A stretch of 64,000 nt of DNA from Caldifarciminota bacterium. Lineage in GTDB: Bacteria; Hydrothermota; Tepidihabitantia; SM23-42. Under the pieces are notes generated by a model. That model worked only from the letters and a program-made list of their open reading frames with translations, was not told the DNA's origin and searched no databases. Each line of letters opens with the position of its first letter. Positions within the stretch are counted from its first letter, which is position 1. Shown one piece after another: positions 1 through 64,000 of this stretch. The position numbers were made by a program, and so were the translations under genes. The stretch spans positions 62,001-126,000 of the forward strand of contig JALVOT010000003.1 in the NCBI GenBank assembly GCA_027026255.1, given 5' to 3'.

Positions 1-219
1 CCCCTTAAAACCTTGAGAACCGCTGCTTCAATCGCCCGTGATACCGGACTGAAATATGTCTACATCGGTAATGTTCCCGGTATCCCCGAAGAAAATACAT
101 ATTGCCCGGCCTGCGGTAAGACCATTATTGAAAGAAAGGGCTACAACATCAATGCGTTAAATCTTAAAAAAGGCAGATGTAAATTTTGTCGACATAAAAT
201 CCCCGGTGTCTGGCAGTAA
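1..219 (+). CDS. amrS: AmmeMemoRadiSam system radical SAM enzyme, C-terminal end (partial)
   Basis: Only the last 72 codons are in the window; the gene begins upstream of base 1. The reading frame is open from base 1. The tail has the family's C-terminal pattern: a YVYIGNVPG segment, then a zinc-ribbon-like CPACG ... CKFC pair, and an IPGVWQ end. AmrS enzymes carry an N-terminal radical SAM domain that cannot be seen here. The family is usually linked to AmmeMemo (AMMECR1 and MEMO) proteins; its exact reaction is not firmly settled. No terminator is visible before the next promoter at 249. The family call is from C-terminal similarity only. Confidence 0.8.
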   Translation, partial: PLKTLRTAASIARDTGLKYVYIGNVPGIPEENTYCPACGKTIIERKGYNINALNLKKGRCKFCRHKIPGVWQ

Positions 220-248
220 TTGTAATAAACATTGTAGTTAATTTACCC

Positions 249-276
249 TTGACAGATTATCTAATATGTGTAAAAT
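249..276 (+). promoter_or_regulatory. holA operon promoter (leaderless type)
   Basis: TTGACA (249-254), 16-bp spacer, TAAAAT (271-276). The holA ATG starts 6 nt after the -10, so the transcript should begin at or within a base or two of the start codon. No Shine-Dalgarno site fits in this gap. Confidence 0.75.
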
Positions 277-282
277 GATATT

Positions 283-1227
283 ATGACGGACTACCAGTTA
301 AAACAGAAATTAAAAGAAGGTAAAATCGATAACCAATACATTCTCATCGGGTCAGAGCTTCTACTTATCAATAATGCGATAGATGCCATCAAGAAGAGAC
401 TCAAGGTGAATGAAGCATTCGACTTTGACACATTCTCACTTTCCGAAGTGGCTTTTGATACTGTAGCAGAAAAATTATATCTATCACCGTTGGGTTCAAG
501 CCGCCGCTTGATAATATTGAAAAATCTTGAAGAGGTCGATAAAAATACCCTGACAAAAATTTCTCAAACTGTGAATAAAACCCGGACCAGCAATTGCCTT
601 ATAATGACATACCTGTTTAATCGAAATACAAAAAGGCAGAAAGAAACCAATGATTTTTTAAAAAAAGCGTTTTCTAACGCCCGACTGGTTGTTTTTACGG
701 CTCAAAAAAATGATATCCACCGCTGGATTCAATCTAAGGTAAATCGTGATAATCTTGCCCTTTCAAAATCTATGATTCACTATTTAGAGGATGAATTTAG
801 CGATGACATTACCGGATTAAAGAATGAATTTGAAAAGATCGAAAACTACCTCGCTGAAGCAAAATCGATGAATACCAAACAGCTCAAAGACCTGACAAAG
901 GGATTATACGAGATGGAGAAATATCAACTGATTGATGCCTTTTTGAAAAGAAATCCTGAGGCGCTCGAACTTTTTGAAAAGTTAACTCCCTACCTCCATT
1001 CATATGCCGAGGTGATTGCTGTAATTGGAAGGGGATTGGTTTACAATCTATTAAGGAATCGAATGGTGATACTCCAGGACAAATCTTACATCAAAGATAT
1101 TATTGAGGGCTTAAGTGCAATTGACCGTCGAATCAAGAAGGGTTCTCATTTCGGGCAAATTTTATTGGAACTCTTCTTATTAAAAAATTTAGGAAAATTT
1201 AGGAAAGGAGCATTCTATGACAGATGA
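283..1227 (+). CDS. holA: DNA polymerase III delta subunit
   Basis: A 314-residue protein matching HolA, the clamp-loader subunit that opens the beta sliding clamp. The N-terminal half has the degenerate AAA+ fold seen in delta: YILIGSELLLINNAID near residues 18-34, then RRLIILKNLEEVD near residues 84-97. The C-terminal half is helical, as in the collar domain. Length is normal for the family. It is the first gene of an operon with the zinc-ribbon gene (11-nt overlap), leuS and the HARE-HTH gene. The ATG at 283 lies 6 nt after a consensus -10, so translation is probably leaderless. HolA is a poorly conserved family, so the call rests on pattern and length. Confidence 0.85.
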   Translation: MTDYQLKQKLKEGKIDNQYILIGSELLLINNAIDAIKKRLKVNEAFDFDTFSLSEVAFDTVAEKLYLSPLGSSRRLIILKNLEEVDKNTLTKISQTVNKTRTSNCLIMTYLFNRNTKRQKETNDFLKKAFSNARLVVFTAQKNDIHRWIQSKVNRDNLALSKSMIHYLEDEFSDDITGLKNEFEKIENYLAEAKSMNTKQLKDLTKGLYEMEKYQLIDAFLKRNPEALELFEKLTPYLHSYAEVIAVIGRGLVYNLLRNRMVILQDKSYIKDIIEGLSAIDRRIKKGSHFGQILLELFLLKNLGKFRKGAFYDR

Positions 1228-1909
1228 GGATAATACCTTAAAAGAAATTGAGGCACAACGCAGTGACATCTTGAATAAACTGACAAAAATTGAAGAAAAA
1301 AAGACAACGGTTAGTCCAGAGGTTTATGAAAAGGTAAAGAAAGAATATGAAGAAAAACTTGCCGAAGTCGAAAAGAAATTGGCTGAAAATGTAGAACTGA
1401 TCAAAAAAAAATTGGAAGGTCTCAAATCAAAAGAAGAACAAATTTTAAAGAATCAAAAAGAGATCAAATTAAAACTCGAAGAAGTAGAACTCCGTTACTC
1501 CATCGGTGAGTATGATGAAGAAACATACAACCAGGTAAAAGAAGAAAATCAAAAGGTCCTTGACGAAATAAATGGTGAACTGAACACCATCCAGGAAAAG
1601 ATAAAATGGTTCAGTAGTTTCCTCGAAGTGAAGGACATAGAAGAAAATATAGAGCCGACCGAAGAATTCAAGATTGAAGAACACATCCTGGGAGAAGAGA
1701 TACCTGAAGAGGTGAAACTGGATGAAATACTACCTGAAGTTGAGGCGATAAAACCGGAACCGGTGACTGAAGAAAAAGCACAAGAAGAAGAAAAAAAACC
1801 CGCCAGCGAAGAAGGTGTTGCCTGCCCTAAATGTGGCCATATCAATACTCCGGATTCATGGTATTGTGAGAAGTGCGGTGCCGAAATTCTTGGTGCACCA
1901 GGTTCCTGA
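1217..1909 (+). CDS. Coiled-coil protein with C-terminal double-CxxC zinc ribbon
   Basis: A 230-residue protein that I do not recognise as a named family. Residues 1-135 are a long Glu/Lys-rich heptad-like coiled coil. Residues 140-195 are an acidic, proline-containing linker. The C-terminus has a zinc ribbon, CPKCG ... CEKCG (about residues 203-222), of the type found in many bacterial zinc-ribbon-domain proteins. There is no signal peptide or membrane segment, so it is probably cytosolic. The start codon overlaps the holA end by 11 nt and is preceded by AGGAAAGGAG, a strong Shine-Dalgarno site inside holA, which indicates translational coupling. The role is unknown; position suggests co-expression with replication and translation genes. 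Confidence 0.75.
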   Translation: MTDEDNTLKEIEAQRSDILNKLTKIEEKKTTVSPEVYEKVKKEYEEKLAEVEKKLAENVELIKKKLEGLKSKEEQILKNQKEIKLKLEEVELRYSIGEYDEETYNQVKEENQKVLDEINGELNTIQEKIKWFSSFLEVKDIEENIEPTEEFKIEEHILGEEIPEEVKLDEILPEVEAIKPEPVTEEKAQEEEKKPASEEGVACPKCGHINTPDSWYCEKCGAEILGAPGS

Positions 1910-1928
1910 GGAATTAAAAATTTAATCT

Positions 1929-4367
1929 ATGCATACATATAATAAAAGGGCGATAGAAAAAAAATGGCAGGAATACTGGGAAAAGAACAACCTGTTTAAA
2001 ACCCCGGACAATCCGAAGAAGAAATATTACAATCTTGTTATGTTTGCCTACCCATCAGGTGATATCCATATGGGTCATTGCAAAAATTATGTAATCGGTG
2101 ATGTTATTGCACGCTACAAAAGAAGAAAAGGATTTGATGTCCTCCATCCATTTGGCTGGGATGCCTTTGGTCTGCCCGCTGAGAATCGTGCCATTGTTGA
2201 GGGCATCCATCCGGAAAAATGGACAATGGAAAATATCCGTATCTCAGATGAATCCCTGAAGATGCTGGGTATTAGCTATGACTGGAGTCGGGAAATCATC
2301 ACCTGCCTGCCTGACTATTATAAATGGACACAATGGATGTTCCTCCTTCTCTACAAAAGAGGATTGGTTTATAAGAAAGAGGCATATGTTAACTGGTGTC
2401 CTGATTGTCAAACCGTGCTGGCAAATGAACAGGTCGCCGATGACCGCTGCTACCGTTGTTCGGCTCCGATCGAAAAGCGTAAGTTAAAACAATGGTTTTT
2501 TAAAATCACCGATTATGCAGAGAGACTGCTCAATGATCTGGATAAATTAAAAGAATGGCCGGAACGGGTTAAATTAATGCAGAAAAACTGGATTGGACGC
2601 AGTGAAGGCTGTGATATAAATTTTAAGGTGCTGGATAAAGACATCACCCTCAAGGTTTTTACAACCCGTCCTGATACGATATACGGTGTTACCTTTATGT
2701 CCATCGCCCCGGAACATCCGATTCTTGAGGAACTGATTAAGGGCAGCGCCAACGAAAATAAGATAAGGGATTATATAAAGGCTGCAACAAAACGTTCACC
2801 CTTAGAACGTTTAGAAAGAGAAAAGGATGGTGTATTTACCGGATGTTATGCCGTTAATCCACTCAATCGAGAAAAGATTCCAATTTTTGTAGCAGATTAT
2901 GTGCTTATTGATTATGGCAGCGGCATAGTAATGGGGGTTCCTGGCCATGACGAACGCGATTTCCAGTTTGCCAAAAAATATAATCTTCCCATAAGGATTG
3001 TCATCAAGCCCAGGGGACAAAATATCGATGTCACAAAAATGACCCATGCCTTTGAGGACTACGGAATAATGGTGAATTCTGAACAGTTTAATGGTCTCGA
3101 TTCAACCACCGGCATAAAGGCGGTGACCGAATATCTGGCAAAACAGGATATGGGTGGATTCAGCATCAACTACAAATTAAAGGATTGGTTGATTTCCCGA
3201 CAGCGCTATTGGGGAGCGCCGATTCCGATTATCTACTGTCCCCGGTGTGGAACCGTGCCAGTCAGGGAAGAAGACCTACCGGTTCTCTTGCCGATGAATA
3301 TCAAAGACTTCATCCCCAAGGGTAAATCACCACTCGCCTCAGTCGATGATTTTATCAATACCCGATGCCCGAAATGTAATGATGAGGCAGAAAGGGACCC
3401 GGACACAATGGATACATTCGTCTGCTCTTCCTGGTATTTTCTGCGTTATCTCGATCCCCACAATAAGAATGAATTTTGTTCGCAAGAAAAGGCAAAACAA
3501 TGGCTTCCTATTGATCAATATATCGGCGGTATTGAACATGCGACCGGACATTTAATATACTTCAGATTCTTTACCAAGGTTCTATTTGATGCTGGTTATC
3601 TCCCGGTTGATGAACCGGCAAAGGCATTATTCACCCAGGGTATGGTAATTAGAAATGGGGAAAAGATGTCCAAATCAAAGGGGAATGTTGTTCCGGTCGG
3701 ACCGTTTGTTCAGAAGTATGGAGCCGATGTTGCACGCATAACAATTCTATTTGCGGCACCACCGGAAAAGGATATGGAATGGACCGATGAAGGTGTGGTA
3801 GGCGCTGAAAGATTTATTAATCGCACCTACCGGCTTATCGCAGAAAATTTAGAGCGGGTATCAAATTCTTCACCGGATACAATCTCTCCGGATGAGGAAG
3901 AACTCTACATAAAACTGAACCAGACAATCGCCAAGGTCACCGAAGACCTGGAATCATTCAAATTCAATACCGCAATTGCTGTACTATGGGAACTACTCAA
4001 TCTACTATATCAGACCAGAAAAAAGGGGCCGGTCTTTAATTACAGCCTATATATATTAATACAGCTGCTTTCACCATTTGCGCCCCATCTTGCTGATGAA
4101 CTATGGTCGATGGTGGGAGAGAAAGGTAGCCTCTTGGAGCACCGATGGCCTGGGTATGAAGAGCAATATCTCAAGAAAAAAACAATGACGGTTGTTTTGC
4201 AGATTAATGGTAAGGTGCGTTCCCACATCAACGTTCCAGTGAATACTTCAGAAGAGATAATTAAAAATCGCGCCTTTGAGGATACCAGGATTCAACGTCA
4301 TCTATCCGGCAAGAAAATCAAAAAAATAATCTATGTCCCAGGTCGAATACTTAACATTGTCGTCTGA
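1929..4367 (+). CDS. leuS: Leucyl-tRNA synthetase
   Basis: An 812-residue class I aminoacyl-tRNA synthetase that charges tRNA-Leu. The HIGH-type motif appears as YPSGDIHMGH near residue 42, and the canonical KMSKS near residue 578. The CP1 editing domain carries TTRPDTIYG (about residue 245), the threonine-rich editing motif. A CPDC ... CYRC zinc knuckle lies near residues 158-176, and further cysteine pairs near 438 and 480. The C-terminal anticodon-binding domain and short C-terminal tail are complete. Length matches bacterial LeuRS. It lies 19 nt after the preceding gene, in the holA operon. A GAGG at the end of that gene is rather far from the ATG for a good ribosome site. Confidence 0.97.
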   Translation: MHTYNKRAIEKKWQEYWEKNNLFKTPDNPKKKYYNLVMFAYPSGDIHMGHCKNYVIGDVIARYKRRKGFDVLHPFGWDAFGLPAENRAIVEGIHPEKWTMENIRISDESLKMLGISYDWSREIITCLPDYYKWTQWMFLLLYKRGLVYKKEAYVNWCPDCQTVLANEQVADDRCYRCSAPIEKRKLKQWFFKITDYAERLLNDLDKLKEWPERVKLMQKNWIGRSEGCDINFKVLDKDITLKVFTTRPDTIYGVTFMSIAPEHPILEELIKGSANENKIRDYIKAATKRSPLERLEREKDGVFTGCYAVNPLNREKIPIFVADYVLIDYGSGIVMGVPGHDERDFQFAKKYNLPIRIVIKPRGQNIDVTKMTHAFEDYGIMVNSEQFNGLDSTTGIKAVTEYLAKQDMGGFSINYKLKDWLISRQRYWGAPIPIIYCPRCGTVPVREEDLPVLLPMNIKDFIPKGKSPLASVDDFINTRCPKCNDEAERDPDTMDTFVCSSWYFLRYLDPHNKNEFCSQEKAKQWLPIDQYIGGIEHATGHLIYFRFFTKVLFDAGYLPVDEPAKALFTQGMVIRNGEKMSKSKGNVVPVGPFVQKYGADVARITILFAAPPEKDMEWTDEGVVGAERFINRTYRLIAENLERVSNSSPDTISPDEEELYIKLNQTIAKVTEDLESFKFNTAIAVLWELLNLLYQTRKKGPVFNYSLYILIQLLSPFAPHLADELWSMVGEKGSLLEHRWPGYEEQYLKKKTMTVVLQINGKVRSHINVPVNTSEEIIKNRAFEDTRIQRHLSGKKIKKIIYVPGRILNIVV

Positions 4368-4395
4368 TGGTCCTTTAATTAAATAAGGAGGAATA

Positions 4396-4677
4396 ATGAA
4401 AAAAAGGGAGAAAAAGAAGATTATAAAGAAGAAGACGAAGAAAAAGAAAGTCATAAGGAAAAAGCCCAAGAAAAAGTTATCCATACGAGAACTGGCGATC
4501 GATATTCTGAAAAGAAGCAGAACACCATTACACTATAGAGAAATTACCGAACGCATTAAGAAACGTGGTTATAAATTCCACCGTAAAGACCCCGAGCGTT
4601 CTGTTTATATAATTATAAATCGCTATCCAAAGATCTTCAGAAAAACAAAACCTGCAACCTATAAATTACGAAAATAG
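4396..4677 (+). CDS. Small HARE-HTH domain protein with lysine-rich tail
   Basis: A 93-residue protein. The first 28 residues are almost all lysine and arginine. Residues about 30-93 form a HARE-HTH winged helix (the HB1/ASXL/restriction-endonuclease HTH also found in the RNA polymerase delta subunit), with landmarks LAIDILKRSRTPLHYREI, HRKDPERSVY and FRKTKPATYKL. A basic tail plus a winged helix suggests DNA or RNA binding, possibly a nucleoid or RNA-polymerase-associated protein. Unlike Firmicutes RpoE, the tail is basic and N-terminal, not acidic and C-terminal. It has a strong Shine-Dalgarno site (AAGGAGGA), lies 28 nt after leuS, and is followed by a terminator at 4698. Function is inferred from the fold only. 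Confidence 0.8.
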   Translation: MKKREKKKIIKKKTKKKKVIRKKPKKKLSIRELAIDILKRSRTPLHYREITERIKKRGYKFHRKDPERSVYIIINRYPKIFRKTKPATYKLRK

Positions 4678-4697
4678 ATTTCACCGAAGAAGAGTAG

Positions 4698-4722
4698 AAA
4701 AGGGGGCGTGAAGCCCCTTTTT
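4698..4722 (+). terminator. Intrinsic terminator of the holA-leuS operon
   Basis: A 10-bp stem (AAAAGGGGGC with GCCCCTTTTT, one G-U pair) with a 5-nt GTGAA loop ends in a T run. It lies 20 nt after the HARE-HTH stop codon. Confidence 0.85.
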
Positions 4723-4831
4723 CTATTTTATGACCTTTAACATTAATTTCTGCGCCGTTTTGATTATCATAAAATATACGCGGGTCCAGATATTCCAGAA
4801 TCCTTAATGTCTTTGCCGATATCACAAACAG

Positions 4832-5182
4832 CTGATTCCTCTCCACTTTTTTCACTATGCCTCCTGGATTAATTGCAAGGGTATTCTGGACAGAATAAAC
4901 TTCCCTGAGATTATTAAACCAAGACGAAAAATACTCAACAACTTTGTTTACTTTTTTTATATTATTTATTGGTCATTTGAAAAATTTCTCTAACATCTTC
5001 GCCCGGTCCCATTTTTACCAGCGCGGCCGGCGTTTCCATTTTTTCCAGTACGGGCGGCGTCCCCGCCGCCCGCTGGAGGTTTGTCATTCTTACAGCCCGC
5101 CGGGCGCCCTGCCTCGGGGCGAGACGCCCCCCGGCTATATTATGCTTACAAAAAAGCGAGACAAAAAGTGGCGAGGAATCAG
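4832..5182 (+). mobile_element. MITE-like non-autonomous element, copy 1 (351 bp)
   Basis: The ends are imperfect terminal inverted repeats: left CTGATTCCTCTCCACTTTTT, right (reverse complement) CTGATTCCTCGCCACTTTTT. A second copy lies at 56169-56520 in the opposite orientation, with clearly similar sequence along nearly the whole length. The copy is flanked by a 9-bp direct repeat with one mismatch, CACAAACAG (4823-4831) and TACAAACAG (5183-5191), as expected of a target-site duplication. The interior has GC-rich palindromes, for example CGGGCGGCG ... CGCCGCCCG at 5051-5072, and no conserved ORF, so any transposase must act in trans. The right end lies 12 bp upstream of the tmRNA -35 box. 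The parent transposon family is not known from this window. Confidence 0.85.
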
Positions 5183-5194
5183 TACAAACAGGCC

Positions 5195-5222
5195 TTGACA
5201 ATATCCAAAATATATTTATAAT
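5195..5222 (+). promoter_or_regulatory. tmRNA promoter
   Basis: Perfect TTGACA (5195-5200), 16-bp spacer and perfect TATAAT (5217-5222). The mature tmRNA 5' end is 6 nt after the -10, so transcription probably starts at or next to the mature end. The -35 begins 3 bp after the target duplication of MITE copy 1. Confidence 0.9.
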
Positions 5223-5228
5223 ATCACA

Positions 5229-5574
5229 GGGGGCGAACGGTTTCGACAGGACGAATGAAATGAAAGAGGGCATACCGAGGGTTCTTGGTCACCTCGTAAA
5301 TCCGACCGGAGAAAAAAATATCCTGAATACGGATACGCATTGGCTGCATAATAAGGCAGTCACGTCCTCTCAGGTGACCAACCCAGCCTGGGAAGCGGCG
5401 TCATATAGGGTTGAAACCTGATAATCCGCGCCTTTGGGATTATCAGGAAAACAAAAAAGGCTCTCTCTTGCGGCCTGTCTCTTGGCGACGCAGGAGGAGA
5501 TTCGTAAAGAGACTAAGTATGTAGTCCTCTTCATTGAAGCGTTCTGGACGCGGGTTCGATTCCCGCCGCCTCCA
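5229..5574 (+). ncRNA. ssrA: Transfer-messenger RNA
   Basis: A one-piece tmRNA of about 346 nt that rescues stalled ribosomes. The 5' end GGGGGCG pairs with the 3' CGCCTCC to make the acceptor stem (one G-U pair), and the T arm GGGTTCGATTCCC is at 5552-5564. The 5' tRNA-like part has the typical GGTTTCGACAGG. The tag reading frame ends in codons for ALAA followed by two stops (TAATAA at about 5350-5355); the residues before it read KYPEYGY in that frame. The resume codon cannot be fixed by eye. Stem-forming sequence follows in the pseudoknot region. The 3' CCA is not encoded: the discriminator A is followed by TAAAAT. Confidence 0.95.
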
Positions 5575-5578
5575 TAAA

Positions 5579-5601
5579 ATGCATAAAACTTTTTATTGCA
5601 T
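5579..5601 (+). terminator. Possible hairpin after tmRNA
   Basis: ATGCATAAAA ... TTTTATTGCAT can fold into a stem with one bulged T. It lies 4 nt after tmRNA and overlaps the panC -35 (5596-5601). There is no clear T run after the stem, so it may be a weak terminator or chance. Confidence 0.35.
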
Positions 5602-5623
5602 AGCCGCACAATTTGAATATAAT
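5596..5623 (+). promoter_or_regulatory. panC operon promoter (leaderless type)
   Basis: TTGCAT (5596-5601), 16-bp spacer, TATAAT (5618-5623). The panC ATG is 5 nt after the -10 and no ribosome binding site is present. Confidence 0.75.
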
Positions 5624-5628
5624 ATCCT

Positions 5629-6465
5629 ATGCGACTTTATAAAAAGATAAATCAAATAAAAAAGTCAATCCAGAAATATAAAAGAGAAAGAAAAATAATC
5701 GGATTTGTTCCCACTATGGGTTATCTTCATAAAGGACATCTGTCACTGATTAAGATCGCCCGTAAAAAGGCGGACATCCTGGTGGTTTCGATATTTGTAA
5801 ATCCCACGCAATTCGGTCCGGGTGAAGACTTCAGCCGATATCCCCGGAACATGGAGCGAGACCTCGGTCTCCTGGAAAAAGAAGATGTAGATATGGTTTT
5901 CTATCCTGCAATAAAAGAAATGTATTCAGAAGGCTTTGAAACATTCGTTGAGGTAAAAGAACTGAGCCGGGTTATGTGTGGTAAATCAAGACCCGACCAC
6001 TTCCGCGGGGTGACAACCGTGGTTTTAAAATTATTCAACATTGTTGAACCCGACTTTGCAGTATTCGGAAAAAAAGATTTCCAGCAGGCGGTAATTATAA
6101 AAAGGATGGTGAAGGATTTAAATCTTCCAATTCGTATATTCACCGGCCCGATTATAAGGGAACCCGACGGCCTGGCGATGAGTTCACGCAATACATATTT
6201 AAATCAAACTGAAAGAAAAAATGCAACCGTCCTCTTTAAATCTTTAAAATGGGCAAAAAATGCCTACAACAACGGTGTCATTGATTCAAAAAAAATTATT
6301 CAAAAAATGAAAAAGATGATAAAAAACAGCGGTGGTCAAATCGATTATGTTGTGGCAGTAGATAAAAACAGCCTGAAACCTGTAAGGACATTAAAAAAGG
6401 GAACCCTGATTGCTGTGGCAGTCTATTTTGGCAAAACAAGATTGATTGATAATATCCTTTTATGA
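5629..6465 (+). CDS. panC: Pantothenate synthetase
   Basis: A 278-residue cytosolic enzyme that joins pantoate and beta-alanine with ATP in coenzyme A synthesis. Family motifs are all present: PTMGYLHKGHLSLI (about residues 28-41, the HIGH-like ATP site), VSIFVNPTQFGPGEDF, YPR, FGKKDFQQ and the late SSRNTYL (KMSKS-like loop). Length is normal. The ATG is 5 nt after TATAAT, so the mRNA is probably leaderless. The stop overlaps the next gene's start (ATGA), so the two are probably translated together. No other pantothenate genes are in the window. Confidence 0.97.
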   Translation: MRLYKKINQIKKSIQKYKRERKIIGFVPTMGYLHKGHLSLIKIARKKADILVVSIFVNPTQFGPGEDFSRYPRNMERDLGLLEKEDVDMVFYPAIKEMYSEGFETFVEVKELSRVMCGKSRPDHFRGVTTVVLKLFNIVEPDFAVFGKKDFQQAVIIKRMVKDLNLPIRIFTGPIIREPDGLAMSSRNTYLNQTERKNATVLFKSLKWAKNAYNNGVIDSKKIIQKMKKMIKNSGGQIDYVVAVDKNSLKPVRTLKKGTLIAVAVYFGKTRLIDNILL

Positions 6466-7736
6466 TACTATTATTTTTATTGCTTTTCAACGGCAGAATT
6501 GTAATCACCGAGGTGATGTCAAATGTCAAGGGTTCAGATAGCGGTACCGGAAGCCCCGGCGACAGAAATGAGTTTATTGAAATCTATAATCAATCCTCTG
6601 ATACCATTGACCTCAGCGATTTTAAGATATCTGATTTTGATGCAACGGATATTTTACACGCCTGGGATGATGAACAGATTCTGACGAAATATCCATCCCT
6701 AAGGATTCATTCAACCCTGATCTATCCATATTCATATGCCCTGATATTAGACCCGGAGTATACGAGCAATGATACTACAGGCGGTTATTCCCAGCCGTAT
6801 TCCTTTCCTGATTCCACATTAATCATCACGGTCGGAAATACTACAATCGGTAACGGACTCCAGACCACAGACCCCTTAATTATCTATTCAACCATATCAA
6901 GTGATACATCAACATTTGGCACACCTTTTGATACAACCGATGACTTTCCTTATGACCCCGGGGATGGAATATCCTGGGAAAGGATTGAAATCACCGAGCC
7001 CGATACACCAAACAACTGGCATTCCTCACTTGACCCGACCGGGTCTACCCCGGGTCAGGAAAACAGTGCCTCCAATGCCGATGACCTGGCGATTGACACT
7101 CTATCAATTATTTTCATCCCAACGGAATTGAAATCCGGCGAGGACTTACAGATTGAAATATGGATAAAAAATCTCGGTATTAGTGAAACTAATGACTATA
7201 CACTTAAAATCTATGATGACCAGAATTTTGACAGTATATTAACGAGCGATGAATTACTGCATAAACTACCCGGGGAAAGCATCCTGCCCCAGGATAGCAC
7301 AAAACTTCATTTCACCTATGAGCATCCTGACCAGCGCACGCACAATCTTGGATTTGTGATAAACTATCCCCCGGATAAAAATCCGGCCAATGACTCAGTA
7401 TTCAAAACATTCAAGGTAATCGGCGATATCGGACTGTTGGCGCTGTCGCCGCGGGTCTTCACCCCTGATAATGATGGTATTAATGACCGGCTCCAGATCG
7501 ATTATCGTATTCCTGAATCCGGAGGCAAATTAACGATATCGATTTTTGATACCCGGGGTATCAGCATCCATAATCTAATAAAAAATCAGACGGTCATCAG
7601 AGAAAATGGCACGCTCTATTGGGACGGCAATATCTCTAAGGGTAAGGCACCTACTGGAATGTATATCATCTATCTGGAATATCAATATCAAAAAGGTCTG
7701 ACCAGAGCAAAAAGGATTGCAGTTCTTTCCCGATAA
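6462..7736 (+). CDS. Secreted lamin-tail-domain protein with C-terminal sorting domain
   Basis: A 424-residue protein starting with a short hydrophobic signal-like segment (about residues 1-12). Residues 12-150 match a lamin tail domain: IVITEVMSN, then NEFIEIYN and LSDFKISD. The middle (about 205-310) looks like a CARDB/Ig-type beta domain. The C-terminal 95 residues form a gliding-motility/FlgD-like domain: VFTPDNDGINDR, then LYWDGNISKG and GMYIIYLEY ... AKRIAVLSR. That ending resembles three other secreted proteins in the window and probably directs surface sorting. The partner is unknown. It overlaps panC by 4 nt, an odd pairing of a biosynthetic and a surface gene. Confidence 0.8.
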   Translation: MILLFLLLFNGRIVITEVMSNVKGSDSGTGSPGDRNEFIEIYNQSSDTIDLSDFKISDFDATDILHAWDDEQILTKYPSLRIHSTLIYPYSYALILDPEYTSNDTTGGYSQPYSFPDSTLIITVGNTTIGNGLQTTDPLIIYSTISSDTSTFGTPFDTTDDFPYDPGDGISWERIEITEPDTPNNWHSSLDPTGSTPGQENSASNADDLAIDTLSIIFIPTELKSGEDLQIEIWIKNLGISETNDYTLKIYDDQNFDSILTSDELLHKLPGESILPQDSTKLHFTYEHPDQRTHNLGFVINYPPDKNPANDSVFKTFKVIGDIGLLALSPRVFTPDNDGINDRLQIDYRIPESGGKLTISIFDTRGISIHNLIKNQTVIRENGTLYWDGNISKGKAPTGMYIIYLEYQYQKGLTRAKRIAVLSR

Positions 7737-7741
7737 AAACA

Positions 7742-7769
7742 TTGACTTATTACAATTTACTGATATAAT
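7742..7769 (+). promoter_or_regulatory. Promoter of the small secreted protein/activase operon (leaderless type)
   Basis: TTGACT (7742-7747), 16-bp spacer, TATAAT (7764-7769); ATG 8 nt downstream at 7778. Confidence 0.75.
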
Positions 7770-7777
7770 ACACTTAT

Positions 7778-8092
7778 ATGAGAAAACTTTTTTTAATTAT
7801 TATTTTTCTCTTTACATATACATCAGCCTGGTGTCCTGGGGCACCGTTCACCCCACAGCCGGAAATAAGATCCGGGCACAATCCGGGATTTTATGAATAT
7901 AACGACGGCCGGGATAAATTCACCGAAATCATTCTCCACCTTAAATCTGGTATGGGAACCGCTTTTATAAACCTTATGGCAATTGATATAACTCCGGAGT
8001 ATCGAACCATCAATTATAGCCGTGATGAAATTTTAATTAGAGGAATTGCAACCAGGATATCTCTAAAGGATTTTATTATTCACATTAAATGA
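7778..8092 (+). CDS. Small secreted protein of unknown function
   Basis: A 104-residue protein I do not recognise. Residues 1-18 form a typical signal peptide (basic MRK, hydrophobic core LFLIIIFLFTYTS, then AW). A cysteine follows at about residue 19, but the preceding residues do not make a good lipobox. The mature part is short, beta-rich and mentions no known motif. The promoter and start position support it as a real gene, and its stop overlaps the next start (ATGA), so it is co-transcribed with the 1354-residue activase. No functional inference is justified. Confidence 0.6.
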   Translation: MRKLFLIIIFLFTYTSAWCPGAPFTPQPEIRSGHNPGFYEYNDGRDKFTEIILHLKSGMGTAFINLMAIDITPEYRTINYSRDEILIRGIATRISLKDFIIHIK

Positions 8093-11000
8093 TTGAGTAT
8101 GGAATCGACATCGGTTCAGTAAGTCTGAAACTTGCTGAATTTTTCGACACAAAATTAACCCGAACTGCATACCATAAGCATAAAGGAAGCCCCTATAATC
8201 TACTTCTGAAAATTCTTCAGGATATCAAAAAAATTGATCGTCTTGTTCTGACCGGAGGTCTGGTCAAACCGCTGATTTCCATACTCGGTGCGGTTGAAGT
8301 CAATGAGGTCGAGGCAACAACCCGGGGTGTACTCCATTTCCATCCGGAAGTAAAATCAATAATTGAAATTGGTGGCGAAGATTCCCGATTAATCACGGTT
8401 CATAACAGCAGTATCCGTGATTTTGCTTCTAACACAATATGTGCCGCAGGAACCGGTATCTTCCTCGACCAGCAGGCAAAAAGACTCTGTTTTGATATTG
8501 AAGAATTCGGTCAGGTTGGACTAAAATCAAATAATCCGGCACGCATTGCTGGACGCTGTTCAGTATTTGCCAAAAGTGATATGATTCATCTCCAGCAGAT
8601 TGGGACTCCGGTTGAAGACCTGATTGCCGGCCTCTGCCTTGCCTTAGCCAGAAATTTCAAAAGTGTCATCGCCAAAGGCAAAGAGATAAATCGTCCCGTA
8701 GTATTTGTGGGCGGCGTTGCCGGTAATAAAGGTATAGTAAAGGCATTCCAAAATTCCTTGAATATCGGAACCGATGAATTAATCATCCCCGAATATTATA
8801 ACTGTATCGGAGCAATCGGAGCCGTCCTTGCAGCCCGGGAAAAAGAAAAAAATCCGCAGTATCGAGGAATTGAAGAATTTAAAAAATGGCTTAATCGACC
8901 CCGGGTCATAAAACGACTGCCGCCTCTTAATGGTAGAAAAAAGTGGCATCCAATCCGTGATAAGTCAATCATCACGGTTAAAAAGGAGGCATATCTTGGG
9001 ATTGATATTGGCTCAATCTCAACAAATCTTGTACTCATTGATGAAAAAGGTAATGTCTTGGCAAGAAAATATCTCTGGACAAAAGGAAGACCCATTGAAG
9101 TTGTGCTTGAAGGACTAAAGACCCTGAAACAGGAAGTTGGGGATAGAGTGGATATAAAGGGTGTAGGCACCACCGGGTCAGGCCGCTATCTTATTGGCCA
9201 ATTTATCGGCGCCGATTTAATAAAGAATGAAATTTCCGCCCAGGCCCGGGCCGGGATTGAAGCAGCACCTGATGTCGATACAATCTTTGAAATTGGGGGT
9301 CAGGATTCAAAATATATAAGTATTGAGAACGGTACGATTGTAGATTTTGAGATGAATAAGGTCTGTGCTGCAGGGACCGGTTCATTCTTAGAAGAGCAGG
9401 CTGAGATCCTGGGGGTTGATTTAGAAGAATTTGGCGACCAGGCGCTTAAGGCAAAAGCACCGATCAATCTGGGAGAACGATGCACCGTCTTTATTAATTC
9501 CGAGGTTATCCATCATCAGCGTGATAAAGATGAATGTGAAAACCTGCTCGCCGGTTTGGGTTACTCTATTGTCTTCAATTATTTAAACCGGGTTGTCGCC
9601 GGTAAAAAAATCGGAAAGAAGATACTGTTTCAAGGAGGAGTCGCCGCTAATAAAGCGGTGGTCTCGGCATTTGAAGAGGTGTTAAAAAAAGAAATCAAAG
9701 TTCCTGCAAACTGGGATGTAACCGGAGCGATTGGTATCGCCCTGATGGTGCGCGATCTCGGAATCAAAAAGACAAAATTCAAGGGCCTTAACCTTGTCTC
9801 AAAATCATATTCATCACATTCTTTTATCTGTAATAAATGCAGTAATGAGTGTGAAATTAATGAAATAACGATAACTGGAGAAAAACCTATCTTTTACGGC
9901 GGTCGATGCGGACGCTATGAAGAGAAAGAGAAAAGCGAAAAGACCGAATTCCCTGACCTCTTTGCCCTGCGCAACCGTATCTTTTTCAAAACCGAAGAAA
10001 CAACCGGTATGGAAATCGGTATCCCCAAGGCATTAATCTTTTATGAACTATTCCCATTTTTTTATAGATTTCTCAAGGAACTGGGTTTTAAACCGATCCT
10101 TTCTGGGCCCACCACAAGAAAGGTGATTGAAATGGGGGCTGAGGCCTCAGGTGCAGACACCTGCCTCCCGGTAAAGGTTGCAATGGGTCATATCAAAAGT
10201 CTGTTGAATAAAAATATTAATATAATATTTATTCCCAGCGTAATTACTGTAACTCCGAATGAAAAAATCTTCTCCCGGGCATTTGTCTGCCCATATGTTC
10301 AGGCACTTCCTTATATGGTGCGTTCAGTATATGGAGAAAAGGTAAAGGTCTATTCACCCTATCTCTATTTTGACCGGGGCAGAAAGGGGATAGAAGAATC
10401 GTTATACCAATTTGGTGCCCGGTTTGGGAAAAACAGGTCTGAGGTGCGTTCTGCAATAGACCAGGCAATTGAATACCAAAAAGAAGTCAAAAATGAAATA
10501 TCCAGACGAGCTCGGGAATTTCTTAAAGAATTAAATGGTCCGGCATTTGTCATCTGTTCTCGACCCTATAATGGCTATGACCTGGGTATGAATCTTGATC
10601 TACCCAAAAAGATTCGTGCTATGGATATTCCAGCAATTCCGCTCGATTTTCTTCCCCTTGATTATACAACTTTAAAAGACGATTTTTATAATATGTACTG
10701 GCATTATGGACAGCGCCTACTTGCTGGCGCTGAATATATTGCCCGGCACCAGAACCTCTTTCCGGTCTATATCTCAAACTTCTCCTGTGGTCCGGACTCA
10801 TTCCTGACCCGTTTCTTCAAGGAAAAACTCGGAAAAAAACCTTCACTCTTTATCGAACTGGACGAGCATACGGGTGATGCAGGCTTCATCACCCGTTGCG
10901 AGGCATTTTATGACAGTATCAAAGGAACCCGGTTCAAGGGCACAACAAAAAAGATAAATCCCAGGAGTGATGTGCAAAGGGAGCGTAAGATATACATTCC

Positions 11001-12153
11001 ATATATGTGTGATGCAGCCCGGGTTCTTGCCAGTGCAATGCGTTATGCCGGCATTAATGCCGAGGTAATGCCATTCCCGGACCAGGAATCAATTGATATC
11101 GGCAGGAAATATACTACAGGCCGGGAATGTCTGCCCGCAATCATTACGGCCGGTGATATGATTAAGAAACTAAGGTCTCCAGACTTCATTCCTGAAAAAA
11201 GTGGCTTTTTTATGGCACAGGGCTCTGGTCCGTGCCGGTTTGGTCAGTACTACAAACTCCACCGCATAATCCTTGATGAACTGGGTTATAAGGATATTCC
11301 AATATATGCCCCGAATCAGGGACCCAGTCTGTTTGATGACCTGGGCAAAATGGGTTTAAAATTTTTACGGAAAAGTTGGGACGGGATCTGTGCGGTTGAT
11401 GGTCTTGAGGCGCTAAAAAGAAAATGTAGACCTTATGAACTGAATAAGGGTCAAACCGATAAAATCTATAATAAGGCACTAAACCGAATCTGCGCATTGC
11501 TTGAAAACGGTGAAGATATCCTGTCCTATCTAAAAGAAGTAAAAAATCAATTCAACTCGATAGAAAAATCATCTAACTCCATCCCCCGGATCGGTGTTGT
11601 CGGTGAAATTTATGTCCGCACCCAGGCATTCAGCAATAATTTTTTGATTAATAAACTGGAATCACTTGGTTGTGAAGTAGAATTACCATCTATTGCCGAG
11701 TGGTTCTTCTATACAAATTTTACCCGGATCAGAAACTGCCGATGGTTTGCCCAATATCGTCGGGCGGCATTCACCAGAATTTTTGACCAATTTATGAAAT
11801 GGCGGCAGAAAAAGATCTACAAATTACTCGGCCTGGAAAGAGAGGCGACAATTAAAGAACTTTTCAATTATGCAGCTCCCTATCTTCATCCATCATTCGA
11901 AGGCGAAGCAATCCTTAGCGTTGCCAAGACCATTGAATTCATAAACAACAAATTTTCCGGGGTAATCAATGTAATGCCCTTTACCTGTATGCCAGGCAAT
12001 ATCGTCAATGTAATATATAAAAAGATAAAACAAAACTACCCTGACTTTCCCCTCTTTATGCTTGCCCTGGACGGTCTGGACCACGCCGCCGATAATATGA
12101 GGCTTGAAACCTTTGTCAGCCAGGCAAGGGCATATATGAATCGGAAAGGATAA
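8089..12153 (+). CDS. Double acyl-CoA dehydratase activase/dehydratase-like protein
   Basis: A 1354-residue protein of the BcrA/BadF activase plus DUF2229 type. It contains two ASKHA ATPase activase domains (about residues 1-260 and 300-560). Each has an IDIGS phosphate loop and a CAAGTG motif holding the cysteine that would bind the bridging 4Fe-4S cluster. A small Cys-rich stretch follows (FICNKCSNECE). Residues about 650-1350 match the COG3580/COG3581 subunits of 2-hydroxyglutaryl-CoA dehydratase-like proteins, with conserved cysteines such as ADTCLPVK and GRECLP. Known relatives use ATP to drive a low-potential electron for difficult reductions in anaerobes. The substrate of this fused type is not established. 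ATGA overlap with the gene before. Confidence 0.9.
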   Translation: MIEYGIDIGSVSLKLAEFFDTKLTRTAYHKHKGSPYNLLLKILQDIKKIDRLVLTGGLVKPLISILGAVEVNEVEATTRGVLHFHPEVKSIIEIGGEDSRLITVHNSSIRDFASNTICAAGTGIFLDQQAKRLCFDIEEFGQVGLKSNNPARIAGRCSVFAKSDMIHLQQIGTPVEDLIAGLCLALARNFKSVIAKGKEINRPVVFVGGVAGNKGIVKAFQNSLNIGTDELIIPEYYNCIGAIGAVLAAREKEKNPQYRGIEEFKKWLNRPRVIKRLPPLNGRKKWHPIRDKSIITVKKEAYLGIDIGSISTNLVLIDEKGNVLARKYLWTKGRPIEVVLEGLKTLKQEVGDRVDIKGVGTTGSGRYLIGQFIGADLIKNEISAQARAGIEAAPDVDTIFEIGGQDSKYISIENGTIVDFEMNKVCAAGTGSFLEEQAEILGVDLEEFGDQALKAKAPINLGERCTVFINSEVIHHQRDKDECENLLAGLGYSIVFNYLNRVVAGKKIGKKILFQGGVAANKAVVSAFEEVLKKEIKVPANWDVTGAIGIALMVRDLGIKKTKFKGLNLVSKSYSSHSFICNKCSNECEINEITITGEKPIFYGGRCGRYEEKEKSEKTEFPDLFALRNRIFFKTEETTGMEIGIPKALIFYELFPFFYRFLKELGFKPILSGPTTRKVIEMGAEASGADTCLPVKVAMGHIKSLLNKNINIIFIPSVITVTPNEKIFSRAFVCPYVQALPYMVRSVYGEKVKVYSPYLYFDRGRKGIEESLYQFGARFGKNRSEVRSAIDQAIEYQKEVKNEISRRAREFLKELNGPAFVICSRPYNGYDLGMNLDLPKKIRAMDIPAIPLDFLPLDYTTLKDDFYNMYWHYGQRLLAGAEYIARHQNLFPVYISNFSCGPDSFLTRFFKEKLGKKPSLFIELDEHTGDAGFITRCEAFYDSIKGTRFKGTTKKINPRSDVQRERKIYIPYMCDAARVLASAMRYAGINAEVMPFPDQESIDIGRKYTTGRECLPAIITAGDMIKKLRSPDFIPEKSGFFMAQGSGPCRFGQYYKLHRIILDELGYKDIPIYAPNQGPSLFDDLGKMGLKFLRKSWDGICAVDGLEALKRKCRPYELNKGQTDKIYNKALNRICALLENGEDILSYLKEVKNQFNSIEKSSNSIPRIGVVGEIYVRTQAFSNNFLINKLESLGCEVELPSIAEWFFYTNFTRIRNCRWFAQYRRAAFTRIFDQFMKWRQKKIYKLLGLEREATIKELFNYAAPYLHPSFEGEAILSVAKTIEFINNKFSGVINVMPFTCMPGNIVNVIYKKIKQNYPDFPLFMLALDGLDHAADNMRLETFVSQARAYMNRKG

Positions 12154-12160
12154 CATTTGC

Positions 12161-13921
12161 TTAATTGAACATAAATAATCTTTTCCTGAATAAATCAATA
12201 CAAACATCAACGACTCCGGGTTCATAATAAACCGCCCGGCGGGTTGAAATCTCTTCTATAGCCTCGGCTGAGGTGCGGGCCGGACGATACGGTCGATGCG
12301 ACATCATCGCCTCCACAACATCAGCAACCGCCAGAATCTTTGCAGCAAGAATAATTTCACCATCTTGCAGACCGGCAGGATAACCAGAGCCATCAATTCG
12401 TTCATGATGCTGCAGAATAATCTGGGCGATCGGTCCGGGAAATTCGATTGTTTTAGCAATATCATATCCAGCCCGGGGATGAGTTTTTATCAACTCCATC
12501 TCAGTATCGGTTAATTTACCAGGCCGATTCAAAAGTTCAGCAGGCACATAGAGCTTTCCGATATCATGGATAAGTGCCGCCATCTCAATTGTATCAATCT
12601 CCTGTTCACTGAGCCCTAATTTCCGGGCAATCGCAACCGCAAGTTTTGCAACCCTCTGCTGATGTCCTGCGGTATATGGGTCACGCACCTCAACAATCTT
12701 CGCCATCGTAAATACAAAGCTGCTCGTTGTTTTTTTGAGTTCCTGATAACTCTTTTTCAGATTCTTTTCTATCCTCTTTTGTTGACTGATATCGGTCACA
12801 ATACCGAGGATACTATCTTTACCCTCATATTTTATCAACCGTGTGGTGATAAGGGCCTCAATTTTATTCCCATTCTTGGTTAAAAGTGTATACTCGGTCG
12901 GCTCAACTTCTTCGTTCTTCATATGTCGTTCAAAATTCTCACGACATCGTTCCCGTGATTCCGGGCTGAATAATTTATAAAAATCAAAATCTTCTGCGTA
13001 AAACTCCTCCCGGGTATATTCCATCATCTTTTCGCAACTTTTATTAACATAAACAATTTTGCCGGCTTGATTGATAAAAATCATATTGGGTGATTCTTCA
13101 GCAAGAATCCGGAACTTCATTTCTGATTCCTTTAATGCATTCTCGGCTTTTTTCCGCTGGGTGATATCCCGGGCAATACTCAATACTGCCGGTTTATCAT
13201 CAAACTGAATAATCCTGGCACTAAATTCAATCGGAATTTTTTTACCATCCTTGGTGCAGTGTTCCGATTCAATAAAGAGCCTGCCGCTCTTTTTCAACTC
13301 TTCAAGCATCCTCTGACACTTTTGAGGTGAATGGTCAGCATCTATATCTTCCAATCTCAATCGCAGAATCTCTTTTTCGGTATAACCCAGAAGTTCACAG
13401 GCGTTTTTATTGACGGCAAGAAAATTACCATCTAAATCATAGATATATATTGCATCCCCGGCATTATCAAAGATATTACGAAACTTCAACTCTGCTCTCT
13501 TCTCCCTGGTAATATCATTAAAAGCGAGAAAATAGCCGATTGAATTACCATCTTCATCACATCTCAACAGAGTTGATATATTCACATAAATCTCCTCTCC
13601 GGTCCGATTAACCAGAACCGAATTTTCATTCCTGAGTCCCCCCTGTTCAATGGTTAACCGCTTGATATTCTTTAAGTCCTCCGGATTCTTAAAATATTTA
13701 TTTAAAGTATTACCGATAACCTCTTCTTTTTTATATCCCAGAAACCCTTCAAATGAATCGCTAATATCAATAATTGCATCAAAGATATTTATATAAGCAA
13801 AGGGCATCGGGCAAAATTGCCAGATATCATTAATATAATCCTTAAGTTCAAATAATTCTTCTTTCAACTCTTTGATATTTTTGTTATTTCTCATCTCATT
13901 TCCAGGTAAATCTGTATTCAT
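12161..13921 (-). CDS. PAS-domain sensor with HD-GYP cyclic-di-GMP phosphodiesterase domain
   Basis: A 586-residue cytosolic protein with no membrane segment. Three PAS domains lie at about residues 35-135, 145-260 and 268-385; the second and third end in DITQRKKAE-like linkers. The C-terminal HD-GYP domain (about 400-586) has the HD pair (GHQQRVA, then ALIHDIGKLYVP), HPRAGYD, HHERIDGSGYPAG with an intact GYP, and ILAVADVVEAM. These are the metal and substrate residues of active cyclic-di-GMP phosphodiesterases. The ATG at 13921 has an AAAGGAG site 9 nt upstream and overlaps the preceding gene by 26 nt, so it is coupled to the small sensor upstream. PAS ligands are unknown. Confidence 0.93.
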   Translation of the reverse strand: MNTDLPGNEMRNNKNIKELKEELFELKDYINDIWQFCPMPFAYINIFDAIIDISDSFEGFLGYKKEEVIGNTLNKYFKNPEDLKNIKRLTIEQGGLRNENSVLVNRTGEEIYVNISTLLRCDEDGNSIGYFLAFNDITREKRAELKFRNIFDNAGDAIYIYDLDGNFLAVNKNACELLGYTEKEILRLRLEDIDADHSPQKCQRMLEELKKSGRLFIESEHCTKDGKKIPIEFSARIIQFDDKPAVLSIARDITQRKKAENALKESEMKFRILAEESPNMIFINQAGKIVYVNKSCEKMMEYTREEFYAEDFDFYKLFSPESRERCRENFERHMKNEEVEPTEYTLLTKNGNKIEALITTRLIKYEGKDSILGIVTDISQQKRIEKNLKKSYQELKKTTSSFVFTMAKIVEVRDPYTAGHQQRVAKLAVAIARKLGLSEQEIDTIEMAALIHDIGKLYVPAELLNRPGKLTDTEMELIKTHPRAGYDIAKTIEFPGPIAQIILQHHERIDGSGYPAGLQDGEIILAAKILAVADVVEAMMSHRPYRPARTSAEAIEEISTRRAVYYEPGVVDVCIDLFRKRLFMFN

Positions 13922-14492
13922 GGTATGGGTCTCCTTTAAACATACACCGTAATTCTTCTATTTTGACATTCTCGTTTGGCATCAAGAACTGGAGCAATCC
14001 AAAGAAGTATCCCGTAAGATATCTACACAGAATGGGATGAACCTTAAAATCTTTAAGTCGGATTAAAAGGAAATTATCTTTATCATCAAACTCAACCACC
14101 TCAAATTCACCAATGCTGTAATGTTTCCCCCAGATCATCGGTATATTTTCAATCCCCTTTTCCAGGGTCGGCGCCATCTTTATTATAAATTTCACAATGA
14201 ATGAAAACTTTGGAGTCATTTTACCCATCGACTCAATGTCATCATCACTCAAATTAAATCGTGCCTTAATAATAAGAAGTGAAAGCAGCCGCACACATAC
14301 CGGATACCAATCTAAATCTTTAATCTTACGATATTCAATTGGATAACCCAGGTTCTTAAAATCTGTTTCAACTACCTTCAGCCCATCCGCTCCCCAGTTT
14401 CTCTTTACATATTCGGCATCGGTTTTAAGTGCCGAACCCCGGACCTTACCCTCTATCTTTATAATCTTTGCAAATTCACTGCGTCCCAGCAT
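13896..14492 (-). CDS. Small V4R/heme-NO-binding-like sensor protein
   Basis: A 198-residue protein that I place only tentatively. Its layout (helical N-terminal half, then WGKHYSIGEFEV and a final CMFKGDPYHEYRFTW segment) resembles the V4R/heme-NO-binding and DUF2378 fold, in which a C-terminal Cys/Gly-rich strand ends the domain. A stand-alone sensor placed first in an operon with a PAS-HD-GYP protein suggests a signal input to cyclic-di-GMP turnover; this is inference. The start is set by an AAGGAGATGAG ribosome site, and a promoter lies at 14524-14551. Confidence 0.6.
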   Translation of the reverse strand: MLGRSEFAKIIKIEGKVRGSALKTDAEYVKRNWGADGLKVVETDFKNLGYPIEYRKIKDLDWYPVCVRLLSLLIIKARFNLSDDDIESMGKMTPKFSFIVKFIIKMAPTLEKGIENIPMIWGKHYSIGEFEVVEFDDKDNFLLIRLKDFKVHPILCRYLTGYFFGLLQFLMPNENVKIEELRCMFKGDPYHEYRFTWK

Positions 14493-14523
14493 CTCATCTC
14501 CTTATTTAAGGATTAATTATATA

Positions 14524-14551
14524 ATTATAAATATTTTCTTTTCATTGTCAA
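14524..14551 (-). promoter_or_regulatory. Promoter of the sensor/HD-GYP operon
   Basis: On the minus strand: TTGACA (14551-14546), 16-bp spacer, TATAAT (14529-14524). A leader of about 25 nt carries AAGGAG ahead of the ATG, so this transcript is not leaderless. Confidence 0.75.
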
Positions 14552-14583
14552 GAATAAATTGAACCCGAATAATATAATTAAGT

Positions 14584-14869
14584 CTAATACTGTAATAAAA
14601 AATTGTCCCTCAAGAAAAACGCTTTTTCCGGAAAGAAAACAAAAAAGACGATTGAGAAAACCCTTTGAATCAAAAAAGAGATACTGTTCGGTACAGCGCC
14701 GTATAAATTTCCCCGAGCACCGGCAAAATCAACTAAGGTATTGGGACTTTCCAAAAATCAGCTTAAGATTCGGTATTGAAGGTTCTTTATGAATGCCGCG
14801 CTGATGGTAATCTCCCCGGCACTCGAAGGATTAATCATTACTTTGTCCCGGACGATTAACCAATCCAGA
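14584..14869 (-). pseudogene. Possible decayed coding sequence between two minus-strand operons
   Basis: This 377-bp gap (14493-14869) has no intact gene. One minus-strand frame is open apart from a single TGA near 14758. It reads protein-like segments (LDWLIVRDKVMINPSSAGEI, then ESPNTLVDFAGARGNLYG), the second faintly like the C-terminal part of phytoene-desaturase-type oxidoreductases. After about 14670 it becomes low-complexity. It may be a remnant or chance. No RNA gene is seen. Confidence 0.25.
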
Positions 14870-16267
14870 TTAAACCCCGGGTCTTGAGGATGGAGCTTTA
14901 CACACCTTCTTTATTATAACAAGTATAATGGGATCATTGTTTATCGGATTAAAAATTTTTTTTGTTGTAATTTTGAATCCCCTACGTTTCAGTCTGGGCT
15001 GCACGCCATCAATTTCCTTCATCTGTTTTAAACCCTTGTAAAATATGGCCTCGCCGTCGGCAATTAATAACTGATTAACCGTTTTAATTAATTTACTTAT
15101 CTGGCCTGCGGCCCGTATCAAAATCAAATCAAATACCCTCTTTTTGTATGCCTCAGCCCTCTCATTTAAAACTACAATATTTTTCAACTGCAATTCATCA
15201 ATCAATTTTAATAAAAAGTATGCCTTCTTTTTCTTCGATTCAAAAAGCACAAATTTTACCCCGGGATAAAATATCTTTAAAGGTATTGAAGGAAATCCGG
15301 CACCTGCACCGATATCACAGACCATTTTATGGCCCTTAACTATTTTATAAGCAAGCAAAGAGGCCAAAAAGTGTTTAACCGCTATACGGTTGTAATCATT
15401 TTTTGAAAGAAGATGAACACGCCCCCGGTATCTGTAGAGTAGCTCTAAGTATCTGTTAAATTTCTGTAAAATTTCTTTATCATAAGTAATCCCCAGTTTA
15501 TCAAGTCCTTTTTTCAATGTATCCAGTTCCATCTTAATATTTAAGATTTGCTTTTTCTGATTCCATATCATATCCATCTCTTCTAAATCGGTTTTTTCAA
15601 CATCCTTTCCCATCTTTTTCAATTCTTCAAGAACATTCTTAAACCGCACAACAAATTTTTTATTCGCATATCTCAATGCATCCTCAGGATCAATCTTAAG
15701 ATGACGTGCGAGGTTGACACAGGCGAATAGAAGGTCCCCGAATTCTTCAAAGGCTTCTGAATCAGTTCGGCTTGCAATCAATTCTTCTATCTCTTCTTTA
15801 ATCTTACTGACCGGTCCATCTGCAGATCGCCAATCAAAGCCCAAACGGGCGGCCCGTTCCTGAATGATTCGAGCGGCACTCAGGGCAGGCAATGTCTTAG
15901 GAATACCTTTAAATGGATCAGGTTTGGCTCGATTCCAGAATTCAATCACTGCATCACGGTCTTTCAATTTTTTATCTTTAAATACATGAGGATGTTTTTC
16001 TTTATACTTCCTAATGGTGCAGGAAAGTAAATTCTCAAAATCTGTTATTCCATTTTCTTCCATTATGGCAATCAAAAAAATAATCAAAAACAGTATATCA
16101 CCAGCTTCCTCCTTCAACGCTGCAGGATTATTCTCTTCAACCGCCTCAACAAATTCATACGCCTCTTCGATTAAATTGTTTTTCAAAGATTTTATTGTTT
16201 GCACCCGATCCCAGGGGCATTTTTTTCTTAAAATTTGAACAAGTTCAATTAAGGAATCAATTTTCAA
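14870..16267 (-). CDS. MazG-RsmG fusion: nucleotide pyrophosphohydrolase plus 16S rRNA methyltransferase
   Basis: One uninterrupted 465-residue frame joins two normally separate proteins. Residues 1-238 are a full double-domain MazG: PWDRVQT, EEAYEFVEA, EEAGDILFL, KYKEKHPHVF, then a second EEFGDLLFA. MazG hydrolyses NTPs to NMPs. Residues about 245-460 are RsmG (GidB), the 16S rRNA G527 N7-methyltransferase, with the SAM loop CDIGAGAGFPSIPL and the FESKKKKAYFL motif. There is no stop or shift between them. The TTG start at 16267 directly follows the ricT stop (TAG-TTG), with AAGGA about 8 nt upstream. It is last in the wza-wzc-ftsB-ricT operon. A frameshift in assembly cannot be excluded by eye, but both halves look complete. 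Confidence 0.9.
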   Translation of the reverse strand: MKIDSLIELVQILRKKCPWDRVQTIKSLKNNLIEEAYEFVEAVEENNPAALKEEAGDILFLIIFLIAIMEENGITDFENLLSCTIRKYKEKHPHVFKDKKLKDRDAVIEFWNRAKPDPFKGIPKTLPALSAARIIQERAARLGFDWRSADGPVSKIKEEIEELIASRTDSEAFEEFGDLLFACVNLARHLKIDPEDALRYANKKFVVRFKNVLEELKKMGKDVEKTDLEEMDMIWNQKKQILNIKMELDTLKKGLDKLGITYDKEILQKFNRYLELLYRYRGRVHLLSKNDYNRIAVKHFLASLLAYKIVKGHKMVCDIGAGAGFPSIPLKIFYPGVKFVLFESKKKKAYFLLKLIDELQLKNIVVLNERAEAYKKRVFDLILIRAAGQISKLIKTVNQLLIADGEAIFYKGLKQMKEIDGVQPRLKRRGFKITTKKIFNPINNDPIILVIIKKVCKAPSSRPGV

Positions 16268-16900
16268 CTATTTTTCCTTGAATTCACTATAAAAATCTTC
16301 TTCAAAATTCAGACAACACAATAATTTACCACATACCCCGGTTAATTTATTGGGTGATACATACAGGTTCTGCTCCCGCGCCATACGCAGGGAGATCGAC
16401 TTTAACTGCCGGAGAAATGTGGAACAGCAGAGTTCTCGTCCACAGGGACCGATTCCCCCGAACAGTTTCGAATAGTCGCGCACCCCAATCTGTTTTATTA
16501 CTACTCGTTTATTCAATTTCTGTGAGATATAACGATGTAATTTTCTGAATTCCAGCCGCCTTTCTGCAGTGAAATAGAAGATAACCCTTTCTTCATCTAA
16601 TTGGCAATGTGTATATACCGGTTTCATATGAAGATTAAATTCTCGAACCGCCCTTCGAAATTCAATAAGGCAGAATTCTTCATAATCCTTCAGCTCTTTC
16701 TTCTTCTCAATATCCTCTTCATTCGCCTTTCTCAAAATCTCGCCGTATATTCTGGCAACATCCTCAGCAGTGCAATCAACAACCTTTCCGATATCTATGC
16801 CTTCTCTACTTTTAATAATTACCATTTCCCCGGGAAAATATTCTTTCTCCGCACTGCAGGCCTCAACTCGAAATGGTGTTATTTCAACCTCACACATCAT
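16268..16900 (-). CDS. ricT: PSP1/RicT (YaaT)-like protein
   Basis: A 210-residue PSP1-domain protein. Motifs are the N-terminal VEACSAEKEYFPGEMVIIKS strand region, the central RFDARREF-like counterpart YFTAERRLEFRKL, and the cysteine cluster GPCGRELCCSTFL followed by GVCGKLLCCLNFE. In Bacillus, RicT joins RicA and RicF in an Fe-S-containing complex that affects RNA processing by RNase Y; the same cysteines are present here. The family is common next to RsmG or DNA polymerase genes. It overlaps the ftsB-like gene by 4 nt. Confidence 0.88.
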   Translation of the reverse strand: MMCEVEITPFRVEACSAEKEYFPGEMVIIKSREGIDIGKVVDCTAEDVARIYGEILRKANEEDIEKKKELKDYEEFCLIEFRRAVREFNLHMKPVYTHCQLDEERVIFYFTAERRLEFRKLHRYISQKLNKRVVIKQIGVRDYSKLFGGIGPCGRELCCSTFLRQLKSISLRMAREQNLYVSPNKLTGVCGKLLCCLNFEEDFYSEFKEK

Positions 16901-17193
16901 TTCCCTGAGATTAAATAAACCCTATCGCCTTTCTTAATCATACCCAGGTCATCGCGTGCCCGCGCCTCAAGTAATAGACCCTTTTTATATGCATCAATAC
17001 GTCCCTGTAAAACTTCATTTTCGCCTTTCAAAACAAGCATCTTCCTTTTATCACCCCACACCTGAAAAATGAGGTCAAGATACTTATATACCTTGCGGCC
17101 TAAATAAAACAGAGGGATGAGAAGCAGAAATAAAATAATAATATATTTAAACTTAAATCTTTCAGAAGTTTTCTTTTTAGATCTTCTTTTCAT
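16897..17193 (-). CDS. FtsB/DivIC-like septum protein
   Basis: A 98-residue bitopic membrane protein. A basic N-terminus (residues 1-16) is followed by one membrane helix (IIILFLLLIPLFYLG, about 18-33), a coiled coil (about 35-75) and a tail with EARARDDLGMIKKGDRVY. That tail is the conserved end of FtsB/DivIC proteins, which hold the divisome FtsQLB complex together. Length is typical. The family is short and variable, so this could also be another DivIC-type protein. It overlaps ricT by 4 nt. Confidence 0.82.
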   Translation of the reverse strand: MKRRSKKKTSERFKFKYIIILFLLLIPLFYLGRKVYKYLDLIFQVWGDKRKMLVLKGENEVLQGRIDAYKKGLLLEARARDDLGMIKKGDRVYLISGK

Positions 17194-17222
17194 TTTCAGT
17201 ATTTAATAGTTTTATTTATCAA

Positions 17223-19547
17223 CTATTTCTTTGCAGAAGGATAAAAATTATAATAATAATGGTGCTGGCGGTAATAATGCCCTTCAAAATCGACCCCATT
17301 GAGGACAAAACCTACAATCTTATCCCCGGCCCTTTCTAATTCTTCTTTTACTTCAACAACAGCATCCCGGCTTGTTTTACGCGCCATAACAACGACGATA
17401 ATTCCATCACAGATTTTGCCGAGGACACGGGCATCGGCAATACCCAAAGACGGTGGTGCATCAATAAGAATGAATTCATAATTTTTCTTCAATTCCTGAA
17501 GCACCTCAAGCATTCTTGCTGAACCGAGGAGTTCTGATGGATTGGTAGGGATTGTACCACTGGTTATGAAATGAAAATTTTCAAAAGTACCCTTTTTAAT
17601 CGCATCCTTCAATTTTAACTTCTTAATCAGAACATCAGACAAACCATGACGATTATCGCTTACAAACTGTTGAAAATATGTATGAAGCATTGGCCTGCGG
17701 AAATCGCAGTCCAGGATTATCACCTTGTGCCCCTGCTGGGCGAATGTAATACCTAAATTAATACAGGTTGTTGTCTTACCTTCCTGGGGTAAAGTTGAGG
17801 TAACCAAAATAGTTTTTAGCGGCTTGGCGGCTGCGGAAAATGCAAGGTTTGTTCTCAAAATACGATATGCCTCAGCGATTCGCGAATAGGGTTCATGAAT
17901 TGTTGGGATGTGTCGATTACGATTTTTGACAAAAGGAACTGTTGTCAGAACTGAAAGTCCGGTCAATTCCTCAATTTCCTTGGTACTCTTTAAAGAAGTA
18001 TCCAGGTATTCCAATAAGAATGCGCCGCCGATTCCGATAATAATGCCCAGGAGAAAACCAAGAATAGTATTTTGTTTCTTCTTGGGGGCTATCGGATTCT
18101 CCGGTGGAATTGCCTCATCAATTATCCGTGCCTCGCTAATCTGCATTGCCTCGGCAATCTTCGACTCTTCAAGCTTACCAAGAAGCATTGTATAAATTTC
18201 TTCATTAGCGAGTTTCTTCCTCTCCAACTGGGCAAGATTCACCTCAGCCGCAGGTAACTGTTTCAATTTTCGATTCTGTCTTGCAATAATTTGATTCAAC
18301 GCTTCGATACTACTCTGGAGGGCAATTTTTTTTGTCTCCTTAGAAATTATATTAGAAACAATAGATTGAAAAATCGGGTCATTAATTGAAGGTCCGGCCA
18401 GGGCAATCTGACGCGTTGCCTTCTTTAATTCCTCCTCGGTCGCCTGAATATCGGCTTCAACCCGGGCTAAATCTTTGCCCTTTTCACCCCTGCTGAGTAA
18501 TTCCTGTTTCTTAATTTGAAGAGACTTCAACTTCTCTTTTAAAGAAAGAACAATCGGACTTTTTGAAATTGTCGGAAAAGATGCCATCCTCTTGTATGCA
18601 CCATATGCTGCCTCATCCTTGGATAATTCAGCCTCTAAATTACTTATCGAACTCTCAATCTCATGAAGTTCTACCAGCGCCTTCTCCTTCTGAGTTTCAA
18701 AATCGGCAAGGGATTTAATAATCTCTTTGGCTGATTCCTGCAAGAGAAAAATCCCGGTTTTTTCTTTATATTTACGAAGTTCTTCTTCGGTTCGGTTAAG
18801 TTCCTCTCCAAAAATTTTTATCTGGCTATCGATAAATTCCTTGGAACCACGAGCCGATTCTCTAATAACCTGGAGACAGTAATTTATATACTCCCGGGCC
18901 AGGGTATTGGCAATGAGCGCGGCAAGGCGGGGATTTCTGGAACGTGCCTTTAAAAGCACCAGGGCGGTATTCTTAATCTGACTGGCATTTATATTGGACA
19001 GCAGGTCATCAACCTTCTTTTCCATATCAATAATCTTAACTTCTAAAATGTCCTTGTCCTTGGGTTTTTTCTTGACCTTGAATTGTATTCCATCCTTTCT
19101 AAACATCCTTCCCAGTTCTCCCCGGCCAATCTCATTTCCATCTTTATCCTGAAATATAAATTTATCATCGGTAAATTTCAAATAATATTTACCTGGGGGA
19201 AATTTTTCCGAAACAGCGATGGAATCAAAAAAGCTGTAATCCTCATTCTTGGGAACAAAGTTTAGACCAAGTTTTTTGATAACCGTTCGGGCGATAGTTC
19301 GACTACGCACGATTTCCAATTGACCCTCCACCGGGTCAATGGTCTGCGGTGTATAAATTTCTGAAAAGAACATCGGTTTTGATTCGGATAAATCGAGTTT
19401 AAATTTTACCCGGGCCTCATAAACCTTTGGTAAAATAAAACTGGCAATCAGAGCCACAGCAGTAGTAACTACGACGCAAATAATAATCATCTTGCGCCGT
19501 TCCATTATTATATCAAGGTAATCCTGTAATGTTGGTTCAGACTTCAT
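17223..19547 (-). CDS. Polysaccharide co-polymerase/BY-kinase (Wzc type)
   Basis: A 774-residue inner-membrane protein. The N-terminal Wzz domain has one membrane helix near residues 20-40 and a long periplasmic coiled coil; a second helix (FLLGIIIGIGGAFLL) lies near residue 505. The cytoplasmic tyrosine-kinase domain has Walker A (TSTLPQEGKTTT), Walker A' (VIILDCDFRRP) and Walker B (FILIDAPPS). The C-terminus is a tyrosine cluster (YYRQHHYYYNFY) that would be autophosphorylated. Such proteins set chain length and export of capsule or exopolysaccharide. It overlaps the Wza-like gene by 4 nt, but no glycosyltransferase or Wzy gene is nearby, so the polymer is unknown. Confidence 0.93.
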   Translation of the reverse strand: MKSEPTLQDYLDIIMERRKMIIICVVVTTAVALIASFILPKVYEARVKFKLDLSESKPMFFSEIYTPQTIDPVEGQLEIVRSRTIARTVIKKLGLNFVPKNEDYSFFDSIAVSEKFPPGKYYLKFTDDKFIFQDKDGNEIGRGELGRMFRKDGIQFKVKKKPKDKDILEVKIIDMEKKVDDLLSNINASQIKNTALVLLKARSRNPRLAALIANTLAREYINYCLQVIRESARGSKEFIDSQIKIFGEELNRTEEELRKYKEKTGIFLLQESAKEIIKSLADFETQKEKALVELHEIESSISNLEAELSKDEAAYGAYKRMASFPTISKSPIVLSLKEKLKSLQIKKQELLSRGEKGKDLARVEADIQATEEELKKATRQIALAGPSINDPIFQSIVSNIISKETKKIALQSSIEALNQIIARQNRKLKQLPAAEVNLAQLERKKLANEEIYTMLLGKLEESKIAEAMQISEARIIDEAIPPENPIAPKKKQNTILGFLLGIIIGIGGAFLLEYLDTSLKSTKEIEELTGLSVLTTVPFVKNRNRHIPTIHEPYSRIAEAYRILRTNLAFSAAAKPLKTILVTSTLPQEGKTTTCINLGITFAQQGHKVIILDCDFRRPMLHTYFQQFVSDNRHGLSDVLIKKLKLKDAIKKGTFENFHFITSGTIPTNPSELLGSARMLEVLQELKKNYEFILIDAPPSLGIADARVLGKICDGIIVVVMARKTSRDAVVEVKEELERAGDKIVGFVLNGVDFEGHYYRQHHYYYNFYPSAKK

Positions 19548-20122
19548 TTCGCGACCGCATTATAGATTTGAAGTAACAATGTTCCCAGGGTTAAAAGCAC
19601 CGACCATTCCTGTAGTGCAGGCATAAATCGCCTGGGAACAATCACCACATCACCTGGGCTCAAACTGAGTTCATCTGTATTTTTCCCGCTTTTCAAAATA
19701 TTTTCAAAATCAACTATCCGTTCAGCACCAATATTCAAAATCTTTATTTTACTCAAACTTCCCCTTTCGGTTGGTCCCCCGGCCTGGGCGAGAAGATTTG
19801 AAAGATTATCTTCACTCTTAATATAATAAAAACCCGGCCTCTTCACTTCACCGAAAATATTTATTCGAAAATAGAAATCAACATTAATAAAGACATCACC
19901 GTAATAATTATGAAACTTTTTAATGAGCAGGTTACGAAGTGAATCAACACCGATATCTTTAATAGGAATCTTGCCAAATAATGGAATATTCAGGCTCGTA
20001 TCCACATCAACATAATATTTTCCGCTCAAATCCGGCTGCCGCCATAATTCTATGGCAACGGCGTCATTGGGTAAAAGATATAAATCAGCACCCATTAAGA
20101 ATAACATAAAAATAAATTGCAT
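19544..20122 (-). CDS. Polysaccharide export protein (Wza-like, SLBB)
   Basis: A 192-residue protein with a short hydrophobic signal-like start. It has a Poly_export domain (about residues 18-80: LPNDAVAIELWRQPDLSG, then LFGKIPIKDIG) and an SLBB repeat (about 85-140: INIFGEVKRPGFYYI). A C-terminal helix (LLTLGTLLLQIYNAV) may reach the outer membrane. It is shorter than E. coli Wza and has one clear SLBB repeat. The ATG lies 7 nt after a consensus -10, so the operon transcript is probably leaderless. Confidence 0.88.
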   Translation of the reverse strand: MQFIFMLFLMGADLYLLPNDAVAIELWRQPDLSGKYYVDVDTSLNIPLFGKIPIKDIGVDSLRNLLIKKFHNYYGDVFINVDFYFRINIFGEVKRPGFYYIKSEDNLSNLLAQAGGPTERGSLSKIKILNIGAERIVDFENILKSGKNTDELSLSPGDVVIVPRRFMPALQEWSVLLTLGTLLLQIYNAVAK

Positions 20123-20129
20123 TGGGGTA

Positions 20130-20157
20130 AGTATATCAAAATTTTAAGTGATGTCAA
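20130..20157 (-). promoter_or_regulatory. Promoter of the wza-like/wzc/ftsB/ricT/mazG-rsmG operon (leaderless type)
   Basis: Minus strand: TTGACA (20157-20152), 16-bp spacer, TATACT (20135-20130); ATG 7 nt further on. Confidence 0.75.
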
Positions 20158-20317
20158 GATGAATATGCAAAATAATCGATGCCCATATTATTTTGGAGAA
20201 AAGTCCGCAATCATCAGTTGTTATAAATGGTCAGCAATAACAGTGAATCAATGTCCGGTGGCGACTCTCAACCGGGGGTTTATCGTTCTTGCGATAAGCC
20301 GGAGAACGAATGTATCT

Positions 20318-20517
20318 TATGCCATAAAAAGGGTATATTCATAAACCGGCCTATTGATAAATTTTCCACCATTTTCGATAAGATGAGTGTGAATCCAAAA
20401 AGACACCGCCCGCTCAATAGCCTGTAATACTTGATAAATCCATTTATGCTCCTTATTCCTTAAAACCCACAATTCAGCCCGATGGGGGACAATCTCAACT
20501 TCACCCTTTTGAAAAGA
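20318..20517 (-). pseudogene. Possible truncated coding remnant in the 590-bp intergenic region
   Basis: Between 20158 and 20515 no intact gene is seen. One minus-strand frame is open for about 66 codons with protein-like content (VPHRAELWVLRNKEHKW, then IYQVLQAIERAVSFW and ENGGKFINRPVYEY) and ends at a TAA at 20320-20318. It has no start codon or ribosome site, and its upstream end runs into the 23-bp repeat at 20516. It looks like a fragment of a lost gene; the family is not recognised. Confidence 0.3.
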
Positions 20518-20538
20518 TTATTTTTGACTTAATTCGGG
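20516..20538 (+). repeat. 23-bp promoter-proximal repeat, copy 1
   Basis: A perfect 23-of-23 match to 50078-50100 (begins GATTATTTTTGAC, ends TTAATTCGGG). Here it ends 6 bp before the -35 of the subtilase gene. It could be a regulator binding site or an upstream promoter (it contains TTGACT). Confidence 0.7.
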
Positions 20539-20544
20539 GCACCC

Positions 20545-20572
20545 TTGACAATTTGTATTTTTTTGTTATAAT
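20545..20572 (+). promoter_or_regulatory. Promoter of the secreted subtilase gene
   Basis: TTGACA (20545-20550), 16-bp spacer, TATAAT (20567-20572). Transcription from about 20579 gives a leader of some 135 nt. Confidence 0.8.
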
Positions 20573-20608
20573 AAAATAATAATCCATAGGCTTAAGGTTC
20601 AGGCATTA

Positions 20609-20676
20609 CAAGGCTCAGACCTTGAAAGGGGGTGAGAAATAAAATACATAATCTGAATACGACAGAGTTCGTATTC
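20609..20676 (+). promoter_or_regulatory. Structured 5' leader of the subtilase mRNA
   Basis: Two hairpins are visible: CAAGG(CTCAGA)CCTTG at 20609-20624 and an 8-bp stem GAATACGA ... TCGTATTC at 20655-20676 with a 6-nt loop. The gene's ribosome site AGAAGGAGG (about 20701-20709) lies outside both. No known riboswitch class is recognised. Confidence 0.45.
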
Positions 20677-20714
20677 TGCGTGCAAAAATCAAAAACAGAG
20701 AGAAGGAGGTTAAT

Positions 20715-23700
20715 ATGGTCATTGCACTGATTCTAACGGTGGGATTGCTGCATAGCACGGCAATTCCATTGACTACAGCCAGGGGGATTCAGAATTCATT
20801 TCACCAACAATCATCTCAAATTTCTAAAGTGCCAGTTTCTAAGGTACCGGTAAACAAGGCATCTTTTATAAAACAAGAACATACTCGGTTTATTCCGGTG
20901 AAATATGGTAATGCAACTGAGATTCAGTTTTCCAACGGAATTAAATTTGACACAAAGACCCTTGGTAAATCAGGTGAACCAGCATTAATTGCTGATTTAA
21001 GCTATAAACCGGGTGAATCTTCATATTATATAATTCAATTCTCAGGGCCAATCTATCAGGAACAGCGGAATTGGTTAAAAAACAAGGGCATTAAAATCCA
21101 CTTCATTATCCCCAGATACGGCTTTGTCTGTACCATAAAGGATCCCGCAACCCTTCAAAAATTAAAAGACAATCCCGGTATAAACTGGATTGGCCTTTAT
21201 CAACCCGCCTATAAGATTTCAAAATTATTTGACCGGGTAGAGGATAAGCATAAAGCAACAATACTCCTCTTCTTAGACGCCGATATAAATAAGGTTTTAG
21301 AACAGGTTAAGACAATTACAAAGTCAAACGAGTTTATCACCTCGGACAACGGAATAAATAAGATCATCCAGGGCGTCATAAATAAATCCTCGATTAACCA
21401 GATTGCTCGAATTCCAGGAGTTTACTGGATTGAACCCTATATTCAACCAAAACTTTACAATGATAATGTCCAGTGGATTCTTCAGGACGCCCAATCCGGT
21501 GTGCGCAATATCTGGAACAAGGGAATTCATGGAGAGGACGAAATTGTTAATAACTGTGATTCAGGTGTTAATACCCAACATTATCAACACCGTTCCGGCA
21601 GTTTCCAAATAAGAACCTGGGGCTATTATCCTTCACATCATGCTATTGTTGCCTACGATTCGGGTGCCCCATCAAACATCGTATTTGGTGATGGTGCTGG
21701 AGCATCTTATCATGGAACCCATACTGCCTGTACCATCACCGGTGATGATGCACCCCTGGGTAATTCAAATTACGACGGTATTGCACCCAAATCAAAGCTC
21801 TACTTCAATGACTGCGGGGATAATACATCCGGAAGTGTCTATACCTTCCCTGATTTGAATGACCTTTACATCCGTCCATACAACAAACACTATCCACCTA
21901 TCCGCGCCCATATAAGTTCCAATTCCTGGGGTGCAAATAACTCCGGTGCATACGATGCAGAGTGTCTTCAAGCTGATCAATTTATGTGGGGACATAAGGA
22001 TTTCTTACTCCTGTATGCAAGTGGGAATGCCGGCACAAACGGCAGTGTTGGCTCACCCGCATCTGCCAAGGATGTTGTTACAGTGGGCGGTGTCCTTAAT
22101 GGAAGTAGATTCCACAGATTCTATTCATCAACCAGCCGCGGACCAACCAAGGACGGCAGAATAAAACCGACAATTGTTGCACCGGCCCAGAATGTATATT
22201 CTGCAACCTCAGGGACAAATAATTACAGTGGTATGGGCGGTACAAGTATGGCCTGTCCAGGTGCTGCCGGCGCGGCGGTCCTGGTACGTCAATATATAAG
22301 AGAAGGCTGGTATCCAACCGGACAAAAGAATCCAGACAACGCAGTAAACTTTATCAGTGCCTCACTTATAAAGGCAATTCTAATCAACTGTGCAGACCCT
22401 GATATCAGCAGCAACGGTAATCCGCCCTATTATTCAATTCCCAGTATGAGGGTTGGATGGGGTAGAATTGACCTTGATTCTACGCTCTATTTTGCCGGTG
22501 ATGCACGTAAAACCCTATTGGTTGATGATACGGTTGGTGTCCTTACCGGTGAGCGGGTGGATTATCATTTCAGACTTCCCTCAGGAGCCCGGAATCTGAA
22601 GATTACCTTAGTCTGGACCGATTATCCAGGCAATCCTGCAATTCAAACCCAGATTGTCAATGACTTAGACCTTTCCGCCCGTATCGGTAATACATATTAT
22701 CGTGGTAACCAATATTCCGGTGGTCAATCAGTATCCAACCCCTCAGGACGCGATTCGATCAATGTCGAGGAATGCATCAGGGTTAACAACCCGGGTTCAG
22801 GTGATTGGCTGATTTCAGTTGAAGCCAGAAATGTACCGATAGGCCCGCAACCCTTCAGTCTGGTTATTACCTATAATGCAGGCTCAGTTGCCGGAGTCGT
22901 TACCCTGGACAAACCGGTTTACAGGGCAAATGATTTTGTGACTGATACGGTCAGGGTCAGAGTCGAAGATACAAATTATGGTTCTGCAGGCTCGGTTGAC
23001 CATGTAATGGTTCAGGTCCGCAGTTCATTAACTGAAACCCGGCCTGAGACATTATCCTGTACTGAATATGGTAATGGTGCCTATATCTTCAGTGGCGAAA
23101 TTTCTCTGCTCTTTGGTAAACCAGTGCATGGTGATGGTAAACTTTCGGTCTCTCAGGGTGATACGATCTGGGTTTCATATGTTGATAATAATCCCTCATA
23201 CACTTCAATGACCTGGGCAGGTGTAGATGCCGAATATTTTTTAATCAACAATGTTCATGCGGAAAATATCCAAGCGGTATCTGCCGAGATTTGCTGGAAT
23301 ACCAATGATAACAGTAATTCAAAGGTTTATTATGGAACCGACCCTAATAATCTGAATCATACTGCCGGTATAGATACACCTTATGTGGCACAGCATCGTG
23401 TAAGGTTATCGGGTTTGACCCCGAATGCTTTATACTACTATGATGTGGAATCAAGGGATTTCCGCGGCAATGCAGTAAAAGACAATAACGGTGGTCATCA
23501 CTATACATTTACAACAAATGCTGCTGGTGGCGGCACTGATGTTCTGGTAGTGGTTTTGAACAATAATCTTTCCGGCGTGGAGTTCGCCCATCCGGACTTT
23601 CTTGCCAAGGCATTGGATGCCGGCGGCTGGACCTATAACTGGTGGTCGACCAAGGACGACGGGGCAATTACCCGGAACCAATTAAAACAGTATAAAGCAG

Positions 23701-25265
23701 TCTTTTTCCAGGCGGGACAGGAAAACTATCCACCCTGGACTGTCGCCCAGAAAGAGACAATCAAACTCTATCATAATGGTGGTGCACGATTCGCAATGAC
23801 CGGCCACGACATTGGTTGGGCACCCTGGAAAAACAATCAAGAAGCGGATACTCTATTCTGTAAGGACTATCTCCATTTCCGTTATATTGGTGATATTACT
23901 GCCACAAGTTGGACAACACTGCACGGCATTGCAGGTGACCCGATATCCGGCTCACATACTGGTGGTGTTCAATACCAGCCCTTCCGACAGGGTGCAGCCG
24001 GGGATTCAATTCGACTCTCAGGAACCGGTGCTCCTGGAACCGGAACCTATGTCTGGCATGGCAATGCAGCAAATGATTCCTGTGCAATTAAATGGGAATC
24101 CCAGAACAATATGGGCACTTCAGGTGACGGTATCTGGGGTGGACATAAGACCCGGGTTGTAACCAATGTCTTTGAAATAACACAGATTGACACAGCAAAT
24201 CCGAACAGTACAATAAGAACCGACATCCTGAATAAGTTGTTCATCTGGTTAATTGGTCACGACCACCCTGATGTTTCAATCACCTCACCGGTAGGTGGAC
24301 GGACCTATACTTCAGATACAATCACAATCTCCTGGAATGCCGCAAGTCACGGCGGTGCTGCGATTGATACGACCTGGATTAAATACTCACCCGATGGCGG
24401 ACAGACCTGGTTTGTAATCACCTCAGGCACCAATGTTACTTCACCCTACCAATGGGATGTGAGCAATTTAAGCAATGGATCACATTACCAGGTAAAGATT
24501 ACGGTCTGCGATAAGAATGTTTATCCTTCAATGAAGGGTTCAGGGCAGACTACAGACTTTACGATCAATATTGCAGGTAATGACTTCGCAGGTCCCAGGG
24601 TATTACCACAATCGATTATTGTTAGACACAATCCGATGATTGTAACACCTTCGAACACAAGTATGTTATTTCAGGCTGCAGTCAATGATTCATCAACTGG
24701 ACTGAGTAATATATCCGCGGCGGAATGGTCATATGGCAGTTCACCATCATCTGCCGGCAATGGTTTCCCGATGTTTGCTCTGGACGGCTCATTCAATGAA
24801 ATCCAGGAAGTTACGGCTGACACCCTTTATTTTACCTACACCTCAGGCAACACTGAAATTTGTACCCTCTGGGTACGTGGTAAGGATGCCGCAAACAACT
24901 GGGGTAATGCATTAATGCGCACCTTCACAATCATCGATGGAGTTCTCTCGGCACCCGGTGTTTCAGATACTGGCGAAAGACTCCCTGTCCATTTTGCACT
25001 CTCTGCACCTATGCCCAATCCATTCTCAAATGCCGTTGCAATTCAGTATGCAGTTCCCAGACCGAAGAAAATCAGTCTCCAGGTTTATAACTGTCTTGGC
25101 CAGGTTGTAAAGACCCTGGTTGACAACACGGTGAAACCTGGAATCTACAAGGTCTTCTGGGATGGAACCGATAATCAGAATCGCCGAGTAAGTGCCGGTA
25201 TATACTTCTACCGCTTAACCACGGATGAATACACGAGCACGAAAAAGACTGTGATGATTAAATAG
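20715..25265 (+). CDS. Large secreted subtilisin-like protease with C-terminal sorting domain
   Basis: A 1516-residue secreted S8 serine peptidase. A signal peptide (about residues 1-23) is followed by propeptide-like regions to about residue 245. The catalytic triad is complete: Asp in CDSGVN (about 281), His in YHGTHT (about 334) and Ser in GGTSMACP (about 510). A jelly-roll-like domain follows (about 590-725), then a fibronectin III domain (about 850-925), a GATase/ThuA-like region (about 935-1165) and Ig-like strands. The last 80 residues are the FlgD/T9SS-type sorting domain (PMPNPFSNA, FWDGTDNQNRRV, GIYFYRLTT). It stands alone with its own promoter, leader and terminator. Natural substrate unknown; extracellular protein scavenging or surface maturation is plausible. 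Confidence 0.92.
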   Translation: MVIALILTVGLLHSTAIPLTTARGIQNSFHQQSSQISKVPVSKVPVNKASFIKQEHTRFIPVKYGNATEIQFSNGIKFDTKTLGKSGEPALIADLSYKPGESSYYIIQFSGPIYQEQRNWLKNKGIKIHFIIPRYGFVCTIKDPATLQKLKDNPGINWIGLYQPAYKISKLFDRVEDKHKATILLFLDADINKVLEQVKTITKSNEFITSDNGINKIIQGVINKSSINQIARIPGVYWIEPYIQPKLYNDNVQWILQDAQSGVRNIWNKGIHGEDEIVNNCDSGVNTQHYQHRSGSFQIRTWGYYPSHHAIVAYDSGAPSNIVFGDGAGASYHGTHTACTITGDDAPLGNSNYDGIAPKSKLYFNDCGDNTSGSVYTFPDLNDLYIRPYNKHYPPIRAHISSNSWGANNSGAYDAECLQADQFMWGHKDFLLLYASGNAGTNGSVGSPASAKDVVTVGGVLNGSRFHRFYSSTSRGPTKDGRIKPTIVAPAQNVYSATSGTNNYSGMGGTSMACPGAAGAAVLVRQYIREGWYPTGQKNPDNAVNFISASLIKAILINCADPDISSNGNPPYYSIPSMRVGWGRIDLDSTLYFAGDARKTLLVDDTVGVLTGERVDYHFRLPSGARNLKITLVWTDYPGNPAIQTQIVNDLDLSARIGNTYYRGNQYSGGQSVSNPSGRDSINVEECIRVNNPGSGDWLISVEARNVPIGPQPFSLVITYNAGSVAGVVTLDKPVYRANDFVTDTVRVRVEDTNYGSAGSVDHVMVQVRSSLTETRPETLSCTEYGNGAYIFSGEISLLFGKPVHGDGKLSVSQGDTIWVSYVDNNPSYTSMTWAGVDAEYFLINNVHAENIQAVSAEICWNTNDNSNSKVYYGTDPNNLNHTAGIDTPYVAQHRVRLSGLTPNALYYYDVESRDFRGNAVKDNNGGHHYTFTTNAAGGGTDVLVVVLNNNLSGVEFAHPDFLAKALDAGGWTYNWWSTKDDGAITRNQLKQYKAVFFQAGQENYPPWTVAQKETIKLYHNGGARFAMTGHDIGWAPWKNNQEADTLFCKDYLHFRYIGDITATSWTTLHGIAGDPISGSHTGGVQYQPFRQGAAGDSIRLSGTGAPGTGTYVWHGNAANDSCAIKWESQNNMGTSGDGIWGGHKTRVVTNVFEITQIDTANPNSTIRTDILNKLFIWLIGHDHPDVSITSPVGGRTYTSDTITISWNAASHGGAAIDTTWIKYSPDGGQTWFVITSGTNVTSPYQWDVSNLSNGSHYQVKITVCDKNVYPSMKGSGQTTDFTINIAGNDFAGPRVLPQSIIVRHNPMIVTPSNTSMLFQAAVNDSSTGLSNISAAEWSYGSSPSSAGNGFPMFALDGSFNEIQEVTADTLYFTYTSGNTEICTLWVRGKDAANNWGNALMRTFTIIDGVLSAPGVSDTGERLPVHFALSAPMPNPFSNAVAIQYAVPRPKKISLQVYNCLGQVVKTLVDNTVKPGIYKVFWDGTDNQNRRVSAGIYFYRLTTDEYTSTKKTVMIK

Positions 25266-25280
25266 AAAATAATGGATTAA

Positions 25281-25315
25281 AAGAGGGGTCGGCTGAAGCC
25301 GACCCCTCTTTGTTT
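25281..25315 (+). terminator. Intrinsic terminator after the subtilase gene
   Basis: A perfect 13-bp GC-rich stem (AAGAGGGGTCGGC with its complement, TGAA loop) followed by TTTGTTT. Confidence 0.9.
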
Positions 25316-25475
25316 AATCAAATTTCAACAATACCGGGTCTGTTAAGAATTGGACCCTGAACACCAAAGTGAAATTCATATGTTGTAATTAAAATCTTAT
25401 TTAGTGTTCCGGTATTTTTTTATTTTTTCCATATCTAAACCGATAACGATGTCTGTTAACGTTTGCAATTATACA

Positions 25476-25503
25476 TTGACAAATTTCAGATTTTGAATAG
25501 AAT
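25476..25503 (+). promoter_or_regulatory. Cold-shock gene promoter
   Basis: TTGACA (25476-25481), 16-bp spacer, TAGAAT (25498-25503). It leaves a leader of about 78 nt. Between the terminator and this promoter (25316-25475) nothing else is seen. Confidence 0.7.
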
Positions 25504-25513
25504 AGAGACAAGC

Positions 25514-25560
25514 CAAACCGTGCGTTGGAGGATGTGTAAGGTTTGCATATTCTCAAACCT
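25514..25560 (+). promoter_or_regulatory. Cold-shock mRNA leader with two alternative helices
   Basis: GGTTTG at 25540-25545 can pair with CAAACC at 25514-25519 or with CAAACC at 25554-25559. The second forms the local hairpin AGGTTTG ... CAAACCT (25539-25560). The two pairings exclude each other. AAAGGAGG at 25576-25583 lies downstream of both. Confidence 0.5.
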
Positions 25561-25587
25561 CAAAATAGGGCTTGAAAGGAGGATTTT

Positions 25588-25794
25588 GTGCCGGCCTACG
25601 GAAAGGTGAAATGGTTCGATAGTAAGAAGGGCTTTGGTTTTATCGAACGGGAAGATGGTAATGGTGATATATTTGTCCACTTCTCTGATATAATTGGTGA
25701 AGGTTATCGGACTTTACATGAAGGTGAAAGAGTTAAGTTTGAGATAAGCCAGACCCCAAAAGGGGATAAAGCCGTTAAAGTCGAACATGCATAA
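25588..25794 (+). CDS. Cold-shock domain protein (CspA family)
   Basis: A 68-residue single OB-fold protein. Both RNA-binding motifs are present: KGFGFIER (RNP1) and DIFVHFS (RNP2), after the usual [11 protein letters not shown] start. It binds single-stranded RNA or DNA and acts as an RNA chaperone. It starts with GTG, 5 nt after a strong AAAGGAGG site. It is monocistronic, with a structured leader and its own terminator, as in cold-inducible csp genes, though family members may also be constitutive. Confidence 0.97.
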
Positions 25795-25800
25795 ATAAAT

Positions 25801-25827
25801 AAAGCCCCCGTTCGGGGGCTTTATTTT
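25801..25827 (+). terminator. Intrinsic terminator after the cold-shock gene
   Basis: AAAGCCCCCG with CGGGGGCTTT around a TT loop, then TATTTTTAT. Confidence 0.92.
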
Positions 25828-25856
25828 TATCTTACCGAATAAATCAGGAGGCAATA

Positions 25857-27584
25857 TTGAAAAAATTTTCCGTTCAATTGGATCCATTAACTGGAGAAAA
25901 ATATATTGAGGTCCCGTTCAAGGGTCATCCTGTAGTAGATAATCCAATCTATAATAAAGGTTCGGCCTTTACTGAACAGGAAAGGGAATTACTAAATCTC
26001 TATGGTATTCTCCCCGACCAGGTTTCAAATATTAAAGACCAGACCCGCCGTGCCTATGAAAATTATTCCCGAAAACAAAGTCCTGTAGAAAAATATATAT
26101 ATCTACTCAGCCTTCTTGACCGCAACGAAACCCTATTCTATCACCTCTTTCTAAAAAATATAGAAGAAATGCTGCCTATTATCTACACTCCAACTGTTGG
26201 CGAAGCGGCAAAGACCTTCAGCCTTCTATTCCGAAGACCACGCGGCCTCTATGTTTCATCCCAGAAGATAACCTTTATCGATCGCATTCTATCTAATGCC
26301 CCATTCTCAAATATCAAATTGATTGTTGTTACAGATGGCGAAAGAATCCTGGGACTTGGAGACCAGGGGGTTGGAGGAATGGCAATCCCCATCGGCAAAA
26401 CCTGTCTTTATGTGGTGGGCGGAGGACTGCATCCGGCACTCTGTCTTCCCATCCTTTTGGATGTTGGCACAGACAATGAAGAGCTACTCAAAGACCCCCT
26501 TTATCTTGGTCTAAAACATCGCCGTTTGAAAGGACAAGAATATGATGCAGTAGTTGAAGAATTCGTTAAAGGTATCAAACGTTGTTTTCCTCATGCCGTG
26601 TTGCAATGGGAAGATTTTGGCAAACATAATGCGCGCCGTCTTTTAATGCGTTATCGAGAACGTATCTGCTCATTCGATGATGATATCCAGGGCACCGGTG
26701 CCGTAGCCCTTGCCTTTTTATATAATGCAATGCGCCTCAAAAAAGAAACCTTAGCTCAACAGAACTATCTTATCTTCGGTCTTGGTCAGGCTGGATATGG
26801 TGTAGGCCAGACCATCATCTCCGCATTGGTAGACCAGGGTCTTACCCCGGAACAGGCAAAGAAAAAAATCTATGCGATTGATCGTGATGGGTTACTTCTG
26901 GAAAATATGAAACTTGACGAATACCAAAAACCATTTGCCCACAAAATCGAGGAAATATCATCCTGGCATTTGAAAAACAAAAATCATATCGGGCTTCTGG
27001 ATACTATAGAAAATGCGAAAATCACCGTGCTTATCGGTACTTCTGGTGTCACAGATGCATTTGATGTCCAGGCGCTTAATCAATTAGCAAAAAATTGTTC
27101 AAAGCCGGTTATCCTGGCCCTTTCCAATCCAACCAGCAAGAGTGAATGCACACCGGATTGTGCTTTAACAGCATCAAAGGGAAATTGTATTATCGGCACT
27201 GGCAGTCCATTTGCACCGGTCGAGGTCAACGGTCGAAAACAAAAAATTCCTCAGTGCAATAATATGTATATATTCCCCGGTTTGGGTCTGGGTGCATCAT
27301 TATCAATGACCCCGAAGATCACCGACCGGATGTTTATCGCATCGGCTCGGGCACTGGCAGAACTTGTTCCCGATTCAGAACTGGAACAGACAATATTCCC
27401 TGATATAAACAATATTCGAAAGATATCTGCCGCAGTAAGTTTTGCAGTCCTGAAAGAGGCACGGGATTCCGGACTGGGGATAAGGAAATCAGACCAGGAA
27501 TTAAAAAAGCTGATTGAACACTCAATGTGGGAACCCAGGTATCTGCCTTACAGATACGAAGGACCAAACAAAGAATTTGATTGA
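25857..27584 (+). CDS. NAD(P)-dependent malic enzyme (large, ME-family type)
   Basis: A 575-residue enzyme that oxidatively decarboxylates malate to pyruvate. It is the long form shared with eukaryotes and E. coli MaeA. Motifs: YTPTVGEAAK, VTDGERILGLGDQGVGGM (substrate and metal region), WEDFGKHNARRLL, CSFDDDIQGTGAV (metal Asp/Glu) and the Rossmann loop FGLGQAGYGVGQ, then LSNPTSKSEC. Length is normal. It starts with TTG at 25857, 5 nt after AGGAGG. No separate promoter is seen between it and the terminator at 25801-25827, so its transcription may come from read-through or a weak promoter within the 30-bp gap. Confidence 0.95.
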   Translation: MKKFSVQLDPLTGEKYIEVPFKGHPVVDNPIYNKGSAFTEQERELLNLYGILPDQVSNIKDQTRRAYENYSRKQSPVEKYIYLLSLLDRNETLFYHLFLKNIEEMLPIIYTPTVGEAAKTFSLLFRRPRGLYVSSQKITFIDRILSNAPFSNIKLIVVTDGERILGLGDQGVGGMAIPIGKTCLYVVGGGLHPALCLPILLDVGTDNEELLKDPLYLGLKHRRLKGQEYDAVVEEFVKGIKRCFPHAVLQWEDFGKHNARRLLMRYRERICSFDDDIQGTGAVALAFLYNAMRLKKETLAQQNYLIFGLGQAGYGVGQTIISALVDQGLTPEQAKKKIYAIDRDGLLLENMKLDEYQKPFAHKIEEISSWHLKNKNHIGLLDTIENAKITVLIGTSGVTDAFDVQALNQLAKNCSKPVILALSNPTSKSECTPDCALTASKGNCIIGTGSPFAPVEVNGRKQKIPQCNNMYIFPGLGLGASLSMTPKITDRMFIASARALAELVPDSELEQTIFPDINNIRKISAAVSFAVLKEARDSGLGIRKSDQELKKLIEHSMWEPRYLPYRYEGPNKEFD

Positions 27585-27608
27585 CATTCCAATAAAAATC
27601 TATATAAT
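27581..27608 (+). promoter_or_regulatory. tRNA-Asn promoter
   Basis: TTGACA (27581-27586), 16-bp spacer, TATAAT (27603-27608). It overlaps the last codons of the malic enzyme gene. The mature tRNA starts 8 nt after the -10. Confidence 0.85.
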
Positions 27609-27616
27609 ACAATAAT

Positions 27617-27688
27617 TCCTCGGTAGCTCAATGGTAGAGCATCCGGCTGTTAACCGGAGGGTTGCAGGTTCGAGTCCTGCCCGAGGAG
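27617..27688 (+). tRNA. tRNA-Asn (GTT)
   Basis: A full cloverleaf: acceptor TCCTCGG with CCGAGGA, D arm GCTC ... GAGC, anticodon stem TCCGG with CCGGA around CTGTTAA (anticodon GTT), and T arm GCAGG TTCGAGT CCTGC. The discriminator is G and CCA is not encoded. It sits just before the BREX-like cassette. The 300 bp that follow (27689-27959) hold no gene that I can support. Confidence 0.97.
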
Positions 27689-27959
27689 TTTACCTTACAA
27701 TACGGATATAATCAGGTTAAATGAAATACCCAAACCATTTTTGATAAAAAACTTAAAAATCAAAGCAGAAACCGGGAAGAGGAAAAAATGGATTTGACAT
27801 TATGTGGGCCCGGGCACGATGCAATGCCGTACATCTTGTCCCATCACAATCACCGATGTCCGCCCCGTCCAAATCCTTCACCAGGACTCAGGATTTTACT
27901 GATACCGCCAGATAGATAAAAACCGATATTGTTGTCTGTCAACCCCTGCAGATGGAGGC

Positions 27960-27987
27960 TTGACACCCCGTCATAATTGAATATGAT
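27960..27987 (+). promoter_or_regulatory. Promoter of the BREX-like cassette (leaderless type)
   Basis: TTGACA (27960-27965), 16-bp spacer, TATGAT (27982-27987); ATG 5 nt downstream at 27993, no ribosome site. It drives a tightly packed four-gene operon. Confidence 0.7.
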
Positions 27988-27992
27988 TATAT

Positions 27993-28829
27993 ATGGAGCC
28001 GGAGATATTAGGACGACTAAAGAAACTTTCAAAACTCAGCAATCGGCTCGCAAAACTGCTTCTGGACTACAATAAACTGAAAGAAGACGCCTTAAAAAAC
28101 GGCTATCTTCTGGACAAGAAACTTACTGAAATCACAAAGATAAAGGACCAATTTGAGGAGTGTGAATTAAAAGAGTTCCTGAATAAACTCATCAGTAAAG
28201 AAAAAGAAGAATCAGAAAAGATAAAAGATGAGTTTCGCTTCCGGTTTGGACAGGAATTAAAAAAACTATTAGAGAAAGATGGATTGATATTAAAAGGACA
28301 ATATCCGATTATGCGCATTGGACTTTTCACCCTGAAACTTGACTTTGAATTCGGCTCAGCCAGCCTCTATTTTGGTCCCGAGATCGAAAAAGTCCGCACC
28401 AAAATTCCCCTCCAGACCAACCTCATCTATGAGACGATAAAAAAAGTCAATGAAAACTTAAAGAAAATCGGGTTCAACCTTACCGAATCATTTCAGCGGC
28501 TGCTCGAAGCCTATAAACGGGCGATACTATTAAAGAAGAAAACATTCGGTGACCGTATTCTTTTGAATGAAGTTCTAACCCAATTTGTTCTATTGAGCCA
28601 GCCCAAAAAGTTCTTTATCGAACCCAAAAAAGAGAACTTCCAGGAATTTTCCCGGATGAAACTCGGCTATCTGCTCTACCAATTAAAAAAAGGAGGTTTT
28701 ACCCGGCAGGGAATGAGGCTATATGTTGCAACATTTGATGCAACCCTGAATAAACTCCGGCATCTATGGGTTCCTGAAAACGAGCAGGGCGAAGGAACTC
28801 ACTATGCATATATTTCATTTGAAAAATGA
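27993..28829 (+). CDS. Unknown coiled-coil protein, first gene of the BREX-like cassette
   Basis: A 278-residue protein that I cannot assign. Residues 1-95 are a charged coiled coil rich in Lys and Glu. A beta segment follows (about 98-135: YPIMRIGLFTLKLDF, SASLYFGP). The rest is helical and ends in a conserved-looking LRHLWVPENEQGEGTHYAY. It has no membrane segment or obvious nuclease or ATPase motif. Its stop overlaps the next gene (ATGA), so it is probably a stoichiometric partner of the ATPases. In comparable clusters this position is sometimes held by TerB-type proteins, but I see no TerB signature here. Promoter and start support a real gene. Confidence 0.75.
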   Translation: MEPEILGRLKKLSKLSNRLAKLLLDYNKLKEDALKNGYLLDKKLTEITKIKDQFEECELKEFLNKLISKEKEESEKIKDEFRFRFGQELKKLLEKDGLILKGQYPIMRIGLFTLKLDFEFGSASLYFGPEIEKVRTKIPLQTNLIYETIKKVNENLKKIGFNLTESFQRLLEAYKRAILLKKKTFGDRILLNEVLTQFVLLSQPKKFFIEPKKENFQEFSRMKLGYLLYQLKKGGFTRQGMRLYVATFDATLNKLRHLWVPENEQGEGTHYAYISFEK

Positions 28830-30082
28830 ATCCTGCACCCCTGAATAAAAAAATTGCCAAGATGATAATACATCAACTGGGAAGTTCCGGTACACCACCC
28901 CGGTTTGGTGTTGAGCATTTCAGTGTGGGTTTAGACATTTTTCTCAAAATCATTGAGGATGAATATCTAAAAGATATCTTAAAATTGAACCTCTCTTCAT
29001 TCAAGATGATTACCGGGAATTATGGAGGTGGTAAAACACACTTTCTCTTGATGATTAGAAACCTTGCCTGGAAGAATGGTTATGTCACAAGCTATGCCCA
29101 ACTCGGCCCGACCGAATGCCCATTTGACCGTCTGGAACTGGTCTATAAAAATATTGTGCTCAATATTGCACCACCATCAAAAGATAAACCGGAAGCGGCT
29201 CAGAACAATAGCGGCATTGACCTTCTTTTAAAAAGAATCAGTAAAAAAGGAGTCCGAAATCTTTTATCAAAATTATCCCGCCTTGAGAGTTCAAGTTTTG
29301 CCAATGCCTGTAAGGCTGCAATTGACAACCTCAGGGCGGACGATGAAGAAGGCTTTTATGAAGTTATCCAGTGGCTTAAAGGTGAAGAGGTATCAAAGGA
29401 CCTGCGCCTCAGATATCGAATATCAGAAAGGATTGATCGCAGCAATGCCTTTAGAATGCTGCGCAGTCTGGTGCAATTTATCAATGCAATGGGTTATTCA
29501 GGCCTGATACTACTATTTGATGAGGCAGAAAGAGGGATGAGTATCTCTTCAAGCCGGGACAAGCGCCGTGCCCTTGATAATCTGAGACAACTCGTTGATG
29601 AATGTGGTAATTCAAGACTACCCGGAGCAATGTTCTTTTATGCAATCCCGGATGAAAACCTACTTTTAGAGGGCAGCGGTGGTGTTTATGAAGCATTAAA
29701 ACAGCGACTTCGTTCCAATTTTACAACGATAAATCCCCTCGGTGTAAAAATAAATCTTGAGGAACTGGGCCCTGAACCTGCAGAATTCTTGACCCGGCTT
29801 GGTAAAAAACTTAAAACGATATTTGAAATTGCCTACGACTGTGAATTGAATGATGAATATCTGACACCTTCAATGAAGAATCTCATCGAAACCGCCTTAG
29901 AATTGCAGGCCCTCGATATCAGTTATCGAAGAATATTTGTGGTCGGTATCATTGAGGCATTCCAGAGATTGAAACAGGAACAAAAATTGATAACAACACA
30001 GGAGGCGCAGGAAATCCTCAGGTCAAGCGTAAGAATGCTTTCGGAAAAGGAAAGAAAAGAGATTGAAAGCGAAGAGTATTAG
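28826..30082 (+). CDS. DUF2791 (BrxC/BrxD-type) P-loop ATPase 1
   Basis: A 418-residue P-loop ATPase. Walker A is TGNYGGGKTHFL (about residues 63-74), and Walker B is LILLFDEAERG (about 228-238), with the DEAE seen in the DUF2791 family. The FGVEHFSVG segment before Walker A and the YAIPDENLL sensor-like segment after Walker B also fit. Family members include BrxD of some BREX types, where BrxD is paired with the BrxHI helicase. The protein is cytosolic, with no membrane segment. It overlaps the first cassette gene by 4 nt. Partner genes pglX and pglZ are absent here. Confidence 0.85.
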   Translation: MNPAPLNKKIAKMIIHQLGSSGTPPRFGVEHFSVGLDIFLKIIEDEYLKDILKLNLSSFKMITGNYGGGKTHFLLMIRNLAWKNGYVTSYAQLGPTECPFDRLELVYKNIVLNIAPPSKDKPEAAQNNSGIDLLLKRISKKGVRNLLSKLSRLESSSFANACKAAIDNLRADDEEGFYEVIQWLKGEEVSKDLRLRYRISERIDRSNAFRMLRSLVQFINAMGYSGLILLFDEAERGMSISSSRDKRRALDNLRQLVDECGNSRLPGAMFFYAIPDENLLLEGSGGVYEALKQRLRSNFTTINPLGVKINLEELGPEPAEFLTRLGKKLKTIFEIAYDCELNDEYLTPSMKNLIETALELQALDISYRRIFVVGIIEAFQRLKQEQKLITTQEAQEILRSSVRMLSEKERKEIESEEY

Positions 30083-30085
30083 GAA

Positions 30086-31393
30086 TTGAACAAATTAAAG
30101 AATATAAAAACAAAGATTGTTACCCACCCTATCTTCGGTGAAGGTATCATAAAAAATGAAAAATGGGATGGTCAGGAGGTCCAGGTTCAATTCCATTGTG
30201 GCCTCACCCTGTGGTTGCCAGCGCGCTGGCTTAAGTCCATCAATCTTCCCAATATAAGATCAAATCAGATTTCATCCAAACGATTAATCGAAGCCTTCAG
30301 ATTGGGAATCGTGCCGCATCAGGATGTCGAATTTTTTACCTTCTGCAGGGGTTATGAAGTAAACCGACTTCAAAAAGGTTTAAATAGTTTGAAAAATGGT
30401 CAGGGAAGTGTATATATCATTGAAGGTTCTTATGGTTCAGGTAAAACCCACCTTTTAGAATATATCCGGCACATTGCATTAAAATATGGCTATGTTACCG
30501 CCTATTGTGAATTAAACAATCAGGAGACTCCATTATATCGACCCAAAAGGGTCTATCGGGAGCTGGTATACAACCTGCGTTATATAAAAGATGGCAGTGT
30601 CTATACATTCCGTGATCTGCTCAGACAGCTGAGCGCAACGAATATATCCGACCACTGTTTCTTCACCCCTCTATTCAAACACCTGCGCCGCTTAGACAAT
30701 GGCGACCATCAGACCGAGGTATTCTGGCAATGGATTGAAGGGGAATCCACCAAGGACTATGCAACCAACATCCGTTCACCATTCCGGGTCCGGGGCGGGC
30801 AGTCCATACCTGCCCTGTATGACTTTTCTACGGCGGCTGATTTCTATTGTTATATCATCACTGGATTGAGCCATCTGATAAGAGAAAATGATATGGGGGG
30901 ACTGGTAATCATCCTTGATGAAGTTGAAACAATCTTCCATTACCGATGGAATAATACCCTTTTCCAGCGCGGCTTGAATTTTCTTGCCGGCCTCATCTAT
31001 TCTGCGGTAAATAAAAAAGAATTGAAAAGGATTAATAATACAATGCTGCATAACCGTGTCCGGCCTACCCCCTATATCTATGGAAAACCGAATATCCTTA
31101 TCATTCTCGCCATAACCCCGGTATCCGCCGAACCGGGTCTAAAAAACTTCAATGACATCACCGCAGAAAGGTTGATTTTGAAAAAATTCAGTGATTCAGA
31201 ATTTGAATTAATCTATGATAATCTATATAATGTTTATCAAACTGCCTATCCAGGGTTTAAAATAGACCCGGAAGACAGAAAAAAGATTTTCACTGCGGCA
31301 TTAAAAAGAACATCCGGAGATTTAAGGGAATTTATTAAATTTTCAGTTGCCACATTTGACTGGCGGAGATTAAAACATATCTTCCAATCATAG
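30086..31393 (+). CDS. DUF2791 (BrxC/BrxD-type) P-loop ATPase 2 with N-terminal Tudor-like domain
   Basis: A 435-residue paralog of the preceding ATPase. Walker A is EGSYGSGKTHLL (about residues 113-124) and Walker B LVIILDEVETI (about 273-283). Shared landmarks with ATPase 1 include the H-x-L/F-L after Walker A and the YGYVTAY strand. It differs in an N-terminal module (about residues 8-52: VTHPIFGEGIIKN, then VQVQFHCGL) that resembles the Tudor/KOW-like domain at the end of PcrA/UvrD helicases, which contacts RNA polymerase or nucleic acid. Start is TTG, 3 nt after the previous stop; the ribosome site is weak (AGGA), so coupled translation is likely. The helicase gene follows with no gap. 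Confidence 0.82.
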   Translation: MNKLKNIKTKIVTHPIFGEGIIKNEKWDGQEVQVQFHCGLTLWLPARWLKSINLPNIRSNQISSKRLIEAFRLGIVPHQDVEFFTFCRGYEVNRLQKGLNSLKNGQGSVYIIEGSYGSGKTHLLEYIRHIALKYGYVTAYCELNNQETPLYRPKRVYRELVYNLRYIKDGSVYTFRDLLRQLSATNISDHCFFTPLFKHLRRLDNGDHQTEVFWQWIEGESTKDYATNIRSPFRVRGGQSIPALYDFSTAADFYCYIITGLSHLIRENDMGGLVIILDEVETIFHYRWNNTLFQRGLNFLAGLIYSAVNKKELKRINNTMLHNRVRPTPYIYGKPNILIILAITPVSAEPGLKNFNDITAERLILKKFSDSEFELIYDNLYNVYQTAYPGFKIDPEDRKKIFTAALKRTSGDLREFIKFSVATFDWRRLKHIFQS

Positions 31394-33406
31394 ATGCGGC
31401 CTGAAGATTACAGTATCAAAAACCGCCTTGGAAAAACCTGGCATCCATTTTTTGGCCATTTTGGAAAATTCACAGAAATCCAATCCTTAACCATTCCCCA
31501 TATTCTTGCCGGTGAAAATGTGGTCGTCATTTCACCCGCTGCCACCGGTAAAACCGAGGCTGTTATCGCCCCGCTTGTGGAGAGATTGATACAAAGAAAA
31601 GCCCTGACTCCAAACAAACTCTCAATCCTCTATGTCTCACCAACCCGCGCCCTGGTAAATGACCTTTTTCGTCGGCTGATTCAACCGCTCAGCTGTCTGC
31701 ACATTAAAATAGGAATCAAAACCGGGGACTATCCTGCTCTTACACTTAAAAAACTTCCCCGGATTATTTTAACCACACCGGAATCATTTGATTCACTCCT
31801 GACCCGACAGACCGGAATTTTTGAACAATTGAATGCTTTAGTTCTGGATGAACTCCATCTCATAGATAATACACCAAGGGGTGACCAGTTAAGAATATTA
31901 TTAAATCGGCTGCGCAGAATAACAAAAAATATTCAGTGCTGTGCACTTTCAGCAACCATCGATGATATCAATATCGGTAAGCGTTACTTTGAAAACCCCC
32001 GGGTCTGTATTCTCCAATCTCCAAAGGAGATTGAATATCTACTCATATCCCAGGACCGCTTTGTAAGAAAATTACTGGCAACCGCCCGAGCCCGCGGTAT
32101 AAAAAAGATGCTGATATTCTTTAATGCCCGAAGTTATGCCGAATCATTTTCCCGACGCCTGAATCAACCGCCCTTTGAAGGCAGAGTCTTGGTGCATCAT
32201 GCAAGCCTGACAAAAAATCGAAGGGAAGAGGTTGAAAAAACGATGATTCAAAATGACCGGGCAATATTATGCGCAACCTCAACCTTAGAATTGGGAATAG
32301 ATATCGGTGATATTGATTGCATTGTGCTGCATCGTCCCCCGCATAATATCTCCTCATTACTCCAGCGTATCGGAAGGGGAAATCGAAGACAGAATAAACT
32401 ATTTGCCGTCGGTATTTATAAAGATAATCTGGAAAAGATGCTCTTTGAATCTTATTTTGAATGCGCCCGTCAGGGCAGCCTCTTTTCAGAAAGATACAAC
32501 CCCACCCTTTCTATAATCCCCCAGCAGATATATTCTTACCTGTATCAGCGCCGGCGCATCGGAACGACATTAAAAAGTCTCTACCGCATATTTGAACCTA
32601 TATATACAGCATTGCAGGTAAAGACCGTATTTAAGAAATTGCTTGATGACGGCTTAATAAAAGAATTTCGACCCGGCATATATTATGATTCTGAAAAACT
32701 GGAGAAGAAGATAGCCTGGGGTAAGATTCACTCCAATATTGCAGAAATAAACTTCGGTGAATATGATGTCTTCGATATCAGTCAAAACAGGATTATCGGT
32801 AGAATCTTTTATGTCCGCAATCAATTCATCCTGGGCGGTCGTTGCTGGCAGACCGTCCAGGTTCAACAAAAAGAACGGAGGGTATATGCAAAATATGTTC
32901 AGGATATTCCCGCCCTTGCCCGGATCTTTGAAGGAAAAGGAGAGAGAACTTACAATTATCTGCTTGCCCCTATATTAAAAAGTAAACTTTTTCCAGAGCT
33001 GGACGGGTTTAATTTTCCCTTCACCTACGACGGCCGGAATACGCATATTCTGCATCTATTCGGTGCCCTTTATGGTTTTATCCTGGCTGAAGCACTCAGC
33101 CGGGAAGGGATTGAAACAATCGACCTCGAAGGAAAACTGTTTATATTAAAGCGATTTCAACTTGTTAACCAGGAATTTCCTGCACCCCGGGTCGAATCCA
33201 TCCGGAAGGTAATCAATGATAATATAAGAAGATTAGAAGATGCCCTGGGTAGTGGTGCATATTTTTATGACCTGCCCCTCGAATATCAAATTGAGGACCA
33301 TTATCGTGCCCTTGATATCAATGGATTTTTGAACTTTCTTAATTCCATCAATCTCGTCCCGATCGACAAAGACAAATTTTATGATATTGCAAAGGGTTTA
33401 AAATAA
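31394..33406 (+). CDS. DEAD/DEAH-box superfamily 2 helicase of the BREX-like cassette
   Basis: A 670-residue helicase. Motifs: I (SPAATGKTEA, about residues 53-62), Ia (YVSPTRALVNDL), II (LDELHLID), III (LSATIDD), then in the second RecA domain TSTLELGIDIGD and motif VI (LLQRIGRGNRR). The spacing and the GRGNRR motif resemble Lhr-type and BrxHI helicases. The C-terminal 250 residues have a winged-helix-like part (about 385-440) and an unassigned end. It starts immediately after the second ATPase stop. In BREX types with BrxD, BrxHI is the neighbouring helicase, so a functional ATPase-helicase unit is likely; its actual job here is unproven. Confidence 0.87.
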   Translation: MRPEDYSIKNRLGKTWHPFFGHFGKFTEIQSLTIPHILAGENVVVISPAATGKTEAVIAPLVERLIQRKALTPNKLSILYVSPTRALVNDLFRRLIQPLSCLHIKIGIKTGDYPALTLKKLPRIILTTPESFDSLLTRQTGIFEQLNALVLDELHLIDNTPRGDQLRILLNRLRRITKNIQCCALSATIDDINIGKRYFENPRVCILQSPKEIEYLLISQDRFVRKLLATARARGIKKMLIFFNARSYAESFSRRLNQPPFEGRVLVHHASLTKNRREEVEKTMIQNDRAILCATSTLELGIDIGDIDCIVLHRPPHNISSLLQRIGRGNRRQNKLFAVGIYKDNLEKMLFESYFECARQGSLFSERYNPTLSIIPQQIYSYLYQRRRIGTTLKSLYRIFEPIYTALQVKTVFKKLLDDGLIKEFRPGIYYDSEKLEKKIAWGKIHSNIAEINFGEYDVFDISQNRIIGRIFYVRNQFILGGRCWQTVQVQQKERRVYAKYVQDIPALARIFEGKGERTYNYLLAPILKSKLFPELDGFNFPFTYDGRNTHILHLFGALYGFILAEALSREGIETIDLEGKLFILKRFQLVNQEFPAPRVESIRKVINDNIRRLEDALGSGAYFYDLPLEYQIEDHYRALDINGFLNFLNSINLVPIDKDKFYDIAKGLK

Positions 33407-33413
33407 TACCCCT

Positions 33414-33731
33414 CTATTTTGTTGTTCTGATTTTGTTTACTACAGAATAGATACTATATCCGATTATTCCAGAGGCGACAATCCAGAACCAGAAAGGCAG
33501 ATTATGCCCAAAGATTGCCACATAACTGAAAGGTAATATGATTATAATACCCAGGATAATACCAAAGGTCCGAACCTCAGCAAATTTTTTCTTCTTCAGT
33601 CCGCCAATTATCTTATATATGGAAAACCAGAACGGCACTATCCCGGCAAAGTATATAATCGCAAAGATTATGGGATTCACCCCGTAATCGTGGTGAATCC
33701 GGGCAAGCCAATCTTTCAGATACTGAAACAT
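33414..33731 (-). CDS. Small membrane protein of unknown function
   Basis: A 105-residue protein with three predicted membrane helices (about residues 20-42, 56-72 and 76-94) and a basic C-terminus. No family motif is recognised. It overlaps the serS stop by 1 nt, so it is translated from the serS message. It lies tail to tail with the helicase gene, only 7 bp apart. Confidence 0.65.
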   Translation of the reverse strand: MFQYLKDWLARIHHDYGVNPIIFAIIYFAGIVPFWFSIYKIIGGLKKKKFAEVRTFGIILGIIIILPFSYVAIFGHNLPFWFWIVASGIIGYSIYSVVNKIRTTK

Positions 33732-34996
33732 TATTCAATAAATTCTTTACCGACATAATCCCTTAAGACCTCAGGAACCTTTATCCTTCCATCCGGGGTT
33801 TGATAATTCTCGACAATACCGATGAATACCCTTGGTGTGGCAAGGCCTGAACCATTCATCGTAAATACATAATCCACCCCACCGTCGGACTTCCGATAAC
33901 GAATATTGGCACGCCGCGCCTGATACTGTTCATAAATACTTACTGAAGAGACCTCAAGCCACTCACCCATTCCCGGGGCATAGACCTCAATATCATAGGT
34001 CTTTGCTGCAGCGAATGTCATATCACCGGTGCTCAAAACGATAATCCGGTAAGGCAGTCCAAGTAATTGAACAACCTCCTCGGCATCACTCAATAATTTT
34101 TCAAACTCTTCATAACCCTGTTCCGGTGTGGTATATTTTACCAGTTCAACCTTATTAAACTGATGAACCCGGCTAATCCCCCGAACCACCTTGCCATAAG
34201 AACCTGCCTCGCGGCGAAAACAAGGGGTATAGGCAACATAACAGATGGGTAATTTTTTTTCAGGAATGATTTCCCGGGAATGAATATTTGTCAGGGGAAC
34301 CTCACCAGTAGGGGCAAGAAAAAAATCATTATCCTTACACCGATACATCTCATCTTTAAGTTTGGGCAGCTGTCCGGTTCCATAAAGACATTGGGGAGGA
34401 TTCAGGACCGGTGGAAAAATCTCAATATAATTATGTTTTTTGGTGTGTATATCAAGAAAAAAATTTATGAGTGCCCGCTCCAGTTTTGCTCCATCACCTT
34501 TATACAGAATAAAACGCGAACCGGAAATCTTCACCGCCCTTTTCTGATCAAGAATATCTAAAGCCGAACAGATATCCCAGTGGGGTAAAACATTGAAATC
34601 AAATTGGGGCGGCGCTTTTAAACCCCTGATAAATTTATTGGCTTTTGCATCCGGTCCGACCGGAACTGAACTGTGGGGAATATTGGGAAGCCATTGCATC
34701 TTCTCCTGAAATTGTGCCTCAACCTCTTTATATACCCTCTCTTTCTCTTTAATCTCCTCACCATATCTTCGTGCCTCTGCCATTAAATCTTTAAATTCAC
34801 CGCCCCTGCGCTTCAACTCTCCAACCTTTTTTGAAATCTCATTCCGTTTCTGTCTCAACTCCTGCAATTCTGTTATCAAACTACGCCGCTTCTTATCAAT
34901 CTTCAGGATTTCATCTAAGGAAACCTCTTCCCCACGATTTTTTATGGCCTGATGCACAATCTCAGGATTTTCCCGTAATATCTTTAAATCAATCAT
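33731..34996 (-). CDS. serS: Seryl-tRNA synthetase
   Basis: A 421-residue class II synthetase that charges tRNA-Ser. It has the N-terminal long antiparallel coiled coil (about residues 28-105) that grips the variable arm, motif 2 (CFRREAGSYGKVVRGISRVHQF) split over about residues 260-282, and motif 3 (TMNGSGLATPRVFIGIVEN) at about 381-399. I chose the ATG at 34996. The in-frame GTG at 34999 is only 4 nt from the -10, whereas the ATG gives a 7-nt gap like other leaderless genes here. Confidence 0.96.
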   Translation of the reverse strand: MIDLKILRENPEIVHQAIKNRGEEVSLDEILKIDKKRRSLITELQELRQKRNEISKKVGELKRRGGEFKDLMAEARRYGEEIKEKERVYKEVEAQFQEKMQWLPNIPHSSVPVGPDAKANKFIRGLKAPPQFDFNVLPHWDICSALDILDQKRAVKISGSRFILYKGDGAKLERALINFFLDIHTKKHNYIEIFPPVLNPPQCLYGTGQLPKLKDEMYRCKDNDFFLAPTGEVPLTNIHSREIIPEKKLPICYVAYTPCFRREAGSYGKVVRGISRVHQFNKVELVKYTTPEQGYEEFEKLLSDAEEVVQLLGLPYRIIVLSTGDMTFAAAKTYDIEVYAPGMGEWLEVSSVSIYEQYQARRANIRYRKSDGGVDYVFTMNGSGLATPRVFIGIVENYQTPDGRIKVPEVLRDYVGKEFIE

Positions 34997-35003
34997 CACC
35001 GCA

Positions 35004-35031
35004 ATTATACCTCTTTTTCAATCCAAGTCAA
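35004..35031 (-). promoter_or_regulatory. serS promoter (leaderless type)
   Basis: Minus strand: TTGACT (35031-35026), 16-bp spacer, TATAAT (35009-35004). ATG 7 nt further on. It diverges from the hslV promoter, with 20 bp between the two -35 boxes. Confidence 0.8.
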
Positions 35032-35051
35032 TAATATAAAAGGTATAATAA

Positions 35052-35079
35052 TTGACAAATCTCTTTATATAAATATAAT
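35052..35079 (+). promoter_or_regulatory. hslV promoter (leaderless type)
   Basis: TTGACA (35052-35057), 16-bp spacer, TATAAT (35074-35079); ATG 5 nt downstream at 35085. Confidence 0.85.
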
Positions 35080-35084
35080 AATCA

Positions 35085-35609
35085 ATGAAATCAACCACCG
35101 TGCTCGGTATTAGATATAAAGGCGAGGTGGCAATCGGTTGTGATGGTCAGGTTACCACCGGGGAGACAATAATGAAGCACACCGCCCGCAAAATCAGAAA
35201 GATGTATGATAATAAGATTCTAATCGGATTTGCTGGTTCAACTGCGGATGCCCTTACCCTGTTTGAAAGATTCGAATCGAAACTGGAAGAATTCCAGGGG
35301 AATCTCCCCCGTAGTGTCGTTGAGTTAGCCAAGGATTGGCGTCAGGATAAAATCCTGAGGAGATTAGAAGCGATGCTGGGTATCTTAAACAAGCATCATG
35401 CCTATATTGTTTCCGGTCAGGGAGACATTATTGAACCGGATGACGGTATCATAGCAATCGGTTCTGGAGGGCCCTATGCCCTTGCCGCCTGTCGGGCGCT
35501 TATCAGGTATTCAAAATTATCTGCCCGCCAGATCGTTGAAGAATCGATTAAGATTGCTGCGGGTATCTGTATATATTCAAACTACAAAATTTTTATAGAA
35601 GAGTTATAA
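35085..35609 (+). CDS. hslV: ATP-dependent protease peptidase subunit HslV
   Basis: A 174-residue proteasome-like peptidase. The N-terminal MKS would be removed to expose the catalytic threonine of TTVLGIRY. Other family marks are [37 protein letters not shown] and the [11 protein letters not shown] region. HslV works only with its ATPase HslU, which is usually the next gene. Here the next gene is a sigma factor on the opposite strand, ending within the hslV stop region (6-nt convergent overlap), and hslU is not in the window. It is probably leaderless. Confidence 0.95.
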
Positions 35610-36437
35610 TTTCTGGCTCGTCATAATCGACTTCAATTTCCTTAAGGCATTCTCTTTAATCTGACGCACCCTTTCGCGGGTAATATTCATCATTCGGCTG
35701 ATTCCCTCAAGGCTCTGGGGCTCATAAGCATCCAGCCCGAAATTTCTCTTCAGGACCTCCCTTTCCCGCGGATTGAGTCGTGCCAGTGATTTTTCCAGTT
35801 TCTCTTTTTGAACCTTCTTTCTAAATATTTCTTCGGGTGAAGGGGTTATCAGATTATTGGCCTTTTCAATATCGAGACGAAAAGATTCAACAAAACTCGA
35901 TTTACCTTCACCAAATGTCTCATCTAAGGAATAGGGCGGTATGAGTTCGCTCAATCCCAGAGAGACAACCGCCTCATCCAGTTTCATAATCCGGGCAAGC
36001 TCCGATAGTGTCGGCTCACGACCATGGTGCTGGATAAAACGGGTGGTCTCTCTTTGAAGTCGTTTTGCCAGGGGACTTTTGGGAACAATCCCCCGCTGTG
36101 TATTAATCGCCTCAAATATAGAACGCTTTATCCACCAGACTGAATAGGTATTAAACCGATATCCCTTCCTTTCATCAAACTTTTCTGCAGCATGAATCAA
36201 TCCCTCATTACCGGCATTAATCAACTCGGAAAGGGACAGCCCCTGATGTTGGAACTTCTTTGCGATATAGACAACAATCCGTAAATTTGCACAGATCAGT
36301 TTCTCTTTTGCTTCAGGGTCATTCTCCTCCCGAACCTTTTTGGCAAGTTCAAATTCTTCTTTCCGGGTCAGAAGTTTATATCGACTGATTTCCTCAAGAT
36401 ATTGTCGCAGTGCTCGCTCATTAACAACCCTGAACAT
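35604..36437 (-). CDS. Short sigma-70 family RNA polymerase sigma factor
   Basis: A 277-residue sigma-70 protein. Regions: 1.2 ([16 protein letters not shown]), 2.1-2.2 ([35 protein letters not shown]), 2.3-2.4 ([17 protein letters not shown]), 3 ([13 protein letters not shown]) and 4.2 ([17 protein letters not shown]). It lacks region 1.1 and the large non-conserved insert. Region 2.4 onward departs from the housekeeping pattern ([13 protein letters not shown] where principal sigmas have a basic RTIRIP-like run), so a group 2 alternative sigma is as likely as the principal one. It is 3 nt after the htrA gene, in a stress-type operon. Confidence 0.9.
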
Positions 36438-36440
36438 ATC

Positions 36441-37931
36441 TTAGGGTGTCAGGGCAAGATAAATCTTTCTCTGTCGACGTTGAATATGGAAGATTACCGG
36501 CTTACCCTTTTTCAGATGAGCAATCGCCTTTTTGTAATCGGAGATATCTTTAATCTTCTTCCTGCCAATCATAAGAATTACATCACCCCTGGAGATACCG
36601 GCATCGGCAGCTGGAGAATCCGGCTCAACCCCGACAACCAGAACTCCCGCTTTAGCACTCAAATTATAACCCTCGACCTCAGGACTATCCAGACTGATCA
36701 CCTTCAGTCCCAGATCAAACTTCTTTTCTTCCTCCTTCGTGGTTGAGGCAAGTTTTTCTGGATATTCACCAATTGTTACATATAACGATTTTTCACCGCC
36801 ATTGCGAATCACCTTGATTTTCACCTTTTCCCCTACCCTGGTTGAGGCAACCCGGAATCTAAAAGACTGGATATCCTTAACCGGCTTACCATCAAACTCA
36901 ATGATAACATCACCACTCTTAATCCCGGCACGGTCTGCTGGAGTATCCTCCATCACCTCACTCACCAGAACACCCTCTTTTGATTTCAGATTAAGCGCCT
37001 CTTTCAAATCATCAGTAATTTCCTGAAGATAAATACCCAGATAACCCCTGGTGACCTTGCCCTTGGTGCGCAGTTGTTCAATAACCCGCTGTGCCATATT
37101 CGCGGGGATTGCAAAACCAATTCCAACATTACCTCCACTCGGAGATGTTATAGCAGTATTAATACCGATAACCTCACCACGAATATTAACCAATGGGCCG
37201 CCAGAGTTTCCCGGATTTATTGCTGCGTCGGTCTGAAGAAAACGCTGATAATCAGGGCCTTCAGGAAGGGCAAGTCCGGTCCGACCTTTGGCAGAAATAA
37301 CCCCAACGGTAACAGTTCCTTCAAGATGAAATGGATTGCCAAACGCAATCGCCCAATCACCAACCCTGACCTTATCAGAATCACCAAATCCTAAAAAAGG
37401 CAATTTTTTCTTGCACCGAATTTTCAAAAGGGCGATGTCGGTCCTTGCATCCGTACCCACAATCTTAACATCATCACCTTTAAACTCTTTCTTATTGATT
37501 AACTTAACAACGATATCTGAAGCACCCTTAATCACATGGTAATTTGTTACCACATAACCGTCTTCAGAGATAATAAATCCTGAACCCAGGGTCTGGGTTT
37601 TGCCTTCCAACTTAGGAAAATTTTTGAAAAAATCCTTAAAAAATTCATCCCAGGGACCCTGAAATCGCCATTCAAATCCCGGAACACTACTACTTATCTT
37701 CTTTTCCGCGGATATATTGACAACCGCTGGCGATACAATCTCGGCAATCCTGGTAAAGGGACTTTCTCCAGATTCCCCAACTAAGCCGGGCGGATTTGAT
37801 GATTGAACCGCCCCGGCCTGATTTGGCGTAAATAGAGTTCCTGTGCTAATAATAAGGCCAAACAAAAATGCTACCACTACTGCAATTCCCGCAATAATTC
37901 CGGCCGTGCGTAATGACACCTTTGTATTCAT
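36441..37931 (-). CDS. HtrA/DegP family serine protease with two PDZ domains
   Basis: A 496-residue periplasmic protease/chaperone. An N-terminal membrane anchor (about residues 10-32) is followed by a trypsin-like domain with the full triad: His in TNYHVI, Asp in DARTDIALL and Ser in GNSGGPL. Two PDZ domains follow (about 300-385 and 405-495), with GYLGIYLQ and GVLVV carboxylate-loop-like starts. I chose the ATG at 37931, 5 nt after AAGGAGG; the upstream in-frame GTG at 37937 lies inside that ribosome site. It lies between hsp20 and the sigma factor. Confidence 0.95.
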   Translation of the reverse strand: MNTKVSLRTAGIIAGIAVVVAFLFGLIISTGTLFTPNQAGAVQSSNPPGLVGESGESPFTRIAEIVSPAVVNISAEKKISSSVPGFEWRFQGPWDEFFKDFFKNFPKLEGKTQTLGSGFIISEDGYVVTNYHVIKGASDIVVKLINKKEFKGDDVKIVGTDARTDIALLKIRCKKKLPFLGFGDSDKVRVGDWAIAFGNPFHLEGTVTVGVISAKGRTGLALPEGPDYQRFLQTDAAINPGNSGGPLVNIRGEVIGINTAITSPSGGNVGIGFAIPANMAQRVIEQLRTKGKVTRGYLGIYLQEITDDLKEALNLKSKEGVLVSEVMEDTPADRAGIKSGDVIIEFDGKPVKDIQSFRFRVASTRVGEKVKIKVIRNGGEKSLYVTIGEYPEKLASTTKEEEKKFDLGLKVISLDSPEVEGYNLSAKAGVLVVGVEPDSPAADAGISRGDVILMIGRKKIKDISDYKKAIAHLKKGKPVIFHIQRRQRKIYLALTP

Positions 37932-37992
37932 AAACACCTCCTTATCCCCTTAATTCAAAAAGAATGTAAAAAGGAGGAGAGAGCCAAAAACC

Positions 37993-38439
37993 TTATTTGA
38001 CTTCAACCTCGATTTCTTTCGGTTTCATTGATTCCGGCTTTGGCAGATTAATTATAAGTACACCATTCTTGTAAGATGCCTTGACACGATCCGCCTCAAC
38101 ATCCGTCGGCAGGGTAATCACCCGACTGAACTTACCGTAGGACCGTTCAATACGATGATAGGTTTTATTCTTAACCTCACTTTCCTGTTTTCTCTCTCCG
38201 CTGATTGAAAGTTGATTGCCCCGCACCGAAATTTTGATATCATCTTTCTTCATTCCTGGAAGCTCCGCCTTAACGATGAAATTTTCATTATCCTCCTCAA
38301 GGTCAATAACTGGAGTCCAGAACCCCTCTGGTTCTTCAGTATGGCGGCCGAAGAAACTTGTAAAAAGACGGTCCATATCCTCACGCAAATTCACCAATTC
38401 ACGAAACGGATCCCAACGGCTTAAATGTTTCTCTGCCAT
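37993..38439 (-). CDS. Hsp20 small heat-shock protein
   Basis: A 148-residue alpha-crystallin-type chaperone. The N-terminal WDPFRELVNLREDMDRLF is the family start, the alpha-crystallin domain spans about residues 40-135 (PVIDLEEDNENFIVKAELPG, then GVLIINLPKPE), and the C-terminal tail is KPKEIEVEVK. It binds unfolding proteins and prevents aggregation. The ATG at 38439 is 8 nt after AAAGGAGG; the frame also extends 3 codons up to a GTG, which I reject because it overlaps that site. Confidence 0.96.
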   Translation of the reverse strand: MAEKHLSRWDPFRELVNLREDMDRLFTSFFGRHTEEPEGFWTPVIDLEEDNENFIVKAELPGMKKDDIKISVRGNQLSISGERKQESEVKNKTYHRIERSYGKFSRVITLPTDVEADRVKASYKNGVLIINLPKPESMKPKEIEVEVK

Positions 38440-38456
38440 AATTATCACCTCCTTTC

Positions 38457-38756
38457 TTATTTTTTTCCGATTTTTTTATATTCTGCTTCTCTTTTTTTCA
38501 AAGAACGCTGCGTTGCACGAATCTTTTTTATTAATGAAACCACGGTCTTACTTTTCTGCCAGTCAGACTTCTTTTTTGTAAAGACAGAATCAAAAACAAG
38601 TGTGCCCAATTCTGTAAAATAATCACGCAATTTTCGTTTCAATTCGAAAATCTCGAGTTTTAATTTACCTTTTTGAGTAAGGTCACCAGCCTCTTTACTG
38701 ATAACCTTGGAAGCATCATCAAGCCAGCGCACTAAATCGTCCCACATATTTGGCAT
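38457..38756 (-). CDS. Small coiled-coil protein of the stress operon
   Basis: A 99-residue protein that I do not recognise by name. It starts MPNMWDDLVRWLDDAS, with a helical body (KLKLEIFELKRKLRDYFTELG) and a long basic C-terminal helix. It is cytosolic, with no cysteine pairs. The ATG at 38756 has an AAAGGAGGAG site; the frame also runs 5 codons further up. It lies 17 nt before hsp20 and is likely in the same operon. A role in stress response is inferred from position only. Confidence 0.65.
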   Translation of the reverse strand: MPNMWDDLVRWLDDASKVISKEAGDLTQKGKLKLEIFELKRKLRDYFTELGTLVFDSVFTKKKSDWQKSKTVVSLIKKIRATQRSLKKREAEYKKIGKK

Positions 38757-38827
38757 CTCTCCTCCTTTCATTTCATTAGTTTAGACAGGACTGGTTAAAA
38801 ATGGTTTATTGATAAAGATTGAAATCG

Positions 38828-39385
38828 TTATGTTTCCCTGATCTCTTTTTCTTTTTTAGCCAGGGCATCATCAATCTTTTTAATCAATTCATCGGTAATC
38901 TTTTGTATCTCTTCCTGGGCTGAATAAGATTCATCCTCGGAAATCTTCTTCTCCTTGGCCGCCCGTTTTATTTCGTTGTTCGCCTCACGCCGAATATTTC
39001 GAATCGCCACCTTCGCCTCTTCCCCGATACGCTGGGAGAGTTTAATAAGTTCCTCACGACGTTCAGTTGTAAGTGGTGGGATCGGCAATCTGATCACAGT
39101 GCCATCATTATTCGGGGTAAGACCGATTGCTGATTTATATATAGCCTTTTCAATATTCGGAAGCACCGTCTTATCCCAGGGTTGAATAATAATCATCCTC
39201 GGCTCCGGGATACTGATTGAAGCCACCTGATTTAGAGGTAACAGACTATTATAGTATTCTACCTTAATACCCTCAAGAAGTGCTGGAGACGCCCGACCGG
39301 TCCGGAGTTGAGATAATTCCTGAACCAAAAGACTCAATGATTTCTCCATTTTTTTTCGAGCGTTTTCCTTGATTTCTTTAATCAT
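38828..39385 (-). CDS. frr: Ribosome recycling factor
   Basis: A 185-residue tRNA-mimic that splits ribosomes after termination, together with EF-G. Conserved features: LRTGRASPALLEGIKVEYYNS split over residues 27-47, ISIPEPRMIIIQPWD, LGLTPNNDG-like IGLTPNNDGTVIRLPIPPLT and the helical RRE/KRAAKE arm. Length is normal. It overlaps pyrH by 8 nt as last gene of the translation operon. Confidence 0.97.
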   Translation of the reverse strand: MIKEIKENARKKMEKSLSLLVQELSQLRTGRASPALLEGIKVEYYNSLLPLNQVASISIPEPRMIIIQPWDKTVLPNIEKAIYKSAIGLTPNNDGTVIRLPIPPLTTERREELIKLSQRIGEEAKVAIRNIRREANNEIKRAAKEKKISEDESYSAQEEIQKITDELIKKIDDALAKKEKEIRET

Positions 39386-40109
39386 GTCTTCCTCCTGGTT
39401 CTAAAAAACTGCCGATATTTTTACCGGAAATTATATCGAACAAAGGATATTTCATAAAATTATAAACACATATCTTTATATTATTCTCACGACATATATT
39501 AAAGGCGGTAAGGTCCATCACCTGAAGGTTCTTCTTTATTGCCTGGGTAAATGTCAAACGGTGATAAAATACCGCCCCGGGGTTCTTCTCGGGATCGGAT
39601 GAATATACACCTCTCACCTTTGTGCCCTTTATGAGAATATCAGCGCCGAGTTCAACCGCACGCATTGCTGCAGTAGTATCAGTGGTGAATAGCGGATTCC
39701 CGGTACCACCGACCAGGAGAAGAACCGTTCCCCCTTCAAAAATTTTTCGGTCCTCAATTTTATTAAATCTTTTGGTCATCCCCTTTATTTCGATACTGCT
39801 GCAGAGCCTTATGGGGATTCCCCTTTTTGAAAGCGCGGTGTGAAGAACAATACCATTGATTATCGTGCTCATCATTCCGCAAAAATCGGCATCAACTCGC
39901 GGTAACCACGCGATTTCCCGACCCCTCACAATATTACCGCCGCCCACAACAACCCCTAACTTTACCCCAGCCCAATGGATATCGACAATCTGGTCAGCAG
40001 TATATGCAATGGCATCCTGGTCGAATAATTTCCCCTTTTTACCGAGAAATTCACCGGAGATTTTTAGAATTATTTTTTTGTATTTAGTCCTTTTCTTTTT
40101 GTCTTTCAT
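39378..40109 (-). CDS. pyrH: Uridylate kinase
   Basis: A 243-residue hexameric UMP kinase making UDP from UMP and ATP. Family features: KKIILKISGEFLG near the start, GVVVGGGNIVRG, the D-x-M-G-type DFCGMMSTIINGIVLH, LLVGGTGNPLFTTDTTAAMRA and ILIKGTKVRGVYSSDP. The basic KDKKKRTKYK start is longer than usual but has no better internal start. Overlaps tsf by 4 nt and frr by 8 nt. Confidence 0.97.
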   Translation of the reverse strand: MKDKKKRTKYKKIILKISGEFLGKKGKLFDQDAIAYTADQIVDIHWAGVKLGVVVGGGNIVRGREIAWLPRVDADFCGMMSTIINGIVLHTALSKRGIPIRLCSSIEIKGMTKRFNKIEDRKIFEGGTVLLLVGGTGNPLFTTDTTAAMRAVELGADILIKGTKVRGVYSSDPEKNPGAVFYHRLTFTQAIKKNLQVMDLTAFNICRENNIKICVYNFMKYPLFDIISGKNIGSFLEPGGRHD

Positions 40110-40693
40110 TCGCCGAGGCGAAAACGGACAAAACGGCGGACCACTATATTTTCACCAAATTTTGCGATATGTTCTTTAATATAATCGCCAACAGTTTTTT
40201 CTGGATTTTTCACAAATGGTTGTTCCAATAGACAGGCATCTGTATAAAACTTTTCTAATTTGCCTGCCACAATCTTCTCTACAATATGGGAAGGTTTTTT
40301 TAAATCCTTAATCATACTGCGATAAATTTCCTTTTCTCTCTCAATCACATCTGACGGCACCTCTTCCCGACTCACAACCATAGGTTCACTTGCGGCAATC
40401 TGAAGCGCAATATCGCGCACAAAACGCCTGAATTCCGGGGTACGGGCGACAAAGTCAGTTTCACAATTGACCTCTACCAGCACACCCAATCTATCCCCGG
40501 GGTGAATATAAGCATCAATAATACCTTCCTTGGTAACCCTGCCGACCTTTTTTGCCGCCAGGGCAAGTCCTTTCTTCCTCAATATTTCAACCGCCTTGTC
40601 CAGATCTCCCTGGACCTCATTCAGGGCATTTTTACAATCTACAATACCCGCCCCGGTTCTTGCACGTAACTCCCTAAGTTTTTCCTGATTCAT
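40106..40693 (-). CDS. tsf: Elongation factor Ts
   Basis: A 195-residue nucleotide exchange factor for EF-Tu. It starts MNQEKLRELRARTGAGIVDC, the standard UBA-like start with the TGAG motif, then CETDFVARTPEFRRF, the core that contacts EF-Tu. I set the start at the ATG at 40693, which follows AAGGAGGCTT; the same frame extends 20 codons up but that part lies inside rpsB. So tsf overlaps the end of rpsB by 20 nt. Shorter than E. coli EF-Ts, with a single core subdomain, as in many thermophile-type proteins. Confidence 0.96.
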   Translation of the reverse strand: MNQEKLRELRARTGAGIVDCKNALNEVQGDLDKAVEILRKKGLALAAKKVGRVTKEGIIDAYIHPGDRLGVLVEVNCETDFVARTPEFRRFVRDIALQIAASEPMVVSREEVPSDVIEREKEIYRSMIKDLKKPSHIVEKIVAGKLEKFYTDACLLEQPFVKNPEKTVGDYIKEHIAKFGENIVVRRFVRFRLGE

Positions 40694-41411
40694 AAGCCTC
40701 CTTAGCCTCCTTCTCTTCAGTCTCAAATCCTTTTCTTCCTTCAATAACTGCATTGCTGATTATTTTGGTAATAAGTGAAATCGACCGGATTGAATCATCA
40801 TTAGCCGGTATCGGATATGGAACCTGGGTCGGATCAACATTTGTATCGACAATCGCGACGACTGGGATATTCATACGCAGTGCCTCACGGAATGCCGTAA
40901 CATCCTTATTGATATCAACGATATAGAGAAGTCCGGGAAGATGCTCCATATTCTTCAACCCCTCAAAATATTTCAGAAGTTTGGTATACTCCCGTTCCAA
41001 TCTTGCACTCTCTTTTTTTGTAAGCAATGACCATCTTCCATCTTCACGCATCTGTTCAAATTCGCGTAATCGGGCAATGCGTTGATTAAGGACATTAAAA
41101 TTTGTCAGTAAACCACCCAACCAGCGTTCTGCCACATAAAATGCACCGGCCCTCTGTGCCTCTTCTTTTATAATATCCTTGGCCTGCTTTTTGGTACCCA
41201 CATAGAGAATACCTTTACCCTGCTCGGCAATACGAACTACCGCGTCATAGGCACGATTAAGATACTGCTGGGTCTTTCTCAAATCAATTATATGAACCCC
41301 ATTTCTCTTACCATAAATATATGGAGCCATCTTCGGGTTCCAGCGCTTGGTCCGATGTCCAAAATGGCATCCCGCATTTATCAACTGTTCAATATTAATC
41401 AATTCCTGCAA
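40674..41411 (-). CDS. rpsB: Ribosomal protein S2 (uS2)
   Basis: A 245-residue small-subunit protein. Family features: INAGCHFGHRTKRWNPKMAPY, IIDLRKTQQYL, ILYVGTKKQAKDII, ERWLGGLLTNF, PGLLYIVDINKD and PVVAIVDTNVDP. Length is normal. The GC-rich RNA-binding region is intact. It precedes tsf, as in almost all bacteria. Confidence 0.98.
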   Translation of the reverse strand: MQELINIEQLINAGCHFGHRTKRWNPKMAPYIYGKRNGVHIIDLRKTQQYLNRAYDAVVRIAEQGKGILYVGTKKQAKDIIKEEAQRAGAFYVAERWLGGLLTNFNVLNQRIARLREFEQMREDGRWSLLTKKESARLEREYTKLLKYFEGLKNMEHLPGLLYIVDINKDVTAFREALRMNIPVVAIVDTNVDPTQVPYPIPANDDSIRSISLITKIISNAVIEGRKGFETEEKEAKEAYESGKT

Positions 41412-41420
41412 ACCAGCTCC

Positions 41421-41804
41421 TTATCGTTTTGAAAACTGATATCTTTTCCTTCTCTTTGCCAGACCATACTTCATCCTTTCCTTTTTTCTGGGATCCCGTT
41501 TTAACAACCCTGCACTCTTTAAAGTTGGTCTTAACTCGGGATTAAATTTTACCAGGGCACGGGCGATCCCATGACAGACTGCACCGGCCTGGCCCGAAAT
41601 GCCACCCCCGGAAGTCTTAACCTTGACATCCACAGAGCCTTTAACTCCGGCGGTAATCAAAGGCAAATTTATCAAATCCACAAGGTCCTGACGTCCAAAA
41701 TATTTTATCGGCTTACAATTATTAACGCTTATCTTCCCGGTTCCTGAAGTCAATATCACCTTGGCCCGCGCTGTCTTTCGGGAACCGGTTATGATTTCAG
41801 CCAT
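41421..41804 (-). CDS. rpsI: Ribosomal protein S9 (uS9)
   Basis: A 127-residue protein. It has SRKTARAKVILTSGTGKISVNN at the start, GGGISGQAGAVCHGIARAL in the middle, and the basic tail ending in KRRKRYQFSKR, which reaches the P-site tRNA. The ribosome site GGAGGTGATT precedes the ATG. Pairs with rplM 27 nt upstream, as usual. Confidence 0.98.
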   Translation of the reverse strand: MAEIITGSRKTARAKVILTSGTGKISVNNCKPIKYFGRQDLVDLINLPLITAGVKGSVDVKVKTSGGGISGQAGAVCHGIARALVKFNPELRPTLKSAGLLKRDPRKKERMKYGLAKRRKRYQFSKR

Positions 41805-41831
41805 AAATCACCTCCTGAGCTTCTATATTAT

Positions 41832-42260
41832 TCACAACTCAATCTCTTTTGGAGCCTGGGCCTTATGTGGATGTTCAGCCCCGATGTAAAGTTTCAGCCG
41901 TTTCAATCTTCGGGCGCGCAATCGATTCTTGGGCAGCATACCACTTACTGCATGATAAATTGCCTTCTCTGGATTCTTTTTCAACATCTGGCTTAGATTG
42001 ATCTGTTTCAGGCCACCCGGATAAAAAGAATGGGAATAGTAAATCTTATCCTGCATCTTCTTCCCGGTAACACGAAACTTATCCGCATTCACCACAACAA
42101 CAAAATCTCCACAATCAATATGAGGTGTATATTGAGGTTTATGTTTACCCATCAATATAACCGCAATCCTTGAAGCAAGTCGCCCCAGTACCTTATCCTT
42201 GGCATCAACCAGATACCAGGTCCGCTCAACCTCATTTTTTTTCAGAACCTTGGTCTTCAT
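41832..42260 (-). CDS. rplM: Ribosomal protein L13 (uL13)
   Basis: A 142-residue large-subunit protein. Features: [21 protein letters not shown], the [21 protein letters not shown] core, [16 protein letters not shown] and the C-terminal [11 protein letters not shown]. First gene of the rplM-rpsI-rpsB-tsf-pyrH-frr operon. Its ATG lies 8 nt after the -10, so even this ribosomal operon appears to start leaderless. Confidence 0.98.
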
Positions 42261-42268
42261 AGATTGTA

Positions 42269-42296
42269 ATTATAGATAAATTTTGGGAAATGTCAA
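42269..42296 (-). promoter_or_regulatory. rplM operon promoter (leaderless type)
   Basis: Minus strand: TTGACA (42296-42291), 16-bp spacer, TATAAT (42274-42269); ATG 8 nt further on. Confidence 0.85.
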
Positions 42297-42361
42297 TAAA
42301 AAAATGATATCCAGCAAAAATCCCTGTATATTCCGCAATCTGCACCTCTCCGCATAGAACA

Positions 42362-43417
42362 TTAAAACCATAATCTTCTCTTCTTTATTGCCTGATAAGG
42401 ACATACTTCAATACAGCAGTAACATCGGATACATCGTTCATAATCCACCATCCGATTTTTTATCGCATTGGTCGGACAGATATCAACGCAAAAATCACAA
42501 AATCGGCACAGTCTTTCATCAATCCAGGGAACCTGCTTGAGCCATATTCGATAAAAAAGCCGACCGATGGATTCTACAACCCTTTTTCTGAAAGGGAAAA
42601 CATACGGTCTTTTAAATCCTTTAATCAAATTTATACGACCGATATATTCTATCTCCTCAGGTATAAAGTATTTTTCGACTCGGGCAATCTTAATTGTCGG
42701 AACATCATCTGGATTGATTCCCGCAATCCGGGCGCAGGCATAATCTACTGCATGTCCATTATTACCGGCGATTAGTTGATTCAATACAAAACGGTGTTTC
42801 TGACTATCAAAAACATTCAAGGCATCAACAATCACAAGGTCCGGGGGACGAATCCGGTATATCTCCAAAAGCACCTTACTGAAACGGTCAATATCCACAA
42901 ACAACTTATGAATATAAGCCTTCAATGCCCCGGGGACAATTCCAAAGTGATTCTTAACCGCCAGGCTCAGAGTGGTAAGGTCATGCACCTTAAACTTGGG
43001 CAGTGAAATAAGAAGATCACAATCAAAAATCTCTTTTGATACATAAACATTTTTTAAAAGACCTGTTCTGTTTTCAATACGCACTATCTCCTGAGCGATA
43101 TTACGAAACCTCCCTTTACTGGCATCTAAAAATCCACAAAGCTCTGCCACCTCAACTGCATTATACCTGCTGTTTGATGCGGGATTATCACCCACCACAA
43201 CCTCGGCACCGCAATCCAACAGATAAGAAACCACGGCAGAAATCAGTGTCGGCGAGGTAACGACCCCTTCCTCAAACCGAGACGGCCTGAGCATATTCGG
43301 TTTCACAAAAACCTTTTTATGCCGTAAATCTTTAAGACCTGATGTGGAAAATATTTCCGGAATCAATCTATTTAACTGCTGAGGTTCAGTATGCCTTATA
43401 ACAACAAGAGGCTTCAT
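42362..43417 (-). CDS. DUF362 protein with C-terminal 2x[4Fe-4S] ferredoxin domain
   Basis: A 351-residue protein. Residues 1-280 are DUF362: KVFVKPNMLRPS, then GAEVVVGDNPAS, LISLPKFKVHDLTTLSLAVKN and the late VDYACARIAGINPDD. Residues about 293-345 hold two CxxCxxCxxxC clusters (CRFCDFCVDICP and CIRCYCCIEVCP). Such proteins are thought to be iron-sulfur redox proteins; the reaction is not known. It starts directly at the end of rsmA (1-nt overlap) and is last in the metG-tatD-rsmA operon. Confidence 0.9.
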   Translation of the reverse strand: MKPLVVIRHTEPQQLNRLIPEIFSTSGLKDLRHKKVFVKPNMLRPSRFEEGVVTSPTLISAVVSYLLDCGAEVVVGDNPASNSRYNAVEVAELCGFLDASKGRFRNIAQEIVRIENRTGLLKNVYVSKEIFDCDLLISLPKFKVHDLTTLSLAVKNHFGIVPGALKAYIHKLFVDIDRFSKVLLEIYRIRPPDLVIVDALNVFDSQKHRFVLNQLIAGNNGHAVDYACARIAGINPDDVPTIKIARVEKYFIPEEIEYIGRINLIKGFKRPYVFPFRKRVVESIGRLFYRIWLKQVPWIDERLCRFCDFCVDICPTNAIKNRMVDYERCIRCYCCIEVCPYQAIKKRRLWF

Positions 43418-44190
43418 TAGCCGAAACCCAATTTCTTAAAAATATCTATATACTCATCTATTGTTAACTCTTCTGGTCTTCTTTCCAGTATGGAACTTTC
43501 TAAAATTTCCGGACTAACCTTTAAGTAATTGCGAATTGCATTCTTTAATAACTTCCGCCGATAGCAAAAGATGCCCTTTATAAATGCAAAGAACATCTTT
43601 TCATTATCTACTTTATATAAAGGTTTTCTATTAAAAAAAGAAAGAACCATTGAATTCACCCTGGGTCTCGGTGAAAAATAGCGTGCCGGAATTGCAAGTT
43701 CCTTTTTTAAATCAAAATAATAATTTACAAAAACCGTTATTGAACCATACTTTCGACTGCCGGTCTCTGCAAGAAGCCGTTCTCCATATTCTTTCTGGAC
43801 GGTCAAAATCGCCCGTTTGAAAAATCTTCGTTTATTCACCAGCCTTTCCAGGATTGGTGTGGTTATGGAATAGGGTATATTGCCGATGATGACCGGTTTA
43901 TTAAGAGATTCAATTTCGATTTTTAAAAAATCCCTGTTTATGATTTTGGTATTCGGCAGGGCTAATGTTTCAAGATATTGAACAAGCCTCGGGTCGATCT
44001 CAAGGGCGATCAATTCCCGGGCGCACCGTGCAATCTCCTTAGTGAGGATTCCCTTACCCGCTCCAATCTCCAGAACCACTTCATCTTCAATCCGGGCAAG
44101 TTCTGCAATCTGTTCGGCGATACGCCGGCTCGTCAAGAAATGCTGACCCAGGGTCTTTTTAGCACGAAAACAGCTTGGACGCGTTGTCAC
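43417..44190 (-). CDS. rsmA: 16S rRNA dimethyladenosine transferase
   Basis: A 257-residue KsgA-type methyltransferase that dimethylates two adenines at the 3' end of 16S rRNA. Motifs: KTLGQHFL, LEIGAGKGILTKEIA (SAM loop), ALEIDPRLV, IGNIPYSITTPIL (the NIPY catalytic motif) and the RPRVNSMVL C-terminal signature. Start is GTG at 44190, 11 nt after GGAGG. It overlaps the end of tatD by 32 nt. Confidence 0.96.
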   Translation of the reverse strand: MTTRPSCFRAKKTLGQHFLTSRRIAEQIAELARIEDEVVLEIGAGKGILTKEIARCARELIALEIDPRLVQYLETLALPNTKIINRDFLKIEIESLNKPVIIGNIPYSITTPILERLVNKRRFFKRAILTVQKEYGERLLAETGSRKYGSITVFVNYYFDLKKELAIPARYFSPRPRVNSMVLSFFNRKPLYKVDNEKMFFAFIKGIFCYRRKLLKNAIRNYLKVSPEILESSILERRPEELTIDEYIDIFKKLGFG

Positions 44191-44908
44191 TTATAATATC
44201 CTCCAGCCTTTGTGCCGGAATATGCATAATTTCCGCCGCCTTTTTTAGGGTCTCTAAAATAAACGCCGGTTCATTCCTCTTACCCCGATATGGTATTGGG
44301 GTAAGATATGGTGCATCAGTCTCCAGAAGAATTCTTTGCGGTCCAATCTTCTTGAGAACATCCTGGAGGCCTTTATCAAATGTAAGGTTTCCTGCAAAAC
44401 TGATAAAAAATCCCATATCGAGCACCTTTTTTGCCGCTTCATAATTTCCAGTAAAACAATGGAATACACCAGTTCGAGCATCTTCGGTTTTTAAAATTTC
44501 AATGGTGTCATCAAATGACTTTCGGGTATGGATTATCAGAGGAAGTCTTAATCTTTTGGCAAGTTCAATATGTCGGTGAAAAAGTATTTTCTGATCCCGG
44601 GGGGTTGCCGTATGCCAGTGATAGTCAAGCCCGGTCTCACCAACAGCCGAGACCGAATAATTTTCTATCAATTCGGTTATCTTTGCTATTTCCTTTATTG
44701 TCCGGGCTGACGCCTCCTGAGGATGTATTCCAACCCCGGGTAATAACCAGCTATATCTTTGAGCCATCTGCACCACCCTCTGACTGGTCTCTGTATCATA
44801 GCCGATATTTATAATCTTCTCGATCCCTGCTGAATGCGCCCTCTTTAAAACAGATTCAAGGTCATCCTGAAATTTTGGGTCGGCAAGATGACAATGGGTA
44901 TCTATCAT
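44159..44908 (-). CDS. TatD-family metal-dependent hydrolase/deoxyribonuclease
   Basis: A 249-residue TIM-barrel hydrolase. Metal ligands: THCHLAD at the start, GETGLDYHW, PLIIHTRKS, GVFHCFTGN and LLETDAPYLTP. Family members act as 3'-5' DNA exonucleases or D-aminoacyl-tRNA-type deacylases; which one cannot be told. The metG-tatD-rsmA order is classic and is seen across bacteria. Confidence 0.95.
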   Translation of the reverse strand: MIDTHCHLADPKFQDDLESVLKRAHSAGIEKIINIGYDTETSQRVVQMAQRYSWLLPGVGIHPQEASARTIKEIAKITELIENYSVSAVGETGLDYHWHTATPRDQKILFHRHIELAKRLRLPLIIHTRKSFDDTIEILKTEDARTGVFHCFTGNYEAAKKVLDMGFFISFAGNLTFDKGLQDVLKKIGPQRILLETDAPYLTPIPYRGKRNEPAFILETLKKAAEIMHIPAQRLEDIISDNASKLFSC

Positions 44909-44934
44909 CTAATTTTCAAAAATTGAATTGATAA

Positions 44935-46905
44935 TTATTTAACCGTCTCACCCGAGTCGATCGGACGGTCGGTAGTAAGAAGCACAATATCATCTTTACT
45001 CACTGCGGCAAGAAGCATCCCCTCAGAAAGGACTCCTTTAATCTTTGTTGGTTTAAGGTTATCTACAATAATTACAATCTTGCCTATCAAATCCTCGGGC
45101 CGGTAATGTTTTCCAATCCCGGCCACAATCTGTTTCTGTTCTTTACCCACCTCGACCTGGCATTTAATCAGACCATCTGTCCCCGGCACCAAACCGGCTT
45201 TAAGAATTTTAGCGGTCTTCAAAGCCAATTTCTGAAAATCCTCAATATTCAATTTTGGCTTTTTTAATTTATTCACCTGAACCTCAATAACCTCATCATC
45301 AATCTTCTGAAAAAGAATCCCGGTATGATGAATTGTCTTTGCAACATCTGGAGACCCTATCTCATCCCAGTCCTGAGGAATGAAGTTTATCATCTTCTTA
45401 ATCCTCTCACTCGTAAAAGGAAGAAAAGGTTCGCTGAGCACTGCCAAAGATGTAACAATCTTCATACAAACATACATCGTCCTTTCACAAATTAGAGGAC
45501 TTGTTCTTCGGGTTATCCAGGGTTCTTCGTGGTCAAAATAGCGATTCGCCTCCTGGGCAATTTTCATCACCTCCTGGAGTGCGCTTTTAAACTCAAAATG
45601 TTCTATCTTCTCACCAATAATCTGTGGTGCCTTATGCAGCATTCCGATAATACGATTATCATAATCACTAAAAGTGGATGCCGTCGGCACCGAGGAATTA
45701 TAATACTTTTTAATAAAGGTGAGGGTGCGATTTATAAAATTACCAAGGATATCGGCAAGTTCATTATTATGCCATACCTGAAAATCACGCCAGGTAAAAT
45801 CGGCATCCCGGGACTCTGGGGCGTTGCGGGTGAGTGCATATCTTAATGAATCTGGAGAAAATTCCCGCAGATATTCTGGAAGCCATATCGCATAATTCTT
45901 TGAAGTGGAAAGTTTTCTCCCTTCCAGGGTAAGAAACTGATTCGCCGGAATCTCCGCAGGCAGAATATAATCTCCGTAAGCCATCAGCATGGCTGGCCAG
46001 ATAAGGGTATGAAATACAATATTATCCTTACCGATAAAATGGATTAATTTTGTATCTTTATCCAGCCAGTATTCCTTCCATAAATCAGGTTCTCCCTTTT
46101 TCTCAGCCCACTCCATAGTTGAGGAAATATAGCCAATGGGCGCATCAAACCAGACATATAATACCTTACCCTGAACCCCATCAAGTGGCACCGGCACCCC
46201 CCAGGACATATCACGGGTTATCGGCCGATCTGCAAGGCCTTCTTTCAACCAGCCCTTGATAAATGTCAAAACCGTTCCCTTCCAGTCTTTCTTCTGTTCA
46301 ATCCAGTCAGAAAGTTTCTTTTGAAATTGAGAAAGTTTAAAATACCAATGTTTGGTCTGTTTCGGAATTGGCGTTTCACCACAAATCAAACAGCGGGGTT
46401 CGATTAACTCAAATGGTTCGAGCCAGTGTCCGCAGGCCTCGCATTGATCTCCCCGGGCATTATCCGCACCACACTTTGGGCACTTTCCGGTAATATAGCG
46501 GTCCGGTAAAAATCTCCTGCACCCCGGGCAGAAAAACTGCCTGACCTCCTTTTCGTAGATATATCCCTTATTATATATTTTCAAAAAGAAATTCTGGGCA
46601 AGACGGTGATGCAACGGCAATGTAGTCCGGGAAAAGTTATCAAAGTAAATACCGAAATCGACAAATGATTTCTTTATCGATTCATAATAATGGTCAACAA
46701 TCTCCTGGGGTGTCTTATTTTCTTTCTCAGCACTTATCGTCACCGGCACGCCGTGCTCATCTGTGCCGCAGATATGTATTACATTGCGTTTCTTCAATCG
46801 TTGATAACGCACATATATATCAGCTGGCAGATAACATCCGGCAAGATGTCCAAGATGGATATCACCATTGGCATAGGGCAGGGCGCTTGTTACCAATAAC
46901 CTCAT
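44935..46905 (-). CDS. metG: Methionyl-tRNA synthetase with C-terminal tRNA-binding domain
   Basis: A 656-residue class I synthetase. The HIGH-like motif is YANGDIHLGHLAG at residues 11-23. Four zinc-type cysteine pairs lie at about 127-160 (CPGC, CPKC, CEAC, then CLIC at about 175). The KMSKS loop appears as GRKLSTSKN (about residue 330). The C-terminal 110 residues form an EMAPII/Trbp111-type OB fold (ALKTAKILKAGLVPG, then LIGKIVIIVDNLKPTKIKG, SEGMLLAA). The ATG is 6 nt after the -10. Confidence 0.96.
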   Translation of the reverse strand: MRLLVTSALPYANGDIHLGHLAGCYLPADIYVRYQRLKKRNVIHICGTDEHGVPVTISAEKENKTPQEIVDHYYESIKKSFVDFGIYFDNFSRTTLPLHHRLAQNFFLKIYNKGYIYEKEVRQFFCPGCRRFLPDRYITGKCPKCGADNARGDQCEACGHWLEPFELIEPRCLICGETPIPKQTKHWYFKLSQFQKKLSDWIEQKKDWKGTVLTFIKGWLKEGLADRPITRDMSWGVPVPLDGVQGKVLYVWFDAPIGYISSTMEWAEKKGEPDLWKEYWLDKDTKLIHFIGKDNIVFHTLIWPAMLMAYGDYILPAEIPANQFLTLEGRKLSTSKNYAIWLPEYLREFSPDSLRYALTRNAPESRDADFTWRDFQVWHNNELADILGNFINRTLTFIKKYYNSSVPTASTFSDYDNRIIGMLHKAPQIIGEKIEHFEFKSALQEVMKIAQEANRYFDHEEPWITRRTSPLICERTMYVCMKIVTSLAVLSEPFLPFTSERIKKMINFIPQDWDEIGSPDVAKTIHHTGILFQKIDDEVIEVQVNKLKKPKLNIEDFQKLALKTAKILKAGLVPGTDGLIKCQVEVGKEQKQIVAGIGKHYRPEDLIGKIVIIVDNLKPTKIKGVLSEGMLLAAVSKDDIVLLTTDRPIDSGETVK

Positions 46906-46911
46906 AGGCTC

Positions 46912-46939
46912 ATTATAGATAATTACAATTGAAAGTCAA
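46912..46939 (-). promoter_or_regulatory. metG operon promoter (leaderless type)
   Basis: Minus strand: TTGACT (46939-46934), 16-bp spacer, TATAAT (46917-46912); ATG 6 nt further on. The -35 lies within the last codons of the upstream glycosyltransferase-like gene. Confidence 0.8.
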
Positions 46940-48308
46940 GGCTTCGATTTTTTGAATCATTTTTTTGAAATTCGATACGCCAGATTGAAAAGAAAACCGG
47001 TTTTTGTATTTCATATATCTTCTTCTTCTCAGGAATCTGATTGGTAATAAATAAAAATTTCTCTTTACTGTCCTCATCACGGGCAAGACAGGCAAGATAA
47101 ATATTACGGCCATTTAGTCTTGCCGACTTCAGAGAATCGATAGGCTGCCAGGGAATATATCCAAGATATGGATTGATAAGTTCGTAGATATCTTTATTAC
47201 AGTAGACACAATCAGCATCCTCAAGGTAATGATAGACCAGACCCTGGTAATCCATCAGCTGATGTAGATATCGATTGTGCTTAAATTGTGAAAATATTGA
47301 CGAAATAAAAAGAAGGATTATTGCCGGTTTAATTAAAACTTTCACAAACGATTTTCTATTTAAGGTGTGGATATACGGGATAAGTAATAAGGGAACAATC
47401 GGCAGCATATAGCGCTGTCCACGGATAACCGATTCAAAAAAATTATTGCCGGTATCAATAAAACATTGACAGGAATAACCAATGACAAAAACTAACGAAG
47501 GCAGGACAAAATACCATTTTTTCTTAATGCAGGAAAATAATGCAGCAATCAGAAGAAATGGGTATAGGACATTAAGTGAAATAACATAATTAAGCAGCAT
47601 TTTTCCGAAACAGTCACACCCGAATCCGGTTCCGGTAATTGCAAAAGGTCCGAGCAGATTTTCAAAGATTAAAAGATTATAAAAAAGAAGAGGGATAAGC
47701 ATAATAATAAAACCCAATAAAAGATTCTTAAAAGCCCCGAAATCTTTTTTCAACAACAAAATTGCACAAAAAACTATCCCGAGAGCCAGTGACGGGTAGC
47801 GAATCCAGACGCCAAAACCCAGGATTAAACCCGACCATAAATATTTATTCTTGATAAAAAGATAGACCGCAATCAGTGTGCACACGGTTGCCGGGACATC
47901 ACTCATCAATGTCCTTGAATAAATCAATAAAGAAGGATGAAATAGAAAAAGGAGACCATAAAACGACGGTAAATGAAATTCACGCAGTAATTTAATAAAC
48001 ACCCAGAGTCCGATGATCATCAATATGTATCCCCGTAAGAATACCCAGCGCCAGTTTATCAGGGTAAAAGGAAGAAGTAGTAATGCATTTCCCGGCGGAT
48101 ACTTCGATATGTAATGTTCTCCGGTATTAATGCCGGTAGCAACTTTCTCCATACCCAGCTGGTCATAGAAAATTTTTGTATGGCTAAACATATAAGCAGT
48201 ACTGAGATATCCCGCCTCATCAATAATTGCATAAGTTGGCGGATAAAAAATAAAATAGGTGGCGGTAAAGAGAACAATGCCCAGTATCAAAAAAAAGAGA
48301 TTCCTCAC
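46923..48308 (-). CDS. GT39-like polytopic membrane protein (putative glycosyltransferase)
   Basis: A 461-residue membrane protein with about ten hydrophobic helices. After the first helix (residues 3-24) comes a loop IIDEAGYLSTAYMFSHTK, which has the DE pair of the GT39/ArnT/PMT-like GT-C family, then further helices. Family members move sugars from polyprenyl-phosphate carriers outside the membrane. The C-terminal 80 residues form a soluble domain. The GTG start at 48308 lies 8 nt after the -10. Its acceptor is unknown; the secreted proteins of this genome are possible targets. Confidence 0.7.
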   Translation of the reverse strand: MRNLFFLILGIVLFTATYFIFYPPTYAIIDEAGYLSTAYMFSHTKIFYDQLGMEKVATGINTGEHYISKYPPGNALLLLPFTLINWRWVFLRGYILMIIGLWVFIKLLREFHLPSFYGLLFLFHPSLLIYSRTLMSDVPATVCTLIAVYLFIKNKYLWSGLILGFGVWIRYPSLALGIVFCAILLLKKDFGAFKNLLLGFIIMLIPLLFYNLLIFENLLGPFAITGTGFGCDCFGKMLLNYVISLNVLYPFLLIAALFSCIKKKWYFVLPSLVFVIGYSCQCFIDTGNNFFESVIRGQRYMLPIVPLLLIPYIHTLNRKSFVKVLIKPAIILLFISSIFSQFKHNRYLHQLMDYQGLVYHYLEDADCVYCNKDIYELINPYLGYIPWQPIDSLKSARLNGRNIYLACLARDEDSKEKFLFITNQIPEKKKIYEIQKPVFFSIWRIEFQKNDSKNRSLDFQL

Positions 48309-48316
48309 GGCCTTAA

Positions 48317-48344
48317 AGTATATCGCTATTTATCAGGGTGTCAA
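48317..48344 (-). promoter_or_regulatory. Promoter of the GT39-like gene (leaderless, GTG start)
   Basis: Minus strand: TTGACA (48344-48339), 16-bp spacer, TATACT (48322-48317); GTG 8 nt further on. Confidence 0.7.
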
Positions 48345-48483
48345 TAACGAATTAAGAATTTTTCATTCCATCAGGAGCAGGGGAAATTCCGGGATAAAGG
48401 ATACAAAGAAAAGCTGCACTGTAACTTATATATCTCTCAAACAATCAGGACAAAAAGTGAAGGGAAACAGCCATTTCGAACTC

Positions 48484-48511
48484 TTGACATTTCGACAAGA
48501 ATGATTATAAT
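48484..48511 (+). promoter_or_regulatory. Promoter of the secreted phosphoesterase gene (leaderless type)
   Basis: TTGACA (48484-48489), 16-bp spacer, TATAAT (48506-48511); ATG 8 nt downstream at 48520. The 210-bp divergent gap with the GT39-like gene holds only the two promoters. Confidence 0.8.
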
Positions 48512-48519
48512 TTGATATT

Positions 48520-49890
48520 ATGAAAAACATTAATAAAGTAATGGTTGGGATTCTCTTTGTCAGCCTGGGGTTTTGTTTTGGGCCGTTTGACAGTAACCCA
48601 TACTTAACCCCAAGCTCAACCCCTGAGACATCGGTTTGGGTCAACTGGAATACTTCATCTCAGGGACCCACGGTCGTTGCCTATGGGGTCAGTCCATCTC
48701 TGGGTGATACTGTGCGTGTCAGCGGCACGACAAATTATCACCATGCATTAATCACCGGTCTTACACCAAATACCAGATACTACTATAAAATTATTCCTGG
48801 AGGCAGCCTGAGACATTTCCGGACCTTTGCAAACACTGATTCATTTAAATTTATTGCCTTTGGAGATACACGGTCCGATTCCGCCAATCACCAGCGGGTT
48901 ATCAACCGTATGACTCATTATGATTTCTCTCTCTTAACCCATTCTGGTGATCTGGTCAGCCGAGGTTATAATGAATGGCACTGGCAGACCTTTTTTAATT
49001 GTGAGGATACTGTTATTAGTTACAAACAATTCCTGCCGGCGATAGGTAATCACGAATATCCATATTGGCCTTTTGAGACATTATTCGCCCTTCCCGGCAA
49101 CGGCAGGTATTACTCGGTCAATTACGGAAATGCCCATTTTGTCACCCTCAATACCCAGGAAAATCTTTCTGGTTCACAAAAGACCTGGCTTATTAATGAC
49201 CTTGATAATGCAAACAATAATTCTAATATAGACTGGATTATCGTTACCCTTCACCGTCCGCCTTATTCTTCCAGTGGTCATGGCAGTCAGATGGATGTAA
49301 GGAATACCTGGTGTCCGATTTTTGAGAGTCATAAGGTTGACCTTGTTTTTTGCGGACATGACCATGACTATGAAAGAACCGTGCCGATAAACGGTGTTGT
49401 CTATGTTGTGACTGGTGGTGGAGGAGCACCCTTATACAATGCTGGTTCAAGTTCCTGGACTGCGTATTCAAGGTCGATTTATCATTTTTGCCATCTGACT
49501 ATTGAAGACAGGAAATTGACGATGCGGGCGATTGATCGCTATGGTAATGTGTTTGATACCCTGGTTATCGACAAAACGGCTGCTGTGAAAGAGAAGAAAA
49601 ACAATAATATCAACTATCTAAGGACAAACATTCAGCCCAATCCTTTTGTTGACAGAGTTATCATAAGGTGGTCGCCGGTGTTTAATAAAGATGTGAGGGT
49701 AAGTATTTTTGACTGCTGCGGTCGTTTGTGTAAGACAATCGGTGATATATCATCTAAGGGTTCGATTCGTGAGGTTGTCTGGGACGGCAACGGTCGGGAT
49801 GGAAGGCCGGTTGAGCCGGGTGTTTACTTCTTGACCATTGAAACCGACGAAGGCAGAGCGGTAAAGAAAATTATAAAGCTCAGAAAATAG
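48520..49890 (+). CDS. Secreted purple-acid-phosphatase-like metallophosphoesterase with sorting domain
   Basis: A 456-residue secreted protein. A signal peptide (about residues 1-20) is followed by a fibronectin III/PAP N-terminal domain (about 30-105: SVWVNWNTSS, LTPNTRYYYKI). The catalytic metallophosphoesterase domain has the metal-site motifs FGDTRSD, HSGDLVS, GNHEYPYW, TLHRPPYSS and CGHDHDYERT. The C-terminal 85 residues are the shared FlgD-like sorting domain (VVWDGNGRDGRPV, GVYFLTI). It probably removes phosphate from external compounds; the substrate is not known. Single-gene unit with a strong terminator. Confidence 0.92.
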   Translation: MKNINKVMVGILFVSLGFCFGPFDSNPYLTPSSTPETSVWVNWNTSSQGPTVVAYGVSPSLGDTVRVSGTTNYHHALITGLTPNTRYYYKIIPGGSLRHFRTFANTDSFKFIAFGDTRSDSANHQRVINRMTHYDFSLLTHSGDLVSRGYNEWHWQTFFNCEDTVISYKQFLPAIGNHEYPYWPFETLFALPGNGRYYSVNYGNAHFVTLNTQENLSGSQKTWLINDLDNANNNSNIDWIIVTLHRPPYSSSGHGSQMDVRNTWCPIFESHKVDLVFCGHDHDYERTVPINGVVYVVTGGGGAPLYNAGSSSWTAYSRSIYHFCHLTIEDRKLTMRAIDRYGNVFDTLVIDKTAAVKEKKNNNINYLRTNIQPNPFVDRVIIRWSPVFNKDVRVSIFDCCGRLCKTIGDISSKGSIREVVWDGNGRDGRPVEPGVYFLTIETDEGRAVKKIIKLRK

Positions 49891-49924
49891 GGTTCGCAGC
49901 ACTGAATCGCTGCATTATATTCAG

Positions 49925-49959
49925 ATGCCCTCTTTGTTTTTTAAAAACAAAGAGGGCAT
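49925..49959 (+). terminator. Intrinsic terminator after the phosphoesterase gene
   Basis: A long near-perfect palindrome (ATGCCCTCTTTG ... CAAAGAGGGCAT) with A/T-rich centre. It could act on both strands. Confidence 0.8.
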
Positions 49960-50077
49960 TCTGGTAAATTCTGTTTTTTGAAGACAATAATCCGGTGGGA
50001 CTACAATCAAATTCCTCAAGAAATTATAATGCCTGATTTCAACCATCTGATTTTGATTAAACCAACCCATTCGCCCG

Positions 50078-50100
50078 GATTATTTTTGACTTAATTCGGG
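50078..50100 (+). repeat. 23-bp promoter-proximal repeat, copy 2
   Basis: Identical in all 23 bases to 20516-20538. Here it ends 3 bp before the -35 of the pal operon. Confidence 0.7.
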
Positions 50101-50103
50101 TTA

Positions 50104-50131
50104 TTGACAGCACTATTATTATATATATAAT
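50104..50131 (+). promoter_or_regulatory. Promoter of the Tol-Pal operon
   Basis: TTGACA (50104-50109), 16-bp spacer, TATAAT (50126-50131). A short leader carries AGGAGG (about 50141-50146) ahead of the ATG at 50152. Confidence 0.85.
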
Positions 50132-50151
50132 CTGATGATGAGGAGGTTTTT

Positions 50152-50655
50152 ATGTTCAAACCCAGAATAATATTTCCATTATTTTTAGCAGCCTTTCTTT
50201 TTTGGGGATGTCCCAAAAAACAGGTCGTGAAAGGAAAAGCCAAACCTGTCCCTGAGGAAGAGGTTGTAGAAAAGGTGATCGCACCTGAAGAAACACTTCA
50301 GCAGACCGCCCCTGAGATTCCGGAACGCCCCGAGCTTAAACTGGAACGAATATTCTTTGACTTTGACAAATCCGATATTAGAGAAGACGCCGCAACGGGA
50401 TTAAAAAAGAATGCTGAAATGTTAAAACTATATCCTGAAGTAAAGATTATCATTGAAGGTCACTGCTGTCGCATCGGCACAGCTGAATATAACCTTGCCC
50501 TGGGCGAAAGGCGGGCAAAGGCAGCCCGGGATTATCTTTTGATGCTGGGCATCACTCCGGACCGAATGTCCATTGTAAGTTATGGTGAAGAACGGCCATT
50601 GGATCCCAATAACCTGCCCAGGAATCGAAGGTGTGAATTCGTTATAAAAAAATAG
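50152..50655 (+). CDS. pal: Peptidoglycan-associated lipoprotein (OmpA-like)
   Basis: A 167-residue outer-membrane lipoprotein. The signal peptide ends in LFWGC (lipobox Cys at about residue 20). A charged linker (about 21-60) follows, then an OmpA domain (about 62-167): IFFDFDKSDIR, IIIEGHCCRIGTAEYNLALGERRA and VSYGEERP. It anchors the outer membrane to peptidoglycan. The EGHxDxxG motif reads EGHCCRIG here. First gene of a six-gene Tol-Pal operon. Confidence 0.95.
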   Translation: MFKPRIIFPLFLAAFLFWGCPKKQVVKGKAKPVPEEEVVEKVIAPEETLQQTAPEIPERPELKLERIFFDFDKSDIREDAATGLKKNAEMLKLYPEVKIIIEGHCCRIGTAEYNLALGERRAKAARDYLLMLGITPDRMSIVSYGEERPLDPNNLPRNRRCEFVIKK

Positions 50656-50667
50656 CCTGGCTAATTG

Positions 50668-51357
50668 ATGTCAAAGCAGAAAATATTCTATATTCTTCTC
50701 CTTCTGGTATTGATATATAGCCGATGTTTTAACCGCGCCCGATTCAATAACTTCAACTGGCAGCTGGACAGTCTAAAATATTATACAAAAAGGATAGACA
50801 GTCTATCAAGGATGCATTCGAATCAATTGAATCAATTACGGACTGACTTTTATCAAAAGTCGAATGAACTTTCTGATAAGATAGAAATGCTCAATTCCCG
50901 ATTCAGTGATATGGAGTTCCGTCTCAACCGCATCTATGAAAGGATTGGTTCGCAGAAAACCGCACCGGCAGATACTGAAACTCAGGTCAATCCTGAGGCA
51001 AGGCTCATCTATGAATCTGCCTATGTCAGTTATGTTAAAGGCAGTTATAAAGAGGCAATCGATGGATTCAAATCATTCCTGAAAATTAATCCGGAATCAC
51101 CCCTCTCTGACAATGCCCTTTACTGGATCGGCGAATCATACAATGCCTTAGGAAAACTACAGGATGCGGCAAATACATTTAAAAAACTAATAAATAAATA
51201 TCCTCAGAGTAATAAAATTCCATCGGCATATTATAAACTGGGACTAATCTACGAAAACGGCGGTAAGAAAAAAACCGCTATCTACTATTACACAAAACTG
51301 ATCAACAAATTCCCCAATTCTCCTGAGGCTTCATTGGTTAAGGAAAAATTAAAATGA
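50668..51357 (+). CDS. cpoB: Tol-Pal system TPR protein (CpoB/YbgF-like)
   Basis: A 229-residue periplasmic protein. An N-terminal hydrophobic segment (about residues 4-17) is followed by a coiled coil (about 25-90) and tetratricopeptide repeats (about 110-229): ALYWIGESYNALGKLQDAANTF, then YYKLGLIYENGGKKKTAI. This is the CpoB layout (trimerising coiled coil plus TPR), linking envelope constriction and peptidoglycan synthesis. Start is the ATG at 50668 or the TTG one codon up; no good ribosome site decides. A Cys at about residue 21 is preceded by Arg, so a lipoprotein is unlikely. Confidence 0.88.
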   Translation: MSKQKIFYILLLLVLIYSRCFNRARFNNFNWQLDSLKYYTKRIDSLSRMHSNQLNQLRTDFYQKSNELSDKIEMLNSRFSDMEFRLNRIYERIGSQKTAPADTETQVNPEARLIYESAYVSYVKGSYKEAIDGFKSFLKINPESPLSDNALYWIGESYNALGKLQDAANTFKKLINKYPQSNKIPSAYYKLGLIYENGGKKKTAIYYYTKLINKFPNSPEASLVKEKLK

Positions 51358-52055
51358 ATATCTTTAAAATCTTTATGGAATCGAGTATCACCGCCCAGAT
51401 TATTATGATTGTGCTGATTATCTTTTCGATATGGTCCTGGGCAATCTTCTTTAAGAAACTGTTTGAATTTGCAAGATTTAAAAGCCGTGCCCGCCATTTC
51501 TTATCAACCTACCGCCTATATAATAGTATCAGCGAATTAAATAATTTAGGACATCTTTTGAACAATAATGCATACGGCAGAATCTTAAGAAATGGGCTTG
51601 AAGAATTTAAAAAGTTAAGACTCATAAATATCCATAACCCGAACTCACCCGATGCCGAAAAAAAAGAAAAAACCACAGCCGAACTTTCCGATAATATTCG
51701 TTTGGTGATGGAAAGAGCAAAGATTTCTGAACTATCAGAACTTGAAAGTTCCTTACCGATTTTAGGAACATTTGTGAGCGTCAGTCCATTTCTGGGCCTC
51801 CTGGGAACGGTCTGGGGAGTAATGGAGGCATTCTTCGATATCCGTGCCCGGGGTTCTGCCCACATTACAATCGTTGCTCCCGGGATATCCGATGCCCTGA
51901 TCACCACGGTCTATGGTTTAATGGTGGCAATCCCCGCCCTCATATTTTATAATATATTTAGAACCCGGGTAAATCGACACAGCGGTGAAATCGACCGATT
52001 TATCAATGAAGTATTTGTCCGTCTTCGCAAGGCCCTGATCACCGGGCAGCAATGA
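51354..52055 (+). CDS. tolQ: TolQ/ExbB-family proton channel protein
   Basis: A 233-residue inner-membrane protein with three helices: about 14-34, 130-155 (LPILGTFVSVSPFLGLLGTVWGVMEAF split over the helix) and 175-200 (GISDALITTVYGLMVAIPALIFYN). The conserved GLLGTVWG and the Thr/Gly-rich third helix form the proton path with TolR. ATGA overlap with cpoB. Confidence 0.95.
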   Translation: MNIFKIFMESSITAQIIMIVLIIFSIWSWAIFFKKLFEFARFKSRARHFLSTYRLYNSISELNNLGHLLNNNAYGRILRNGLEEFKKLRLINIHNPNSPDAEKKEKTTAELSDNIRLVMERAKISELSELESSLPILGTFVSVSPFLGLLGTVWGVMEAFFDIRARGSAHITIVAPGISDALITTVYGLMVAIPALIFYNIFRTRVNRHSGEIDRFINEVFVRLRKALITGQQ

Positions 52056-52450
52056 ACACAAAAGGACTGCTTTCTGAAATCAACATAACCTCACTCGCCG
52101 ATGTAAGTATTACATTGCTCGTGATATTTATGATTACTGCACCAATGATGACTCCGGGTATCGATGTAAATCTGCCCAGAACCGATGCCTCACTGCCTCA
52201 TGATGAAGCCGGCATAACAATTTCTATAGACCGGGATAGAGTGATATTCATTGAAAACCGCCGTGTTGCTCTCAAGAATCTCGAAACAGCATTAAAGACA
52301 CACCTCAGTAAAAAACCTCCCGGTATAATCGTCTATCTCAGGGCCGATAAAAAAGTAGATTACGGCTTTATTGTTGAGGTTATAGGAAGATTAAGAAAGG
52401 CGGGTGTCAAAGAGTTAGGATTGGTCGCCGAAATCCCCGGGAATGAATAG
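52052..52450 (+). CDS. tolR: TolR/ExbD-family protein
   Basis: A 132-residue protein with one membrane helix (about residues 15-35). The conserved proton-binding Asp is in ITSLADVSITLLVIFMITAPMM (residues 12-33). A small periplasmic domain follows (VYLRADKKVDYGFIVEVIGRLRKAG). Overlaps tolQ by 4 nt and tolA by 8 nt. Confidence 0.95.
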   Translation: MNTKGLLSEINITSLADVSITLLVIFMITAPMMTPGIDVNLPRTDASLPHDEAGITISIDRDRVIFIENRRVALKNLETALKTHLSKKPPGIIVYLRADKKVDYGFIVEVIGRLRKAGVKELGLVAEIPGNE

Positions 52451-53054
52451 ATTCTATTTTATATCAATCTTCTTTCATACCGTAATAATCGGCAGCGCAC
52501 TCTTTATCAACCGTTCAAACTCCAGACCCCTGCCGGAATTCAAGGTCTATAAAGTCAGGCTTGCACCATTACCACAACCAAAAATTCAAAACTCCCGGGA
52601 AGCCGCAGAAACCATAAAGAAATCTTCACCGAAAAAAGAAAAGAGTCCACCCTTAAAAAAATCCAGGAAGAAAAAGAAAAGGGTTAAAAAGAAACAAAAA
52701 AAAGTGAAAGAAAAGGTCAAGGCTGGGCTGCCTGATATAAAACCCAGGATAATGACCGGTAGCGGTCGGGGTTTTACATATTCCTATTACCTGAATATAA
52801 TGTTGAACAAAATAAATTATAATTGGCACAATCCGTACAAAGGCAGGGATGTTGGGCTGAAGGCGGTCGTCTATTTTGAGGTTTCCAAAGATGGCACAAT
52901 CTATGATGTCCGTATTGAAGAAGGCTCTGGCGACGACCTCTATAATGAAATGGCAATCAGGGCAATTACGAGCACAAAAAAACTGCCTCCTCTTCCCCGG
53001 GAATTCGCCAATGATTATCTTAAGGTTCATTTAGAATTCCTCACTGCGCGATGA
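52443..53054 (+). CDS. tolA: TolA/TonB-like energy transducer
   Basis: A 203-residue protein with a membrane helix (about residues 5-20), a lysine- and proline-rich periplasmic stretch (about 40-100) and a C-terminal TonB/TolA-type domain (about 110-203: LNKINYNWHNPYKGRDVGLKAVVYFEV, split, then VRIEEGSGDDLYNEMAIRAI). It spans the periplasm and transmits proton-motive force to TolB and Pal. The TolA or TonB label depends on context; the Tol-Pal operon favours TolA. It overlaps tolB by 4 nt. Confidence 0.88.
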   Translation: MNRFYFISIFFHTVIIGSALFINRSNSRPLPEFKVYKVRLAPLPQPKIQNSREAAETIKKSSPKKEKSPPLKKSRKKKKRVKKKQKKVKEKVKAGLPDIKPRIMTGSGRGFTYSYYLNIMLNKINYNWHNPYKGRDVGLKAVVYFEVSKDGTIYDVRIEEGSGDDLYNEMAIRAITSTKKLPPLPREFANDYLKVHLEFLTAR

Positions 53055-54289
53055 ATTTTATTATTAATATCAAAAGGATTACTATAGTAGCCGTGTTTGC
53101 CCTGACAATAAGGGCACAGGAGGTCTATCTGAGGCTTACCGATTACGGAGGCGGTAAGATTAATATAGCAGTTTTACCCTTTACTACTAAAGCCGCTTCT
53201 GATAAACTATTCACCCGGCTAAAAAATATTGAAGGTATTATCAAAAATGATTTAGAATATTCGTTATACTTCAATATCCTATCTGATACATCACTATTTT
53301 CAAATTCTGAAAGTCAATCAGTCTATTTAACAGGAAATGCCACCCCGGATTCCATAAAAATTACCATCAAGGATTTTTCCAGCAAAAAGATAATCCATAC
53401 ACAATCCTACAAACTTACCAAACCAAGAGAAACCGCCCACAAGATTTCTGATGATATTGTCGCAATACTCACCGGTGAAAAGGGAATCGCCCAGACAAAA
53501 ATCATCTTCTCCTGTATAACCAATCGTGGTAAACAACTGGCGATCATCGATTATGACGGCTTCAACTTTACCTTACTCACCGACAAAAACAACTATTATC
53601 TTTTTCCCGCCTGGGCACCGGATTGCCAGAGGATTCTATTTTCCACCTATGCCCGAGATCGTCTGAATATCTATTTATATAAATTGTCAAATCGAGAAAT
53701 ATCCCTGGTCTCTTCATTTCGTGGACTGAATTTTGCGCCCTGCTGGTCACCCGACGGTTCCCGGATATGCCTCAGCCTGACCAAGGACGGCAATGCAGAA
53801 ATCTACATCCTCGATTTAGATTCAAAAAAACTGCGTCGGCTTACGCATAATCAGGCAATCGATACATCACCAACATTTTCCCCCAACAGTCGAGAGATTG
53901 CCTTTGTTTCCGACCGCGCCGGCAATCCCCAGATTTATATTATGGATATCTACGGAAGTAATGTTCGCCGCCTTACATATCACGGCACTTATAATACATC
54001 ACCGGCCTGGTCACCAAGAGGAGATATTATCGCCTATGTCTCCCGGGAAAAAGATAATACCCAGCAGATTTACATTACTGACCCGGATGATTATGCCCCG
54101 GTTCGACTGACGCAAAACGGTGATAATGAAGAACCATCCTGGTCTCCGGATGGCCTGCACATTGTCTTTTCTTCAAACCGCAGCGGCCAGTATGAACTTT
54201 ATACTATGAACTGGGATGGTTCACGACCGCGAAAACTCACCCACGACATCGTCGCTAACGCCCCGGACTGGTCTCCATTTGTAAAATAA
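53051..54289 (+). CDS. tolB: TolB periplasmic beta-propeller protein
   Basis: A 412-residue periplasmic protein. A signal-like start (about residues 1-22) is followed by an alpha/beta N-terminal domain (about 25-150) and a six-bladed WD40-like propeller made of repeats such as PAWAPDCQRILFSTYA, PCWSPDGSRICLSL, PTFSPNSREIAFVSD, PAWSPRGDIIAYVS and PSWSPDGLHIVFSSN. It binds Pal and TolA. Length is normal. Convergent with the next gene; no clear terminator in the 69-bp gap. Confidence 0.96.
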   Translation: MNFIINIKRITIVAVFALTIRAQEVYLRLTDYGGGKINIAVLPFTTKAASDKLFTRLKNIEGIIKNDLEYSLYFNILSDTSLFSNSESQSVYLTGNATPDSIKITIKDFSSKKIIHTQSYKLTKPRETAHKISDDIVAILTGEKGIAQTKIIFSCITNRGKQLAIIDYDGFNFTLLTDKNNYYLFPAWAPDCQRILFSTYARDRLNIYLYKLSNREISLVSSFRGLNFAPCWSPDGSRICLSLTKDGNAEIYILDLDSKKLRRLTHNQAIDTSPTFSPNSREIAFVSDRAGNPQIYIMDIYGSNVRRLTYHGTYNTSPAWSPRGDIIAYVSREKDNTQQIYITDPDDYAPVRLTQNGDNEEPSWSPDGLHIVFSSNRSGQYELYTMNWDGSRPRKLTHDIVANAPDWSPFVK

Positions 54290-54358
54290 CCCATCTATTC
54301 AGCAAAAATCGTTTTATCATAAAATTCCGATTGCCAGGAACATTATCACTGCACCTTT

Positions 54359-56110
54359 TTATTTAATCTTAACCAATTTATAAGTTTTCTGATGACCATC
54401 TATTTTTATAAAATAACAACCTCTGGAAAGTCTCCTCCCTGAATCATCAGTCCCGTTCCAGCTGATCATTTTTTTAAGACCTTCCTGCTTCTCTGCAATT
54501 ATAGTCCGAACGACCCTTCCCCTGCAATCATAGATTTTCAAAATATTGTGAGGTTTAAATACCTGAGGCAGTATAATCTTCACACATTCCGTAAATGGCT
54601 GGGGGAAAATCTCCAGATCGGTATTCTTAGAACTTCCACATTGCATCTCCCGAACAGCGGAAATATAGATTGAAGCAGTATCCCAGCCAACCGCACCAGA
54701 TTGATCCCATGCCCAGACCCGGACATAATATCGACCCGGCCCCGCAGTCAAAAAATATGAACTATATCCGCCCACTGTATCAATCGTAAGAACAACCCTT
54801 GAGGAATCCGGAAATATTACAATACCCTGCGGTATCAAAGTCTTTTTAACATAATAAACACTCTTGGTACCTCCACTGCCATAAGGACCCTGTTCAAATA
54901 TTACATTGGCGCAACATAAAGAATCGATCGCCACCTTGGGATAACGATTCAATTCTGCACTGCTGTAGAACGGATACTCCTGAATTATTGTAATCTCTGA
55001 ATCTGCTGCGGGTTGTCCATTCTTATCAAATTTACCATCAATCAATGTATAGTAAAGAGCATTTGAACCCTGATATGACGACGACCAGACAATATGAATA
55101 TTTGTATCTCTATCCACCGTAAATTCCGGCGCCCAGACCTCCGGTTCCAGCCCTGGTGTAAGATTTGTTGTATCAATACAAGAGGTTCCATCAGGATTTA
55201 ACTTCTTGTAAATTAAACAATTATGTGCACCGGTCCAATGCTGCCAGATAAAATGGATACAGTCATCCGGACCAACAAGAATTTCTGGTTTATTCACCTG
55301 ATTAACAAAATCGTAGGCAACATCTAAAGGTTCGGACCAGGTAAGTCCTCGATCAGTCGATTTTGTATAGACAATTTCATGCCTATTCCGGGACCAACAG
55401 ATGTAAACATTACCCCGGGAATCTATCTTAAGGTGAGAATCACCGGGCCAGGATTGTGCTGTATCTCCGGTAAATACAGGAACCCGGTTATAGACATAAT
55501 TACCCGAAGAATCGAGAAGAGTAAAATAGATATTACCATCAGTATCAGCCATTGAAGAATATATATAATTGGCCCGATCTACAACACCGGCATCCATATT
55601 GTCATTCCAGCCCAGAACAGGATGGCCTATATAAATATTCTTGCCCGTTCCATCCTTAAAGGCTGGCTGCTGATGATAGCCATTCCATTCGGCATCCTGA
55701 TGAATAAGATTACCAGCATAATCAAGAATATCACGGTGAAAATTGTAATTGGGATTTGAGTAGTTATAAAGAGAAACAAGGACATAAAGGGAATCCAAAT
55801 GGTCGATCCCGAATCGGGTATTGAGCCACCAATAATCCCAGTTCGCATATTTGGAACAGAGTTTTCGAGCCGTCCAGCCGGTATACAACGGCTGACTGCT
55901 TATAAATGAAACATAAACCGTCTCCTGGCTGACACTGGCACTGAGACTGAGATTCAACTGCAGAAGGTTCAAGAATTGCTGATTCATTGATTTTATGTTA
56001 ACAATTTGTCCCCCACTATGTTCAGGATAGCTAAACCTTAAACCATCGACTGCCGGGTCACTTGTGAATGCATAATATAGAAAATAAATAAAAATAATCA
56101 AATTATCCAC
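54359..56110 (-). CDS. Secreted BNR/sialidase-like repeat protein with sorting domain
   Basis: A 583-residue secreted protein with a hydrophobic start (about residues 4-16). The body has beta-propeller-like repeats (DSRGNVYICWSRNR, TKSTDRGLTWSEP, DRDTNIHIVWSSS), close to BNR/Asp-box proteins such as sialidases, but no catalytic Arg triad or Asp/Tyr-Glu set can be assigned. The end is the shared sorting domain (IFPQPFTECVKI, ISWNGTDDSGRRL, GCYFIKI). Start is GTG, 5 nt after AGGAG. MITE copy 2 sits directly upstream of its promoter. Enzymatic role unproven. Confidence 0.78.
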   Translation of the reverse strand: MDNLIIFIYFLYYAFTSDPAVDGLRFSYPEHSGGQIVNIKSMNQQFLNLLQLNLSLSASVSQETVYVSFISSQPLYTGWTARKLCSKYANWDYWWLNTRFGIDHLDSLYVLVSLYNYSNPNYNFHRDILDYAGNLIHQDAEWNGYHQQPAFKDGTGKNIYIGHPVLGWNDNMDAGVVDRANYIYSSMADTDGNIYFTLLDSSGNYVYNRVPVFTGDTAQSWPGDSHLKIDSRGNVYICWSRNRHEIVYTKSTDRGLTWSEPLDVAYDFVNQVNKPEILVGPDDCIHFIWQHWTGAHNCLIYKKLNPDGTSCIDTTNLTPGLEPEVWAPEFTVDRDTNIHIVWSSSYQGSNALYYTLIDGKFDKNGQPAADSEITIIQEYPFYSSAELNRYPKVAIDSLCCANVIFEQGPYGSGGTKSVYYVKKTLIPQGIVIFPDSSRVVLTIDTVGGYSSYFLTAGPGRYYVRVWAWDQSGAVGWDTASIYISAVREMQCGSSKNTDLEIFPQPFTECVKIILPQVFKPHNILKIYDCRGRVVRTIIAEKQEGLKKMISWNGTDDSGRRLSRGCYFIKIDGHQKTYKLVKIK

Positions 56111-56128
56111 CGTTCTCCTGCTAAGTTG

Positions 56129-56156
56129 AGTATAATCATTATTTTAAAAAGGTCAA
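56129..56156 (-). promoter_or_regulatory. Promoter of the BNR-like gene
   Basis: Minus strand: TTGACC (56156-56151), 16-bp spacer, TATACT (56134-56129). About 12 nt of leader with AGGAG before the GTG. The -35 begins 3 bp from the target duplication of MITE copy 2. Confidence 0.7.
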
Positions 56157-56168
56157 GATGACCTATCT

Positions 56169-56520
56169 CTGATTCCTCTCCACTTTTTGTTCCGGTTTTT
56201 TGTAAACTATGTTACAATATAGCCGGGGGGCGTCTCGCCCCGAAGCAGGAACGCCTGGCGAGCTGCCGGAGTTTCTGAAACGAGTTAAGAATGACAAACC
56301 TCCAGCGGGCGGCGGGGACGCCGCCCGCGCTGAGAAAAATGGAACCGGGCGAAAATAGCAGAGAAATTTTTCAAATGACCAGTAAATAATATAAAAAAAG
56401 TAAAACGGAGTTGTTGAGTATTTTTCGTCTTAGTTTAATAATCTCAGGGAAGTTTATTCTATCCAGAATACCGTTGTAATTAATCCAGGAGGCATAATAA
56501 AAAAAATGGAGAGGAGTCAG
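56169..56520 (-). mobile_element. MITE-like non-autonomous element, copy 2 (352 bp)
   Basis: The reverse complement of copy 1 (4832-5182), similar along nearly its whole length. Ends: CTGATTCCTCTCCACTTTTT at 56169 and, reverse-complemented, CTGACTCCTCTCCATTTTTT at 56520. Flanking 9-bp direct repeat with one mismatch: GACCTATCT (56160-56168) and GACCTGTCT (56521-56529). It has the same GC-rich palindrome core and no conserved ORF. Its 56169 end, which is the same end that faces tmRNA in copy 1, lies 12 bp from the -35 of the BNR-like gene. The 150 bp beyond the other end (56530-56674) hold nothing recognisable. Confidence 0.85.
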
Positions 56521-56674
56521 GACCTGTCTCCCACGACCGATTAAAATTCTGGTTTATTTGGCTTTTTCGGCGGACAGGGCATCTCAAACAGATGAACCGA
56601 ATATACTGGAAAACTGGATAATAACTTTATATAACCTTAAGCGATTTAAAATACCGCAGGCGCAACCGAAATGA

Positions 56675-56905
56675 CTATTTTATAACAACAACCTTGTTCC
56701 TTGAATAAAGTCCTTTAACTATCTCAATTGATGATTTACCAACCTTAAAATGATGCGCAAGTAAAGAAATCAATTCCTGATTTGCCCTTCCCTTTATTGG
56801 AGCAGACTTCAACTTTATGCGGTATTGGTCCGGCCCGGCGTATGTAATTTCCTGCTTCCCCGCCCTGGGTATTACCTTAACCTTTATCTTTTTCATAATA
56901 TTCAT
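56675..56905 (-). CDS. DUF167 (YggU) family protein
   Basis: A 76-residue protein of the DUF167/YggU family: KVKVIPRAGKQEI at the start, then the core IKLKSAPIKGRANQELISLL and the late SRNKVVVI. Length is typical. The biochemical role of the family is unknown. A TATAAT at 56919-56914 lies 8 nt before the ATG at 56905, but the -35 is poor (CGATTG at best). The alternative start is the ATG 3 codons further in (MKKIKV). Confidence 0.9.
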   Translation of the reverse strand: MNIMKKIKVKVIPRAGKQEITYAGPDQYRIKLKSAPIKGRANQELISLLAHHFKVGKSSIEIVKGLYSRNKVVVIK

Positions 56906-56913
56906 TATAAAAG

Positions 56914-56919
56914 ATTATA
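56914..56919 (-). promoter_or_regulatory. -10 element of the DUF167 gene
   Basis: TATAAT on the minus strand, 8 nt before the ATG. No good -35 at the 16-bp spacing, so a weak promoter. Confidence 0.4.
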
Positions 56920-57057
56920 AATAAAATTCAAGATACAATCGCTAATGATACACAATACAGGCTCTTTGATGAAATGAGAACTTCGCTCGGGAACGGTGCC
57001 GCCGTTCAAAGAACAGCGAACCGGTCAGGACTAAATTTGCTCTTTCAATTAAACATA

Positions 57058-57085
57058 TTGCATTTTTCAATCCATTATATATAAT
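57058..57085 (+). promoter_or_regulatory. Promoter of the PLP enzyme gene (leaderless type)
   Basis: TTGCAT (57058-57063), 16-bp spacer, TATAAT (57080-57085); ATG 7 nt downstream at 57093. Confidence 0.75.
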
Positions 57086-57092
57086 AATATTT

Positions 57093-58046
57093 ATGAAACT
57101 GATTAAACCGAAAAAAATTATCCCCAGAACCCCGATTGAGAAATTTACAGGGGTTAAAACAAAAACCGAACTCTTCATAAAAAGGGATGACTTAAACGGT
57201 CTGCTTGTATCCGGGAACAAAGCCCGCAAGCTTGAATATCTCATCGCCGATGCATTAAATAAAAATTGTGATTCCCTTATCACCTGCGGTCCGACTCAAT
57301 CAAATCACTGCCGAACAACCGTTGTCTTCGCCCGTTATTTCGGGCTTACACCCTACCTATTCCTGCGCGGTAAACCAAAGAAATTTTCCAACGGCAACCT
57401 CTTAATCAACCGATTACTTGATGCAAAAATCACCTATATTACGCCTTCCAGATATTACAAGAGAAGAATTGAAACGATGGCGGAATTTGCACAGAAATTA
57501 ATAAAAAAAGGAAAAAAACCCTATATCATTCCTGAAGGCGGTTCCAATGAGATTGGGGCGCTTGGCTACCTTGACTGTATGCGGGAAATGGAAGAATTTA
57601 TTAAAAACAAAAAGATTGACGCAATCTATTGCGCGGTCGGTTCCGGCGGCACCTATGCCGGATTATTACTTGGAAAAACCCTATTAAATCTTCACTTAGA
57701 CATAAACGGTATAATCATTTGTGATACAGTGGAATATTTCACCGAAAAGATTCTCAAAATTTGTGAAAAGGCGATATATCGGTTCAATTTAAAAATAAAA
57801 ATCAACCCAAAAGATTTAAAATTAATTGCGGGATTTGTCGGCCCGGGATATGCAATTCCCTACCCTGCCGAACTAAAGACAATCAGGAAAATCGCAAAAT
57901 CAGGAATTATACTTGAGCCCGTATATACGGGTAAAACCTTTTATGGAATGCTCCAGGATATTAAAAAGAAAAATTACAAAAAGGTTATCTTCATCCACAC
58001 CGGTGGTATCTTCAGCATATTTTCATTCAATAAAATTCTGCTATGA
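57093..58046 (+). CDS. D-cysteine desulfhydrase/ACC deaminase-family PLP enzyme
   Basis: A 317-residue fold-type II PLP enzyme. Features: IKRDDLNGLLVSGNKARKLEYL (residues about 28-50, with the PLP lysine in GNKARK), then CGPTQSNHCR, PEGGSNEIGALGY and the glycine loop AVGSGGTYAGLLLG. The late HTGG segment is also typical. Family members degrade D-cysteine to pyruvate, H2S and ammonia, or deaminate ACC; the exact substrate cannot be read from sequence by eye. Single gene with a leaderless-type promoter. Confidence 0.9.
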   Translation: MKLIKPKKIIPRTPIEKFTGVKTKTELFIKRDDLNGLLVSGNKARKLEYLIADALNKNCDSLITCGPTQSNHCRTTVVFARYFGLTPYLFLRGKPKKFSNGNLLINRLLDAKITYITPSRYYKRRIETMAEFAQKLIKKGKKPYIIPEGGSNEIGALGYLDCMREMEEFIKNKKIDAIYCAVGSGGTYAGLLLGKTLLNLHLDINGIIICDTVEYFTEKILKICEKAIYRFNLKIKINPKDLKLIAGFVGPGYAIPYPAELKTIRKIAKSGIILEPVYTGKTFYGMLQDIKKKNYKKVIFIHTGGIFSIFSFNKILL

Positions 58047-58093
58047 TAAAATCACCTGTTCTTTCGGAGATACCTTAAGGATATTCTTTTTCC

Positions 58094-58121
58094 TTGACAT
58101 TATTTTTACATTGATTATAAT
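58094..58121 (+). promoter_or_regulatory. Promoter of the cyclase/HEAT signalling cluster
   Basis: TTGACA (58094-58099), 16-bp spacer, TATAAT (58116-58121). Six nt downstream is an ATG that opens a 16-codon ORF. Confidence 0.8.
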
Positions 58122-58127
58122 TACTCA

Positions 58128-58178
58128 ATGGTCTTGATGGCACTAAAATATGAATTATTAGAGTCTATCAAGCATTAA
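58128..58178 (+). CDS. Putative leaderless 16-codon upstream ORF
   Basis: ATG at the predicted transcription start (6 nt after the -10), encoding MVLMALKYELLESIKH and a TAA at 58176-58178. The next gene's ribosome site (AAAAGGA) begins at the stop codon, so ribosomes ending the small ORF would lie close to the cyclase-gene start. It may be a leader peptide that controls the cluster, or a chance ORF; it is not similar to any peptide I know. Confidence 0.4.
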   Translation: MVLMALKYELLESIKH

Positions 58179-58190
58179 AAGGATTATGAA

Positions 58191-61100
58191 ATGTTAACTT
58201 GTCAATTTTGTGATTTTCAACAAAATCCGGATGACGCAAATTTTTGCGGAAGGTGCGGTGCAAATTTAATACCCCCGGATGAAGGAATCTCGAAACGATT
58301 GGCTCTCTTCGGTGGAGAATTGAGGCGTGTATCGGTTTTTTTTGTAAATTTAAAGGTGTTAGAAAAATTATTAAGGAATGATCAATATGAAGCAGCAATG
58401 CTCTATATCCAGGACTTTATGGAAGAGATCATTTCGATAATCGAAGAAAGTGATGGAACGGCGATTAAGATTATACCTGATTTGCGAATCTTAGCCATCT
58501 TTGGTGCACCCCGGGCCCATCCTGATGACCCTTTCAGGGCGATCAGATGTATTGACAAAATAAACCGGTGGTGGCAGGATAAAAAAAAGACCATTTCTTT
58601 TTTTAAAAACTCATCGATTAGTATCGGTCTCAATTCGGGACAGGCGTTCTTCGGTTATGTACTTAAGAATACACCATTCTTAACCATAATCGGGGATACG
58701 ATTAATGTCGCTGCAAGGCTTACCGAAATTGGACCGCCGGGCATAATACTTCTTACAAAAAACAGTTATGAAATTTTATCTGATTGGATTGAGGCGGCAT
58801 ATATCGGAACCCAGGTAGTTAAGGGCAAAACAAAAAAGATTGATCTCTACCGTTTCAAAACCCTGAAACCGAAAAAAGAAATTTCTCAAGAAATCCCATT
58901 ATTCGGGCGCCAGCAGGAACTTAAACAACTTACGAGTATCGCACAATCTATACAAAAAAATCGCATTGCAGTGTCAATCATTACCGGACAGATGGGAATC
59001 GGTAAAACCCGTTTAAAAGAAGAATTTGAGACATATCTCAGCTACAGTCAGAATATACAGTTTTACGAAACACACTGCTCCGTAGAAATACATACCCCTT
59101 TTTATCCCTTTAAGATACTGTTGAAAAGCTACCTGAAATTAAAGGAATTTGACCCCCAACCCATAATCACCAAAAAAATTGATGACGCAGTCAGACAACG
59201 AAACCTTCCGGCCGTAACGAGCAAGGGGCTAAAACATCTGTTTCTAACCGATCTCAGAAGATTGCGGCAGGATGAGATACAAACAATCAGTGAAGATATA
59301 TATACAGCGATAAAGAATATTATCCATTACGAATGTCAGAAAAAACCATTGGTTTTAATCTTTGAAGAATTCAACAAAGCAGATACTATGACCAAACTAT
59401 TGATTACCTATATCGTCTCAGAATGTGAAAATGAACCCCTGATGCTGCTTTTCATAAATGTATCACGCGATTTTCTTGGTAGCATTTCTGTTCCTGTTCA
59501 AGAAATTAACATTCCACCGCTTGCCAAAAAAGATATTAAACAGTTAATTAAATTCTTTCTGGGTGATGTCGATGACAGTCTGGTCGAATTTCTATATCGA
59601 GCCGCCGGCGGCAATCCGCTCCTCACAATTGAGGCAATCCGTAATACCCAGCGCACCAAAATAATAAGGAAAACCTCGGGACGCTGGTTCCTGGAAAAAG
59701 AACATAAACTATCATTCCTTGACGACCTCTATGGAGTAGTTATGTCAACCATTGATTCATTACCGGTCGATTATCGTTTAATCATCGATTACGCCTCAGT
59801 AATTGGCTACAGTTTCAATTTCCGGATTCTTCAGGAATTAATGCAGAGGAAAAATCTAAAGAAACAACTAAACCATCTAATCAAAGAAGGATATTTCATT
59901 CTCTCATCCATTGAATCTGAACCAGTTTATATCTTCCGTCACAACCTTCTCAAGGATACCGCATATACTGTGCTGCCTTTAAAAAAACGCCATGAAATAC
60001 ATCGAAAGATTGCTGGATTATTTGAAAAACTCTTTAAAGAAAACCTTTCATTCTATTACGAAGATATCGGGCATCACTATTTTTCTTGCGATAATTTTAA
60101 AAAGGCATCTTATTACTTTAAACTTGCCGGAGATAAAGCGAAAAATCTCTATGCATTGGAACAGGCGCTCAACTTCTATAATAAAATAATCGATATAGAC
60201 AAAAAGACGCCGCTTTCGTCTGATGTTATCAAGGATGTCTTCTTGAATCTGTCCGATATTTATGAACTAAACGGCAATATCGATAGAATGGAAAAAATCG
60301 CCCGGAACGGCTTGCAGATGGCACGCCGGGAAAATAACACCCGGGATGAAGTCCTCTTCTCAGAACGCACGGCTACCGCCCTTATCCTGAAAAATATGTT
60401 TGAAGAAGCCGAAGAGTTATTACTCCTGGCAATTCAAAAATCGACTGAGGATATCGCCGACCTCCTGACAATTTTATACGCGGACCTTGGTGCCCTCTAT
60501 ACAGGCCGCTATGAATATGAAAAGAGTGTTCTCAATTATAATCTGAGCTGGAATACCGCCCGGGCACATAACATTAAAGTTGGCGAGATTATCTGTCTTT
60601 ACAACCTTGCCAATCTTCACCGCACCCTGGGTAATTATGAACAGGCGTTTGCCTATTTAGATTACGGTTTAGAGATTACCCGGGATTTAGATATCTTAAA
60701 AAAGGAGCTCGAATTTAATTATTTAATAAGCCAACTCTACACCGCAATCGGAGACAAAAAAGAAGCCAGAAAAATATTAACCGACTGTCTGAAAAAAGCC
60801 CGGGAGATCGGAAATTTTGATGTTACCATAAAATCCAGCCTCGACCTCGCCCAACTTTCAGCCGAAGAAAATCTTCACAACGAAACCGATCAATATCTTA
60901 CATTTATTGATAAAAAGATACCGATTATAATGCGCGAAAATATTCTGAGCGAAATAAATTTAAAAAAGGCATTTATATATTTTTACAAAAATGACTTCCA
61001 GAAGGCAAAGAATTTTGTTGCTAATGCACGAAAATCCGCACGTCAATTCAGGCAGAAAGAAATTGAATTCTACAGCCTCTACCTTCTATCATACTTAGAC

Positions 61101-61349
61101 AACAAAGAATCATTATTATATGCTAAAAAGGCTTTAACCCTGGCTGAAGGGATTAAATTACCACCGCTGATTGCCCGGGCTCAGTATCGCTTAACAGAAA
61201 TCTTCATTCAGGAAGAAGACCTGGAGCGGGCACGACATTATGGAAAAAGGGCGTTATTCCTTTATAACATAATCAAATCACAACTAAAAGAAGAACATCA
61301 GAAGGTCTTCAGCCAAAGGCCTGAATATCAGAGGTTACTGCAATTATGA
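58191..61349 (+). CDS. Zinc-ribbon/class III cyclase-like/AAA-type ATPase/TPR signalling protein
   Basis: A 1052-residue cytosolic protein. N-terminal zinc ribbon (CQFCDFQ ... CGRCG, residues 4-25). Class III nucleotide-cyclase-like domain about 40-225: RRVSVFFVNL replaces the usual metal-site FxDL, so the first metal Asp is Asn, while the Lys of AIKIIPD, the Asp after it, and the Asn/Arg of IGDTINVAARL are kept. STAND/AAA-type NTPase about 240-560: Walker A TGQMGIGKTRL, Walker B-like VLIFEEFNKAD. TPR array about 640-1040. In this class the TPR part senses partners and the NTPase acts as a switch. The cyclase looks unable to work alone. It overlaps the next gene by 4 nt. Confidence 0.88.
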   Translation: MLTCQFCDFQQNPDDANFCGRCGANLIPPDEGISKRLALFGGELRRVSVFFVNLKVLEKLLRNDQYEAAMLYIQDFMEEIISIIEESDGTAIKIIPDLRILAIFGAPRAHPDDPFRAIRCIDKINRWWQDKKKTISFFKNSSISIGLNSGQAFFGYVLKNTPFLTIIGDTINVAARLTEIGPPGIILLTKNSYEILSDWIEAAYIGTQVVKGKTKKIDLYRFKTLKPKKEISQEIPLFGRQQELKQLTSIAQSIQKNRIAVSIITGQMGIGKTRLKEEFETYLSYSQNIQFYETHCSVEIHTPFYPFKILLKSYLKLKEFDPQPIITKKIDDAVRQRNLPAVTSKGLKHLFLTDLRRLRQDEIQTISEDIYTAIKNIIHYECQKKPLVLIFEEFNKADTMTKLLITYIVSECENEPLMLLFINVSRDFLGSISVPVQEINIPPLAKKDIKQLIKFFLGDVDDSLVEFLYRAAGGNPLLTIEAIRNTQRTKIIRKTSGRWFLEKEHKLSFLDDLYGVVMSTIDSLPVDYRLIIDYASVIGYSFNFRILQELMQRKNLKKQLNHLIKEGYFILSSIESEPVYIFRHNLLKDTAYTVLPLKKRHEIHRKIAGLFEKLFKENLSFYYEDIGHHYFSCDNFKKASYYFKLAGDKAKNLYALEQALNFYNKIIDIDKKTPLSSDVIKDVFLNLSDIYELNGNIDRMEKIARNGLQMARRENNTRDEVLFSERTATALILKNMFEEAEELLLLAIQKSTEDIADLLTILYADLGALYTGRYEYEKSVLNYNLSWNTARAHNIKVGEIICLYNLANLHRTLGNYEQAFAYLDYGLEITRDLDILKKELEFNYLISQLYTAIGDKKEARKILTDCLKKAREIGNFDVTIKSSLDLAQLSAEENLHNETDQYLTFIDKKIPIIMRENILSEINLKKAFIYFYKNDFQKAKNFVANARKSARQFRQKEIEFYSLYLLSYLDNKESLLYAKKALTLAEGIKLPPLIARAQYRLTEIFIQEEDLERARHYGKRALFLYNIIKSQLKEEHQKVFSQRPEYQRLLQL

Positions 61350-61993
61350 TGAAGTGTCCAGATTGTAATAAAGAGATTTCCTTTCCGGCAAACTTCTGCC
61401 CCTGGTGTGGAACCTTAATAAAACGCGGTAAGAAACTTCCCTTTGACGGCATAAGTCTTACCTTTCTGCGTGCTGATATCTCAAACTTTACTGCAATGAG
61501 TGAAGAAATGACTCCGGAAGATGTTATGTCATTCCTTAATAAGGTCTTTGATGAATTCCAGGATGTGATAAAATCCTATAACGGTGAAATTTATCAAATC
61601 ATCGGTGATGAAGTCGTCAGTATATTTGGAATTCAAAAAGAGACAGAATTTGTTCCCCATATGGCGGTTTTTGCCGGCGAAGAAATGTTTCAAAGACTCC
61701 AGAAGATTAACGCCCCTACAGAATATCATAAAAATATCAGCCTCAAGATTGGAGCCGAGATCGAATTGAGCTCAATATACCATATTCAGACCAATATACG
61801 ACATTCATTGATATTGACCAGTGGTTTCCGCAAGGCTCAGATTCTCCAGAAGAACGCAATGAATAATACCATCCTGGTCGGCGAGAATCTCTATAAGGCA
61901 ACCTCCAGTTTCTTCAGTTATAAAGAAATCGGTGAATTCATTGAGGATTCACTATCGGTTAAAGCATATGAATACAAATTTAAGGTGAAATAG
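61346..61993 (+). CDS. Zinc-ribbon/class III cyclase-like protein, short partner
   Basis: A 215-residue protein. N-terminal zinc ribbon (CPDCNKE ... CPWCG, residues 4-21). Cyclase-like domain about 35-200: both metal-binding Asp residues are present (LRADISNFTAM and QIIGDEVVSIFG), but the usual Lys is Gln and the Asn/Arg of the VNxAAR motif are replaced by TSGFRKAQIL. So it keeps the metal half of the site and lacks the transition-state half, the mirror image of the preceding protein. It lies between that gene (ATGA overlap) and the HEAT-repeat gene (2-nt gap). Confidence 0.85.
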   Translation: MMKCPDCNKEISFPANFCPWCGTLIKRGKKLPFDGISLTFLRADISNFTAMSEEMTPEDVMSFLNKVFDEFQDVIKSYNGEIYQIIGDEVVSIFGIQKETEFVPHMAVFAGEEMFQRLQKINAPTEYHKNISLKIGAEIELSSIYHIQTNIRHSLILTSGFRKAQILQKNAMNNTILVGENLYKATSSFFSYKEIGEFIEDSLSVKAYEYKFKVK

Positions 61994-61995
61994 TT

Positions 61996-64000
61996 ATGGA
62001 GAGACAGATTGTTAAACTTTATGGTGATATAATAAAAAATATCGGGATCGCAATAAATATATCCCGAACCTATCCGCAGGGTCATCCTTCACTGATTCCG
62101 ATTCTTCAGCGTCTTAAAATACTCTTAAAGGAAATTCCGGTAGAAGAAGAATCAATTTCCTTGGTGGTTATTGAAGATGTAATAATGATAAAGGATTACC
62201 GTTTTGAATCAAAGAAATTACCCATTGTAAAAAGTTTAGTCCACAGATTTAATCAACTGGGGATAAAAAGCATCACAATCAATGTTACAGTGTCGGATAC
62301 GGACCTCTGGTCGTTTTTTTCTGCGATGTCTGCAACTGCAGCGGATATTTCTGATTACGGTGATATAACCGCCCTGATTAAAGCAAAGGGCATCACCGGT
62401 ATCAGGGTGAATAAATACCGCGTCGGGGTAATATCCACCGATGAGGAGATAAAAGAGATTAACTGGGAAAATTTCCTTGAATCCCTTATGGTATCAGAAG
62501 CAGCGGTATCCGAGGAGGAACAGGTAAAGGAATTGAGTAAATTCCTTACCAATCTTGGAATTACGGGAAGTGAATCGGTTGATGTGCAGTCAAGTAAAAT
62601 CGTCGGTGGATTGGAAAAACTCGCCCTTATCATTGCGGACCAATACGGCGAAGAACGCTGGGGAGAATATTCCATTATATTCTCCCGCATCCTCAGTGTC
62701 TTATCACCCACCATAAAAAAGAATATTATAAAATATAAGACCGAAAATAAGAAACTCGCCGTACTGATTCGTAGTCTGATTCCTACAATGTCCGATGAAG
62801 ATATTATTGAAATCGTATCCGCCAAGGCACGTGAAAAGGGTGCCAACGCTGAAGAAGAGATCATAGATATCCTGAAGTATGTAACCGGAACCCGACTCCC
62901 TGATATTCTTTCAACTTTAAGGATGAATGTTCCTGAACTGAATTTTGAGAAGATTGTTGCCCGCTTGATGAATGAATTAAAGATCAAAAAAGGAACTGAG
63001 TCTGCCAACAAATTCATCAGTAAAAATTTAGAAACTGAGATAAGACGATTCTTTCCTCAACTGCGCGACCCCTCCCGTGAAATAAGGATGAAGGCCATTG
63101 AAGAACTACTTCAGTATAGTGATAAGATTATCGATACCGGGGATAACAACCTTTTCAGGTTATTGGTTGACCGATTTGACACAATGGCTGATGCGGAAAC
63201 CGATATTACAACTTTCAAAAAAGTGATCGATGCGTTAAAATTATTGTATCAAAAAGCCTCGGCAATAGAAAATAATGAACTGGTTCAATTCATCTCCAAA
63301 AAATTCGGCAAACATCTGGTCCGTAAAGAGGCGGGATTATTAGAGCGGAAAAAGATTGTAATAAAGGCAATAAGTGAATTAAAGGATAAGAATTATATCC
63401 CGGAACTCGTCTCCCTGCTCTGGGACCCCGGAACATTCGCCGAGGCGAGGGAAGCATTAATATCCTTATCTGAATTTTCCTATCCAATACTACTCGACTC
63501 CCTCAAAGAAACCGAAGACTACACGGTCCGGAAGAAAATCATTAACATCCTTGTCAAAATGGGAGAAAAGGCAGTACCTGAAATACTGAAATTTCTTAAT
63601 GATAAAATGTGGTATATAAGAAGAAATGGCCTATTTCTGTTGGGCGAAATGCGCATCGCCTCAGCAATCGACGAAATCGGTAAATTGATTAATGATGAAA
63701 AAGAACAGGTTCAGCTCGAAGCGGTAATCGCTTTAGGCAAGATCAATGATCCGAAAACCAAGAAATATTTTAAGAAGGCGTTGAACAGTAAATATCCCCG
63801 GGTTGTTCTCAAGGCGATGGGTTATTTAGAAAAAGAGGATGTTCAACATAAACTCAACCAGATTAGAGAATGGTTGAAAAAACGCAAAGGAATTCCGAAT
63901 AAAAAAGAAGAAAAATTCCGTCAGGAGATTATCCAAATCCTGGGCAAACTCGGGGGTGATGCAGTCATTCCTGACCTCTTAGAGGTCTTGAATGAAGGTG
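61996..64000 (+). CDS. HEAT-repeat protein (partial, runs past the window end)
   Basis: The frame is open from the ATG at 61996 to the last base, at least 668 codons with no stop. Residues 1-150 form an unassigned alpha/beta domain (TYPQGHPSLIPILQRLK, VVIEDVIMIKDYRF, LGIKSITINV). From about residue 350 helical pairs repeat, and from about 490 they are clear HEAT/PBS-like repeats (SLLWDPGTFAEAREAL, FLNDKMWYIRRNGLFLLGEM, LINDEKEQVQLEAVIALGKI). HEAT repeats are protein-binding scaffolds. It starts 2 nt after the short cyclase gene, so the three genes probably act together. The true C-terminus is not in the window. Confidence 0.85.
   Translation, partial: MERQIVKLYGDIIKNIGIAINISRTYPQGHPSLIPILQRLKILLKEIPVEEESISLVVIEDVIMIKDYRFESKKLPIVKSLVHRFNQLGIKSITINVTVSDTDLWSFFSAMSATAADISDYGDITALIKAKGITGIRVNKYRVGVISTDEEIKEINWENFLESLMVSEAAVSEEEQVKELSKFLTNLGITGSESVDVQSSKIVGGLEKLALIIADQYGEERWGEYSIIFSRILSVLSPTIKKNIIKYKTENKKLAVLIRSLIPTMSDEDIIEIVSAKAREKGANAEEEIIDILKYVTGTRLPDILSTLRMNVPELNFEKIVARLMNELKIKKGTESANKFISKNLETEIRRFFPQLRDPSREIRMKAIEELLQYSDKIIDTGDNNLFRLLVDRFDTMADAETDITTFKKVIDALKLLYQKASAIENNELVQFISKKFGKHLVRKEAGLLERKKIVIKAISELKDKNYIPELVSLLWDPGTFAEAREALISLSEFSYPILLDSLKETEDYTVRKKIINILVKMGEKAVPEILKFLNDKMWYIRRNGLFLLGEMRIASAIDEIGKLINDEKEQVQLEAVIALGKINDPKTKKYFKKALNSKYPRVVLKAMGYLEKEDVQHKLNQIREWLKKRKGIPNKKEEKFRQEIIQILGKLGGDAVIPDLLEVLNEG

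Follow-up and report, generated by a model that had tools for sequence, protein, structure and literature searches.

The promoter of the tmRNA gene (ssrA) in a 2.1-Mb WOR-3 (Stahlbacteria) genome raises the question of why a small mobile element should end exactly 12 bp upstream of a -35 box, and why a second copy should end at the same distance from another. Both copies lie in the window (the whole stretch of DNA that was analysed, 64,000 nucleotides), with the following features around them:

4823..4831, no strand: distal target duplication of MITE copy 1 (CACAAACAG), 8 of 9 positions matching 5183-5191
4832..5182, plus strand: MITE copy 1, 351 bp, with terminal inverted repeats (TIRs) of about 20 bp (CTGATTCCTCTCCACTTTTT / CTGATTCCTCGCCACTTTTT)
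5183..5191, no strand: promoter-proximal target duplication of MITE copy 1 (TACAAACAG)
5192..5194, no strand: 3-bp gap between duplication and -35, copy 1
5195..5200, plus strand: -35 box TTGACA of the tmRNA (ssrA) promoter
5217..5222, plus strand: -10 box TATAAT of the tmRNA (ssrA) promoter, 16-bp spacer
5229..5577, plus strand: tmRNA gene (ssrA), Rfam RF00023, 179.6 bits
54359..56110, minus strand: gene for a 583-aa protein with a FlgD-Ig / Por-type C-terminal sorting domain, downstream of the copy-2 promoter
56129..56134, minus strand: -10 box TATACT of the promoter adjoining copy 2, 16-bp spacer
56151..56156, minus strand: -35 box TTGACC of the promoter adjoining copy 2
56160..56168, no strand: promoter-proximal target duplication of MITE copy 2 (GACCTATCT)
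56169..56520, minus strand: MITE copy 2, 352 bp, 78% identical to copy 1 over its full length
56521..56529, no strand: distal target duplication of MITE copy 2 (GACCTGTCT), 8 of 9 positions matching

An earlier note on this DNA had described two elements of 351 and 352 bp with 9-bp duplications matching at 8 of 9 positions each, and these coordinates proved correct on re-reading; at both copies the 9-bp duplication and the 3-bp gap add up to 12 bp between element and -35. The note had also stated that the same element end faces the -35 in both cases. This is true of the two window copies, which both present their right end, and it does not extend to the family: among 41 elements of this genome examined by a strict test, the -35 lies 12 bp off the left end in 15, the right end in 17, both ends in 3 and neither in 6. 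The agreement of the window copies in using the right end is the chance of two copies.

The MITE family amounts to about 50 insertions in this genome. The copy-1 element has 46 matches, full and partial, and the TIR occurs at 86 ends with at most 3 mismatches, the reversed control pattern giving 0. Within the sequence stretches around element matches, to which the own-genome counts apply, TTGAC is found at exactly +12 outward from 44 of 88 ends (87 distinct), and at any other outward distance up to 60 bp it is found at 0 or 1 ends each. The number expected at +12 is 0.09 (binomial P ~1e-106). If each insertion has one promoter, TTGAC is expected at every second end, as is the case here, and by element the -35 lies at 12 bp from one or both ends in 35 of the 41. 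The six that failed the strict test comprise an 8-bp duplication with distance 11 (1), a distance of 13 (1), a boundary misplaced by 2 bp (1), a decayed end (1), and two which have the left flank of another, third copy on their contig and represent a rearrangement. Since most of these exceptions come down to an offset of 1 bp, a misplaced end or a rearranged flank, the fixed 12-bp distance is essentially universal, holding for practically every copy in this genome, in both orientations; this is the genome-wide tabulation that the earlier note had proposed as a check. A few sites do deviate, with no recognisable -35 at 11-13 bp or with a weak -10. The three MITE copies at G000:C4:332, C4:24559 and C4:27693, all on one contig, have the left flank in common and differ in the right one, a pattern suggestive of either recombination among copies or a local duplication.

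The distance of 12 bp is composed of two parts, of which one is nearly constant. At insertions with a clear duplication, the promoter-proximal edge of the duplication is 3 bp from TTGAC in 49 of the 52 sides scored. The target duplication is 9 bp in most insertions and 8-10 bp in the rest, and where it is 10 bp the distance becomes 13 in 4 of 4 cases. Because the 3-bp gap holds despite duplications of 8-10 bp, it is one of the two joining sites that the enzyme fixes with respect to the -35. Given a 16-bp spacer and a start about 7 nt past the -10, the duplicated DNA would occupy positions of about -38 to -47, the region in which the alpha-CTD contacts UP elements.

Outward alignment from the element ends gives a consensus with a second block, TATAAT at +34 (present in ~85%), so that the target reads TTGACA-N16-TATAAT. 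Conversely, when ends were picked blindly by their -10 (n = 91), TTGAC stood at +12 in 86 of the 91. The host's other promoters, surveyed over ~315 kb, have the same architecture, with a 16-bp spacer in 65 cases vs roughly 8 at neighbouring spacings (17 bp: 7). The E. coli sigma70-type optimum is 17 bp, unlike the 16 bp of this host. Position by position, the composition of element-targeted promoters is like that of other host promoters, with slight differences at the edge of the duplication. The genes downstream of targeted promoters include ssrA and, as we take them to be from reading their sequences, recA, proS, an aspartokinase gene, a Fur-like gene and rpmB. The possibility that TTGAC is part of the element itself was rejected, as it lies outside the duplication and is kept at the same ssrA promoter in several other genera, where no element is present. 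At about half of the targeted promoters a start codon follows the -10 by 5-8 nt (e.g., C14:192806, C17:3726, C17:213439), which suggests that leaderless mRNAs are widespread in this WOR-3 genome.

The same TIR was found in 15 of 147 WOR-3 genomes. In these relatives TTGAC lies at exactly +12 in 51 of 114 ends, with other distances represented by 0-2 cases (log10 P ~ -139), and the figure is 59 of 129 when more loci are added; the relatives obeying the 12-bp rule come from other genera and families. In genome G024, 44 ends belong to a second, recently active subfamily, whose TIR is CTGAGTACTCCTCACTTTTT; many of them lie at contig ends, as is expected of recent identical copies. Among 33 ends of this subfamily (G024 and related loci), a -35 with at most one mismatch lies at +12 in 16 and a -10 at +34 in 15, the next best distance giving 2. 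In a sister species (G001: C13, L255), the ssrA promoter carries an insertion of its own, with the opposite element end, a different duplication and again 12 bp; the promoter was hit independently there. Neither the TIR nor the transposase was found in viral contigs, and a lone TIR match from Acidobacteria (L128) was set aside, since it is without a -35 at 12 bp, its second end was not found and it may be due to chance. With regard to tmRNA, another WOR-3 genome (G004) has two apparent tmRNA genes, at C1:1266379-1266755 and C1:1394619-1394967 (131.7 and 156.6 bits).

A full-length element with the same ends, a transposase and a 9-bp duplication, which the earlier note had proposed to look for, was found in relatives. 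One autonomous copy (L130) is 1183 bp long and has an intact single ORF of 365 aa between the same TIRs; another (L158, 1173 bp) has the same TIRs and is frameshifted; a third (L194, 1260 bp) has a duplication matching at 9/9; and further copies were found at L195 and, at contig ends, at L197-L199. In every autonomous copy whose promoter side can be read, the +12 position holds a -35 or a hexamer like it. The insertion L194 splits a frame of 302 codons, which is uninterrupted at the empty site, and sits at an antisense TTGTCA-N15-TATAAT. This genome has kept only a broken transposase remnant (G000:C1:46548-47442). The profile PF01609 (DDE_Tnp_1) matches the transposase of L158 and this remnant, and against NF033591 (IS4; cut-off 152) L194 scores 159.8 bits, ISTth2 217 and L130, just below the cut-off, 146.2. 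The Y(2)R(3)E(6)K motif is present as YGRRMLIEEGFRDLK in L130 and in the same pattern in L194, L197 and L216. The profile match, the YREK motif, the single ORF and a duplication of about one helix turn place the element in the IS4 family; 5'-CT ends and the 9-bp duplication fit the IS10 subgroup, and the lengths of 1173, 1183 and 1260 bp straddle the lower limit of its 1200-1350 bp. The top fold match of an AlphaFold model of the transposase (mean pLDDT 56) is Tn5 transposase; the model is good in the catalytic core but weak elsewhere, so that it does not allow a targeting domain to be named. A sequence search of the transposase against solved structures gave nothing useful.

The short elements are MITEs by their small size, the lack of a transposase ORF, their TIRs, target duplications and many copies, and their derivation from an insertion sequence (IS). 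Base pairs 1-125 of the MITE match the 3' end of the remnant transposase gene at 77-81% identity (copy 1: 81%), so that the MITEs are internal-deletion derivatives. Their interior is G+C-rich and has a 27-bp tandem repeat (TTTCCATTTTTTTCAGCGCGGGCGG-like), e.g., at L095:2855-2935, which is absent from the parent IS; its copy number probably explains the element lengths of ~310-475 bp. An intact IS256-type element (G000:C3:141589-142662; L095:1298-2628) is found directly upstream of a promoter that carries a MITE, the copy at C3:142771, and was rejected as the driver of these MITEs because its TIRs are unrelated. It is itself flanked by the repeat ATGGTTGAC, a duplication with a -35-like TTGAC.

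The behaviour extends beyond the phylum. ISTth2 is an IS4-family, IS10-subgroup element of Thermus thermophilus (PMC6352166), and in 7 of 7 ISTth2-like insertions in Thermus/Meiothermus plasmids TTGAC stands at a distance of 12 or 13 bp from one of the element's ends. ISTth2 is like the elements described here in its IS4_2 profile, 9-bp duplications, length of ~1.18 kb, similar TIR (CTGAGYTCTCATCACT) and promoter distance of 12-13 bp; it is unlike them in that its transposase is ~25-29% identical and no MITE swarm was seen. The word 'promoter' occurs 0 times in the survey of Thermus IS (PMC6352166). Cyanobacterial IS4 elements with the same profile had no TTGAC at +12 (4 records, one site each), so the trait marks a lineage and not the whole IS4 family. 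The proposal of target choice at promoters made in the earlier note is therefore supported by a fixed distance, which this genome shares with its relatives, the autonomous parents and the Thermus insertions; in none of them are the copies scattered without one, the pattern that the note had said would reduce its two cases to coincidence. As read from the insertion sites, these comparisons show base-exact promoter targeting, with either element end, that belongs to the transposase lineage as such. The MITEs descend by deletion, with loss of the transposase, from an insertion sequence of the IS4 family (IS10-like), and were mobilised in trans by the DDE transposase of this parent IS. Promoter-proximal joining occurs 3 bp upstream of the -35 hexamer of sigma70-type promoters, with the duplicated 9 bp (8-10) just beyond, and leaves the -35 and -10 intact.

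That RNA polymerase or sigma guides the insertion agrees with these data, and we infer such guidance as the likely basis of the targeting. In this mechanism, the transpososome would be docked by RNA polymerase holoenzyme (through sigma region 4, the flap or the alpha-CTD), or by the DNA shape of the polymerase-bound promoter, rather than by the transposase's own recognition of TTGACA. Docking of this kind would bring the element close to genes that stay unbroken, which would lead to its build-up in front of housekeeping genes. As a whole, this explanation (IS4-type MITEs spread in trans to a fixed promoter site by a transpososome docked via polymerase or polymerase-bound DNA shape) is, from the genomic evidence, probably correct. 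With somewhat less assurance, we favour the more specific statement that a Tn10/Tn5-type DDE transposase is guided by bound RNA polymerase holoenzyme, joins at the alpha-CTD/UP-element position 3 bp upstream of the -35, and has come to do so independently of Mutator-type elements, in at least two phyla.

The strongest alternative is that the transposase reads the TTGAC of the -35 as DNA, free of polymerase, and that the presence of a -10 reflects no more than the loss of insertions at TTGAC outside promoters. TTGAC is by far the most conserved feature of the target, and the precision of 1 bp is measured from the -35 even where the duplication varies in length or the spacer is 17 rather than 16 bp, both as direct reading would have it. 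Against it, a -10 is present at 34 of 39 intergenic TTGAC adjoining elements vs 57 of 137 other intergenic TTGAC (Fisher P 4e-7); that is, intergenic TTGAC without a -10 is common (80/137) but rarely used (5/39). This enrichment could come partly from the survival of promoter-near insertions. Some targets also combine a poor -35 (TTGCAA, TTGATT) with a perfect, correctly spaced -10, and the antisense target of L194 likewise has a perfect -10. It is from the avoidance of non-promoter TTGAC and the occurrence of poor -35/perfect -10 targets that docking on the polymerase-promoter complex is deduced, and direct reading of TTGAC is, on balance, unlikely.

Much less probable is near-random insertion followed by selection that kept only promoter-sparing copies, the other explanation entertained in the earlier note. 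It would account for the facts that nearly all copies are intergenic, that the -35 and -10 stay whole, and that the targets include the promoters of recA, ssrA, proS and rpmB. Under selection, one would expect many harmless insertions in terminators or at 20-60 bp upstream, but other distances are represented by 0-2 cases; the recently active G024 subfamily is equally precise; and the gene-disrupting insertion L194 follows the rule. The 1-bp precision, together with this insertion into a coding frame at an antisense -35/-10, disfavours selection alone, which as a sole cause is already refuted.

To our knowledge, Mutator-type elements are the only known case of promoter-targeted integration in bacteria. 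TnGBS, ISLre2 (p-MULT 3) and some ISKra4 (p-MULT 4) elements have established promoter targeting, 15-17 bp upstream of sigmaA-type -35 boxes, and contact with RNA polymerase has been proposed for TnGBS (PMC3942029). The elements described here resemble them in the fixed distance upstream of sigmaA-type promoters and the 8-9-bp duplications, and, like ISKra4 and ISLbu1, they use both orientations (PMC3942029). They differ in that p-MULT elements have a Mutator-type transposase and a distance of 15-17 bp vs 12 here, and in that most p-MULT 3 elements are oriented. Mobilisation of the present elements by a p-MULT (ISLre2/ISKra4/TnGBS) transposase would explain the shared promoter targeting, the 8-9-bp duplications and the use of both orientations, which occurs where TIRs are near-perfect (PMC3942029), but it is the least credible of the alternatives, as no ISLre2 was found in 31 genomes with PF06782 (a profile that was silent on its controls too, which makes this search weak by itself), no ISKra4 (NF033572) was found in this genome, the TIRs of the lone IS256-type copy are unrelated, those of the present elements flank IS4 transposases, the MITE carries an IS4 transposase 3' end, and the distance is 12 bp, not 15-17.

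Tn5/IS50 and Tn10/IS10, of the IS4 family, have in common with the present elements a DDE transposase with the YREK motif, a 9-bp duplication and 5'-CT ends, and the Tn5 fold is the top match of the transposase model. The TIR here begins CTGACTC, like the Tn5 outside end. Tn10 prefers NGCTNAGCN and Tn5 is nearly random in its choice of target; we know of no instance in which either measures its position from a -35. The genomic review of the IS4 family (PMC2266710) has no occurrence of 'promoter', and no report of promoter targeting by IS4 elements was found in the open-access literature, to which the search was limited, so that an earlier report may exist elsewhere. The Ty3 integrase acts at a fixed spacing from the Pol III transcription start, which is attributed to contact with TFIIIB/TFIIIC (as cited in PMC3942029). 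Ty3 is a eukaryotic retrotransposon, and the analogy is one of behaviour only.

The occurrence of base-exact targeting in the IS4/IS10 lineage would mean that promoter targeting has evolved at least twice. This lineage has the best-understood transposases (Tn5, Tn10) and, in Thermus, a culturable host, so that recognition of the promoter or the polymerase by the transposase would be directly testable. A promoter-targeting transposase could serve as a tool for mapping promoters, and in uncultured phyla the insertions themselves flag real promoters, pointing here to the form TTGACA-N16-TATAAT and to many leaderless genes.

Follow-up and report, generated by a model that had tools for sequence, protein, structure and literature searches.

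A four-gene ATPase-helicase operon conserved in WOR-3 bacteria: an apparent, previously undescribed relative of BREX and Shango immunity

Introduction

In the genome of a Caldifarciminota bacterium, a candidate WOR-3 member (assembly GCA_027026255.1), four tightly packed genes that include two putative BREX-type ATPases and a helicase lie next to a tRNA gene, which raises the question of what such a cassette is. A first-pass annotation of the 64,000-nucleotide stretch in which it lies (contig JALVOT010000003.1; hereafter the window) proposed a minimal BREX-like system at a possible integration site and, as the alternative, a core component of the cell related to the ATPases of BREX. In BREX type 2, BrxD has already been proposed to be the loader of BrxHI (PMC12839542). 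A 2026 survey of BREX treats BrxD only as the stand-alone ATPase of type 2, and mentions neither Shango nor a tetrad of the kind described here. Our literature searches found no published description of the tetrad, no paper that uses DUF2791 and none on WOR-3 with BREX.

Results

Organization and promoter of the operon

The four genes, here called A, B1, B2 and H, are on the forward strand in the order A-B1-B2-H between positions 27993 and 33406, and the coordinates, order and junctions first described were all reproduced. Gene A (27993-28829; 278 aa) overlaps B1 (28826-30082; 418 aa) by 4 nt, a 3-nt gap separates B1 from B2 (30086-31393; 435 aa), whose start codon is TTG, and H (31394-33406; 670 aa) follows B2 at 0 nt. 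No nuclease or methylase gene is found inside the operon. Upstream of gene A, a near-consensus sigma-70 promoter (TTGACA-16-TATGAT; 27960-27987, forward strand) is predicted from the sequence. With a -10 box that ends 5 nt ahead of the start codon (ATG) of gene A, this promoter is expected to give a leaderless mRNA; such leaderless-type spacing is kept at 21 of 33 WOR-3 loci, compared with 0.29 in shuffles and with 31 of 263 other genes.

Two ATPases of the BrxC/BrxD family

The assignment of B1 and B2 to DUF2791, on which the link to BREX depended, was upheld by profile searches: the Pfam family BrxC_BrxD (PF10923, DUF2791; cutoff 22.2) matches B1 at 2.4e-48 (165.5 bits) and B2, the second and divergent AAA+ ATPase of this family, at 2.4e-28 (99.7 bits). 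Both are below the cutoff of 350 of the NCBIfam BrxD equivalog NF033438, with scores of 130 and 87.5, respectively. Among PADLOC models, B1 is matched by BrxD (1e-38) and SngB (2e-28), and a search of its sequence against the PDB gave no match. B1 carries the motifs GNYGGGKTH/DEAE (Walker A at aa 64-71) and B2 carries GSYGSGKTH/DEVE; relatives of both paralogues keep motifs of the same class. The predicted structure of B2 (pLDDT 88), which was built with non-plasmid sequences from WOR-3 and other genomes, folds like Orc1/Cdc6 and is placed by this fold in the ORC/Cdc6 clade of AAA+ proteins: its best match is the Sulfolobus Orc1/Cdc6 heterodimer 2qby (E 6e-6) and several ORC chains are matched, with TM-scores of about 0.35-0.43 and other AAA+ proteins listed as well. 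The relative order of deep splits among the ATPases has weak support (0.45-0.76).

A Tudor-like domain at the N-terminus of B2, as first suggested, is seen both in the predicted model and by sequence similarity to the UvrD/PcrA Tudor, the RNA polymerase (RNAP)-interaction domain of these helicases. It spans about aa 9-50 (30110-30235, forward strand), and its profile matches 7egt (UvrD) at 2e-4, as well as 7egs, 6yi2 and 5dma (PcrA) in the PDB; CarD_TRCF_RID is matched by one of 25 members, at 0.0026. The invariant H14 of B2 aligns with H681 of PcrA, an RNAP-binding residue (PMC5397179), and an aromatic residue occupies the position of PcrA W684, while at the positions of K712 and L714 no counterpart was matched. 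In UvrD and PcrA the domain is C-terminal on an SF1 helicase, whereas in B2 it is N-terminal on an AAA+ ATPase. By this resemblance in sequence, the B2 Tudor possibly guides the machine via RNAP docking. The divergent and plasmid subtype is devoid of the domain, and RNAP docking therefore cannot be the general mechanism.

Helicase H and gene A

Based on profile matches and the helicase tree, H is an SF2 helicase (DEAD/H, Ski2/Lhr-like) of the SngC/BrxHI kind, in agreement with the Lhr/BrxHI-like motifs recognized at the outset. Its best PADLOC match is SngC (4e-61), followed by BrxHI (5e-61), and in the tree the helicases of the tetrad are split from BrxHI plus SngC with a support of 1.00.

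Gene A, which had not been recognized on first reading, has no family match in Pfam, PADLOC or further profile searches, TerB included. Its predicted structure (pLDDT 92.5) begins with long N-terminal helices (3-30, 37-51 and 58-94) followed by a beta sheet, and the order of the elements suggests that the C-terminal part may be helical or winged-helix-like. Fold searches against the PDB and viral models returned nothing significant; weak matches to ORC/Cdt1 winged-helix folds were not counted as evidence. A relationship to SngA, PglZ or H was rejected for lack of similarity, including to three SngA proteins. The A genes of the plasmid-borne copies match a profile built exclusively from WOR-3 sequences, at 4.8e-7 and 1.8e-6, but controls (0.16-0.75) do not. 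Gene A is the signature protein of the tetrad and represents an undescribed family.

Distribution and inheritance

The same gene order is found repeatedly in WOR-3 and in other phyla, far beyond what chance would give, with at least 10 places outside WOR-3 that include other phyla and two plasmids, one of Desulfomonile tiedjei (pDESTI.01) and one, conjugative, of Aulosira. Over 147 genomes, A and B co-occur with counts of 58/0/3/86 (p 8e-38) and B and H with a p of 9e-30, and A, B and H are co-retained even where A or H sits on another contig. The genes are under purifying selection, with dN/dS of 0.04-0.23.

Whether the cassette is patchy, as a defence system would be, or conserved had been left to a neighbourhood survey, the answer to which differs by lineage. 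Within WOR-3 the cassette is a core module with vertical inheritance, present in 52 of the 55 genomes of seven families, versus 13 of 55 for Cas1, and its tree follows the families. Of the two expectations first voiced for a non-mobile cassette, vertical phylogeny thus held (52 of 55) and a single conserved site did not, the genomic site changing between WOR-3 genera. Such vertical inheritance makes a recently mobile role in WOR-3 unlikely. Many WOR-3 families, including three of the same class (f3-f5), are without the cassette, which is hence not essential to the phylum. Elsewhere it is patchy, as in one large phylum where 8 of 350 genomes are positive, two of these being Shango-like; surveys of the phyla around genomes G204, G282, G189 and G233 covered 1-4 genomes each and are of little information. 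A single-sequence scan of genome contigs found one WOR-3 relative only, and phage and viral collections, including IMG/VR, yielded no copy of the tetrad.

Genomic neighbourhoods

The WOR-3 copies are surrounded by housekeeping genes; in the flanks of the window there is also one PADLOC match to mad2. Outside WOR-3, the tetrad of the Aulosira conjugative plasmid directly follows BREX-2 genes, and BrxD-BrxHI and the tetrad stand there side by side as distinct copies. Other copies neighbour AbiE, a DUF1156/HmaB-like methylase, or an N6/N4 methylase accompanied by PIN and zeta-toxin genes, and in one arrangement the helicase is fused to a Mokosh-like SF1 helicase; the count of such defence neighbours comes from a limited number of loci read by hand, with no background rate for comparison. 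For the wider family, in which the tetrad is patchy, plasmid-borne twice and defence-linked in several cases, a defence role is thus plausible.

Discussion

Comparison with known systems

The tetrad shares with BrxD-BrxHI of BREX type 2 an AAA+ ATPase of the BrxC/BrxD family (ORC/Cdc6) followed by a Ski2/Lhr-like helicase, but differs in its two ATPases, its gene A, its B2 Tudor, its separate helicase clade and the lack of PglZ, PglX and BrxC. Like Shango (SngA-SngB-SngC), it combines an accessory protein, a BrxD-like ATPase and an SngC-like helicase, with ATPase and helicase adjacent in the tetrad, whereas SngA is a TerB protein unrelated to gene A and the second ATPase is particular to the tetrad. 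With the archaeal and eukaryotic Orc1-Cdc6 loader it has in common the predicted fold of B2 and a paralogous ATPase pair that accompanies a helicase; the partner in the tetrad is, however, an SF2 helicase rather than MCM, and DnaA is kept.

Proposed function and alternatives

We propose that the operon is an undescribed four-gene system of the same kind as BrxD-BrxHI and SngB-SngC, and we infer a mechanism that covers its heteromer, loading, RNAP docking, target and phenotype. B1 and B2, as two different ORC/Cdc6-type AAA+ subunits, would assemble into an ATP-dependent heteromer, a loader or switch by which helicase H is put onto DNA or activated there, while gene A may act as a scaffold and recognize DNA or a structure. 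The B2 Tudor of this branch, which is of the UvrD/PcrA type, would dock on RNAP and steer the machine to transcribed or stalled DNA. The most likely task of such a machine is to inspect DNA and disrupt what is abnormal or foreign; it would act in a defence-like manner where it is plasmid-borne, patchy or found beside BREX-2, DNA methylases and toxins, and as a fixed, constitutively expressed core module in WOR-3. We regard the chances of this proposal as a whole as evenly balanced. The original role was probably defence, which became fixed as core surveillance in WOR-3, where housekeeping neighbours, near-universal retention in seven families, low dN/dS and an operon free of nuclease and methylase genes speak against a present defence role. 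The lack of copies in phage and viral collections also weighs against the proposal.

The same features suit a second reading, which we consider somewhat less probable and still a serious contender: a module for core genome maintenance in WOR-3, such as one in which RNAP-docked B2, together with B1, loads H to clear transcription-replication conflicts or stalled polymerases, the BREX and Shango relatives being defence offshoots or the WOR-3 copy domesticated. Its vertical, near-universal presence relative to Cas1, purifying selection, a leaderless promoter as in housekeeping genes, the surroundings, the Tudor and the co-retention of unlinked components all favour maintenance, and the core-module alternative raised at first thereby gains support. 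Many healthy WOR-3 families nevertheless do without the tetrad, it is patchy and defence-linked outside WOR-3, and every one of its closest named relatives is a defence protein.

That the operon is a minimal BREX, left after BREX type 2 had lost PglX, PglZ, BrxC and the rest, is improbable. The matches of B1 to BrxD and of H to BrxHI and the tetrad that follows BREX-2 genes on one plasmid are in line with it. As first noted, other BREX genes are missing from the window, where neither PglZ nor PglX was seen among the 25 commonest Pfam families listed, and the rest of the genome has no BrxC. The absence of BrxC argues against a remnant, the plasmid carries the two systems as distinct copies, the helicases separate in the tree with full support, B1 falls far short of the BrxD equivalog cutoff, and gene A and the second ATPase are not BREX components; the tetrad is better treated as separate, with its own signature gene.

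It is very improbable that a mobile defence island entered the genome at tRNA-Asn(GTT) (27616-27689, forward strand), which is probably an upstream neighbour and not a part of the system. The tRNA gene lies 303 bp upstream of the cassette and the site differs between WOR-3 genera, but the tRNA is directly upstream in this genome only, nearly all other copies being without an adjoining tRNA; no duplicated tRNA 3' end or att repeat occurs within the window, as the first-pass annotation had already noted, no integrase is recognized among the flanking ORFs, and the tree follows the families. That the tetrad stands in for DnaA or its partner as a replication initiator or helicase loader, to which the ORC/Cdc6 fold predicted for B2 might point, was rejected as scarcely credible, because DnaA is retained in 138 of the 147 genomes, among them nearly all tetrad carriers and that of the window, and H is an SF2 helicase, not a replicative hexamer.

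Implications

A bolder form of our proposal, which we put forward tentatively and think unlikely to hold in full, is that the tetrad would be a bacterial ORC/Cdc6-like heteromeric loader docked on RNAP for core, transcription-linked genome surveillance in a whole bacterial class. It would share its ancestry with the ATPase-helicase pairs of BREX-2 and Shango, and serve housekeeping in one lineage and immunity in others. To our knowledge, the working mode of the BrxD-BrxHI and SngB-SngC engines is not known. A simpler relative with two specialized ATPases, a putative RNAP tether and a signature partner offers a direct way to test the helicase-loader idea, and gene A, which no PADLOC model hits, provides a marker for further copies overlooked by current defence-finding models. 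The split life of the tetrad, patchy and defence-linked elsewhere and fixed in WOR-3, would offer a clear example of how machinery can pass between immunity and the core upkeep of the genome.

Gene content of the tetrad

The four ORFs of the operon A-B1-B2-H (window 27993-33406), their junctions and the upstream tRNA-Asn (27616-27689) were all confirmed at the exact positions of the first-pass annotation, and its placement of both ATPases in DUF2791, which underlay its claim of a minimal BREX-like cassette, was borne out by profile search (PF10923 BrxC_BrxD; 2.4e-48 for B1 and 2.4e-28 for B2). Walker A and Walker B motifs are retained in both. Among PADLOC profiles, B1 matches BrxD (1e-38) and SngB (2e-28), its 130 bits being well under the NCBI BrxD equivalog cutoff of 350, and the helicase H is nearest to SngC of Shango (4e-61) and BrxHI of BREX type 2 (5e-61). 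The signature protein A has no match in Pfam, PADLOC or NCBIfam. B1 is 82% identical to its counterpart at a candidate division WOR-3 bacterium locus, and the window is assigned to WOR-3. Its other genes have housekeeping roles and encode, for example, three tRNA synthetases (leucyl-, methionyl- and seryl-), S2, EF-Ts, RRF, L13, KsgA and malic enzyme. Genes of BREX or restriction systems were not recognised in this part, and the PADLOC matches there are single proteins, including one mad2, that look like generic enzyme domains. At 20715-25265, the window encodes a subtilisin-like protease of 1516 aa, whose C-terminal sorting-like domain ends in ...SAGIYFYRLTTDEYTSTKKTVMIK.

The window promoter of A, TTGACA-16-TATGAT, lies 5 nt upstream of the ATG, which predicts a transcript that is leaderless and probably constitutive. 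Near-consensus sigma-70 promoters ending 1-12 nt before the A start codon occur at 21 of 33 loci; for the same spacing, 0.29 is expected from shuffles and 31/263 was found for other genes. Near-consensus promoters of leaderless type also precede serS and hslV of the window, and a perfect (12/12) sigma-70 promoter is found just 5' of tRNA-Asn (27581-27608).

Distribution and inheritance in WOR-3

Inside WOR-3, the signs point toward a core function. Of 147 genomes surveyed, 61 possess the ATPases, 58 of these also A, and 56 genomes a close H. The co-occurrence p values (A-B, 8e-38; B-H, 9e-30) are extreme but overstated by the non-independence of related genomes. The tetrad is found in 52 of 55 genomes of families f1, f2 and f6-f10, compared with 13 of 55 for Cas1, a known defence gene used as a yardstick. 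The B1 and B2 trees mostly track families and are in the main mutually concordant, sequence identity drops with decreasing kinship, and in close pairs A has a dN/dS of 0.10-0.23, the other three genes one of 0.04-0.15. The genomic site varies between genera, and A-B1-B2-H are kept together in most loci; in f7, f9, f27 and f37, A and/or H are located elsewhere in the genome and still retained, which argues for shared function rather than shared position. A second, divergent tetrad of the short-helicase subtype accompanies the normal one in one genome (G074, contig C72, locus L149); its B1 is 43% identical and cut by the contig end, and it may be contamination.

Tetrads outside WOR-3

Outside WOR-3, the signs point toward defence. 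A tblastn search of plasmids reached Desulfomonile tiedjei pDESTI.01 and the conjugative Aulosira laxa plasmid3, in which a ~280-aa protein, two ATPases and a helicase are encoded in the same order. Their A proteins match a WOR-3-only A profile (4.8e-7 and 1.8e-6); the controls SngA, PglZ and helicase gave 0.16-0.75 against a slightly broader one. On plasmid3 (L105:1-11554), the tetrad directly follows BREX-2-like genes for a PglZ-domain protein, a BrxD-like ATPase and a BrxHI-like helicase. A wider search, covering 390 genomes from across Bacteria and 350 of one large other phylum, found further tetrads in G282 (two), G390, G204, G233, G189, G264, G263, G605, G557 and G509, and A, B1 and B2 in G347, G560 and G575, where H is present or beyond the sequence read. 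In the large phylum, 8 of 350 genomes match, two of them being Shango-like instead, and a same-genus relative of one carrier lacks the tetrad; hence its occurrence there is patchy.

Several neighbours are of defence type. For instance, a DUF1156/HmaB-like DNA methylase gene lies downstream of the divergent tetrad of G557 on the same strand (L170:15451-18402), and in G292 (L145) A-B1-B2 without H is followed by an N6/N4 DNA methylase gene, with PIN and zeta-toxin-like genes upstream. A convergent PLD-family protein is encoded near the tetrad of G605, and AbiE near that of Desulfomonile. In G263 (L144:5966-10696), the tetrad helicase is one 1576-aa ORF, in which a BrxHI/SngC-like part precedes an SF1 AAA_11/AAA_12 helicase that resembles MkoA of Mokosh. 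Separately, Klebsiella plasmid NZ_CP097678.1 (L108) carries a BrxD/SngB-like ATPase gene that stands isolated between Tn5403 and IS elements, apparently without partners in this one plasmid read; ~440 other Klebsiella plasmids match.

The tetrad components are of a known kind. In a helicase tree, the tetrad helicases of WOR-3 and the plasmids are separated from SngC plus BrxHI with support of 1.00; in an ATPase tree, B1, B2, SngB, BrxD and the plasmid ATPases form distinct clades whose branching order is weak. Plasmid Shango loci have the three-gene form TerB-SngB-SngC. Three tetrad subtypes can be told apart. In the WOR-3-like one, H has about 670 aa and B2 carries the Tudor; a scattered one has a shorter H of about 525 aa and in most cases the Tudor; a divergent one, which includes the plasmids, mostly lacks it. 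No description of the tetrad, its gene A, the pairing of ATPases or the Tudor tether was found in open-licence full texts.

Proposed mechanism and function

The B2 model (pLDDT 88) has the Sulfolobus Orc1/Cdc6 heterodimer as its best fold match, followed by other ORC chains, with moderate TM-scores, and its first ~50 residues are similar to UvrD/PcrA C-terminal Tudor domains (7egt, 2e-4). PcrA binds RNA polymerase through its C-terminal Tudor, and the invariant His of the B2 Tudor aligns with PcrA H681. Mutation of H681 severely reduces RNAP binding (PMC5397179), and BrxD was suggested to load or activate BrxHI in a 2026 BREX survey (PMC12839542). The confident A model (pLDDT 92.5) matches no solved fold. 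The ORC-like fold, the Tudor, the kept Walker motifs and the BrxD-BrxHI loading proposal together favour a two-subunit loader; going beyond these homologies, we infer that B1 and B2 may serve H in this way and that A may function in recognition or scaffolding.

Given the patchy occurrence and defence-type neighbours outside WOR-3, we hold at about even confidence that the tetrad is a defence-type surveillance system. That it is a core maintenance module, as its near-fixed, mostly vertical pattern in WOR-3 would suggest, is a more tentative reading. A replacement initiator is very unlikely, since DnaA is retained. Surveillance and maintenance can both hold: the tetrad may be an innate immune system that was fixed in the lineage, or a defence engine that was recruited for genome upkeep.
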